Source: an uncultured Prochlorococcus sp. (GTDB taxonomy: Bacteria > Cyanobacteriota > Cyanobacteriia > PCC-6307 > Cyanobiaceae). From it: a stretch of 45,382 nt of DNA. The translations under genes and the position numbers were made by a program. Below are positions 1-45,382 of the stretch, in pieces (position 1 is the stretch's first letter; each line of letters opens with the position of its first letter). Location: assembly GCA_902563335.1 (NCBI GenBank), contig CACEWU010000009.1, positions 1 through 45,382 on the forward strand. The letters run 5' to 3'. The notes under the pieces are model-generated. The model did no database searches, had not been told where the DNA came from, and saw only the letters and a program-made list of their open reading frames with translations.

Positions 1-2
1 GA

Positions 3-89
3 AGGGATTGTTTTTTACCGCTGATTGCGGCTGGCCTCTTCTCGGGAAGGAGCGTTGCTTCGCCTGGCAGGGCTACTTCCAACTGTTGA
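3..89 (+). CDS. Possible C-terminal end of a gene cut by the window edge
   Basis: One forward frame is open from the left edge to a TGA at 87-89 and reads as a short hydrophobic then small-residue tail (PLIAAGLFSGRSVASPGRAT). It could be the end of a membrane protein whose body lies outside the window. A second frame stays open to about 166 but its composition is unlike a protein. About 28 residues are too few to name a family. From 90 to 318 I see no gene; 180-318 is T-rich and must hold the queF promoter and leader. Confidence 0.3.
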   Translation, partial: RDCFLPLIAAGLFSGRSVASPGRATSNC

Positions 90-318
90 ACCATCGACAA
101 TCTCGACGGAACAGCTCAACGTTTTGTCCTTCAACTAATTTTCTAGATGAAACTTGGTGTTCATGGTGAACTTTTTGAGTATTCTTTTCTTAAGTTTTAA
201 TAAAAAGGTGTAATTGCGCACTCTGTAGGCTTGTTTGAGTTTGTTTCTTTTTTTTTGATTTTGTAGTTAGGGTTCTTTGAGCTTTAGGTTTGTTTGAGGC
301 AGGGTTGGTTTTTTTTAC

Positions 319-726
319 GTGGATAGCAACGATTTAAACACTCGTACGCCTCTTTATGGAGAGCGAGCTATTTCTGAAGCAGAGTTGATTTGCTTTGGAA
401 ACCCCAATCTTCAAAGGGCGTATGAGATTTCTATAGAGTTGCCAGAGTTTACTTGTCTATGTCCTTTTTCGGGCTATCCAGATTTCGCAGTGCTACGTCT
501 TAAATATCAACCAGGCCCAAGAGTTTTGGAATTAAAAGCGATTAAGTTGTATATAAATAGTTATCGCAATCAATATGTTTCACACGAGGAGGTCGCGAAT
601 AGGATTCTTGATGACTTAGTTAAAGCATGTGACCCTATTTGGATGAGTTTAGACGCTGACTTTAACCCTAGGGGAAATGTTCATATGGTTGTTAATGTCA
701 GCTATGGGAATAAACAATCCTGTTGA
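319..726 (+). CDS. queF: NADPH-dependent 7-cyano-7-deazaguanine reductase QueF
   Basis: QueF reduces the nitrile preQ0 to the amine preQ1, a cytosolic step in synthesis of the tRNA wobble base queuosine. The 135-residue length fits the single-domain, B. subtilis-type enzyme. [14 protein letters not shown] (44-57) holds the nucleophilic Cys48, which forms the thioimide with substrate, and the general acid Asp55. [15 protein letters not shown] is the QueF signature, normally ESKSLKLY-like, so it is slightly divergent here. The start is GTG at 319, after a T-run and without a good Shine-Dalgarno. It converges on ccs1, and the two stop codons are one base apart. Other queuosine genes are not in the window. 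Function is confident; the start is less so. Confidence 0.93.
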
Positions 727-727
727 A

Positions 728-2014
728 TTATTGATCCATTGGATCAATTAGGCTTGGCAGTTCGATTGCAAAACCAGAAAGATTTCTATTGCACAATCCT
801 CCCACATGTATGCTGTTTTGCTTTTGGTCTTGAACAGCCCATAGTTGCTTCGTTGCAATGACACTTAGTGCTCCACCTAATAATGTGATCGCAAAACTTG
901 CATATACTAGTGGAACACCAGGGTCACGCTTTAGTAGAAGTCCGCTAGCTGGTAATACATCAATTACTCTAAGTGGAATTCCTTTTATCTCTTTTGATTT
1001 TCCCCCAGGCCGAAGATTTGCTAAGAGCTCTCCATTCTCATTGAAAACTTTAATTGGGCCTTCTTCACTTGCAAGGCTCATTAGGATTGGATCACTACCA
1101 TCAGGTTTTGTAGGGATAACTAAACCCCAAATTTGTTCACCTAGTTCAGGAAAGTTAGTTAAAGGAAGTTGAAGTCTTTGATCTTCGCCTAACTGGAGCG
1201 TTATTGCAGCAAGAGACCAGTCGGCTTGATAAAGCGTCATTCCATTAAAACGAAAGGGATGATTAACACTGATTTTTTTAACTAGGATTTTGTCTTTTGC
1301 AGGGTCAACCAGTTCAATTGTTGATAGGAATTGTTCAGCTCTTCCAGAAGGGTCTCTTTGAATGTTGAATTTTTTTAAATATAGTGAGATGTTTATATTT
1401 TCTTTGTTGTTAAATAACTCGAATGAGCTATTAGGCGTTAAATATTGTTCTATGCGTTGTCCTTCTATTGCCCCCCAAACTGATCCAATCATTAATAAGA
1501 CCAGTCCAATGTGAATAAGTGGTGGTCCAAATCTTCCTATGACACCTTTTCGAGCTGCAATCCTTCCAGTGTTTCGTTTGACTTGCCATCCATTGTGGCT
1601 AAGAGTTTTAGTTAGCTTGTCAAGGCTAAATGACGACTCTTCTAGTGAGATTGTCTCTGCTAGGGCAAGCTTTTTAAGTTGTTTAACTTCTTTGTAGTCC
1701 ACCCAACGAATAGCTGCTCTTAGAGTTGGCCACTGTCGTCTCCAGCTACAGATCATTAGTGCGATTCCAAGCCATGCTAGTAGTGCTAGAAACCAAATAC
1801 TTGTGTAAACGTGATCTAGCTGCATAGCAAGTATATTCTCTCCATTAAATATGCCTAGCCAGGGACGTTCTCCATAAAGCTGTAAGTAGTTTTCAGTTGG
1901 TTCTCCTTGAGGAATTGCTGTCCCAAGTGCACTTGCAATTGCAATAATCAATAGCAGTGAAATTGCTACTTTTAAGCTAGATATCCAAGTAATAACCTTG
2001 TAGAAAATTACCAT
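728..2014 (-). CDS. ccs1: Cytochrome c biogenesis protein Ccs1 (ResB family)
   Basis: Ccs1/CcsB works with CcsA in system II cytochrome c maturation, moving and attaching haem to apocytochromes (for example c6, cytochrome f, c550) on the lumenal face of the thylakoid. The protein has an N-terminal membrane segment (about 10-33), a second near 70-90, a third near 164-184, a long lumenal domain with the ResB-type stretch VNHPFRFNGMTLYQADWS, and a last membrane segment near 370-390. The length of 428 is normal. It starts 3 bp after ccdA ends, and ftsW lies upstream, so ftsW-ccdA-ccs1 is probably one transcript. CcdA supplies reductant to keep the apocytochrome thiols reduced, which fits the pairing. 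CcsA is not in the window. Confidence 0.92.
   Translation of the reverse strand: MVIFYKVITWISSLKVAISLLLIIAIASALGTAIPQGEPTENYLQLYGERPWLGIFNGENILAMQLDHVYTSIWFLALLAWLGIALMICSWRRQWPTLRAAIRWVDYKEVKQLKKLALAETISLEESSFSLDKLTKTLSHNGWQVKRNTGRIAARKGVIGRFGPPLIHIGLVLLMIGSVWGAIEGQRIEQYLTPNSSFELFNNKENINISLYLKKFNIQRDPSGRAEQFLSTIELVDPAKDKILVKKISVNHPFRFNGMTLYQADWSLAAITLQLGEDQRLQLPLTNFPELGEQIWGLVIPTKPDGSDPILMSLASEEGPIKVFNENGELLANLRPGGKSKEIKGIPLRVIDVLPASGLLLKRDPGVPLVYASFAITLLGGALSVIATKQLWAVQDQKQNSIHVGGLCNRNLSGFAIELPSLIDPMDQ
730..748. terminator. Hairpin at the queF/ccs1 convergent end, possible bidirectional terminator
   Basis: ATTGATCC and GGATCAAT form an 8-bp perfect stem around the 3-base loop ATT, exactly at the meeting point of two convergent genes and overlapping the last ccs1 codons. 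No U-tract follows on either strand, so it is not a classic intrinsic terminator. It may protect mRNA 3' ends or weakly terminate both transcripts. Confidence 0.35.
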
Positions 2015-2017
2015 TAT

Positions 2018-2641
2018 TTATATCCATCGGGCTAACAGGGTTAATAGTCCAGTCGTGAGAAATATGCCCCCACTGAGTGTTGGTATCCATCGCCCGATTG
2101 GACGTAACGCTAGAAGGTTTGGAACTGATGCTGCCGCTGTACCTGCAATCAGTAAAGGTAATACTTGGCCTGCTCCAAAGCAGGCCAAAAGTAAAGCTCC
2201 TGTTAGAGGATTTCCGCTTTGTGCAATCCATCCCAGTAACACAGCTAATACAGGAGTAGTGCAAGGAGAGGATGCAAGACCAAATGCTAAACCTGCTGCA
2301 ATGGGTGCTATGGGTCTAGGGACTTTCTTTTGCCAAATTTCTGGGTTGGGTCCATTTGGTAATGGGATTTTTAGAAGTCCAATGAGATTTAGTCCCATAA
2401 GAATCGCTAAAAGTGCAACTAACGTCGGCACAACAGAAGGCACTTGTCCATAAATATTGCCAAGTATTCCGCTCAGACTGCCAAGCATTACAAGGGACAA
2501 AACTATACCGCTGCAAAAAGCGATGCTTCTGTTTAAAGGGTTGGTTTGATTTTTAAAGCCTGCTAGATAGGCCAATGTGATCGGAAGTAGTGATAATGAG
2601 CATGGTCCCAGACTTGTAAGTAAGCCTCCACCGAAGACCAA
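2018..2641 (-). CDS. ccdA: Thiol-disulfide transporter CcdA
   Basis: CcdA is a small DsbD-like membrane protein that carries reducing equivalents from stromal/cytosolic thioredoxin to the lumen for cytochrome c maturation. Several hydrophobic segments are seen, with the two redox cysteines in LTSLGPCSLSLLP and FGLASSPCTTPVL, in the expected first and fourth helices. The coordinates use a TTG at 2641, which leaves almost nothing before the first helix. The same frame stays open upstream to a TGA at 2750-2752 and reads PALDLALSDLARSSEDLL, a natural amphipathic N-terminus, but contains no ATG, GTG or TTG. The true start may be a rare ATT (2735-2737) or CTG. The gene sits between ftsW and ccs1. 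Confidence 0.88.
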   Translation of the reverse strand: MVFGGGLLTSLGPCSLSLLPITLAYLAGFKNQTNPLNRSIAFCSGIVLSLVMLGSLSGILGNIYGQVPSVVPTLVALLAILMGLNLIGLLKIPLPNGPNPEIWQKKVPRPIAPIAAGLAFGLASSPCTTPVLAVLLGWIAQSGNPLTGALLLACFGAGQVLPLLIAGTAAASVPNLLALRPIGRWIPTLSGGIFLTTGLLTLLARWI

Positions 2642-2782
2642 TGCAAGAGTTATTGGCCCAGGATTGCTTAGGCCATGCCGTAGTAGGTCTTCGCTACTTC
2701 GAGCTAGATCGGAAAGGGCCAGGTCCAGAGCAGGAATGGGCTGTGCCGGTCAAGCCGGATCAAATGTAATTATTAACCCTAT

Positions 2783-4021
2783 CTACTTTCGGCTTCTATG
2801 GGGCGATGCCATACCTATTAATCCAGTGGATTCAAGAGAACAACGTATTAGAAGGCCCGAAATGAGAAGGCTTGAGAGTAGGGAGTTCCCTCCATAACTA
2901 ACCATTGGCAGGGGTAAACCTGTAGTTGGCATGACTCCTGCAGCCACCGCAATGTTCATGATTGATTGACCAACAAGAATTGTGCTGCACCCGATAGCAA
3001 TTAGTTTTGATTGATTGCCTCTTGATTGCAATGCAACTCTTAGACCAAGGAATGCAATGAGCATTAGAAAAACCAGCAGCATTACAGAGCCAACAAAGCC
3101 AAATTCCTCAGCAAATACTGCATAAATAAAATCTGTGCTTTGTATAGGTAAATATTGAAGCTTTTGAGTTGATAGTCCAAATCCTTCTCCTAGCCAGCCC
3201 CCTGAGCCAATAGCCAGAAGGCTTTGCACTAATTGATAGCCACTACCCTGAGGGTCTTGCCAGGGATCTAGGAAAGATATTATGCGAAATCTTTGATATT
3301 CATTGATCAGGATGCTTGTGGCTCCTATGAGCCCTCCAGCAATAGCAGTAGCCAAAAGACTTTGAAATTTAACCCCTGCTGCAAGAGCAATTAGCCAAAT
3401 GAGAATCCCAATAAGTCCAGCTGTACTTAAGTTGGGTTGTTTAAGTATGAGCAACAACAATGTTCCAAAAATGCTTAGCCAAAAAATCTTTTGGTCTTTT
3501 GTGATTCTTTCCCAATGAGCAAAAAGATTTGCAGATTGCAAAATCACGAATGGCTTGATTAATTCTGAGGGTTGGATCTGTAAGGCTCCGAGTATGAGCC
3601 AGCGACTTGCTCCATTAACGGTTGTTCCTGCTATTAGTGTTATTCCAACAAGCATGCAGCCTAGAAAGAACAAAGGAGCAGCTAATTTTGACCAGCTTCT
3701 GATTCTGGTTGAAATTGCTATATACAAGAGACTCCAGCTTGCTAGAAGCCAAAGAAGTTGACGCTTGATGTAAAAAGCTCCATCTCCCATCTCTCGACTG
3801 GCCACCCACCAGCTAGCTGAACCAAGGATTAACAGTCCTGCAACACTCCAAAACCCTATTAAAGCCACAAGTAGGCGAGCTTCTGCTGGCCAAAGTTCCC
3901 ATGGAAGAGGAAGAAGTCTTTGCCAGAAATTACTCCCTTTATGTTTTTGAGCAGGCTTTGCAAATGACGCTTTTTGTCTTGAATGGCGGCTTTTCGGCTT
4001 TGCTACGGAGGTACTACGCAA
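2783..4021 (-). CDS. ftsW: SEDS-family peptidoglycan polymerase FtsW
   Basis: FtsW polymerises lipid II glycan strands at the division septum, with a class B penicillin-binding protein. About ten membrane helices follow a basic cytoplasmic N-terminus (1-45). Family motifs include the loop containing STDFIYAVFAEEFGF (around 290-310) and the C-terminal stretch TTGLPLPMVSYGGNSL (around 360-380), both diagnostic for SEDS proteins. RodA is the alternative; division-type FtsW is favoured by the long basic N-terminus and common cyanobacterial practice. The start used is TTG at 4021, with no better upstream option. It is divergent from the methyltransferase gene, with about 270 bp between. Confidence 0.88.
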   Translation of the reverse strand: MRSTSVAKPKSRHSRQKASFAKPAQKHKGSNFWQRLLPLPWELWPAEARLLVALIGFWSVAGLLILGSASWWVASREMGDGAFYIKRQLLWLLASWSLLYIAISTRIRSWSKLAAPLFFLGCMLVGITLIAGTTVNGASRWLILGALQIQPSELIKPFVILQSANLFAHWERITKDQKIFWLSIFGTLLLLILKQPNLSTAGLIGILIWLIALAAGVKFQSLLATAIAGGLIGATSILINEYQRFRIISFLDPWQDPQGSGYQLVQSLLAIGSGGWLGEGFGLSTQKLQYLPIQSTDFIYAVFAEEFGFVGSVMLLVFLMLIAFLGLRVALQSRGNQSKLIAIGCSTILVGQSIMNIAVAAGVMPTTGLPLPMVSYGGNSLLSSLLISGLLIRCSLESTGLIGMASPHRSRK

Positions 4022-4292
4022 AGGTTGGCAGGGGGCAAAGTGTCCCTATTGAGCCGTCTACAAGACAAGTTGCCAAGTCTTATTTGCAGTAAAAAAGTCC
4101 AAAACAATATTTTTTTTAAGAAAAGCTCGAATAGTGTTGTGGGATGTAGAAGAATTTTCATCCTTATTTAATTTGAATGGATGAGTTCTTGGTTAATGAT
4201 TATCTGCATTTATATTACCGTTTGGTGTTGTTAGAATTAGTTGTATCTATATTTATTTAGTTAGATAAATTTTTTGTGTTATTATTTTTTTA

Positions 4293-5501
4293 ATGATGTC
4301 AATCTTACCTGATTCAAATAAGCTCGTAACAGCTCTTGTTAGTGACTTTTATAATCGTTTCCCTTATCCCCCAGATCAGCTGAAGGAGGGGCCCCCTCCT
4401 GGCTCTAACTGGAGGTGGTCGGTTGATGCAGTATATGCAGCTTGTACAGGATCTATTGCTCCAGTAGTTGATCCAATGGAACCAATAAGAATCCTTGATG
4501 CTGGTTGCGGTACTGGGGTAAGCACAGATTATTTGGCCCATCTAAATCCAGGTGTAGAGATTCTTGCAGTAGATATCTCGTCAGGGGCACTTGAAGTAGC
4601 ACAGGAGAGAGTGCGTATGTCTGGAGGCGATGAATTGGCAAATATTACTTTTAAGAATCAGAGCCTTTTAGAAATTCAGAATGAAGGTACCTTTAACTAT
4701 ATAAACTCTGTAGGAGTTTTACATCATTTAAATGACCCGTTAGAGGGTATCAAATCTTTGGAATCTCTTCTTCGATATGGTGGCATTTTGCATTTATTTT
4801 TGTATTCAGAAGGAGGACGCTGGGCCATACAACGTGTTAAGAAAGCGCTTAGTCTTTTAGGAATAGACAGTGAAGAAGATAATATCAAATTGGCTCGTAG
4901 ATTGTTATCTGAGCTTCCTCTTGATAATGATATAAGGATGAATTATGAAAAACATTGGGAGCTTGAATGTAGTTCAGATGTTGGTTTTGCAGATACATAT
5001 TTTCATCCACATGAAGCTAATTATAGCTTTAAAAAACTTATGAATTTGATAGATTCGACAAGTCTTGAATTTATTGACTTTTCCAACCCTAGAATATGGG
5101 ATTTGGAGAGATTTTTAAAAGGGGATATATTATTGAAGGCAAAATCAATGAATAGAATCAAGCAATATGAGTTAGTGGAAACTTTAGACCCTAATATTAA
5201 TCATTTTGAGTTCTTTCTTTCCAAAGGTAATCTTCAAAGATATGAATGGAAGGAGGACGAACATTTGCTTTCAGCTAAAGCTAAAATCAACCCTTGTATC
5301 TTAGGGTGGCCTGGTCATAGTTTGTATGATTCGGATCTGAACCAAATTGAAATATCTGCTGATTGTTTAGAACTTTTGAATACTCTAGAAAAAAAAACCG
5401 GAACACCTCTTGGTTTATTGCCTATTAGTTTAGAAAAGGATCAGATCACTTCTCTTGCAAGGGATTTGCATGCTAAGCAGGTTCTTCTGCTCTATCCATA
5501 G
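4293..5501 (+). CDS. Class I SAM-dependent methyltransferase with long C-terminal extension
   Basis: The N-terminus FYNRFPYPPDQL (19-30) resembles a leader seen on some cyanobacterial methyltransferases. It is followed by SAM-binding motif I ILDAGCGTG (67-75), an acidic motif II (ILAVDIS) and a post-motif SVGVLHHLNDP near 138-150, all typical of the methyltransferase 11/12 fold. The fold ends near residue 190; the remaining 210 residues match nothing I can name, so the substrate is unknown. ATG codons at 4293 and 4296 are both usable. It ends 13 bp before the likely atpI start and may be read through into the ATP synthase cluster, but nothing links it functionally. Upstream, 4022-4292 is AT-rich and shows no gene. 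Confidence 0.8.
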   Translation: MMSILPDSNKLVTALVSDFYNRFPYPPDQLKEGPPPGSNWRWSVDAVYAACTGSIAPVVDPMEPIRILDAGCGTGVSTDYLAHLNPGVEILAVDISSGALEVAQERVRMSGGDELANITFKNQSLLEIQNEGTFNYINSVGVLHHLNDPLEGIKSLESLLRYGGILHLFLYSEGGRWAIQRVKKALSLLGIDSEEDNIKLARRLLSELPLDNDIRMNYEKHWELECSSDVGFADTYFHPHEANYSFKKLMNLIDSTSLEFIDFSNPRIWDLERFLKGDILLKAKSMNRIKQYELVETLDPNINHFEFFLSKGNLQRYEWKEDEHLLSAKAKINPCILGWPGHSLYDSDLNQIEISADCLELLNTLEKKTGTPLGLLPISLEKDQITSLARDLHAKQVLLLYP

Positions 5502-5514
5502 CAGAATCAACTGC

Positions 5515-6042
5515 ATGATAGATTCCGCGGGCCTTTATAAGAGAGCTTCGGAGCCCTTGCTGGCATCCTCGCCGCTCCAGTCTGATCCTGCCCCTCCCGA
5601 GGGAGGTGAGGTTTTACTGGAAACCTCGAGTGATCTTGGTACAAGTTCCGACCAACTTGTGAATTTTGAGTCGTCTTTAGAAGCCTCTAATAAGGCTGAG
5701 ACTGACGAATATGCAAGGCTTCAGCTGCGCATATACCTCCTAACTCTGATTGTTACAGCTTTTGCTGCCTCAATTACAGCCATTGTCTTTGATCTTTTCT
5801 CCGCTATTAGCTTGCTAGTTGGTGGATTATCAGGCCTTCTATATCTGCGGTTATTGGCTCGCAGTATTGGCAAGCTTGGTAAAAGCTCGAATTCTTTAGG
5901 AAAGATTCAATTAGTTGTTCCGGTTTTGCTCGTGCTGGTGGTAACAAAATCCCCTCAGCTTGAGTTATTACCTTCATTGTTAGGCTTTTTGCTCTACAAG
6001 CCGTCTTTGATAATTCAGGTATTGCTCGAGTCCAAAACTTGA
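5515..6042 (+). CDS. atpI: ATP synthase accessory protein AtpI (subunit I, Atp1-like)
   Basis: This small membrane protein precedes atpB in cyanobacterial ATP synthase operons and helps c-ring assembly and stability. The 175-residue protein has a variable acidic, proline-rich N-terminus (to about 70) and then hydrophobic segments at about 80-100, 103-125, 138-152 and 153-168. I chose ATG at 5515 (MIDSAGLYKRAS); the frame is open further upstream to a TTG inside the methyltransferase gene, but that would overlap by 47 bp. It was identified mainly by position and topology, since AtpI is poorly conserved. It is 80 bp before atpB. Confidence 0.75.
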   Translation: MIDSAGLYKRASEPLLASSPLQSDPAPPEGGEVLLETSSDLGTSSDQLVNFESSLEASNKAETDEYARLQLRIYLLTLIVTAFAASITAIVFDLFSAISLLVGGLSGLLYLRLLARSIGKLGKSSNSLGKIQLVVPVLLVLVVTKSPQLELLPSLLGFLLYKPSLIIQVLLESKT

Positions 6043-6123
6043 GCATTGTTCTGAATTAATTCATTAGCGGCATTACTTAACTCTCTTAATTTTTTCTACT
6101 AGCGACTCCGAACTTCAAACCCA

Positions 6124-6849
6124 ATGGGTTCACTGTCATTTGCTCTTCCTTTTGCCGAATTAGAGGTGGGTCAACACCTTTATTGGCAATTTGGCAACTT
6201 CAGCATTCACGGCCAGGTGTTTATGACTTCCTGGTTAGTTATTGGTGCCTTGCTTGCCCTTGTGGTAGTTGGAACCAAAAAGATGGAACGCGATCCTCGT
6301 GGTGTGCAGAACCTTTTGGAGTTTCTTTGGGATTACATACGTGACTTGGCACGTACCCAGATTGGTGAAAAGGTTTACAGGGATTGGATGCCATTTATTG
6401 GAACTCTTTTTCTGTTTATCTTTGTAAGCAACTGGGGTGGAGCGTTGGTTCCTTGGAGATTAATTCATCTCCCAAGTGGTGAGCTAGGTGCCCCCACGGC
6501 TGATATCAATACAACCGTGGCGTTAGCTTTGCTCGTCTCACTCTCATACTTTTATGCGGGCTTGAGTAATAAAGGATTGCGGTACTTCGAGTACTACGTG
6601 CATCCGACTCCAATCATGCTCCCGTTCAAGATTGTTGAGGACTTCACCAAGCCTCTATCTCTTTCCTTTCGTTTGTTTGGGAACATCCTTGCCGACGAAT
6701 TGGTAGTGGCCGTTCTGGTTTTTCTTGTTCCACTTGTTTTGCCAGTACCGGTTATGTTCCTTGGCCTTTTTACAAGTGCCATACAAGCCTTGATCTTTGC
6801 CACTCTTGCCGCTTATTACATCGGTGAGGCAGTCGAAGAACATCACTGA
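6124..6849 (+). CDS. atpB: ATP synthase F0 subunit a
   Basis: Subunit a forms the two proton half-channels beside the c-ring in the thylakoid and plasma membrane. The protein has 241 residues and about five to six helices. The essential arginine is R183 in [18 protein letters not shown], which faces the c-subunit glutamate. [18 protein letters not shown] just before it is strongly typical of cyanobacterial and chloroplast subunit a. It follows atpI and precedes atpE by 171 bp, a gap holding a folded RNA-like element. Confidence 0.97.
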
Positions 6850-6892
6850 CCTGATCATTCATGCCAACTTCTATTTGATTGTCTGGCAAACT

Positions 6893-6958
6893 CCTTGCGC
6901 TTAGGTCCGGTTTAATCCGGGCCCATCTCAGGATTATGTGAGATGTCCCAGGCGCAGG
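6893..6958 (+). ncRNA. Predicted three-stem RNA structure between atpB and atpE
   Basis: Three nested or adjacent inverted repeats fit one fold: an outer stem CCTTGCGC (6893-6900) with GCGCAGG (6952-6958, one bulge), a small hairpin CCGG-TTTAAT-CCGG (6907-6920), and a 7-bp hairpin CATCTCA-GGATTATG-TGAGATG (6924-6945). A TATAAA follows at 6960. It is likely part of the atpE leader or an intercistronic processing/stability element that lets atpE be made in excess, as c-ring stoichiometry requires. It could also be an attenuator or a small RNA. It does not match any named RNA family I know. Confidence 0.5.
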
Positions 6959-6963
6959 TATAA

Positions 6964-7269
<306 letters not shown>

Positions 7270-7303
7270 TCAAAAATAGTTATGGAGACCAAGCTGACCT
7301 GAT

Positions 7304-7384
7304 CAAAACTCATGGTTTTGAAAAATTCAGCTATTTCTTCTAAAAGAATTTAGGTCTTCTTCAGTTTGAACGCCGCCTTGCGGC
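7304..7384 (+). promoter_or_regulatory. Two small hairpins between atpE and the b' gene
   Basis: CAAAAC-TCATG-GTTTTG (7304-7320) and GCCGC-CTT-GCGGC (7372-7384) are perfect short stems in the 142-bp gap after atpE. Neither has a U-tract. Possible roles are stabilising the abundant atpE message or partly reducing read-through into the stalk genes. The evidence is base pairing only. Confidence 0.35.
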
Positions 7385-7411
7385 TGCTTAAATCGCACGA
7401 TCTTTTGTCAC

Positions 7412-7867
7412 ATGACCAGCTTGCTCCTTTTCGGTGCTGGAGGTCTTTTTGACTTCGATGCCACTCTTCCGCTTATGGCGGTACAGGTGGTTCTCCTCAC
7501 CTTTATTCTCAATGCCCTTTTCTTCAAGCCCGTTGGTCGGGTTGTTGAAGAAAGAGAGGGTTATGTGACAACTAGTCGAGCTGAAGCAAAACAGAAAATT
7601 GCTGAAGCTGAAAGGCTTGAGGCGGATTTAAGGGACCAACTAAAAGATGCCAGGCTAGCGGCACAAAAAGTAATTACTGAAGCTGAACAGGATTCAGACA
7701 AGCTTTATCGAGAGGCATTGTCATTGGCGACAGCTGAAGCTAATGCGGCTCGAGAACAAGCAAGACGTGAGATCGATTCTCAGAGGGAGTCTGCTCTCAA
7801 TCAGATAAAAGCCGATGCTGACAAGCTTGGTGATTTGATCGTAGAACGACTATTGGCAGCAAAATGA
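7412..7867 (+). CDS. atpF2: ATP synthase F0 subunit b' (second peripheral stalk chain)
   Basis: Photosynthetic F-type enzymes use a b/b' heterodimer as peripheral stalk, and this is b' (also named atpG in cyanobacteria). It has one N-terminal membrane helix (about 18-40, ending in LFFKPVG) and then a long charged coiled coil (50-145) rich in A, E, K, Q and R. The VVEEREGYV stretch after the helix is typical of b'. The length of 151 is normal. Its stop overlaps the atpF start as ATGA (7864-7867), so translation is probably coupled and gives a 1:1 ratio. Confidence 0.94.
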
Positions 7868-8379
7868 ATTTTCCTCTCACTCTGGCTATTGAAGGTTTTG
7901 GTCTGAATCTCAATTTGTTTGAGACCAATGTCATCAACTTGGCAGTAGTAATTTTTGGTCTTTACAAATTCCTTCCTAATTTTCTGGGTGGAATGCTTAA
8001 GAAACGTCGCGAAGCAATTTTGGCTGACCTGAATGATGCTGAAGAGCGTCTTTTAGAAGCTTCGAATGCCTTGGCCAATGCCAAACAAGATTTGGCAGAA
8101 GCTGAAAAGAAGGCTACTCAAATAATTTCTGATTGCAAGACTCGTGCAGAGGCGATTCGCTTGGAAAGTGAAAAACGTACTGTTGAGGAAATGGCAAGGA
8201 TTAAACAGGGAGCTGCTTCAGATCTAAATGCCGAGGCAGCAAGAGTTACTACTCAGTTACGTCGTGAGGCTGCTCGATTGGCTATTGAAAAGGCTTTAAC
8301 AAGTCTTCCCTCAAAGCTCGATGAGACTAGTCAGGCAAAGTTTTTGAGTCAGTCAATTATTGATTTGGAGCAAGTCTAA
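7864..8379 (+). CDS. atpF: ATP synthase F0 subunit b
   Basis: This is the second peripheral stalk chain. A membrane helix at about 23-45 ([21 protein letters not shown]) is followed by a coiled coil to residue 165. The [18 protein letters not shown] start of the coil is typical of cyanobacterial subunit b. It overlaps b' upstream by 4 bp and atpH downstream by 1 bp (TAATG), which points to coupled translation across the stalk genes. Confidence 0.95.
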
Positions 8380-8927
8380 TGCCACTTCTAAATACAATCA
8401 CTACGCCATATGCAGAAGCTTTCTTGCAAGTGGCTTCTACTAGAAACGAAGTGGAAGAAGTAGTTGATCAAGCAAAGGCTGTTCTTTCCATTTGGAATGA
8501 TTGCTCGGAATTGAGTGAGGCTATGGGTTCGCCAGTACTTGAAGTCAATTCTAAAAAGGCCGCTCTTGAGAAGCTCTTTGCTAAACAGGTCAATCCTTCT
8601 TTTCTCAATCTAATGAAGTTGTTGGCTGATCGCCAACGCATAGGGTTATTGAATGCGGTACTGGAGAGATTGCTTGAGTTATATCGCGAGCAACGCAATA
8701 TAGCCCTTGCAACGGTAACCTCAGCATCCCCTTTGAATAGCGAGCAACAGGCTGAACTCTTAAAGAAGATTCAGTCTGTTGCTGGTACTGACAATTTAGA
8801 GCTGAATCTTAAGGTCGACCCATCTTTGATTGGTGGGTTCATTGTCAATGTAGGTTCCAAGGTCATAGACGCAAGTCTTGCTGGCCAGGTCCGCCGATTA
8901 GGCCTTTCGCTGGCAAAGGTGAGTTAG
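8379..8927 (+). CDS. atpH: ATP synthase F1 subunit delta
   Basis: Delta joins the peripheral stalk to the top of the alpha3-beta3 head (the OSCP equivalent). The protein has 182 residues. The N-terminal helical domain begins TPYAEAFLQVA, and the C-terminal domain ends with the family signature LIGGFIVNVGSKVIDASLAG (about 150-169). Its start overlaps the atpF stop by one base. Sixty-six bp separate it from atpA, with no obvious terminator. Confidence 0.96.
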   Translation: MPLLNTITTPYAEAFLQVASTRNEVEEVVDQAKAVLSIWNDCSELSEAMGSPVLEVNSKKAALEKLFAKQVNPSFLNLMKLLADRQRIGLLNAVLERLLELYREQRNIALATVTSASPLNSEQQAELLKKIQSVAGTDNLELNLKVDPSLIGGFIVNVGSKVIDASLAGQVRRLGLSLAKVS

Positions 8928-8930
8928 TAG

Positions 8931-10511
<1,581 letters not shown>

Positions 10512-10541
10512 TCTTTAGGTTTATTCAGGAGAACTTTATCT

Positions 10542-11492
10542 ATGGCAAACCTTAAGGACATTCGAGACAGGATTGTCTCTGTTAAAAATACTCGTAAAAT
10601 CACTGAGGCTATGCGGCTTGTTGCCGCGGCCAAAGTGAGACGGGCACAAGAACAAGTTTTGCGTAGTCGACCTTTTGCTGATCGGCTAGCAAGAGTTCTT
10701 GAGAACATTCAATCGAGAATGCGTTTTGAAGCTGCTGATGCACCTTTGCTGAAGACTCGTGATGTAGATAAAATTACTCTTCTTTCTGTAACAGGAGATA
10801 GGGGGTTGTGTGGTGGATATAACTCAAACATCATTAAGCGCACTGAATTACGTTATGCAGAGTTGGTCGGACAAGGATTTAAGCCTGATCTTGTTTTGAT
10901 CGGCCGTAAGGCTATTACGTATTTTCAGAACAGATCAAGCCAGTACAAAATACGTGCAACTTTTACAGATTTGGAGCAAGTACCAACTGCAGAGGATGCA
11001 GAGTCAATTACTAGTGAGGTATTGGCTGAATTCCTTTCACAAAGCACAGATAGAGTTGAGGTGATTTATACAAAGTTTATTAATCTCGTTAGTTGTAATC
11101 CAGTAGTGCAAACTCTTCTCCCTTTAGATCCTCAGGGGATAGCTGAAGCAGATGATGAAATCTTTAGATTGACTACTAAAGATAGTCGTCTCACAATTGA
11201 AAAGGGTGCAGCCCCTGCAAATGAACAACCAGCTCTTCCTTCTGACATTGTTTTTGAGCAGAGTCCTGAGCAACTATTAAACGCATTGCTTCCCTTATAT
11301 CTTCAGAATCAGTTGTTACGAGCCTTGCAGGAGTCAGCTGCTTCTGAACTTGCTAGTAGAATGACTGCAATGAATAATGCAAGTGACAACGCTAAGGAAC
11401 TTGCTAAGACTTTGACTCTTGATTACAACAAGGCTCGCCAGGCAGCTATTACTCAAGAGATCTTGGAAGTAGTAGGTGGCTCTTGTAGTTAG
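10542..11492 (+). CDS. atpG: ATP synthase F1 subunit gamma
   Basis: Gamma is the central rotor shaft. The N-terminal helix [20 protein letters not shown] and the C-terminal [20 protein letters not shown] form the coiled coil inside the head. The 316-residue length includes the roughly 35-residue insertion typical of phototrophs (about 195-235, [20 protein letters not shown]). The cysteine pair that makes the chloroplast enzyme thioredoxin-sensitive is absent from that insertion, as in other cyanobacteria. It is the last gene of this cluster; 11493-11746 is AT-rich with no clear terminator. Confidence 0.96.
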
Positions 11493-11746
11493 CTTTTATA
11501 CATAGTACAAATTTCAACTTTATTGGCTAGGAATAAAAGACAAACTATCTACTCTTAATCGATTTGATCAGTGTTTATTTATAGTTGGATTTATCCCTAT
11601 ATATTAAAATGACTTTGCTTTGAAGAAGTAATTTCTGTTTGAATATTATTGAAAATGATGAGACAAGTTTTTCATTGTGAAATCCAATTTCCCGACTTAG
11701 GATTGGTAGGTGTTCTTTTTGAAATTCATTTTGGAATTATTTGGGA

Positions 11747-11941
11747 ATGCAAGTGAAATTGCTTGAATTAGCTCTTCAATGGCCTGAAGGGCTATCAGTA
11801 TTAGATCTCAGAACATGGTTGGTTAGTCAACTGCAAACATATGGAAAGCCTATTCGATGGGCTATTACAGATGTGAAACTTCCACTTTCTGGTGATTCTT
11901 GCCGCGAAGTAAGAATAGAGGCAGTTGTAATTGCTTCTTAG
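11747..11941 (+). CDS. Small protein of unknown function upstream of the DUF3326 gene
   Basis: This 64-residue soluble ORF (MQVKLLELALQWPEG...) has a natural amino acid mix, no membrane segment and no motif I can name. I chose the ATG at 11747 over a TTG six bases upstream. It ends 20 bp before the DUF3326 gene on the same strand and could be co-transcribed with it. I take it as real because of composition and operon spacing, not because a family is recognised. Confidence 0.6.
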   Translation: MQVKLLELALQWPEGLSVLDLRTWLVSQLQTYGKPIRWAITDVKLPLSGDSCREVRIEAVVIAS

Positions 11942-11961
11942 ATAGATGAATCAAATAGTAG

Positions 11962-13089
11962 ATGCCTAACTTTTCCCTTGCTGAGATGAATACTGAGTCC
12001 TCGGCATTGCCAACGTTGATGGTTATTCCTTCAGGAATTGGTTGTTCTATCGGCGGATATGCAGGGGATGCCATCCCGGCTGCTCGACTTTTGGCTGGAG
12101 CTTGTGGATATCTTGTAACGCATCCAAATGTAATGAATGGCGGCTCTCTTTATTGGAGGGATTCTCGAATTCAATATGTCGAAGGCTATGCCCTAGATAG
12201 ATTTGCTGCAGGTGAGATTGCTTTACGACCTGTTCGACAACAAAAAATTGGCGTGCTTTTTGATGCAGCAATAGAGCCAGACTTACTTTATAGGAACTTA
12301 CAGCTAGTTGATGGTTGTCGTGCAACTCTTGGCCTAAACGTGGGGCCGATAGTTACAACAGATGTGCCTTTGGAGGTGAGACTAGATAGAGGGTCTAGTG
12401 GCTCTAGTTGGGGAGTTTTAGGTAGGCCAGAAGCGTTGATTCGTGGAGGTGAATTATTAAAAGAGCAAGGTGCTACTGCTATAGCTGTGGTGACGCGTTT
12501 CCCAGATGATTTAGCTAGCGACAAGGTTGCTGCTTACCGTCAAGGGAATGGAGTAGATATTTTGGCCGGGGCAGAGGCTGTTATTAGTCATTTGTTAGTG
12601 CAACATTTATTCCTGCCTTGTGCACATGCTCCAGCTTTGCCTTGTCTTCCACTTGACCCTAATTTAGATCCCAGGGCTGCTGGAGAAGAGGTTGGGCATA
12701 CTTTTCTTGCTTGTGTGTTGGTTGGGTTGAGTAAGGCACCTGATCTCATCCCTACGTCTATTAATTATGAGTTGGCTCAAATGTCATTAGCAGGGTTGAT
12801 GCATATAGATCAGATTGGAGCATTGGTTGCTGTAGAAGGGGCCTTAGGGGGGGAGGTCGTTTTATCTTGTCTGGAGAGAGGGTTGCCTATTATTTCAGTG
12901 GTTAACCAAGGTGTTCTAGATGTTACTGCTCAAAAGTTAGGGCTTAAATATAGGTGTGATTCAAAAGATGAAAGTAATGTTTTTCTGGCAAGGAATTACC
13001 TAGAGGCAGCTGGAATTTTAACTCTCTTGAGGGAAGGCATAAATTTCGAATCTGTTAAGAGACCATTGCTTGGGATTAATGAACTCTAG
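11962..13089 (+). CDS. DUF3326 domain protein, function unknown
   Basis: The 375 residues match the cyanobacterial and plant DUF3326 family in its conserved stretches: LMVIPSGIGCSIGGYAGDA near the start, THPNVMNGGSLYW (about 53-65), GLNVGPIVTTDVPLEVR and VVTRFPDD. No enzyme activity is established that I can cite; the glycine-rich start and conserved N, H and D residues suggest a small-molecule site, which is inference. ATG at 11962 and at 11986 (MNTESSALP) are both possible starts. It converges on ald with a 43-bp gap and no strong terminator. Confidence 0.82.
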   Translation: MPNFSLAEMNTESSALPTLMVIPSGIGCSIGGYAGDAIPAARLLAGACGYLVTHPNVMNGGSLYWRDSRIQYVEGYALDRFAAGEIALRPVRQQKIGVLFDAAIEPDLLYRNLQLVDGCRATLGLNVGPIVTTDVPLEVRLDRGSSGSSWGVLGRPEALIRGGELLKEQGATAIAVVTRFPDDLASDKVAAYRQGNGVDILAGAEAVISHLLVQHLFLPCAHAPALPCLPLDPNLDPRAAGEEVGHTFLACVLVGLSKAPDLIPTSINYELAQMSLAGLMHIDQIGALVAVEGALGGEVVLSCLERGLPIISVVNQGVLDVTAQKLGLKYRCDSKDESNVFLARNYLEAAGILTLLREGINFESVKRPLLGINEL

Positions 13090-13132
13090 CTAGTTTGAAT
13101 TCTCCTTAATTTAGTAATTGGAAAATTTATGT

Positions 13133-14272
13133 TTAACGGAGACATGCCATTGGGTGACGTTGTGGCAGGCCTAATGCTTTCGCTACTCCTGGATGACAAA
13201 CAGATCCACGGATCGTGTTTAGACCTGAAAGTAGCTCTGGCCGCTCAGTTACTGCCTCTTCAAGACCACGACCAGCAATCCCTAGTATGTAAGGCAGAGT
13301 AACGCTTACAAGGGCTTCGGTAGATGTAAAAGGGACAGCACCTGGCATATTGCCTACTGCATAGTGCTGTACTCCGTGAATTGTCACAGTTGGATTGGTA
13401 TGGGTGGTCTCAACACTTGTTGAGACACAGCCACCTTGGTCTATTGCTACATCAACTATTACGGAGTTGGGCTTCATTTGTCGAACCATGTCTTCATTTA
13501 CAAGAGTAGGAGCTCTCCCTCCAGGATTTAGCACTGCTCCGATGAGAAGATCAGCAGTAGGTATGAGCCTTTCAAGAAGACCCTGACTACTCACAACACT
13601 CATTAGCCTTCCTCGACGGTCAGCTTCTAGATTGCGCAGTCTTTCAGTGGATCTGTCTAGCAACATTACTTCTGCATCCATTGCAGCAGCAAGTCGTGCG
13701 GCATTCCAGCCAACTGTCCCTGCTCCAAGAACAACTACCCTTGCTGGTCGGACGCCAGTACAACCACCTATTAGCACTCCACTACCGCCATGAGGTCGTT
13801 CTAATAGATGGGCTCCTACCTGTGCAGCAAGTCTTCCAGCTATCTCACTCATAGGTGCCAATAAAGGTAAGCTGCCGTTTTCCATTTGGACGGTTTCATA
13901 GCCGACTGCTGTTGTCTCAGCAGTTATTAGGGCCTCACTGACCTTTGGATATGCTGCTAGATGTAAGTAGGTGAATAAAATCATGTCACTTCTCAAGAAA
14001 CAGAACTCTTCCTCTTGAGGCTCTTTTACTTTCACCACTAGGTGGGCGGCCCATGCTTCTTCTTTGCCTACAATTTCTGCTCCTGCTGCAGCAAAAGCTT
14101 CATCGCTAATCCCAGCACCAGAACCAGCACCTATTTGAATCCGAACGGCTAGGCCTTGTGAGACAAGTTCCCTGACAGCATCTGGCGTAAGGGCCACGCG
14201 TAATTCATCAGCTTTTATTTCTTTTGGAACTCCGATACTGGACATCGGGGCCGAGAGAACTGAGAAGGGCAT
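13133..14272 (-). CDS. ald: Alanine dehydrogenase
   Basis: Ald interconverts L-alanine and pyruvate plus ammonia with NAD(H). The N-terminal domain IGVPKEIKADELRVALTP is the family signature. The Rossmann fingerprint VVLGAGTVGWNAARLAAAMDAEV lies around 180-200, and the second domain has GGCVSTSVETTHTNP and HYAVGNMPGAVP, both typical. The length of 379 is about ten more than usual, so the start may be the internal ATG at 14245 (MSSIGVPKEIK). The gene lies 62 bp downstream of nadE on the same strand. Alanine turnover fits nitrogen recycling in a nitrogen-limited phototroph. Confidence 0.95.
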   Translation of the reverse strand: MPFSVLSAPMSSIGVPKEIKADELRVALTPDAVRELVSQGLAVRIQIGAGSGAGISDEAFAAAGAEIVGKEEAWAAHLVVKVKEPQEEEFCFLRSDMILFTYLHLAAYPKVSEALITAETTAVGYETVQMENGSLPLLAPMSEIAGRLAAQVGAHLLERPHGGSGVLIGGCTGVRPARVVVLGAGTVGWNAARLAAAMDAEVMLLDRSTERLRNLEADRRGRLMSVVSSQGLLERLIPTADLLIGAVLNPGGRAPTLVNEDMVRQMKPNSVIVDVAIDQGGCVSTSVETTHTNPTVTIHGVQHYAVGNMPGAVPFTSTEALVSVTLPYILGIAGRGLEEAVTERPELLSGLNTIRGSVCHPGVAKALGLPQRHPMACLR

Positions 14273-14334
14273 GAAAGAAAGTTGCTAACCTTAGGTTGGC
14301 CATTTAATCCAAGACTGACCAGATTTTGTGTTAA

Positions 14335-16029
14335 TCATTTGGCTGCGATAGGTAATCTCCAGCCACTCCCGAAGGCTTGGTGGCTTACTTTCAGCATTGG
14401 TGGAGCCTGTCTTCGCTTGAATTCTCCTTTACGAATCATTTGGACCACCTTATTTACAAGTAGTGGGTCTTGTCCGTTTTTGATAAGACTCTCTGAATGA
14501 TGTCGATCTTCAATTAATGCCTTCAGAATAGGATCAAGAACGGAATAGTCAGGAAGTGAATCTCTATCTAATTGTCCAGGTCTTAGCTCAGCACTAGGTG
14601 GTTTTTCACGAATTGCTCTTCCAATTAGAGCTCCATGCTCAGGGAGCCCCATCATGTTGCGACAAATTAGGGCCCTTTGACTGTCAAGCCATTCACATAA
14701 TTCAAAGACGTGGGTTTTGTAGAGATCGCCAATCACTGACAACCCTCCGTTCATGTCCCCATATAGTGTGCAATAGCCCACAGCCAGTTCTGATTTGTTT
14801 CCCGTTGATAGAAGAAGTTTTCTTTGCTGATTGGCTAACGCCATTAAAATGGTCCCTCTGATGCGTGATTGAAGGTTTTCTGCTGTGACGCCTTCAGGCA
14901 AAGTTCCAAGAGCTACTGCTAAAGCGGAATCGAAGCCTTGCATAAGAGTTGTAATTGGGATGGTATGAGTGGTAATTCCTATGCGGTTAGTAAGTGCAAG
15001 AGCATCTGTAATCGACCCTTGTGAACTCCAAGGGGAGGGCATTAATACAGCGGTAACATTTTGGGCGCCTAGTGCCGCCGCCGCAATAATTGCTACTAGT
15101 GCAGAGTCGATTCCTCCACTGAGCCCAATTAGTGCATTATTAAAACCGCATTTTATTGCGTAATCGTGTACTCCTAAAGTTAAGACTTTGAAGAGTTGTT
15201 CTTGTTGATTGAATGAAGGAATAATTTCTTGACGAGGTTTACTTTTGATATCCCATGAAGTCACCATCTCTTTACAGGAAGGAAGTTTAATGGCTACTTC
15301 AGCATGCTTATTAATAATGAAACTGGATCCATCAAAAACCAGTTCATCATTCCCTCCAACTTGGTTTAGGTAAACAACTTGACAGTTCAATCTCTTTGCG
15401 GCCTTGGTGGCGATTTGTTGACGAAGATTTTCTTTGGAGTGACTAAAGGGGGAGGCAGAAAGATTAATTAAGAGATCGATGTTATTGGGAATGAGTTCAG
15501 CTATTGGGTCGGGACCACTGAGTTGATGCCCTTGTATCTCTTCTTCTACCCATAGGTCTTCACAGATAGTGATTCCAAGATTCCAGACTTTTTTCTTTAT
15601 CCTTATCTTTAAAAAGCCTGAGGCTTTCCCTGAACGGAAATATCGTTTCTCATCAAAGACGTCATACGAAGGGAGTAGTCGTTTTCTGGCTATTACCTTC
15701 CATCCTGTGCTTTCTACTAAGGCTATTGAGTTGAATAACTTTGGTATTTTCAGGTCTTGTGTTGGCTCTGCTATGCCTACTAATACTTTTAACTTTGGAC
15801 ACTGATTTAATAATGTATTGCTTAGTTCAGTTAATAATTTTTCTTGCATATCAATAAGTTGTGGATTGAGCAGCAAGTCTCTTGGTGGATACCCCCAAAG
15901 AGAGAGTTCTGGAGTTAGTACTAAGTCTGCATTAAGACAATTTTTCTGCAGGCAAGCGGTTTTGATGCGTTTTGCATTCCCTACCAAGTCACCTACTAGA
16001 GGGTTTAGTTGAGCTAGTGCAAGCTTCAT
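14335..16029 (-). CDS. nadE: Glutamine-dependent NAD+ synthetase
   Basis: NadE amidates nicotinate adenine dinucleotide to NAD+, the last step of NAD synthesis. It has two domains: an N-terminal nitrilase-like glutaminase (1-270) with TPELSLWGYPPRDLL, ITICEDLWVEE (nucleophile Cys in TICEDLW) and LINLSASPFSHSK, and a C-terminal ATP-pyrophosphatase domain with the P-loop LIGLSGGIDSALVA (about 302-315) and STGNKSELAVGYCTLYGDMNG. The length of 564 fits the two-domain form. It starts 4 bp after nadD ends, so the two last NAD enzymes are coupled in one operon. Confidence 0.96.
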   Translation of the reverse strand: MKLALAQLNPLVGDLVGNAKRIKTACLQKNCLNADLVLTPELSLWGYPPRDLLLNPQLIDMQEKLLTELSNTLLNQCPKLKVLVGIAEPTQDLKIPKLFNSIALVESTGWKVIARKRLLPSYDVFDEKRYFRSGKASGFLKIRIKKKVWNLGITICEDLWVEEEIQGHQLSGPDPIAELIPNNIDLLINLSASPFSHSKENLRQQIATKAAKRLNCQVVYLNQVGGNDELVFDGSSFIINKHAEVAIKLPSCKEMVTSWDIKSKPRQEIIPSFNQQEQLFKVLTLGVHDYAIKCGFNNALIGLSGGIDSALVAIIAAAALGAQNVTAVLMPSPWSSQGSITDALALTNRIGITTHTIPITTLMQGFDSALAVALGTLPEGVTAENLQSRIRGTILMALANQQRKLLLSTGNKSELAVGYCTLYGDMNGGLSVIGDLYKTHVFELCEWLDSQRALICRNMMGLPEHGALIGRAIREKPPSAELRPGQLDRDSLPDYSVLDPILKALIEDRHHSESLIKNGQDPLLVNKVVQMIRKGEFKRRQAPPMLKVSHQAFGSGWRLPIAAK

Positions 16030-16033
16030 GAGC

Positions 16034-16663
16034 TCAAGTGTTTAATCCGTAAAGCTTTAACTTGACCAACAAAGACAACACTGCGGTGGGAATTTGATCA
16101 CTCTTGGGATTATTTCTAATGTCCGAACTCGCAGTGGAAGGGATTTTTAGAGGCAATAGCTCTATTTGACCACCTAGAGATTTAAGTGTCTGTAGTTGGG
16201 ATGTATCGAGAGGCCATCCTTCACGAGGTGCAACTCCAATACGTACTTTTTGGAGGCATTCTTTTGCGTTTAGCCAATGAGGAATCTGTTCAATGAGATC
16301 ACTTCCAATGACAAAGATTAATTCAGTGTTTGGCCATCGTATAGCTGCTTTTTGAAGAGTTGCAATCGTCCATGGACTGCTGAGTTCTTGATCGAGTTCT
16401 AAGTTCCGATTGTCTATTTCGTTGACAAGTGCATTAAGTAATGCATGTCGAGTTTTGAGAGATGCCCCATGACTTTTCATTGGGTTATCACTAGCCCAAG
16501 TAATAACCCTAGGGAAAAGGGTTAGCAATCCTTCTAACAGAGCCTGATGTCCACATGTGGGTGGATCAGCACTTGTTCCCAGAAGGGCAATAGGGCCAAG
16601 GTGATTTTTCAAGGTAGAAGTCTTTGAATCTGTTGTACATTTCTTGATGCTGTCTCTGGCCAC
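16034..16663 (-). CDS. nadD: Nicotinate-nucleotide adenylyltransferase
   Basis: NadD makes nicotinate adenine dinucleotide from nicotinate mononucleotide and ATP, supplying nadE immediately downstream. IALLGTSADPPTCGHQALLEG carries the nucleotidyltransferase T/HxGH-type motif (CGHQ), and STASSDIRNN near the end is the ISST-R-like motif, here SSDIR. With the ATG at 16663 it overlaps the GTPase gene by 55 bp. A TTG at 16612 overlaps the GTPase stop as TTGA and gives a 192-residue protein beginning right before the fold, so the shorter start is quite possible. Confidence 0.92.
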   Translation of the reverse strand: MARDSIKKCTTDSKTSTLKNHLGPIALLGTSADPPTCGHQALLEGLLTLFPRVITWASDNPMKSHGASLKTRHALLNALVNEIDNRNLELDQELSSPWTIATLQKAAIRWPNTELIFVIGSDLIEQIPHWLNAKECLQKVRIGVAPREGWPLDTSQLQTLKSLGGQIELLPLKIPSTASSDIRNNPKSDQIPTAVLSLLVKLKLYGLNT

Positions 16664-17952
16664 ACGCCTAATAGCTTTTTTACTTTGGGGTCGCTTGTCG
16701 CAAGCCGCTTAAGCAGCGCACTTGGCTGGGTCTCTTTTCTTTGGCTGCTAAGAAGGAGCTGTTTCGCGGTTAATCGTCCTGTGGCTTTGGTTGTGTAAAC
16801 GGCAAGTGCAGCTTGAACTAATGCAACTGGGGCTGCTGCTCCAAGACTCAACCCACTAGATATTGGGGTGGCAAGAATTAGCAGTTGCCTCAAAATCCCT
16901 AGTACAAGTTGGATACTTAGTTGTGCTCCACCAAGGCAGGCATTGTATAGAGAAAGTCGTTTGAGCAGTTGTCTTGCTGCTCCGCCTCCCATTTCCAATC
17001 CATATAGTTTGCTTAGCTGAAGCACTAGTGCAGTATCAAAAGCCAATCCTCCTGCCAGATCAAGGATAATTAGCGGATTTGCAGCAACACCAGAGGCTTT
17101 GAGCGCTGCAAATCGCCCTATAAGTCCTTGTGCCGCGACTTTACTTCTTTTTAGGCGTCCACCTTTAAGTGATTGGTAGAAACGATCGGCTTGGCGAAGG
17201 GAGTTCAGCGCCAAAAGGAGTTCTCCTTGCTCTGACAAAAGAGTGATCAGGGCTTTTTGTAGAGAATCTACTTTCGGAGGACAAGGCTGACTGCGAACTT
17301 TGCCATCTATTTGTAGTTGGGCTTTGCGAGGTGATGCTGCTATAGCTTGGATATCTATTTTGTGTGATTCGAAAGATAAATGTTTTTTAATGCTATCTAT
17401 TAATTCTTTTTGCTCATGTGGGGACCATTGATCACAGCGGTTAAGAACTAATAAAACGGGTTTCCCACTTTTCAGTAGGGTTTGTAGTGCATCTCTTTCA
17501 ATGCTTGTCAGATCACTATCTATTACAAGAAGAACAAGATCTGACTGGAGGGCAATTCGCTTTGCAAGTCGAGTTCGGCCTGCTGCAGCAATTTCGTCTA
17601 TTCCTGGAGTGTCAACTAACTCAATTGAGTCAAGCCCACTGACGGGTTGATTCCATATTGAAGATTGAGTGTGACGTGTACATCCATGACCTACATCAGT
17701 GGCAAAGAGTGGTTCACCAAGTAATGCATTTAGAAGGCTTGATTTGCCTACGCCAACACGACCAAATACGGCGATTCGAATGCGTTTTTCTATCAGGCGT
17801 TCTAGTTGACGATCAAGGACTTTGATTTCTCCTGCAAGTTGGCTTTTTTCGAGGTCGCTAACCTTTAAATTAGATCTCCACTTCGTTAGTACCAAGCGGC
17901 ATCTTTCGCTTGCAGATGGGGTTGCTTTCATTGGCTTGATTTGCGCCACCAC
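16609..17952 (-). CDS. Membrane-associated GTPase of the Era/Der-like class
   Basis: It is a TRAFAC-class small GTPase with a helical extension. A basic coiled-coil N-terminus (1-58) precedes G1 GRVGVGKS (64-71), G3 VDTPGIDE (around 113-120) and G4 NRCDQ (around 171-175). The C-terminal half has hydrophobic stretches (LIILDLAGGLAFDTALVLQL and the alanine-rich region near 360-390), like DUF697-type GTPases found at plastid and cyanobacterial membranes. The cellular role is unknown. It overlaps the CNNM gene upstream by 25 bp and nadD downstream, so it sits inside a tightly packed operon. Confidence 0.82.
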   Translation of the reverse strand: MVAQIKPMKATPSASERCRLVLTKWRSNLKVSDLEKSQLAGEIKVLDRQLERLIEKRIRIAVFGRVGVGKSSLLNALLGEPLFATDVGHGCTRHTQSSIWNQPVSGLDSIELVDTPGIDEIAAAGRTRLAKRIALQSDLVLLVIDSDLTSIERDALQTLLKSGKPVLLVLNRCDQWSPHEQKELIDSIKKHLSFESHKIDIQAIAASPRKAQLQIDGKVRSQPCPPKVDSLQKALITLLSEQGELLLALNSLRQADRFYQSLKGGRLKRSKVAAQGLIGRFAALKASGVAANPLIILDLAGGLAFDTALVLQLSKLYGLEMGGGAARQLLKRLSLYNACLGGAQLSIQLVLGILRQLLILATPISSGLSLGAAAPVALVQAALAVYTTKATGRLTAKQLLLSSQRKETQPSALLKRLATSDPKVKKLLGVWPETASRNVQQIQRLLP

Positions 17953-18926
17953 CCAGCCAGAACTGCTAAGACAGCTTCTGCACCAATTAGACCTACAAAC
18001 CCTCCGAATTCATCTACGACGACTCGAACCCCTCGTTTGTCACGATTGAAACCATCAAGTAAGCGGTCTACACGAATCATTTCTGGTACGAATTCAACTG
18101 CTTCACTTAGTTCAGAAGCACTTAGCTTCCCTTTACCTTGAAGTAAGGCTGTTAATAGGCTTTCACGATTCACTACTCCTAATACTTTATCGACTTCTTC
18201 TCCAAGGACTACCCACCATTGAGAGTTGTTTGTGAGAAGAATTGATTTCATTTCTTCGAGGTTGGTTGATCCATCAAGTGTTGGCGCTGCCACCCTTGGG
18301 GTCATTAGGTCGCGCGCAGTTAAGTCATTAAGTTGAAATACCTTGGATATCATCGCTGCTTCATCAGCTTCAATTTGCCCTTTTTGCGAACCTAGTCGTG
18401 CTAATTGACGAATTTCTTCTTCATCAGTACTAATCTCATTCTCTGTGGTGATTACTGGCAGTAATTGCTCTAAGAGAAGTACTAATGGTTGCATAAGTAA
18501 CCCCAATAAGTGAAGTATTGGAGCACTGGCAAGAGATACTTGCAGAGCTAGTTTGCTACCGAACGATTTTGGCAGGATTTCACCGAGAAGAATTACTAGT
18601 ATCGTTAGTCCTATAGAGAAGACTGGCAATGCGATTCCACTTATATTTCGTTGCTCAAATACAAAAGATGCATATCCTCCCAGCATCAAGCTGCCGAAGA
18701 TATTGAAACCGTTATTTACTATTACTAAAACAGTTAGGGTTCGTCCTAAGCGTTGCCGAAGTTTAGCTAATCTTCTTGCCCCAGTTATTGGTTTTGGCCT
18801 GACTGCTAATTCATGGACTCGTACGGGGTTAACTGTTAACAACGCTGCCTCAACTCCTGAACAAAAGGCAGAGCCAGCTAAAACTACAAGAATCAGAAGA
18901 AACAGTACTAGAAGATCGGAACGCAT
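17928..18926 (-). CDS. CNNM/CorB-type transporter with DUF21 and CBS domains
   Basis: This is a membrane protein of the CNNM/hemolysin C-like family, often linked to Mg2+ (or Co2+) export. The DUF21 transmembrane domain covers about 1-185, with GSAFCSGVEAALLTVN at its start and LVIVNNGFNIFGSLMLG and GEILPKSFGSKLAL as family signatures. A CBS pair follows (about 200-320: DLMTPRVAAPTLD, VLGVVNRESLLTAL). The usual C-terminal CorC_HlyC domain is missing, which gives a short 332-residue form. It is the first gene of the minus-strand operon leading to nadD and nadE. Older notes call such proteins hemolysins, but toxin activity is not implied. Confidence 0.87.
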   Translation of the reverse strand: MRSDLLVLFLLILVVLAGSAFCSGVEAALLTVNPVRVHELAVRPKPITGARRLAKLRQRLGRTLTVLVIVNNGFNIFGSLMLGGYASFVFEQRNISGIALPVFSIGLTILVILLGEILPKSFGSKLALQVSLASAPILHLLGLLMQPLVLLLEQLLPVITTENEISTDEEEIRQLARLGSQKGQIEADEAAMISKVFQLNDLTARDLMTPRVAAPTLDGSTNLEEMKSILLTNNSQWWVVLGEEVDKVLGVVNRESLLTALLQGKGKLSASELSEAVEFVPEMIRVDRLLDGFNRDKRGVRVVVDEFGGFVGLIGAEAVLAVLAGWWRKSSQ

Positions 18927-18955
18927 GGTTTACGAATGCTGAAAATTGGTGAAAG

Positions 18956-19003
18956 CTTTAGGGGCCTTCTCCCCAAAGATTTGCGATGGCAAAAATTTTG
19001 CCA
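18956..19003. promoter_or_regulatory. Hairpin and 17-bp palindrome in the CNNM/pepP divergent region
   Basis: The 393-bp gap 18927-19319 has no convincing gene. It holds GGGG-CCTTCT-CCCC (18961-18974), extended by CTTT/AAAG across a bulged A, and just after it a perfect palindrome TGGCAAAA-A-TTTTGCCA (18987-19003). Both lie 30-77 bp upstream of the CNNM start, where an operator would be expected. The protein that would bind is unknown. The rest of the gap is AT-rich and must hold the pepP promoter. Confidence 0.4.
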
Positions 19004-19319
19004 GGTAAAACTATTCCCTTTTCTCAGTGGATTTTAAAAATCGTTTGTTTTTGAACCATTGGAAGTAGCCTGTGGATATTTCGAACTTTGCAGAAAAAAT
19101 CTCCTTGAAAGTCATGGTGGTGATGATTTTAAATATGTCTGATTTGGATTAGGGATAAGCCAATCCTCACTATTTAGAAGCTATTTGTCCATATGGTGAT
19201 GGATATGGGATTTGAGTTCACCAGAATTTGCTTTTATCAACGGAAGGCTCTTAATAGGTTCTATTTTCTCCACATGGCTGCCATTGTGGAGGATCTATCA
19301 AAGAAAGATATTTTTCACT

Positions 19320-20642
19320 GTGATCGATCAACGCATATTCTCTCGTCGTCGTGATCTCTTCTTAGATCAGTTGGATGGAAAGGCGGCTGTGATCCCTGCA
19401 GCGTCATTGGTTACTCACCATGAAGACTGTGACTATCCATTCCGCCAGAACAGTGATTTTTGGTATTTGACAGGATTTGATGAGCCTGATGCAGTAGCAC
19501 TTTTTCTTTCTCATCGTCCAGAGGGCGAGAGATTTGTTTTGTTTGTTTTACCTAAGGAGCCCGGTATAGAAGTTTGGAATGGCTTTAGATGGGGGATTGA
19601 GGGAGCAATGAATCGATTTGGTGCAGAAATTGCTCATCCTTTAGAGGAACTGCCCAATTTGATAGGGACTTATCTCAAAGGTGCTGAAGGGATTTCCTTT
19701 CGTGTTGGTAGGCATCCAAAAGTTGAACCTTTGGTTCTGAATTTTTGGGCTGAGCAACTCGACAAGATGCAGCGCAGTGGTTCCGCCCCAAAATCCTTGG
19801 AGGCTCCTTGCCCAATACTTCATCAATTGAGACTTCGTAAGGAAATGTGTGAATTGGAACGAATGCGAGAAGCTGCTCGAATATCGGCTGAGGCTCACGA
19901 GTTAGCTCGGCAAATGGTTCGTCCTGGAATGAATGAACGTCAAATACAGGCTGTGATTGAGCAACATTTTCTTGCTCAAGGAGCTAGAGGACCAGCTTAT
20001 AACTCAATAGTTGCAGGTGGTGATAATGCCTGTGTTTTACATTACACCTCGAATAATTCCTCTTTGTGTGATGGAGATTTGTTGTTGATAGATGCAGGAT
20101 GCTCATTGTTTGATTACTACAACGGTGATATCACTCGCACCTTTCCTGTTAATGGATGTTTTACAGGAGAGCAATATGCCTTGTATGAGGTGGTTTTAGC
20201 TGCTCAAGAGGCTGCCATTGAATCAGTGCTCCCTGGAGAGAATGCTGAAATTGTTCATTTGAAGGCAGTAAGAGTTTTAGTCGAAGGCCTTGTGGAGCTT
20301 GGATTATTGCAGGGCAATGTTGATTCTTTAATTGAGCAAGGTGCATACGAACATTTGTATATGCATCGCACAGGTCACTGGCTTGGATTAGATGTTCATG
20401 ATGTTGGTGCATATCGTTTAGGAGAGTACCCCGTTGAATTAGAACCAGGAATGGTTTTAACTGTTGAGCCTGGTCTTTATGTAAGTGATCGAATCCCTGT
20501 CCCAGATGGTCAACCAGCTATTCATGATCGTTGGAAAGGGATTGGGATTCGCATAGAAGATGACGTTGTGGTTGGAGAGATCAAGCCAGAGATTTTAACT
20601 GCAAAGGCAATGAAATCTGTTGATGAGATGCAAAGGAAATAA
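19320..20642 (+). CDS. pepP: Xaa-Pro aminopeptidase P
   Basis: PepP removes N-terminal residues that precede proline; it is a cytosolic dimetal enzyme of the M24 family. The creatinase-like N-terminal domain includes FRQNSDFWYLTGFDEPDA. The catalytic domain has the metal ligands in LLIDAGCSLFDYYNGDITRTF (two Asp), HRTGHWLGLDVHDVG (His), LEPGMVLTVEPGLY (Glu) and GIGIRIEDDV (Glu). The frame is open 36 codons further upstream to 19212, but that extension is not typical; GTG at 19320 (VIDQRIFSRRRDLF) gives 440 residues, the usual size. It converges on the HAD gene. Confidence 0.94.
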   Translation: MIDQRIFSRRRDLFLDQLDGKAAVIPAASLVTHHEDCDYPFRQNSDFWYLTGFDEPDAVALFLSHRPEGERFVLFVLPKEPGIEVWNGFRWGIEGAMNRFGAEIAHPLEELPNLIGTYLKGAEGISFRVGRHPKVEPLVLNFWAEQLDKMQRSGSAPKSLEAPCPILHQLRLRKEMCELERMREAARISAEAHELARQMVRPGMNERQIQAVIEQHFLAQGARGPAYNSIVAGGDNACVLHYTSNNSSLCDGDLLLIDAGCSLFDYYNGDITRTFPVNGCFTGEQYALYEVVLAAQEAAIESVLPGENAEIVHLKAVRVLVEGLVELGLLQGNVDSLIEQGAYEHLYMHRTGHWLGLDVHDVGAYRLGEYPVELEPGMVLTVEPGLYVSDRIPVPDGQPAIHDRWKGIGIRIEDDVVVGEIKPEILTAKAMKSVDEMQRK

Positions 20643-20666
20643 TTGATTTTTGATACAAGTATATTT

Positions 20667-20680
20667 ATAGGTATTCCTAT
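20667..20680. terminator. Weak hairpin between convergent pepP and HAD genes
   Basis: ATAGG-TATT-CCTAT is a 5-bp stem in the 49-bp gap between two convergent genes, flanked by AT-rich sequence with T-runs on both sides. It could act as a bidirectional terminator, but the stem is weak. Confidence 0.25.
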
Positions 20681-20691
20681 TATTAGCAATT

Positions 20692-21495
20692 TTATTTTGT
20701 CAGTTGATCCAAGTTCAACTCGTGTTTAATTAAATCGTTTATTTCATTAAGCACCCTGTCTGCACCAGCGCTCTTTAGCAGGTCCTCGTATTGCTTACGA
20801 CTAGATATATGGTCTATTCCATGAAGATGTGGAGGAGCAATTGCAAGGCTGACAAATTTTTGATCTGGAATATTCTCTCGTGCTTTTTTGACTGTTATCA
20901 CATCTGCCACAGTATCGCCGAGGTAAGCAACTGGCGGAAGCCCTAACCCAAGACTTTTCCCTGCTAATTGAGTGGCGACTTTTATTAGGCCTTCAGGATT
21001 AGGCTTGTCCGGTGCTTCTCCCATAGAAATCAAAGGTGGCCTTTTAAGACCTAGTCTTCTCTCTATGACAAATTTGGCCGAAGGAGATTCTGCGCCGCTT
21101 ACAAATCCCCAAGCAAAGCCCTTGAGAGTTAATTGAGAAAAAAATGCATGATCTACTAACAAAGGTTCATTGTGTATGAAGCCTTTCCACTCGCTTGGAT
21201 CTCCATCGGGATCGCCGCCAAAATAGAAATCACTAAAAACTCTTATTACCTCTTGAATATCAGGCTGTTGAATGGATGCTCGATTAGTGAATATGTAGCG
21301 TCGAATGAGCTCGGTGCTGGCATCCCAGTCGTTGTTCCAGCAGCCTTCTGTTTTTAAGTGATCAATATCCTGAATAGTCGGATGCCAGTTTGTGAAGTGA
21401 GCAACCGTTTCTTGAATCGCAAGACGGTAACTACAAGTTACGTCTCGAATAACTCCATCGATGTCAAATAGCAGAACTCCTTTTAAGTCAGACAA
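20692..21495 (-). CDS. HAD-superfamily phosphatase (subfamily IA)
   Basis: Motif I is LLFDIDGVIRDVT (9-21, nucleophile Asp and D+2 Asp), the motif III lysine is in PDKPNPEGL, and motif IV is AYLGDTVADV (Asp pair). The cap and length (267) fit the subfamily IA type found in cyanobacteria. The natural substrate cannot be told from sequence. It is divergent from the PSRP-3 gene with only about 60 bp between starts, so the promoters must overlap. Confidence 0.85.
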   Translation of the reverse strand: MSDLKGVLLFDIDGVIRDVTCSYRLAIQETVAHFTNWHPTIQDIDHLKTEGCWNNDWDASTELIRRYIFTNRASIQQPDIQEVIRVFSDFYFGGDPDGDPSEWKGFIHNEPLLVDHAFFSQLTLKGFAWGFVSGAESPSAKFVIERRLGLKRPPLISMGEAPDKPNPEGLIKVATQLAGKSLGLGLPPVAYLGDTVADVITVKKARENIPDQKFVSLAIAPPHLHGIDHISSRKQYEDLLKSAGADRVLNEINDLIKHELNLDQLTK

Positions 21496-21499
21496 TTGA

Positions 21500-22051
<552 letters not shown>

Positions 22052-22069
22052 AGATGCGTTTTTTACAAA

Positions 22070-22750
22070 CTATGTGGCTTGTTTTAGAAGTCTTGCATGG
22101 TTATTAAATATCTTTTCGGCTTCAAGTGTTGCAGGTACATTAAAGAGATCTCGTGAAATAGAGGGACTTATAGTGAAAGTATTTAATCCATTAGAAGCTA
22201 AATCAATAAGCTCTTTTTGTGATCGAATGCTGGCTGTAAGAATATTGCAGCTACTCTCAATCCCAGTCAAGATTCTATTCATTTCTAATATTTCAGCTGT
22301 TCCATCTCTTCCGAGATCATTTATGCGCCCAAGATATGGTGCGATATGAGTTGCTCCTAGAGCAGCAGCGATAAATATTTGCTTTGTTGAGTAACATGCA
22401 GTGAAGGTGATTGGTACCTTTTCTGAAATTAGTTTTTTTGCTACTTCAGAGCCGGCTTTGGTGATAGGTAGCTTTACGTGGATACGTATTTTTGATGTTG
22501 TTAAATTAGCCAAGGACATTCCGCAATTAGTTAATTCGGTTGAATTATTTCCCCATGCTTGTAGATGAATTTCATTACAACCAAGACTTTCAGCTTTCTT
22601 TCTAAGCACTTTTAAATTGGCAACGTCACAACTCTGATTGGCTTTATGTAGCAAAGTTGGATTAGTTGTGATACCTGTGAAGAGTCCTGTTGGAATAAGC
22701 TCTTCCCAAGTATTTGGATCAGCACAATCCAATAAAAGACGGAGACTCAC
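22070..22750 (-). CDS. Transaldolase-like aldolase (FSA/TalC group)
   Basis: This is a compact TIM-barrel class I aldolase of 226 residues, of the fructose-6-phosphate aldolase/small transaldolase type. The first strand has LLLDCADPNTWEELIPTGLF then TGITTNPTLL (substrate phosphate side). The Schiff-base lysine is in IRIHVKLPITKAGSEVAKKL (HVKLP), followed by ITFTACYSTKQIFIAAALGA. It starts 22 bp after atpC on the same strand, so it is probably transcribed with atpD-atpC, an unexpected partner. True transaldolase, F6P aldolase or a related activity cannot be separated from sequence alone. Confidence 0.85.
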   Translation of the reverse strand: MSLRLLLDCADPNTWEELIPTGLFTGITTNPTLLHKANQSCDVANLKVLRKKAESLGCNEIHLQAWGNNSTELTNCGMSLANLTTSKIRIHVKLPITKAGSEVAKKLISEKVPITFTACYSTKQIFIAAALGATHIAPYLGRINDLGRDGTAEILEMNRILTGIESSCNILTASIRSQKELIDLASNGLNTFTISPSISRDLFNVPATLEAEKIFNNHARLLKQAT

Positions 22751-22772
22751 TCGATTTTGGAAATATTAAAGA

Positions 22773-23183
22773 TCAAGTTGTTGTTTGTGTTGCCTGCAAC
22801 CTTGCTCTAGCACGATTTAATTGTTGTTCTGCCTTTACCTTTTCTGGAGATGATTCTGTTCCTTCTAATTGAAGGTATTCGGTTTTCGCTTCTTCTAATT
22901 CAACTTCTGCTGAGGCAGCGTCAATTTTGCTCCCTAGTTCGGCACCATTTACTAGAACTGTCACGTCATTTGATTCAACTTCAGCAAAACCACCCATTAA
23001 AGCTATTGAGTTCCATGTGCCATTTACTAGGACTCTTAAGACTCCAATATCAATAGCAGTAACCATTGAAATGTGCCCAGGGAGTATGCCTAATAAACCT
23101 GTAGTGCTTGGAAGAATTACTTCGTCTGCTATTCCATCAAACACGCTCTGGTCTGGTGCCAGCACTCGGAGGGTGAGGGACAT
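22773..23183 (-). CDS. atpC: ATP synthase F1 subunit epsilon
   Basis: Epsilon is part of the rotor foot and regulates ATP hydrolysis. The N-terminal beta-sandwich shows SLTLRVLAPDQSVFDG and LPSTTGLLGILPGHISMVTAI. The C-terminal helical hairpin (about 90-133) is rich in A, E, Q and R and can insert into the head to inhibit. The length of 136 is normal. It is encoded 84 bp after atpD, as in other cyanobacteria, where beta and epsilon are split from the main cluster. Confidence 0.96.
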   Translation of the reverse strand: MSLTLRVLAPDQSVFDGIADEVILPSTTGLLGILPGHISMVTAIDIGVLRVLVNGTWNSIALMGGFAEVESNDVTVLVNGAELGSKIDAASAEVELEEAKTEYLQLEGTESSPEKVKAEQQLNRARARLQATQTTT

Positions 23184-23267
23184 ATCTAGAGAGTGTTGAG
23201 TGAAGGTGGATAGTGAGGTAAGGGAGTGGTTCGCTTCAGGGGGTCTTTTGAAAACCCCTGCAGTTCC

Positions 23268-24815
<1,548 letters not shown>

Positions 24816-24879
24816 TTAATCTCAGGTTCGGTCAACCGCACAGATTGGGAGTGGTCGGTTAGGCACTTGAACGCATAGG

Positions 24880-24906
24880 TTGGCACTCATAGGCCTTGAG
24901 TGCTAA
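24880..24906. promoter_or_regulatory. CIRCE element (HrcA operator) upstream of groES
   Basis: TTGGCACTC-N9-GAGTGCTAA matches the CIRCE consensus TTAGCACTC-N9-GAGTGCTAA with one change. It ends 52 bp before the groES ATG. By established knowledge, HrcA binds CIRCE and represses groESL until heat or misfolding titrates GroEL. It lies 146 bp upstream of atpD on the other strand, so an effect on atpD is possible but not shown. Confidence 0.93.
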
Positions 24907-24958
24907 CTCGGGCCATCAAGTAGCGCATTCGCGCTCTTTACTCGCTTCTGCATCATTT

Positions 24959-25270
24959 ATGGCTGCTGTTTCTCTCAGTGTCTCCACTGTCAAGCCTCTA
25001 GGAGATCGTGTTTTTGTCAAAGTCTCTGAGTCTGAGGAAAAGACTGCTGGTGGGATTCTCCTTCCAGATACCGCTAAAGAAAAGCCACAGGTAGGAGAAG
25101 TCGCCCAAGTTGGTCCTGGAAAACGTAATGATGATGGCTCACGCCAGTCTCCTGAAGTAGGCGTGGGTGACAAAGTGCTTTACAGCAAGTACGCCGGAAC
25201 CGATATCAAGCTTGGTAGTGATGAATATGTGCTTCTTTCTGAGAAGGACATATTGGCTGTCGTGAACTGA
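24959..25270 (+). CDS. groES: Co-chaperonin GroES
   Basis: GroES is the seven-subunit lid of the GroEL folding chamber. The 103 residues include [34 protein letters not shown], with the mobile loop [12 protein letters not shown], and [17 protein letters not shown] and [13 protein letters not shown] at the end. The start ATG at 24959 is chosen over one 21 codons upstream because the longer form would begin inside the CIRCE element. It is in an operon with groEL, 75 bp downstream. Confidence 0.97.
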
Positions 25271-25279
25271 AACCTTTAA

Positions 25280-26983
<1,704 letters not shown>

Positions 26984-27020
26984 ACATGTCTAGTGTTGAA
27001 TCCAATATCAAATTGAGTGA

Positions 27021-27049
27021 GGGACGGGTGTAAAACCTGTCCCTTTTTT
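27021..27049 (+). terminator. Rho-independent terminator of the groESL operon
   Basis: GGGACGGGT-GTAAA-ACCTGTCCC forms a 9-bp stem (one G-U pair) followed at once by TTTTTT. It is the clearest intrinsic terminator in the window and sits 38 bp after groEL. Confidence 0.92.
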
Positions 27050-27106
27050 CATACTCCTGTTTTTTTTTGCTAGTAATTGAGTAGTGGTTTGTATTGGTGA
27101 TAGGTC

Positions 27107-27337
27107 ATGGATGATGCGTTTTCTAGGGAAGTCACTCTTCGCTCATTGCTGAAGTCAAAGGGTTATGACTTTGATCATGAAAATCAGTACTGGGTCCGTG
27201 AGTGGATTACTAATGGAGGACAGGAAAAAGTTTTAGAGGTCGCCCTTAAGACAGAGGATGGTGAATGGAACAAGTTGATGATGACGACTGGAGGGAAAGT
27301 GTTTTATGCCGAGGCAATTGGAGGGGGTGTGGAGTGA
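27107..27337 (+). CDS. Small soluble protein of unknown function
   Basis: The 76-residue product MDDAFSREVTLRSLLKSKGYDFDHENQYWVREW... has a normal amino acid mix, a helix-like start (TLRSLLKSKGY) and alternating strand-like segments afterwards. It has no membrane segment or known motif. It stands alone after the groEL terminator, so it has its own promoter in 27050-27106. The length and charge pattern look like a real conserved small protein. No family is recognised. Confidence 0.6.
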   Translation: MDDAFSREVTLRSLLKSKGYDFDHENQYWVREWITNGGQEKVLEVALKTEDGEWNKLMMTTGGKVFYAEAIGGGVE

Positions 27338-27730
27338 ATAAGGCTCAAACCATTCTTTTGCATAAGATGGAATGAGTCTTTACAGGCCATTAATGCCTTT
27401 GAAGTAGAACTAAATATGCTGAAAAAATATTCGATATTTAAGGTGGCTAGCACATATCTTGTTTTTACATGGATGGGGCAAGTCTTGAATAAGATTTTGT
27501 GACACATTTGTTTTAGTTGCTCATTAGATTTTTGATGAATTTTTTTATATGGAATCTTTAAGTTGATTATTGGATCAGGAGTTTTTTTACTGGCTAAATT
27601 TTGATATGTATTTAGACGTTGTTGAGAATATTTACTTCAGATTAAAAAAATAAATGCCATAGTCTTTGATTGATTATGACTTTAAATATTTAGCTTAAAG
27701 TAAGAGATGCAAGTTTGAATAATATTGAAT
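27338..27730. other. Long AT-rich gap without a recognisable gene
   Basis: 393 bp lie between the small gene ending at 27337 and the secG stop at 27731, both genes pointing inward. The only ORF of note is a Cys/Phe-rich minus-strand frame (27304-27507) overlapping the small gene, which I reject. Base composition is very AT-rich and no strong hairpin with a T-tract was found. A small RNA cannot be excluded. Confidence 0.5.
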
Positions 27731-27964
27731 TTAATTCAACCATCCCGCACTAAGTATTATGGCAAGGCTTAGAAATATCGCTAAACAGAGCCATGTAGCT
27801 CTGTTTAGCGATGCTTCTGCACTACTTGCGCTAGTAAACATCGAGCTTCCGCTTGCTGCTAAACCCCCCATCCCATCACCTTTCGGGCTATGTAAAAGCA
27901 CTAGAAGAATAAGAATTAATCCAAAGACAACCCAAGTCCAGAGGAGGATAGAAGTAATCATCAT
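27731..27964 (-). CDS. secG: Preprotein translocase subunit SecG
   Basis: SecG is the small non-essential partner of SecY-SecE in the plasma and thylakoid membrane. The 77 residues form two membrane helices (about 3-25 and 56-75) with the family loop LVLLHSPKGDGMGGLAASGSSMFTSA between them. The region coding ASLNRATWLCLAIF contains a perfect 15-bp inverted repeat (separate entry). It lies 53 bp upstream of gpmI on the same strand and may be co-transcribed with it. Confidence 0.94.
   Translation of the reverse strand: MMITSILLWTWVVFGLILILLVLLHSPKGDGMGGLAASGSSMFTSASSAEASLNRATWLCLAIFLSLAIILSAGWLN
27777..27812. repeat. Perfect 15-bp inverted repeat inside secG
   Basis: ATCGCTAAACAGAGC (27777-27791) and GCTCTGTTTAGCGAT (27798-27812) flank the 6-base loop CATGTA. 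It lies wholly within the coding sequence for the second SecG helix. The stem has no U-tract on either strand, so it is not a standard terminator. Possible roles are an mRNA stability or translation-pausing hairpin or a protein-binding site; chance is unlikely at this length but coding constraint could contribute. Confidence 0.85.
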
Positions 27965-28016
27965 TTTCGTTAGAGAAATTACCTGATTAATGAATTAATC
28001 TATGCCACTTTAGTGT

Positions 28017-29639
28017 TTATACAGGTTGCGGCATGAGAGAAGATATTGATGAGGCTTCAATTGGCTTAATTAAAGAAGATCCTGTCATTTCATCTGGTTT
28101 TGGTAAGTTAAGAAGCTGAAGAATTGTTGGCGCTATATCTGCTAGCCCACCTCCATCTCTAAGTTTTATTGAATTGCCTTGCTTAGCTATTTTTACGCCT
28201 TCTCCTTCTATAAGAATTAATGGAACAGGATTAGTTGTATGAGCCGTCCAGGCTTGACCGTCAGGTCCTTTCATAAGCTCTGCATTCCCATGATCTGCGG
28301 TGACTATTAAGGTTCCACTTGATTTTCCTGTGGCATTGAGTATTCGCCCTATACATTTATCCACAGTTTGAATGGCTTCTTTAGTTGCCTCCATGATTCC
28401 GGTGTGACCAACCATGTCAGGGTTTGCATAGTTGATGACAACTAATGAATAAATACCGCTTTCAATAGCTGCTACGCAAGTATCAGTAAGCTTCTCAGCT
28501 GACATTGCAGGAGATAAGTCGTAGGTGGCAACTCTTGGGGATGGGACAAGATGTCTGTCTTCTCCTGGAAGCGGCTTCTCTATTCCTCCATTTAGAAAAT
28601 AAGTAACGTGAGGATACTTTTCAGTTTCTGCTGTTCGATATTGCTTAAGTCCATTTTTAGAAACTATTTGGCCTAGAAGTTGATCAAGAGGTTCTGGAGG
28701 GAAAGCTACTTTGACAGGTAATTCAGATTCATATTGAGTAAATGTCACTACATTTGCTTTTGGCTGATGCGTTCGATCAAAGGCATCAAAGTCTTCAATT
28801 GTTATCGCTTGTATTAATTGGCGTGCACGATCAGGACGGAAATTGAACATAACTAGTCCATCTCCTTCCTGGAGATAAGTCGGGCTAAGGCGGACAGGTT
28901 CAATGAATTCGTCAGTTATACCAATCGAATAGCTTTCTCGAATAGCTTCTTGTACAGATGCTTGTTTAAGCCTAATGTCCGGATTAGTTAATAACTCAAA
29001 AGCTTTAGAGGTGCGTTCCCAGCGATTGTCACGATCCATCGCCCAATATCTCCCACAAAGACTTGCAATTTCTCCTACTTCATTTGTCTCAAGTTTATTT
29101 TGTAAGCGTTGCAAGAAGTTTTCCGCACTATTTGTAGGAGTATCCCGACCATCTGTGATCGCGTGAATTGCTACTTTGGTTAATCCAGTTGATGATGCCC
29201 AGTCTAATAATCCACAGAGATGATCAATATGACTATGAACTCCACCATCTGAGCACAGCCCTATTAGATGAAGAGTGTTACCTGTTTTAAGTAATTGTTC
29301 GGCTAGTTCAACCAGAGCAGGAATCTGCTCAAGTTTCCCAGCTTCGACTGTGTTGCTAATGCGAACCAACTCTTGCTGTATAACTCTTCCTGCTCCAATA
29401 GTTAGGTGGCCTACCTCTGAGTTTCCCATTTGGTTATTTGGTAGACCTACATCAGCACCGCTAGCTTCGATGAGAGTATGCGGATAGGCGTGCCAGAGAG
29501 CATCCATTACAGGTGTCTGGGCACTGCGTATGGCATTGTTTTCTACTTCTCCACGATGTCCCCAACCATCTAGTATCGCCAGTACCACAGGTGATACTCG
29601 TCTTGCATTGATGGAGTCTCCGGAATTACTTTTCAGCAT
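28017..29639 (-). CDS. gpmI: 2,3-bisphosphoglycerate-independent phosphoglycerate mutase
   Basis: GpmI interconverts 3- and 2-phosphoglycerate in glycolysis and carbon export from the Calvin cycle. It is an Mn2+-dependent alkaline phosphatase-fold enzyme. [13 protein letters not shown] holds the first metal Asp, [16 protein letters not shown] the phosphorylated Ser, [14 protein letters not shown] and [17 protein letters not shown] substrate residues, [12 protein letters not shown] and [10 protein letters not shown] further metal ligands. The length of 540 is normal. The frame begins at 29639 (MLKSNSGDS). It is divergent from pyrR with a 161-bp gap. Confidence 0.97.
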
Positions 29640-29800
29640 TTTGACCGGGATGATTCCTGAGTGTTGAACGCCTAAATATCAAACTACTGCCTCCTAGGTC
29701 TAGGTTTGCCTTTCTGCAGACTTCCGTCAGCTTATGTGAATGCAATTAAGTATGCAATTCAATTGAATGGGCATAAAATTTATCTCTTCGAGGCTCTTCA

Positions 29801-30343
29801 ATGACTGACACCCCTAGGAATGAAAGGGTGGAGATATTGTCAGAACATGAGCTTGGGCGAACATTAACTCGTCTTGCTTCTCAAGTCCTTGAGACAGTTT
29901 CGGATAGTCGCTCTCTACTGCTTCTTGGGATACCGACTAGAGGAGTTCATCTTTCTAATGTTTTAGCGAAAGAACTTGAATCATTAACTGGACAAACTAT
30001 TGATCATGGGACGCTTGATCCAACCTTTCATCGAGATGATCTTGTCAGGATAGGCACCAGGATGGTAGAAGCAACGGACCTCCCCACGACAGTTGAAGGT
30101 CGACAGGTGGTTCTAGTAGATGATGTGATATTTACCGGACGAACGATCAGAGCAGCCCTTGAAGCACTTCAAGCTTGGGGGAGAGCACAAAGAGTATTGT
30201 TACTTGTCATGGTTGATAGAGGGCATCGTGAGGTGCCAATTCAGCCTGATTTTTGTGGTCGAAAGGTGCCAACTCGTCGTTCTGAATTAATTGAATTGAG
30301 ACTTATGGATGTAGATGGAGAAGAAGGGGTGTTTATTAGCTAA
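29801..30343 (+). CDS. pyrR: PyrR bifunctional regulator / uracil phosphoribosyltransferase
   Basis: The protein is a type I phosphoribosyltransferase fold of 180 residues. The PRPP loop is VVLVDDVIFTGRTIRAAL (about 106-123), and LLLGIPTRGVHLSNVLAKEL and GTLDPTFHRDD are PyrR-typical. In Gram-positive bacteria PyrR binds pyr mRNA with UMP and attenuates transcription, and also converts uracil to UMP. Here there is no pyrimidine operon nearby, so salvage or a regulatory role at a distance are both open. No RNA-binding loop sequence is evident in its own leader. Confidence 0.92.
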   Translation: MTDTPRNERVEILSEHELGRTLTRLASQVLETVSDSRSLLLLGIPTRGVHLSNVLAKELESLTGQTIDHGTLDPTFHRDDLVRIGTRMVEATDLPTTVEGRQVVLVDDVIFTGRTIRAALEALQAWGRAQRVLLLVMVDRGHREVPIQPDFCGRKVPTRRSELIELRLMDVDGEEGVFIS

Positions 30344-30398
30344 TTATTTTAGCGGTGATTTGTATTGTTTGTTGTTATTAAAGGTTTAACTTTAAGTA

Positions 30399-31979
30399 TT
30401 ATCTCACTGGACCAAGGACTTTATTTTGTAACATTTTACCACTACGAAGATCTACTCCCTGCATTTGCAACTTTGAGTCATCTGTGATGCTAAATTTTAG
30501 AAGAACACAGTCCTGACCAGGTTGACCAGGTGGATTAAGTAATATTGTTTCTGGTCTCTCTTGCCAAGAGTTAACTCTTGATTCATTGTTTTTTTGTTTT
30601 ACCGTCGGAATACCTTCAATATAAACAACTTCATGGGCACCTGTAACGTCAGGTTCCCCAATGACTAGCTCAATTTCCTTTTGATTGACTTTACTTGCGG
30701 CTAAAATTATTTCAAAGGCATTCCTAGTTGGCCAAGTTTGTCCAGGCATAAATAGAGGGTGCCAAATGTGTCTGCCACTGCGTTGCTCCCAGCAACGCAG
30801 TGATACCCCACGCTGGAGTACATCTTTAACTTCTACTCCTGGTGTGAGTTTTAGGGCTCCTATAGCGACAGCTTCTATAGGAGGAGGTGTTATTAGTTGA
30901 GCAGGCTTTATGTTTTCTTTTAACCACCTGCGAAGAAGGGGGATTCTTGCTCCTCCTCCTACAGCGACTACACCTTTTAGGTTTTGAAGGGAGCAACCAT
31001 TTGCTCTGCCACGAGCAAGAGTCTGATTTAGAAGTTCAGTGAGTACGGATAGAAAACCTTTTTCTGTCAGTAGTTTTTCTAATTGACGTCTTGATAGATA
31101 GAGATTTTTAGAGTTTGAATCCGATTGGCCTCTATAAGCTTCAAAAAGGATGTCTGTATCTTGGACATCATTGTTACTTAGACGGCACTTAAGTCTTTCG
31201 GCGGCATTAAGCAGTGATTCTGTGATAGGGCATTCAGGGAATAGATAATTTGCGATCCATCGATCGAAGTCTCGACCCCCAAGCCTAATTCCAGCTTTGC
31301 CTAGAACCTTTGCGCATCTCAAAACTTGGTTGCTTTGTCCTTCTAGGTCTTGACCATTAAATCTGAGTAATTGAGCTATTGGTTCAGGCCGCCCTTCTCC
31401 TCCTTCAAGGGCTACTAGTGATAGATCTATTGTGCTCGCCCCTATATCAACTACTAAAAGCTTTGAACCGGGAGATAGATCAGCTCCCATAGCAGCAGCT
31501 GTGGACTCATCTAGTAGCGCGATCTCATCGACTGGTAGTGTGCTGCAAACTTTGTGAAGCCAAGCTCTATAGGCACGGTATGTCTCTACAGGAGCAGTTA
31601 AGACGAGCCTTTTCACTTTTAGATAAGAGGGGATCTTTTGCCAGATTTCCCTAATAAAGATTTCTCCAGCTTCTTCTGGTAAGAGGCTTGTTTTGTGAGC
31701 TTCTGATGGGATAGGTGCTCCAATCCATCGTTTGAAATCACTAACTAGATTTGGACTTAGTTCTCCTGAAAGTCCCAAATCAAGAACTTGTTGCCCAATT
31801 AAGAGTCTTTTGGGATCACCATTCCTGTAACACAGGAGACTTGGAATTTGTCCTTTCAAACTACTTATTGGAGGAAGATCTATTAGTGAAGGAGCTCGAT
31901 CTTGTTCCCCTTGGAAAGCGACCACAGTAGTTGAGTTCCCAAGGTCAATAGCCAGGGTGCCGACTTTCTGAGAAGACAT
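30399..31979 (-). CDS. Short Hsp70/DnaK-like ATPase
   Basis: This is an actin-fold Hsp70 relative. VGTLAIDLGNSTTVVAF is phosphate-1, LLVVDIGASTIDLSLV phosphate-2 and VVAVGGGARIPLLRRWL the adenosine motif. The nucleotide domain fills about 1-370; only about 150 residues remain for a substrate domain and there is no lid, so it is a truncated form compared with DnaK (about 630). Several cyanobacterial genomes carry such an extra Hsp70-like protein with unknown client. I use ATG 31979 (MSSQKVGTLAI); the frame is open to 32024. It converges on pyrR and is divergent from a small ORF. Confidence 0.85.
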   Translation of the reverse strand: MSSQKVGTLAIDLGNSTTVVAFQGEQDRAPSLIDLPPISSLKGQIPSLLCYRNGDPKRLLIGQQVLDLGLSGELSPNLVSDFKRWIGAPIPSEAHKTSLLPEEAGEIFIREIWQKIPSYLKVKRLVLTAPVETYRAYRAWLHKVCSTLPVDEIALLDESTAAAMGADLSPGSKLLVVDIGASTIDLSLVALEGGEGRPEPIAQLLRFNGQDLEGQSNQVLRCAKVLGKAGIRLGGRDFDRWIANYLFPECPITESLLNAAERLKCRLSNNDVQDTDILFEAYRGQSDSNSKNLYLSRRQLEKLLTEKGFLSVLTELLNQTLARGRANGCSLQNLKGVVAVGGGARIPLLRRWLKENIKPAQLITPPPIEAVAIGALKLTPGVEVKDVLQRGVSLRCWEQRSGRHIWHPLFMPGQTWPTRNAFEIILAASKVNQKEIELVIGEPDVTGAHEVVYIEGIPTVKQKNNESRVNSWQERPETILLNPPGQPGQDCVLLKFSITDDSKLQMQGVDLRSGKMLQNKVLGPVR

Positions 31980-32053
31980 TGGAACTTCTTCGCATGTTGA
32001 GGGCATGTTCATGGCTATAGCCAAGCGGGATGCAATTATGAGAGTAGGAGTGA

Positions 32054-32341
32054 ATGATTATGGATAGGTTGCAATGTCTAGTTTTTTCTTTTTATAGAGA
32101 GGATCCTTTGTTGGAAAGGATTCTTGAGCCATTGCATTCGAGTCGCATGCAACGTCAAATGGGAGTTATTCATATTGACTGTTTAGATGCTGAGCACTTA
32201 AAAAAAATTAGCTATCTAATTCCATATATTCGAGAACCATTTGCCCTATTGGGTTTTGGCAGGCAGATTATCTTGAGAGCTGGCGACTTAAATAAACTCA
32301 TATATCCGATTCATATGTCCTCACATTCAACATTTTGTTGA
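32054..32341 (+). CDS. Small protein of unknown function upstream of rpoZ
   Basis: The 95-residue ORF (or 93 from the second ATG at 32060) reads MDRLQCLVFSFYREDPLLERILEPLHSSRMQRQ... with a mixed, plausible composition and no membrane segment. No motif is recognised. It is divergent from the Hsp70-like gene and 49 bp before rpoZ on the same strand, so it could be the first gene of the rpoZ transcript. Real coding is likely but not certain. Confidence 0.55.
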   Translation: MIMDRLQCLVFSFYREDPLLERILEPLHSSRMQRQMGVIHIDCLDAEHLKKISYLIPYIREPFALLGFGRQIILRAGDLNKLIYPIHMSSHSTFC

Positions 32342-32390
32342 GCATTGAGAGCTCTCGATTAAAGTAAATACTTAGATTGCTCTTTTCTCA

Positions 32391-32618
32391 GTGATTACAT
32401 CCAGCTTGGACGCAAAAGATCTTGCCAAGCGAGGTGAGAGCTTAATTCGGCAGTCGCCCAATAGATATCTGACGACTGTCCGAATTGCTTTTAGAGCTAA
32501 GCAGCGCCGCTTTGATGATTTTGATGGCCTTCTTGAAGAATCGAGTGTCAAGCCTGTTCAGCGAGCAATAGTTGAATTGAGCGATGAGCAGGACCAGCCG
32601 GATTTGTTGCCTGGATGA
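32391..32618 (+). CDS. rpoZ: RNA polymerase omega subunit
   Basis: Omega assists assembly of beta' into RNA polymerase. The 75 residues have the family core [31 protein letters not shown] (about 9-40), which wraps the beta' tail, and an acidic C-terminus. The start is GTG at 32391. The DUF1818 gene follows 7 bp downstream, so the two are co-transcribed. Confidence 0.92.
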
Positions 32619-32625
32619 GTGAAAA

Positions 32626-33003
32626 ATGATTCAAGAGGAAGGACAAGGCTGGCGATTAGCCAGAGATCCTTCTAGGAAAAATTTCCCCATACTGATTGGT
32701 GGAGAGGGTTGGGCATTGGAATTAACTAAAGACGAATGGAGATCTCTTGTATTGCTTATTAATGATTTATTAGCGCAACTTCAACAGTTAGAAAGTCAGT
32801 TAATGAAAGAGGAGCTTATCTCCCTAGAGATGGAACGTCTCCCGTGGTGGGCTTGTGTTGATGGTGATCGATTGGCTTGGAGTCTCAAATTAATTTTTCA
32901 GGACCATGAAAACCGCTCGAGAGGCTTTGAGGTTTTTTGGCCCATACCCTCAGCTCAGGCTTTTGTTGCAGCCATGAGAACCATGTGGGATTGCTATCAA
33001 TGA
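32626..33003 (+). CDS. DUF1818 family protein
   Basis: The 125-residue cyanobacterial protein matches the DUF1818 pattern: MIQEEGQGWRLARDPSRKNFPILIGGEGWALELTKDEW at the start and WACVDGDRLAWSLKLIFQ in the middle, ending in VAAMRTMWD. It is soluble and its function is unknown. It follows rpoZ by 7 bp; that link recurs in picocyanobacteria as far as I recall, but I cannot check it here. Confidence 0.82.
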   Translation: MIQEEGQGWRLARDPSRKNFPILIGGEGWALELTKDEWRSLVLLINDLLAQLQQLESQLMKEELISLEMERLPWWACVDGDRLAWSLKLIFQDHENRSRGFEVFWPIPSAQAFVAAMRTMWDCYQ

Positions 33004-33037
33004 TTAGCGAAGCTTATAGCTTTTGTGGTTATTGATA

Positions 33038-33132
33038 TTTCCACGCTCTTTTCAGGAGTAATTCACAGTTTTTCCACAGCATTTATTCTGAAAGAGTGCG
33101 TTGGAATTGCTATCTGTGGAAAACCTGTGCGA
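33038..33132. promoter_or_regulatory. Cluster of DnaA-box-like sites in a non-coding gap
   Basis: In the 308-bp gap 33004-33311, TTTTCCACA (33070-33078) and its inverted copy TGTGGAAAA (33115-33123) match the DnaA box form used in Synechococcus and fit the general TTWTNCACA consensus. Together, with one more matching base each, they form a 10-bp inverted repeat around 35 bp. Weaker relatives lie beside them (TTTCCACG near 33039, ATTCACA near 33061, CTGTGCG near 33125). No dnaA or dnaN gene is in the window, so this would be an accessory DnaA site, not necessarily an origin. Confidence 0.45.
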
Positions 33133-33311
33133 GGTGATTTTTCTTTCTTGACTACCAGATTTCTTTGGCTATATCGCGGGTGCAAGTCTTTGCTCGGAAT
33201 TACTGTCTGGTACTCAGTCTTATTTCGAGATCTTTTGAGACATTGAGTTTTCAGTGGCTTGACGATTTGCTTTGGATGTGGGGAACTAGTGTCGTTTCGA
33301 AAGGGATTTGG

Positions 33312-33638
33312 ATGTTTGAAAGCGAAGGTCAACTTGTAGCTCAATCGCTATTAGTTGATAGTGCCATGACTGGCTGTGAAAGGGCTTTAGAAGCATCTGA
33401 AAATGGCTTTATGGAGGCTGATGGGGTAGTTAGTTTTCATGCTGAGTTGCCAGCCTCTTTGCAGGCTGCAATGGCAGGGTTTATTGAGCGCTACCCAAAT
33501 TGGGATCAGTACAGATTGATACAAGCCGCTTTAGCAGGGTTTCTTGTGCAAAATGGAGTTGATTCAAGGCCTATTACGCGCCTTTATATCGGAAATATGT
33601 TTTGTTCTAATTCTTTTATTCAAGGATCAGAGGCCTAG
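33312..33638 (+). CDS. DUF2811 family protein
   Basis: The last 75 residues are the DUF2811 domain: VVSFHAELPASLQAAMAGFIERYPNWDQYRLIQAALAGFLVQNG, then RPITRLYIGNMF. This is a small cyanobacterial helical domain of unknown role, sometimes likened to ribbon-helix-helix or CopG-like proteins (inference). The frame is open back to 33165, but the part before 33312 is not protein-like and overlaps the gap with DnaA boxes. I chose ATG 33312, preceded by AAAGGGA; ATG 33411 (MEADGVVSF) is the minimal alternative. It converges on the EVE gene. Confidence 0.75.
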   Translation: MFESEGQLVAQSLLVDSAMTGCERALEASENGFMEADGVVSFHAELPASLQAAMAGFIERYPNWDQYRLIQAALAGFLVQNGVDSRPITRLYIGNMFCSNSFIQGSEA

Positions 33639-33707
33639 GTGAATTTCTCTAGTTGATTGTTGTTATATAAAAAATAGATTTTATTCAGGAACTCAGTTTT
33701 AAAGCAA

Positions 33708-34181
33708 TTATTTGATAATGTTCCCAAGCCGCTTAAAAAGGTCTTTTGCAGTTGTTTCTGGAATAGGCACTATTGAAAGACGGTTGCCTTTTCGAACCAC
33801 TGCAAGCTCATCTGCTGTGTAATTAGCTTTTAGCTCATCTAGAGATAAAGGGTTAATAAACTTTCCAAGATAAGTTAATTTTGCACAATCCCAAATTGGC
33901 TTTGAATTTTTGGATTTTGGGTCAAAATACTTTGATTGAGAATTAAATTGTGTAGGATCAACTAAGTTTGTTTCTACAACTTCCATTAGGCCAACTATGC
34001 AAGGTGGCTTGCAGTTCGAGTGATAAAAGAAAGCTTGATCACCTGGCTTCATTGATCGCATGAAGTTTCGAGCTTGATAATTTCGAATACCATCCCACAA
34101 GGTTGTTTTTTCTTTGTATAGGTCATCTATGCTGTATGCATCTGGTTCGCTTTTCATTAGCCAGTAGTTTATTTCTGTCAT
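33708..34181 (-). CDS. EVE-domain protein (putative modified-base reader)
   Basis: The 157 residues form one EVE domain (PUA-like): NYWLMKSEPDAYSIDDL at the start, TLWDGIRNYQARNFMRSMKPGDQAFFYHSN and GLMEVVE in the middle. EVE domains bind modified bases such as methylcytosine derivatives and occur in restriction systems and in stand-alone form; the ligand here is unknown. Its first ~33 bp and upstream region recur at six more places downstream (see repeat entries), so its 5' end looks like an integration target. The start ATG 34179-34181 lies inside the repeat. Confidence 0.9.
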   Translation of the reverse strand: MTEINYWLMKSEPDAYSIDDLYKEKTTLWDGIRNYQARNFMRSMKPGDQAFFYHSNCKPPCIVGLMEVVETNLVDPTQFNSQSKYFDPKSKNSKPIWDCAKLTYLGKFINPLSLDELKANYTADELAVVRKGNRLSIVPIPETTAKDLFKRLGNIIK

Positions 34182-34240
34182 GCCAAGGGGTTTAGAGAAA
34201 AATGCAGGGTTAGAATGAAGTTAGAATAACTACACTTTAG
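34150..34240 (-). repeat. Repeat copy A: native 5' end of the EVE gene (putative attachment site)
   Basis: The core CTTTTCATTAGCCAGTAG (+ strand, 34150-34167) codes for YWLMKS of the EVE protein. The right arm covers the start codon (CAT, 34179-34181), TGCCAAGGGG and a pair of GTTAGAAT at 34209 and 34220, an exact 11-bp period. All dispersed copies share core and right arm, but this copy alone continues into the EVE coding region on the left, so it is the parental site. Confidence 0.8.
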
Positions 34241-34337
34241 AGACAAAGGTTGCCTAGCTGATATTTACTTTAAGGAATGAAAATACCAACAAGATAGAAA
34301 CTGGTTGAACAAGCTTTTTGTCTACTTTCATTATCGC

Positions 34338-34511
34338 TCAATCCTTGACCTCAATGATCTCGTAATAAGGACGGTCCTCATAGTCAGCATCTGAGCAGCA
34401 CATATCCCCGTAGATCTCCTCTAGTAATTCATAGGCATCGTCGTAGTTAGCAAAGCTCTGCGAGGTGATGTGGTCCTCTTCTCCATCGTGTCTGGTGATG
34501 AGGTATCTCAT
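34338..34511 (-). CDS. Small acidic protein, family copy 1 of 3
   Basis: The 57-residue soluble protein MRYLITRHDGEEDHITSQSF... is rich in Asp, Glu and Tyr (YDDAYELLEEIYGDMCCSDA, then DYEDRPYYEII), with a CC pair near residue 37. No family is recognised; the length and near-identity with copies at 36764 and 43628 make coding certain in practice. ATG at 34511 is chosen over an upstream in-frame start, because all three copies align from this point. It is 7 bp after the small membrane protein gene, forming a two-gene cassette. Confidence 0.8.
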   Translation of the reverse strand: MRYLITRHDGEEDHITSQSFANYDDAYELLEEIYGDMCCSDADYEDRPYYEIIEVKD

Positions 34512-34518
34512 TTCAGCT

Positions 34519-34707
34519 TTAATCTTTCCTTGTATGTATTTGCCCAAAGAGCTTTTCTATACGTAGTTGAATTGCATACATCTGAGTTCGATCAAAGAAA
34601 TATCTTTCGCCTTTGTTGTTTTTGACGATCGAAAGCAGCACATAAAGCTGTAAGCCGAGGAAGATGAGTCCAACTAGTACCAGAATCGAATAAGGATCGC
34701 TGAACAT
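34519..34707 (-). CDS. Small membrane protein, cassette copy 1
   Basis: The 62-residue protein has one N-terminal membrane helix (SILVLVGLIFLGLQLYVLLSIV, about 7-28) and then a basic cytoplasmic tail ending RTQMYAIQLRIEKLFGQIHTRKD. It is nearly identical to the copy at 36945 over the helix and whole tail. No family is recognised. The pairing with the acidic protein in both copies suggests a basic membrane anchor with an acidic soluble partner (inference). Confidence 0.75.
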   Translation of the reverse strand: MFSDPYSILVLVGLIFLGLQLYVLLSIVKNNKGERYFFDRTQMYAIQLRIEKLFGQIHTRKD

Positions 34708-34820
34708 TGAGTGACCGACTTCCCGTGCACTTCCTTTCTAGCTGTTTTCAGAGGCTCTTGATTAGATAGTCTGTTCATGGAGGGGAAAGCAGCAGGTTAT
34801 GCGCATTCCGTTTAAAACTT

Positions 34821-35216
34821 ATGGCTTCTAAAGAAGAGGGCTCTGATCCCTTCGAGAATTTCAGCGAGGAAAAACTAACAGAGATTGTCAAGGCGAGTGA
34901 TGCCTTGGATCAGGCAGAGTCGAGAAGAAGAAATGAAGAGAATGAGGAAGAAGAAAAAAGAAGATCTGAGAAGAAACCGTATCGCCGATTAAGGAAATCG
35001 CCTCTTGAAATGTTTAATCGATCTTTATTTCTTCTGTTCTTAGGTAGCTTTCTCTTCTCATTTGTTTCTGTTTACGCAACAAGTCGTTGGTGGTTCTTCT
35101 GGTATCTGATCAGTGCTTTTTCCTGCATTTTGTATACACCAAATAGAAGAGCTCTTAAAGAATTGCTAGATGCTTGGCCAAATATTGTGGATCTAATAAA
35201 GGGTCCTACCAAATAA
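34821..35216 (+). CDS. Two-helix membrane protein with highly charged N-terminus
   Basis: The 131-residue protein has a Glu/Arg/Lys-rich, probably coiled N-terminal 65 residues (EEKLTEIVKASDALDQAESRR...), then two membrane helices at about 68-88 and 90-106, and a short tail. No family is recognised. It is divergent from the membrane/acidic cassette with 113 bp between. Repeat copy B lies 95 bp downstream. Confidence 0.65.
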   Translation: MASKEEGSDPFENFSEEKLTEIVKASDALDQAESRRRNEENEEEEKRRSEKKPYRRLRKSPLEMFNRSLFLLFLGSFLFSFVSVYATSRWWFFWYLISAFSCILYTPNRRALKELLDAWPNIVDLIKGPTK

Positions 35217-35400
35217 GTGAGATGCTTATTTCTATTGCATTGCAAGTTTGGATAAAGTTTGGATAGAAATTCCTGATTCGCTGAGATCGGTTGCTATCAC
35301 CTAAAGGGAACTTTTCATTAGCCAGTAGTTAATTTCAGTCATATCAAGAGATCTCCAGGAAGTGTGGTGTGTGAATAATGTGTGAATGAGATAGCCACTG
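35217..35400 (-). repeat. Repeat copy B plus a separate right-arm fragment
   Basis: The core CTTTTCATTAGCCAGTAG is exact at 35311-35328 and continues as TTAATTTCAGTCAT, i.e. the EVE start codon context. Before it, about 35246-35267, two TTTGGATA units 11 bp apart match the right arm of other copies, so this gap holds pieces of two repeats. GTGTGGTGTGTGAATAATG (35381-35399) resembles the left arm. Apart from these pieces, the 322-bp gap 35217-35538 has no gene. Confidence 0.75.
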
Positions 35401-35538
35401 GCTTTTAAAGAGATCAGTTAGCGAGGGCTTTCCCCCATTAGAAGGTTTTGATCATTTTAAGTTTGATAGCTCACAAAAGATATGCTTTTCCTATAGGTCC
35501 CACTAGTTTCTTTTAGAGGAAGACGCAATCGCACTTAA

Positions 35539-36021
35539 ATGATGAAGGCTCTTAGATACGTTGCTATAGCAGTTCTCCTTTTGTTTATTCAATTAACCCC
35601 TAAACCTGCGATAGCTTGCGTGGAAGGTTTGTCGTGGGGAATGGATCTCTCCAGTGTAGAGAGACATCTTGGGGTTTCCTTGACTCCTGTTCAGGAAGAT
35701 GTGAATAGGGGTCTTTTTGAAGTTAGAGATTTTCAGATGAGCGGTTTACCTGTGAATAGTCTTCGTGCTCGTGTTGAAGAGAAGGATGGCCTGAAACAGC
35801 TTGCTTATGAAATGGACTATGCAAACATGACTGAAGTATTGGCAGGCTTACGACATCGTTTTGGTCCTCCGGTTGGAACAAGTGTTGATGTTGACGGAAG
35901 ATCGCCTCAACAACAATGGATTTGGCATACAGGAGAAGATGTGATTACTGCAGTCAAGAGTGAACAAAGACCTTTCTTACTTTCTTATCGACCATCACTT
36001 TTAGACCCTTCTTTCCTTTGA
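35539..36021 (+). CDS. Secreted protein of unknown function
   Basis: The protein has 160 residues. The N-terminus MMKALRYVAIAVLLLFIQLTPKPAIA is a signal peptide (basic start, hydrophobic core), with likely cleavage after AIA and a Cys next; the context is not a strong lipobox. The mature part has a repeat-like domain (WGMDLSSVERHLGVSL, LRHRFGPP) that resembles small periplasmic fold modules, but I cannot name it. It stands alone between repeat copies B and C, so it is probably a single-gene island module. Confidence 0.7.
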   Translation: MMKALRYVAIAVLLLFIQLTPKPAIACVEGLSWGMDLSSVERHLGVSLTPVQEDVNRGLFEVRDFQMSGLPVNSLRARVEEKDGLKQLAYEMDYANMTEVLAGLRHRFGPPVGTSVDVDGRSPQQQWIWHTGEDVITAVKSEQRPFLLSYRPSLLDPSFL

Positions 36022-36029
36022 AAATGTGT

Positions 36030-36215
36030 GAATAGTGTGTGAATGGATTTTGCAAATTCCTTGTAATCGTTTTCAGTCACTCAAATGCACTTGTTCATTA
36101 GCCAGTAGCAGATATTCTCAGTCATGCCAAGGGGCTTGGGCGAAAATGGACGGTTTGAGTAAAGCTTGAGTAAACCTTCAATCTGGTTTTTGGTTTTTTC
36201 TATTGTCGCTCAAAT
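36030..36215 (-). repeat. Repeat copy C (most complete)
   Basis: The left arm AGTGTGTGAATGGATTTT... CACTCAAATGC (36034-36088), the core TTCATTAGCCAGTAG (36094-36108, with a G in the first part) and the right arm TCAGTCATGCCAAGGGG, TTGGGCGAAAATGG, then TTGAGTAAA twice with 11-bp period (36155 and 36166) are all present. It fills most of the gap between the secreted protein gene and the CBS gene. Confidence 0.78.
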
Positions 36216-36289
36216 CCACCAATTGCAAGAAGGGAATTGACTTGGGTGCTTGTGGTAAATACTGGATTCATATCTAGTTGATTTGAGGT

Positions 36290-36760
36290 TTAGGGTTCTT
36301 CCTTGGCAAGAGCCCTAATCACATCACCTCTTGTAAGGATTCCTACTGGTCTTTGCTGGGCATCGATTACAAATAATCGTTGTGTTTCGCGTGCGTTAAG
36401 CATTGCGGCGGCTTTTGCCAGCGGCAATGTCTCTTTACAACTGTGGGTATCCCTACGCATAAGGTCTTTAACAGTGTTGCCAAGTACTTGATGCACTTGC
36501 TTGTCCCAGTTGAGGGGATTGCGCAAATAAATCACGCTGTCTAGCAACAAAACATATGGACCAGCATCAATGCCACTTTCACGCACCATCAAATCTTGTT
36601 CAGTGATTTCCCCTATAAGTTGCTCTTGCTCGTTCACAACTGGAAGTCCACTGACGTGGTTCTCGCTAAGCAATTGAACAGCTTCTTTTAAAGCTGTCGC
36701 AGGTAAAACTGTGATAACTGGGCTTGACATGAAGTCCTTCACGATTGTCTGGGAGACCAT
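36290..36760 (-). CDS. Stand-alone CBS-pair protein
   Basis: Two CBS motifs fill the 156 residues: VKDFMSSPVITVLPATALKEAV... LPVVNEQEQLIGEIT and VKDLMRRDTHSCKETLPL... RLFVIDAQQRPVGILTRGDVIRAL. CBS pairs bind adenine nucleotides and sense energy state; stand-alone cyanobacterial and plant ones can modulate thioredoxin or other targets, which is only a possibility here. It begins 3 bp after the stop of the acidic ORF copy 2, so it is the last gene of the second cassette's transcript. Confidence 0.88.
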   Translation of the reverse strand: MVSQTIVKDFMSSPVITVLPATALKEAVQLLSENHVSGLPVVNEQEQLIGEITEQDLMVRESGIDAGPYVLLLDSVIYLRNPLNWDKQVHQVLGNTVKDLMRRDTHSCKETLPLAKAAAMLNARETQRLFVIDAQQRPVGILTRGDVIRALAKEEP

Positions 36761-36763
36761 GAA

Positions 36764-36937
36764 TCAGTCCTTCATTTCGACAACTTCATAGTAAGGACGG
36801 TCTTCATAGTCAGCATCAGAGCAACTGATATCTCCGTAGATCTCCTCTAGCAAGTCATATGCATCATCGTAGTTGTTGAAATCTTGAGAGGTGATGTCGT
36901 CTTCTTCTCCATCGTGTTTCTTAATAAGGTATCTGAT
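36764..36937 (-). pseudogene. Small acidic protein, copy 2, start codon lost
   Basis: The same 57-codon frame as copy 1 is present and fully open (RYLIKKHDGEEDDITSQDF... CSDADYEDRPYYEVVEM), ending in TGA at 36764-36766. The codon aligned to the ATG of copy 1 is ATC (36935-36937), with an in-frame TGA right before it. No ATG, GTG or TTG follows until a TTG halfway. Either it is a recent pseudogene, or it uses a rare ATC/ATT start by coupling to the membrane gene that ends 7 bp upstream. The body shows no decay. Confidence 0.7.
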
Positions 36938-36944
36938 TCAGGAT

Positions 36945-37133
36945 TTAATCCTTCCTCGTGTGTATTTGCCCAAAGAGCTTTTCTATACGCAGTTGAATCG
37001 CATACATCTGAGTTCGATTAAAGAAATATCGCTCACCTTTGGTGTTCTTGAAGATTGAAAGCAGCACATAAAGCTGTAAACCCAGGAAAATGAGTCCCAC
37101 TAGAACCAGAGCCGTATAGGGGTCGCCAAGCAC
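36945..37133 (-). CDS. Small membrane protein, cassette copy 2
   Basis: The 62-residue paralogue of the gene at 34519 is nearly identical from residue 10 to the end (LVLVGLIFLGLQLYVLLSIF... FGQIHTRKD), with differences mainly in the first ten residues. It starts with GTG at 37133 where copy 1 has ATG. Similarity continues into the upstream region (AGCTAGAAAG in both). It leads an apparent transcript with the acidic ORF copy 2 and the CBS gene. Confidence 0.75.
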   Translation of the reverse strand: MLGDPYTALVLVGLIFLGLQLYVLLSIFKNTKGERYFFNRTQMYAIQLRIEKLFGQIHTRKD

Positions 37134-37289
37134 TGAATTTCTGATTTTCTGCGCACTCTCTTTCTAGCTGTTCTAGATAAATATTCCTTTTAATTGAAGT
37201 AAATAGGAGTTTGAGCTCGTTAGTGTAAAAAATAAGAGCTGGACTCAAAGGGGAACATCGAAATACGTCCTCCTTCTTCATGTCTAAAA

Positions 37290-37511
37290 ATGTCCTTACG
37301 TCATCCCCTATTTCATCGAACGATTTTGGCTCTTCTTTTAGATATCCAAGAGTCAGGGTATGAACCCCCAACATTGGAAAATAGAAAAGCTTTCCAAGAT
37401 GAATTAATCCAAGAACTTGAAGAAGGGATTCTGCCGATCATTGAAAAAAGTTGCTATCAAAACCCTTCACTGACAAGGAATGATCAAGAATCAAATTTCC
37501 CTAAGTGTTGA
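37290..37511 (+). CDS. Small protein of unknown function
   Basis: The 73-residue ORF MSLRHPLFHRTILALLLDIQESGYEPPTLENRKAFQDELIQELEEGILPIIEKS... has a helical, natural-looking composition up to residue 55 and a less regular tail. A minus-strand frame (37033-37374) overlaps it but is a shadow of the membrane gene region. It is divergent from the cassette. No family is recognised. Confidence 0.5.
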   Translation: MSLRHPLFHRTILALLLDIQESGYEPPTLENRKAFQDELIQELEEGILPIIEKSCYQNPSLTRNDQESNFPKC

Positions 37512-37545
37512 ATGGCGGCTTTTTTGACTCTTTAGAAATCAACGA

Positions 37546-37675
37546 AAAGTGTGTATTTAGTTTGTATTTATTTTAGCGATTCCTCCAAATCCCTGCCCAC
37601 CACTCAAGCGCCGCTTTTCATTAGCCAGTAGGAAGTATCAGTCATAGCAGAGGTTTTGGTCAGATCACGTTGTGG
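37546..37675 (-). repeat. Repeat copy D
   Basis: The core CTTTTCATTAGCCAGTAG at 37614-37631 is exact, followed by TATCAGTCATAGCAGAGGTTTTGG from the right arm. The left arm is divergent (GTGTGTATTTAG near 37550, CCACCACTCAAGCG near 37598). The double 11-bp unit of the right arm is missing, so this copy is truncated. It lies in a 365-bp gap, 37512-37876; the rest is AT-rich and holds no gene I accept. Confidence 0.7.
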
Positions 37676-37876
37676 GTGGATGGATTAATATTCTCACCCT
37701 ATTTCCTTTATTCTTTTTTAATCAAGTTTTGATTACTAATAACCATTAGATTGCAACTGAAAGAAGAAATATAGACTTTAAAAAATAGTTGAAAAGAATG
37801 TAAAAGTTCGATTCCAGGAAATATCATCAGTATTTGCTCAAAAAACTCAAAAAAATACAGGCTGATTGCTTTACAT

Positions 37877-38299
37877 ATGAGATGCTTTAAATACAACGCG
37901 TTCAAAACATTGTCTTCAGACTCTCAGTTAATAGAAGCTCTTGTAAAAGGTTTTGCAAATAGAGCTGAAAATAAGTCTTTTTTGATTTCTAATGTCACAG
38001 CTAATTTCTTGGCTATTCGACCAAGTGGTAACCCTATAACGGCAGAAGGTCTTGTTGGAATGTATAACAACGCAGATTTGGTTGTTGAGCTGTCTGAGTT
38101 AGTTAAGATTCATCGATTAGAAGTAAATGAAGACTGGGGCTTTGCCGCTTTTACCTTGAAAGAAGTATTTAGTTATAAAGGTGAGAAAAATAATGATTTA
38201 TCAAGTTATTCAATGATTTTCAAGAAAATAGAAGGAGCTTGGAAGATTTCTTGGATGCAAAGATCATCAGGAACTACAGATCTTTCGACCTGGAACTAA
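37877..38299 (+). CDS. NTF2-like (SnoaL/DUF4440-type) protein
   Basis: The 140-residue single-domain cone fold is suggested by the helix SQLIEALVKGFANRAENKS, the middle strand ITAEGLVGMYNNADLVVELSE, and the C-terminal strands DWGFAAFTLKEVFSY, YSMIFKKIEGAWKISWMQRS. Such proteins are small-molecule isomerases, hydrolases or just binding modules, and the ligand is not evident. The DUF3764 gene follows 31 bp downstream on the same strand, so the two probably form one transcript between repeat copies D and E. Confidence 0.7.
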   Translation: MRCFKYNAFKTLSSDSQLIEALVKGFANRAENKSFLISNVTANFLAIRPSGNPITAEGLVGMYNNADLVVELSELVKIHRLEVNEDWGFAAFTLKEVFSYKGEKNNDLSSYSMIFKKIEGAWKISWMQRSSGTTDLSTWN

Positions 38300-38330
38300 T
38301 CTGTAGTTTCCCTATTAATTACATCTTTTA

Positions 38331-38609
38331 ATGGCACTTGAAACCACTATTATCACCTTCAAGCTCAATGGGACTTTCGCTGAGTGGTCAGCCATCTTTG
38401 ATAGTGATGACGCGAATAAAAGGCATGCAGAGTATGGGATAAAGCCTCTATATAGAGGGGTTGATAAATTAGACCCTCAGAAAGTCATTGTTATTCATCA
38501 GCATCAGGAAGGAGATTTAGATAAGTTTCTTGCAGCTAATGGTGATTGGATTGCTACTCATGATGTTGATATGACCAGTTTGGATCAGTCAGTTTGGACG
38601 GCTGATTAG
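38331..38609 (+). CDS. DUF3764 family protein, cytosolic form
   Basis: The 92 residues match DUF3764, a family I know from marine picocyanobacteria: TIITFKLNGTFAEWSAIFDS, then IKPLYRGVDKLDPQKVIVIHQHQEG. It has a dimeric alpha-beta barrel-like pattern similar to DUF1330 or antibiotic monooxygenase folds (inference). No signal peptide is present, unlike the paralogue at 44445. Function unknown. The end of the gene abuts a repeat remnant (TTAATTAGCCAGTA at 38610). Confidence 0.82.
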   Translation: MALETTIITFKLNGTFAEWSAIFDSDDANKRHAEYGIKPLYRGVDKLDPQKVIVIHQHQEGDLDKFLAANGDWIATHDVDMTSLDQSVWTAD

Positions 38610-38795
38610 TTAATTAGCCAGTAAAGATAAAATAAGAGTGGTGTGTATGGATTTTAGGAATTCCTTCTAATCGCAGTTCACCACTTAAATTTCGCTTTTC
38701 ATTAGCGATTAGGAGATACCCTCATTCATAGCAAGGGTTTTGGGCGAAAAGTGGTAGTTTGGATAGAGCTTGATAGACACTCGATTTCCTGAGAT
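38606..38795 (-). repeat. Repeat copy E with an extra core remnant
   Basis: A core remnant TTAATTAGCCAGTA is at about 38610-38623. A full copy follows: left arm GTGGTGTGTATGGATTTT (38639-38656), core CTTTTCATTAGCGATTAG (38695-38712, divergent right half), right arm TCATTCATAGCAAGGG, TTTTGGGCGAAAA, and TTGGATAGA/TTGATAGA with 11-bp period at 38759 and 38770. It closes the module with the NTF2-like and DUF3764 genes and opens the nitrite module. Confidence 0.75.
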
Positions 38796-38816
38796 TTCTG
38801 TTTTGTCTATCTTGGC

Positions 38817-39536
38817 CTATTTGTATTGCAGTTGCAGTTGCAGTTGCTTTTTGGCCATCTCTTTCAGGGGGCCTTTGGGGAGCTCATTAAGAAGATCTGA
38901 CAGGGTTTCAAGGCTACTGGAAGTAGCGATACAACTGAGGGCAAGAACTGCTGCACGAGCTGTTGTTTCTGATCCGTTCTTAGCAATTTCCGCAATTTGC
39001 GAGCTGACTGCGGCGCTATTTCTCCGTTGTAAAACCCTAATGGTTGCTAACACAATTGGATCGCGAAAATCTTTTAATGGTTTCTGAACAAGATCAAGAA
39101 GAAGATCATCACTGATTTGATGAACTTTGAATTGGAGTAATTCCAAGCCTGCTAAGAGAAGTGGTTGGGATTTTTCGTTTAAGACATTCCTAAGGAATGT
39201 GATTGGAAGTTCACCTCCCCAGCAGGCAAGTGCTTGCAGAACTGGCAGCTTGGGTTGTTTCTCTTCTTTGAGCAGCTTTAGCAACCAAGTTTTTGCCTCA
39301 GTCTGATGACAAAGCCCTGCAGCACGAATTAACTCTGGTTGAGCCCCTGCTTTTTTGATCAGCAACTCTAAAACTGGCCAACCTTTATTACTTAGTAATC
39401 CGAGTTGCTCAGTTATCGCAAAGCGAAGGTCTGCCTGAAGATTGAGTGAATAAACCTCACCCAACCAGCAAGGCTCGAGGGGCATCCTGCGTGATTGGTT
39501 GAGTTTTTCCCAGATTGAGTCTTGTTGGATGGCCAT
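38817..39536 (-). CDS. HEAT-repeat-like protein in the nitrite gene cluster
   Basis: The 239-residue all-helical protein has recurring ~30-residue units with a Leu/Ala pattern (VLELLIKKAGAQPELIRAAGLC, AKTWLLKLLKEEKQPKLPVLQALACWGG, VLATIRVLQRRN, AVLALSCIATSSSLETLSDLLNE), typical of HEAT/PBS-lyase-like scaffolds. I chose ATG 39536, 16 bp after focA; a start at 39566 would overlap focA. Co-transcription with nirA and focA suggests a helper for nitrite reduction or transport, perhaps an assembly factor (inference). Confidence 0.7.
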   Translation of the reverse strand: MAIQQDSIWEKLNQSRRMPLEPCWLGEVYSLNLQADLRFAITEQLGLLSNKGWPVLELLIKKAGAQPELIRAAGLCHQTEAKTWLLKLLKEEKQPKLPVLQALACWGGELPITFLRNVLNEKSQPLLLAGLELLQFKVHQISDDLLLDLVQKPLKDFRDPIVLATIRVLQRRNSAAVSSQIAEIAKNGSETTARAAVLALSCIATSSSLETLSDLLNELPKGPLKEMAKKQLQLQLQYK

Positions 39537-39552
39537 AGATAGTTTTTTGGAC

Positions 39553-40464
39553 TTAGCGTGCACCAAGTTCTGCTGCTAGTTCTCGTTCCAGCTTTTCATC
39601 ATGAACTATTGGCAGGACATTGGACATCTTGGTGCGATGTGTGCTGTAGAAGAGCATGCCTATAAAAACCATTCCTCCAATAATGTTGCCAACAGTAACT
39701 GGCAGGAAATTCCAAAAAATAACCTTACTGAAGGGCACTCCAGAGCCAAGAAGAGGCCCTGCTGTATGCAAAAACATGTTTACAACAATGTGCTCCATGC
39801 CCATTGTTTGGAATGCAGTAATTGGTAGCCAACAAGCAAGAAGTTTTCCTGGAACACTTTTACTTACTAGAGCCATTGTGACTCCAAGACATACGAGCCA
39901 GTTAGCAATAACACCTCGTATAAATGCCAGGAAAAGTCCAGTGCTTCCAAGAGATTCATACTTAATAAGAACATTTGATTGATTTATAGATATCAGTTTT
40001 GATGCAACAACGGCCCATCCTTTGCCTCCTTCCGCTGCAGATAAAGGATCAATAGTTCCTGCGCTTGTCAAACTAATTGAAAGTAAAACTGCTACTAGAA
40101 ATGTGCCTAAGAAATTACCTATCCAGACCCAACCCCAATTTCTAAATGTGGCTTTCCAGGAGGATTTGCCCGCCCAAGTTGCCATAGGCAATAGAGCAAA
40201 ATTTCCAGTAACTAGCTCCATACCAAAAAGCACTATGCTTGCAAATCCAAACGGGAAAATAACTGAACCAAGGAAAGGCATCCCAGATTGAATACCTACA
40301 GTTATTGCTAGACATGTAGCTAAACCAAGTATTGCTCCAGAGTAAAAACCTCTTACCAGTAAGTTTTTTGTACTTACAGTAGATTTTTTTCCACCAGCTG
40401 CAATCATTCCATCGACTAATTCATTAGGGAGGACATAATCCATTTGTGAGGTGTTTGCATCCAT
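39553..40464 (-). CDS. focA: Formate/nitrite transporter family channel (nitrite uptake)
   Basis: This is a FNT-family pentameric channel subunit of 303 residues with six membrane helices. FPFGFASIVLFGMELVTGNFALLP (around 85-108) and GVIANWLVCLGVTMAL, plus MGMEHIVVNMFLHTAGPLLGSG, are family signatures with the conserved pore His in NMF-like surroundings. With nirA upstream on the same strand, the substrate is most likely nitrite; formate cannot be excluded by sequence. It is flanked by a small ORF (upstream) and the HEAT-like gene (downstream). Confidence 0.9.
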   Translation of the reverse strand: MDANTSQMDYVLPNELVDGMIAAGGKKSTVSTKNLLVRGFYSGAILGLATCLAITVGIQSGMPFLGSVIFPFGFASIVLFGMELVTGNFALLPMATWAGKSSWKATFRNWGWVWIGNFLGTFLVAVLLSISLTSAGTIDPLSAAEGGKGWAVVASKLISINQSNVLIKYESLGSTGLFLAFIRGVIANWLVCLGVTMALVSKSVPGKLLACWLPITAFQTMGMEHIVVNMFLHTAGPLLGSGVPFSKVIFWNFLPVTVGNIIGGMVFIGMLFYSTHRTKMSNVLPIVHDEKLERELAAELGAR

Positions 40465-40505
40465 GTTTGGAAAAATGATTGTTTTGGAAATGTTTTTAAA
40501 TTGAT

Positions 40506-40649
40506 TTATTTACTAATGCGATTCATTATCCTTGAAAAAGGATCTTTACTTCCGCCTTGACGATTAATTAGTGGACGGTCACTTCCAAATTCACTTAGCC
40601 AATTGACAATGCGACTAAAGAAATCAGTTGAACTGGATTTAAATTGCAT
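40506..40649 (-). CDS. 47-residue ORF between nirA and focA
   Basis: An ATG at 40647-40649 opens a frame ending with TAA at 40506-40508: MQFKSSSTDFFSRIVNWLSE... DRPLINRQGG... FSRIMNRISK. It has an amphipathic start and two similar DFFSRIVN/PFSRIMN segments. It fills the space between nirA (40 bp away) and focA (41 bp away), where a 225-bp gap would otherwise be odd inside an operon. No Shine-Dalgarno is clear and no family is recognised. Confidence 0.45.
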   Translation of the reverse strand: MQFKSSSTDFFSRIVNWLSEFGSDRPLINRQGGSKDPFSRIMNRISK

Positions 40650-40689
40650 GGTGAAGTTAATAAATGATTGTGTTTTAGGTAAAAGCAGC

Positions 40690-42294
40690 TTATGGAGGAT
40701 GACTGCTTTTACCTAATTGCCGAATCCAATCAATAATTTGCGTTAAAGCAATAAATTTCTCAGAGGAATTCTTGGTCTTTGGAATTGCAGAGTAATTTTC
40801 AATCAATAATTTTTTTAATAGATTCTTTAATTCAGCAGTAGGAACTGATTTATGTTTTAACTCTCCTATCTTTTGATTTGGTCCTTGTTCTCCTCCAATG
40901 GATATGTCATAAGCCTCAATCATTTCCCCATCAGCATTTCTAGCTTTTGTCCCGGTCAGGCCTATTGCTCCCATATAGGCTTGACCACAACTATTGGGAC
41001 ACCCTGTCCAGTGAATCTTTAATTCTTCAGGTAAATCAATTTCTGAGTCAAGCTCTTTAGATATCTTTAGAGCCTGGTCTTTAGTATTTGTCAAAGCAAA
41101 ACTGCAGTAGTTACTACCTGTACAAGAGACAGTTCCTGCCGCTATTGTTTTTGGGCTCAAAGGAAATTTCTTTAATAGATGATCAGCTTTAAAACTATCA
41201 ATTTGATTGTCTGGAATATTAATTATGATCACATTTTGATCTTCAGTAAGACGAACTTCACCGCTCCCATATGTTGCACTTATGCCGGCTAAATCTTGAA
41301 TTTCCTCTGCAGAAAGCCGACCTACTGGAATATTTATGCCTGCATAGTTAAGTCCTAACTGCTTTTGAGGATGGACCCCAAAGAACGAACGTGGTTTTTG
41401 TGAAAATATAGAACCAGGGTCTGGAATAAGTTTCCCAAATTTATCTTGAACAAGATTTCTAAAATTTTCTACGCCCACTTTATTTAAATAGAATCTAAAT
41501 CTTCCTTTAGGTCGTTTATAACGTTCTCCACCATCGCGCCAACTAGATATAACTACTCCTGTGAAATGACAAATTTCATGTGGTTTAATCCATACATTAA
41601 GAGGAATAGCGTAGTCATTTAATTGAGAAGAAAGAATTCCTCCAACCCAAACACTAAAACCAAGCTCCCCTTCTTTTATAACTGGGTGAAAAATAATGTC
41701 ATTATGCAAAAGAAAGTTATCATGTGAACCTGCTACTGCAGTATTCCATTTTCTTGGCAAATTAGAAAATTCAGAATTTCCTTCTCCATTCTTAGTTAAG
41801 AAATTTTCCAACTCCAAAGTATATTGCCTGGTATCTATAATTTCTTTCGGATCGATTCCTGCTAATGGATTACCTGTGACATTTCTTGGGTTATCAAACC
41901 CTGATTGGATAGTTTCTATATCAGCATCTTTTAGGCGTCTAAGAATTTCAGGTAGGTCACTAATAAGAATTCCACGGAGTTGGAGATTTTGCCGTGTAGT
42001 GATATCGCAACTTCCATCTTCTGCATAACGAGCAACAATAGATGCAATTACATTTAATTGATGTGCATTTAGTATTCCATTAGTTACTCGTAAACGGAGC
42101 ATGAATTTTCCTGGTGTTTTAGGCCGCCAGAACATTCCATACCATTTCAAGCGAAGTTCTAAGTCCGTTTTGTCCATTTTCTCCCAACCGATCTTGGCAA
42201 ATTCTTCTATTTGACTACCTAATAGAAGCCCATCTTTTATAGCTTTATTCTTTTCTATTCTATTTAATTTCTTCCCTTCTAAATACGGTTTCAT
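40690..42294 (-). CDS. nirA: Ferredoxin-nitrite reductase
   Basis: NirA reduces nitrite to ammonium with six electrons from ferredoxin, using a 4Fe-4S cluster bridged to sirohaem. The 534 residues include two ferrodoxin-like half-domains (LRVTNGILNAHQLNVIASIV; the repeat near GRLSAEEIQDLAGISATYG), the anion-site residues RQNLQLRGI, and the cluster cysteines in CTGSNYC (C-X5-C, near 400) and GCPNSCG (C-X3-C, near 440). No nitrate reductase or molybdopterin genes are in the window, so this strain probably assimilates nitrite at least; nitrate use is not shown. Two NtcA boxes lie upstream. Confidence 0.96.
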   Translation of the reverse strand: MKPYLEGKKLNRIEKNKAIKDGLLLGSQIEEFAKIGWEKMDKTDLELRLKWYGMFWRPKTPGKFMLRLRVTNGILNAHQLNVIASIVARYAEDGSCDITTRQNLQLRGILISDLPEILRRLKDADIETIQSGFDNPRNVTGNPLAGIDPKEIIDTRQYTLELENFLTKNGEGNSEFSNLPRKWNTAVAGSHDNFLLHNDIIFHPVIKEGELGFSVWVGGILSSQLNDYAIPLNVWIKPHEICHFTGVVISSWRDGGERYKRPKGRFRFYLNKVGVENFRNLVQDKFGKLIPDPGSIFSQKPRSFFGVHPQKQLGLNYAGINIPVGRLSAEEIQDLAGISATYGSGEVRLTEDQNVIIINIPDNQIDSFKADHLLKKFPLSPKTIAAGTVSCTGSNYCSFALTNTKDQALKISKELDSEIDLPEELKIHWTGCPNSCGQAYMGAIGLTGTKARNADGEMIEAYDISIGGEQGPNQKIGELKHKSVPTAELKNLLKKLLIENYSAIPKTKNSSEKFIALTQIIDWIRQLGKSSHPP

Positions 42295-42497
42295 GGTTTA
42301 GATGCGTAATACCTTTGATTTGTATCTGAAAAAAAGAGAATAATGAATTGAGGAATGCTTCAGCTTTATGAATTTTGTGAGATCAGACTTCTATTCATCG
42401 TAAAGAAATAAAATTCATCTTCTATTAATGCATTTAGGAGCTCACTCTTTATGTATCAATTTAAACAAAAATGGAAATTTCCTGAATTTAAAGTTCA

Positions 42498-42511
42498 GTA
42501 TATTTAGATAC
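42498..42511. promoter_or_regulatory. NtcA-binding site 1 upstream of nirA
   Basis: GTA-TATTTAGA-TAC is a perfect match to the NtcA consensus GTAN8TAC, 204 bp upstream of the nirA start. The 15-mer GTATATTTAGATACA recurs exactly at site 2. NtcA with 2-oxoglutarate activates nitrogen genes under low ammonium. A good TAN3T -10 box is not seen at the usual 20-24 bp on the nirA side of this site. Confidence 0.82.
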
Positions 42512-42606
42512 AGTATTATTGCCACCAAGATGAATTTTGGATTGGCTGACTCATCTAAAATATTTCTAACCTGCTATTTCTAGAGTAAATTTAAAAAATA
42601 TACGAT

Positions 42607-42620
42607 GTATATTTAGATAC
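42607..42620. promoter_or_regulatory. NtcA-binding site 2 upstream of nirA
   Basis: This second perfect GTAN8TAC has the same 8-base spacer (TATTTAGA) as site 1 and lies 109 bp further from nirA. On the nirA strand a TACTCT (TAN3T) follows after 19 bp, close to the usual spacing, so this may be the activating site. It is also 54 bp beyond the stop of the basic small ORF at 42674. The remainder of the 42295-42673 gap is AT-rich and shows no gene. Confidence 0.8.
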
Positions 42621-42673
42621 AAGAAAATATTCATTTTGTTCTTTTGTCTTTTTTCAGAATCTAAACCGGAAGA

Positions 42674-42868
42674 CTAATATTGACGACCTACTTCCCCAAG
42701 CCAGCGTACTGAACCTTCCAGTAGCATTTTCCAAACTTTCTTCATTGCAGTAATGTCTCTATTTAGTCCATTGTTAAAATCAATCTGGTGCCTTAAGTTA
42801 TTTATTTGCTTAGAAGGCCTTGTTATTAACCTTCTGGATGATTTAGCTCTATAGAGGTGGTTAACCAT
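42674..42868 (-). CDS. Small basic protein, possibly DUF4278-like
   Basis: The 64-residue protein MVNHLYRAKSSRRLITRPSK... is rich in Arg and Lys. Its LYRAKSSRR start recalls the LYRG.xY motif of DUF4278 and of the next gene upstream. The tail (MKKVWKMLLEGSVRWLGEVGRQY) is amphipathic. It could be a shortened relative of the 135-residue gene at 43045. Function is unknown. Confidence 0.45.
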   Translation of the reverse strand: MVNHLYRAKSSRRLITRPSKQINNLRHQIDFNNGLNRDITAMKKVWKMLLEGSVRWLGEVGRQY

Positions 42869-43044
42869 TTAAAACCCCTTTCTTGAAAAGAAATTGATAA
42901 CCATTAGAGCAGAGACCTATGCTATTCGTATGTTGTAGTTGATACAAAAGAATAATATTTAAACCAAACATCCCTTTTGAATAACGTTAGCTATTAATTG
43001 AAAAGTTAGATTCATATTGTTTGCTTTGGAGGGATCCATTGCAA

Positions 43045-43452
43045 TTATTCTTTGGAGAAATAATCTAAATCAGCCTCTAACATGCTCTGACTATCTTCAT
43101 TTGAGCAGCATCTATACATAAGATTGATAATACGTTGTGGATCAATTTTAAGAGTCGCAACCTCATTCCATAATTTGCGACTCAGTTCATCATTGGCGAG
43201 ATTAAATTGTGCATTAATAAGATCCCTTGCTAACGAGAAGATTTTTTTATTAGCCTCAGATCTATAAGGCCTATTAGTAGATCCTTTAGACAAGTATTTC
43301 CTGCCACGGTAGATTAAATCAGTTTGAACCTTAGATATTAATTGCCTTTTTTGATTATAAATGCTACGCCTATACTTTAATTGGATAGCCTTTTTAGGCA
43401 CAATTTCTTTGTGTTGGGTATATTTGTTACCACGATAAAGAAGTTTTTTCAT
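43045..43452 (-). CDS. DUF4278-like protein with repeated YRG motifs
   Basis: The 135 residues carry three related short motifs: KLLYRGNKYTQHK (3-15), LKYRRSIYNQKRQ (25-37) and DLIYRGRKYLSKG (45-57), resembling the DUF4278 pattern LxYRGxxY of cyanobacteria. An all-helical C-terminal part (EANKKIFSLARDLINAQFNLANDELSRKLWNEV) has no named family. The N-terminal half is very basic and might bind nucleic acid (inference). It lies upstream of the similar 64-residue ORF, on the same strand, inside the island. Confidence 0.6.
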   Translation of the reverse strand: MKKLLYRGNKYTQHKEIVPKKAIQLKYRRSIYNQKRQLISKVQTDLIYRGRKYLSKGSTNRPYRSEANKKIFSLARDLINAQFNLANDELSRKLWNEVATLKIDPQRIINLMYRCCSNEDSQSMLEADLDYFSKE

Positions 43453-43627
43453 TGTTTAAAGATTGAAGACGTCAAAGAACTTTCTTTTGTCTTGGTTAAG
43501 AGGCTCTTTCAGAAATGAGTCTGAATGAGTTTTAACCATATGTCCTCTTTATTCATAGCTACTAAGGACTAGTGATGTAGTTCATAAGGGCACAAAAAAT
43601 GGCTTTTTGTCTTTTCTAACTGCAGTA

Positions 43628-43801
43628 TTATTGTTCGACCTCAGCTATTTCATAGTAAGGGCGGTCTTCGTAGTCAGCATCTGAGCAGCACATATCTCCG
43701 TAGATCTCCTCTAGTAAGTCATAGGCATCGTCGTAGTTGTCGAAATTTTGAGAAGTGATGTCGTTCTCTTCTCCATCGTGTCTGGTAATGCGATATGTCA
43801 T
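43628..43801 (-). CDS. Small acidic protein, family copy 3 of 3
   Basis: An unbroken 57-residue frame from ATG 43799-43801 to TAA 43628-43630 reads MTYRITRHDGEENDITSQNF... DDAYDLLEEIYGD, CCSDADYEDRPYYEIAE. It is collinear with copy 1 over its whole length. Unlike copies 1 and 2, it is not preceded by the membrane protein gene but by a frame-shifted acidic remnant whose zero frame ends in TGA overlapping this ATG. Confidence 0.8.
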   Translation of the reverse strand: MTYRITRHDGEENDITSQNFDNYDDAYDLLEEIYGDMCCSDADYEDRPYYEIAEVEQ

Positions 43802-43813
43802 GCCTTTGTTCTC

Positions 43814-43926
43814 TTAGGTTTCCCAGTCGACACCATAGTCATCTTCGTCGTATTCATAATTGAGGAGAGAGTTCTCATCTTTTTCTTTTTCTCTTCTTTA
43901 TAGGTGACTGGCTTTTCTTCTTTCAT
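43814..43926 (-). pseudogene. Broken small acidic ORF upstream of copy 3
   Basis: From ATG 43924-43926 the frame begins MKEEKPVTYKEEKKKK. In the -1 frame the natural continuation is KEKDENSLLNYEYDEDDYG then VDWET and TAA at 43814. The switch falls in an A-rich run (AAAGAAGAGAAAAAGAAAAAG). The unshifted frame becomes a Met/Thr-rich string to 43798, so a one-base indel or a slippage event is the best reading. The gene family is unknown. Confidence 0.5.
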
Positions 43927-43963
43927 TTTCACTTATTTATCAATCGGTACTTATTAAAGAAGA

Positions 43964-44090
43964 ATGGTGTGTATGGATTTTTCAAATTTCTTGTAACCGC
44001 TTTTAGCCACTCAAATGCTGCTTTTTATGAGCTAGTATGAGACATCATTCATGGCAAGTATTTTTCAGCGAGAGTTTTGGTAGAAAGGTT
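43964..44090 (-). repeat. Repeat copy F
   Basis: The left arm ATGGTGTGTATGGATTTTTC, TTTCTTGTAACCGC and TTTTAGCCACTCAAATGC (43964-44018) is the best-preserved left arm and the core is degenerate (CTTTTTATGAGCTAGTA at 44021-44037). The right arm is partial (TCATTCATGGCAAGT at 44047). It marks the end of the nitrite/DUF4278 module. Copy G, inverted, repeats the same left arm 1.25 kb further on. Confidence 0.72.
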
Positions 44091-44100
44091 GTTTTAGGCC

Positions 44101-44449
44101 CTATTTCGATGTTAGTAACGCAGCTTTGATTGCACCCATTTCAGGGAAGCGGAGCGATTCAGATATACACATTGCTAACACCATCAGAGGAAATGGCGTA
44201 AGAGAAGTTACTGGTGGTTTTACCATAGACAGTGGCGATGAAACTTTTGTCCAACTTGAATGTGGCGGTTTTGGTGAAAGCGTTGTAGCCGAACTTGATG
44301 TCTTTTTGTCTAGAGACAATGGATGAATAGAGTTGGATCATGTAGGTGCCATCGCGGAAGTCGCGAATTTCTAACGACCATTTACTTTCACACACCTTGA
44401 CAACTGAAGGTAGTGGTTGATCTTTATAGGGAATCAATTCCCTCATGAG
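44101..44449 (-). pseudogene. Likely frame-shifted protein of unknown function
   Basis: From ATG 44447-44449 the frame reads MRELIPYKDQPLPSVVKVCE... SLEIRDFRDGTYMIQLYSS... FKLDKSFIATVYGKT..., a convincing beta-rich protein, and ends at 44159 in SNVYI-stop. A one-base shift just there continues as SESLRFPEMGAIKAALLTSK to a TAG at 44101, a natural C-terminus. So the gene probably lost about 20 terminal residues to an indel. An N-terminal signal may also have been lost, as the 5' end overlaps the divergent DUF3764 gene. Confidence 0.5.
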
Positions 44450-44801
44450 AACCACTGCAATTGTTGGAGTAGCAGCAGCTGCTATTGGAGTTCTGGTTGG
44501 CAGTCAACTCCCAAGAGGGGTTGTTTCTGCTCCAGTTTCTATAACCACTTTCAAAATCAAAGTACCATTTAATCAATGGGCGGCAGGCTTCGATAGCACA
44601 GAAGCTGATCAGATGCACAAAGCAAATAAAATCAAACCCCTATTCAGAGGAGTGAACATTGATGACCCAACAAAGGTTGTCGTAATTCACCAGTCCAAAC
44701 CAGGTTCAGTTGAAACCATTCTTACTGAGAACCAAAAGATGATGGAGGCGGGTGGTCACATTATGCGAACCACTAAAACTACAAATTGGTCATTTCAATA
44801 G
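44445..44801 (+). CDS. DUF3764 family protein, exported form
   Basis: The 118-residue paralogue of the protein at 38331 has the same core (FKIKVPFNQWAAGFDSTEA, IKPLFRGVNIDDPTKVVVIHQSKPGSV). It has in addition an N-terminal signal or anchor MRTTAIVGVAAAAIGVLVGS, which puts it outside the cytosol or on the membrane. Function is unknown. It is divergent from and overlaps the broken ORF at 44101-44449 by a few bases. Confidence 0.8.
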   Translation: MRTTAIVGVAAAAIGVLVGSQLPRGVVSAPVSITTFKIKVPFNQWAAGFDSTEADQMHKANKIKPLFRGVNIDDPTKVVVIHQSKPGSVETILTENQKMMEAGGHIMRTTKTTNWSFQ

Positions 44802-44836
44802 AGATCATTAGTTCAGATGAACAACTAATCATCAAA

Positions 44837-45136
44837 CTAATGAGTAACCGAACCATCCATGATTGTGATGTTGGTATCAGTTGAGTTAGCCCAACGTAGC
44901 TTGCTTAATTCTTGATAATCTGCTCTGTTATAAGCCTTTAGTGCTGTTGCCTTGGAGGAAAATTCAATAATCACTGATAAGTGACCACCCTTGCCTTCAA
45001 CTGTTTTTGCATCCAAGTCTTTAGCGGCAACCTTGCCCCCTACTGAGTCAATCCAAGAAGCAAAACCTTGGACGTATTCTCCAAACCCTTCTGGATTCGT
45101 GACGGTTGTAGTGACGATCCAGTATCCCTTAGCCAT
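44837..45136 (-). CDS. DUF1330 family protein
   Basis: The 99 residues have the DUF1330 dimeric alpha-beta barrel pattern: KGYWIVTTTVTNPEGFGEYVQG, GGKVAAKDLDAKTVEGKG, LSVIIEFSSKATALKAYNRADYQELSKLR. It is likely a cytosolic homodimer, with unknown ligand. It converges on the exported DUF3764 gene with a 35-bp gap. Its fold type is related to that proposed for DUF3764, so the module may carry two related folds. Confidence 0.85.
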   Translation of the reverse strand: MAKGYWIVTTTVTNPEGFGEYVQGFASWIDSVGGKVAAKDLDAKTVEGKGGHLSVIIEFSSKATALKAYNRADYQELSKLRWANSTDTNITIMDGSVTH

Positions 45137-45164
45137 GTAAACCTTTTAAAGGTGGAGGCACCCT

Positions 45165-45345
45165 TGCATAATTTCAATCAAAAGCCTGAAAGCGAGGGAT
45201 TAATTCAAACTCTATTCAAACCACCCATTTTTGCGCAAATCCATTGATATGACTGAAATTAATTGCTGGCCAATGAAAAGTGGCATTTGACTGACTGAAA
45301 GCGCTTACAAGAAATTTAAAAAATCCATTCACACCATTATTTTCT
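45165..45345 (+). repeat. Repeat copy G, inverted, at the far end of the island
   Basis: Here the EVE-derived piece is on the plus strand: ATGACTGAAATTAATTGCTGG at 45249 onward reads MTEINCWPMKSG then stop, against MTEINYWLMKSE of the EVE protein. Before it lie the right-arm units (TTGCGCAAATCC and TTCAAACTCTATTCAAACC with 11-bp period), and after it the left arm in reverse (GCGCTTACAAGAAATTT, AATCCATTCACACCATT, to 45336). All three parts are in the order expected for an inverted copy. Confidence 0.8.
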
Positions 45346-45382
45346 ACTTCAATTAAGAGACGCATTCCCTAAGAACAGAGGG

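Follow-up and report, generated by a model that had tools for sequence, protein, structure and literature searches.

The window analyzed here, 45,382 nt long, corresponds to contig 9 of a genome that is fragmented into 58 contigs and about 65% complete; the named relatives of this genome are single-cell genomes of Prochlorococcus. The window carries two pairs of small genes, each combining a membrane-type ORF with an acidic ORF, and both pairs lie on the minus strand with a 7-nt gap between the two genes (Table 1). This collinear, equally spaced arrangement was found where the original prediction had placed it, and the upstream homology that it had described runs on for about 45 nt ahead of the membrane genes. 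A third acidic copy, without a membrane gene beside it, is also present in the window and did not figure in that two-pair account.

Rereading of the sequence confirmed that the acidic frame of copy 2 has ATC in place of ATG, a stop just before it, and 57 open codons. An in-frame TGA directly precedes the ATC; another 56 sense codons follow before the frame closes at a stop, and reading it revealed no usable ATG, GTG, or TTG start. Conceptual translation of the frame includes the stretches ...KKHDGEEDDITSQDF... and ...GDISCSDADYEDRPYYEVVEMK..., both specific to copy 2. The membrane gene of this pair opens with GTG, the commonest start in its family (11 of 16 members).

Table 1. Features of the window (positions refer to the whole 45,382-nt stretch)
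Feature	Position	Strand	Remarks
Acidic ORF, copy 1	34338..34511	-	57 aa, ATG start, intact
Small membrane-type ORF, copy 1	34519..34707	-	62 aa, ATG start, TAA stop
Acidic frame, copy 2	36764..36937	-	ATC at the place of the relatives' ATG; TGA stop; probable start-loss pseudogene
ATC codon at start position of the copy-2 acidic frame	36935..36937	-	
7-nt spacer ATCCTGA, from the copy-2 membrane stop TAA to the ATC	36938..36944	-	Identical in AG-409-B05
Small membrane-type ORF, copy 2	36945..37133	-	62 aa, GTG start, TAA stop, intact
Third acidic copy, solo	43631..43801	-	56 aa, ATG start; 84% identity to copy 1
CBS-domain gene immediately downstream of copy 2	36290..36760	-	Within the same 98-99% identical block
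Block shared with AG-409-B05	about 36250-37550		Copy 2, CBS-domain gene, and 73-aa ORF
REP repeat, one boundary of the copy-2 module	36022..36200	+	
REP repeat, other boundary of the copy-2 module	37540..37680	+	
REP occurrences	34153, 35314, 36094, 37617, about 38640-38770, about 43960-44058		
Inverted REP	about 45330-45205 (also given as 45205-45334)		
EVE-domain gene	34181-33708		5' coding end corresponds to the REP core
focA-like and nirA-like genes	39553-42294		Inside the repeat island
Glutamine riboswitch aptamer	49-123	-	Rfam match
ATPC RNA motif	6864-6956	+	Rfam match

Searches of Pfam, NCBIfam, and PHROGs returned no confident family for either the membrane-type or the acidic protein. 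Viral contigs yielded only distant 22-residue matches to the membrane protein, and phage records yielded no match to the acidic protein. AlphaFold modelled the acidic protein as a strand-strand-helix-strand arrangement (mean pLDDT 80), and comparison of this model with the PDB gave no significant match. The Rfam matches in the window, a glutamine riboswitch aptamer and an ATPC RNA motif, all fall elsewhere than the copy-2 locus.

Sequence comparison of the two pairs revealed 82% identity in register over 300 nt, far beyond chance. The copy-1 module, taken together with an adjacent 131-aa ORF, shares about 91% identity with modules of two other genomes, over 1 kb with AG-409-P01 and over 0.9 kb with AG-363-C20. 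In a phylogenetic tree of 47 acidic genes, whose deeper branches are poorly supported, the copy-2 alleles formed a branch of their own (support 100) apart from copy 1, and the two acidic copies of the window did not pair. A recent local tandem duplication would leave the copies as mutual closest relatives, which copies 1 and 2 are not. With about 91% identity between copy 1 and the AG-409-P01 module but 82% between copies 1 and 2, the earlier description of a duplicated cassette is accurate as a statement of paralogy and fails as one of local tandem duplication. The two pairs are paralogous modules.

The same locus, with the same ATC, was identified in Prochlorococcus sp. AG-409-B05 (QCJK01000037.1; G021:C37, L082/L094). 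The bases around the codon (gaggaaggattaaatcctga/ATCAGATACCTT) are identical in the two genomes, and eight other sites of the copy-2 acidic frame differ between them. When an 851-bp query was searched against 399 genomes of the order, AG-409-B05 was the only further genome to carry the copy-2 locus. The original prediction had looked to related strains for an ATG at this position; no ATG version was found in our search of relatives, and the sole other genome with the locus has ATC. A sequencing, amplification, or assembly error at this codon, one of the options initially proposed, would be compatible with so fragmentary an assembly, itself compatible with a single-cell genome. However, the identical ATC and its identical context recur in an independent genome that differs elsewhere in the same frame, and the 10-13% difference of the surrounding regions argues against contaminating DNA common to both. 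We therefore reject sequencing error, which we consider highly improbable.

The window and AG-409-B05 agree at about 98.5% of positions across the segment that holds copy 2, the CBS-domain gene, and a 73-aa ORF, and identity falls from 98-99% to 87-90% beyond the bounding repeats. The segment can be read as a recently exchanged module. This drop in identity outside the repeats suggests that little time has passed since the two genomes had a common copy-2 block. No part of the block changes faster than the acidic frame, which differs at 8 of 174 sites compared with 15 of 1038 in the remainder (Fisher p = 0.011). Because six of the eight differences cluster within about 40 nt, gene conversion from an unsampled paralog could account for part of this excess. 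Both copy-2 frames carry T6K, C38S, and I52V, at positions where other acidic members have T6 in 36 of 45 cases and C38 and I52 in 42 of 45 each; private changes at conserved sites were found in the window (R7K, D21N) and in AG-409-B05 (E32K).

Copies 1 and 2 differ by 23 synonymous and 14 nonsynonymous changes (pN/pS 0.13); most of their divergence accumulated under coding constraint, and the start was therefore lost late. Between the two ATC alleles, four synonymous and four nonsynonymous differences were counted, and under neutrality the probability of at least four synonymous changes among eight is 0.07-0.21. A branch codon model gave an omega of 0.275 on the copy-2 branches against a background of 0.103. 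The model weakly disfavoured an omega of 1 on the copy-2 branches (2 delta lnL = 3.94, p of about 0.05), and these branches did not differ significantly from the background (2 delta lnL = 2.63). The copy-2 frame is open and without indels in both genomes, and its profile score of about 108 bits lies inside the range of intact, more distant members. Coding constraint on copy 2 thus appears weakened but not clearly gone. The expectation that a dead gene should decay proved too strong, since a neutral frame of this size would remain stop-free through eight substitutions with a probability of 0.66-0.87, depending on transition bias.

Of 400 genomes of the taxonomic family, 248 contain a member of the acidic gene family. 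Among 50 members examined, 46 start with ATG, and both ATC cases belong to the copy-2 locus (the window and AG-409-B05). A CTA case has GTG three codons upstream. The ATA case is a solo acidic gene in G121 (L038:11018-11300, minus strand), which has become an in-frame continuation of the ORF upstream after that ORF lost its stop codon.

The acidic ORF downstream of a membrane gene is intact in copy 1, at one G051 locus, and in G078. At at least five loci besides copy 2, the downstream acidic frame is broken in other ways: by an in-frame TAA and a 6-nt insertion in G026, by truncation at one locus and internal deletion at another in G108, by truncation in G049 and G045, and by deletion at one locus of G051. 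Several genomes carry the membrane gene without an acidic partner, or the acidic gene without a membrane partner. Because so many loci are broken and the genes also occur singly, the two genes do not form an obligate pair, and the acidic partner is commonly lost. The missing start of copy 2 is in keeping with such repeated loss. Two further pairs in G051 (L036:2526-2838 and 4529-4893) represent the reverse of the window's copy-2 case, with the membrane ORF broken by an in-frame TAG and the acidic ORF open with ATG.

Two further ways of rescuing a product from the copy-2 frame were considered and rejected. The membrane and acidic frames are adjacent and out of register, so that the latter could be a frameshift extension of the membrane protein. 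However, the TGA immediately before the ATC would end an upstream shift unless it were read through, and this excludes the idea to near certainty. A canonical start inside the acidic frame is scarcely more credible: the window copy offers a single TTG, at codon 29, but this codon is TTA in AG-409-B05, which speaks against the candidate, and initiation there would drop the first half of the conserved protein.

A more substantial alternative is that copy 2 continues to yield its acidic protein in small amounts, with ribosomes that end the membrane gene re-initiating 7 nt downstream at the AUC, aided by the GAGGAAGG stretch ahead of it. The short spacing and the purine-rich stretch are kept, the ATC and spacer are the same in two genomes, and an omega below 1 is weakly favoured. 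ATC is retained in both alleles found, whose common block has diverged by about 1.5%. The classic gene of this kind is infC, which starts with AUU in E. coli, and copy 2 resembles such AUU/AUC-start genes in having a non-ATG ATN codon after a purine-rich stretch. It differs from them in belonging to a family without a known autoregulatory role or conserved codon use, 46 of 50 homologs having ATG. Among the ORFs read in this genome, infC itself starts with ATG, so no precedent for an ATT-type start is seen here. Coupled re-initiation is known for genes that lie close together (PMC12548453), and copy 2 has the layout of such translationally coupled pairs: the same strand, a short upstream gene, and a 7-nt gap from its stop. 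In coupled pairs, however, ribosomes are usually delivered to an NTG start, and copy 2 has none. AUC starts do occur in prokaryotes, at low incidence (PMC9845219), but the mechanism, although favoured by the short spacing, would need use of an inefficient codon where relatives with equal spacing use ATG. The faster change of the acidic frame relative to its neighbours, the loss of conserved residues, and the breakage of the same ORF at other loci also weigh against it. We therefore regard continued low-level synthesis as unlikely. It is similarly doubtful that the gene works through AUC re-initiation and has been retained because it supplies a lower dose than the other two copies. If AUC were used, copy 2 would represent a natural cyanobacterial case of coupling in place of a proper start codon.

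In our assessment, the copy-2 ATC frame is most probably a recent start-loss pseudogene. This reading is best supported because the block is of recent origin, change within it is fastest in the acidic frame, conserved residues are altered, and sister loci have been broken independently. Of the three explanations initially offered, recent loss thus emerges strongest and error falls away, and for coupled AUC initiation no positive evidence emerged. The start codon of the copy-2 acidic gene would have disappeared recently, in an ancestor common to at least two Prochlorococcus lineages, with the upstream membrane gene staying intact while the acidic frame drifts. The loss would be tolerated if the function is covered by the intact copy 1 and the solo copy; we infer that no protein is made from the copy-2 frame and that redundancy renders its loss harmless. 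Like bacterial start-loss pseudogenes in general, copy 2 combines a largely conserved homologous frame, which in both genomes lacks a permitted start at the position where homologs have one, with intact paralogs and broken sister copies. It is unusually tidy compared with that class, as the start is its only lesion so far and is common to two genomes. As a dead gene, copy 2 is ordinary; its wider interest lies in the repeated loss of one partner, with the other kept, among the small-gene modules of this Prochlorococcus island.

The more unusual observation is the surrounding island itself, where oriented repeats drawn from the 5' end of an EVE-domain gene lie between the modules. The repeat (REP) spans about 150 bp and bounds the copy-2 module on both sides, and its core, TTCATTAGCCAGTA, is the 5' end of the EVE-domain coding sequence. 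REPs separate small gene modules and lie nearly always in one orientation. Within this incomplete genome, REPs were found only on this contig. In complete genomes such as G031, G057, and G051, most REPs are gathered in a single region next to the EVE gene, the majority pointing the same way, and the modules between them are partly shared. No Phage_integrase domain was found near the REP cluster in these complete genomes. Judged from the sequence, the REP island looks attachment-site-like or recombination-driven. Modules could move by insertion or recombination at the 5' end of the EVE gene, which may explain why similar pairs recur. The island also encloses genes for a focA-like nitrite transporter and a nirA-like ferredoxin-nitrite reductase, named from sequence reading and synteny with G051 rather than from a family search.
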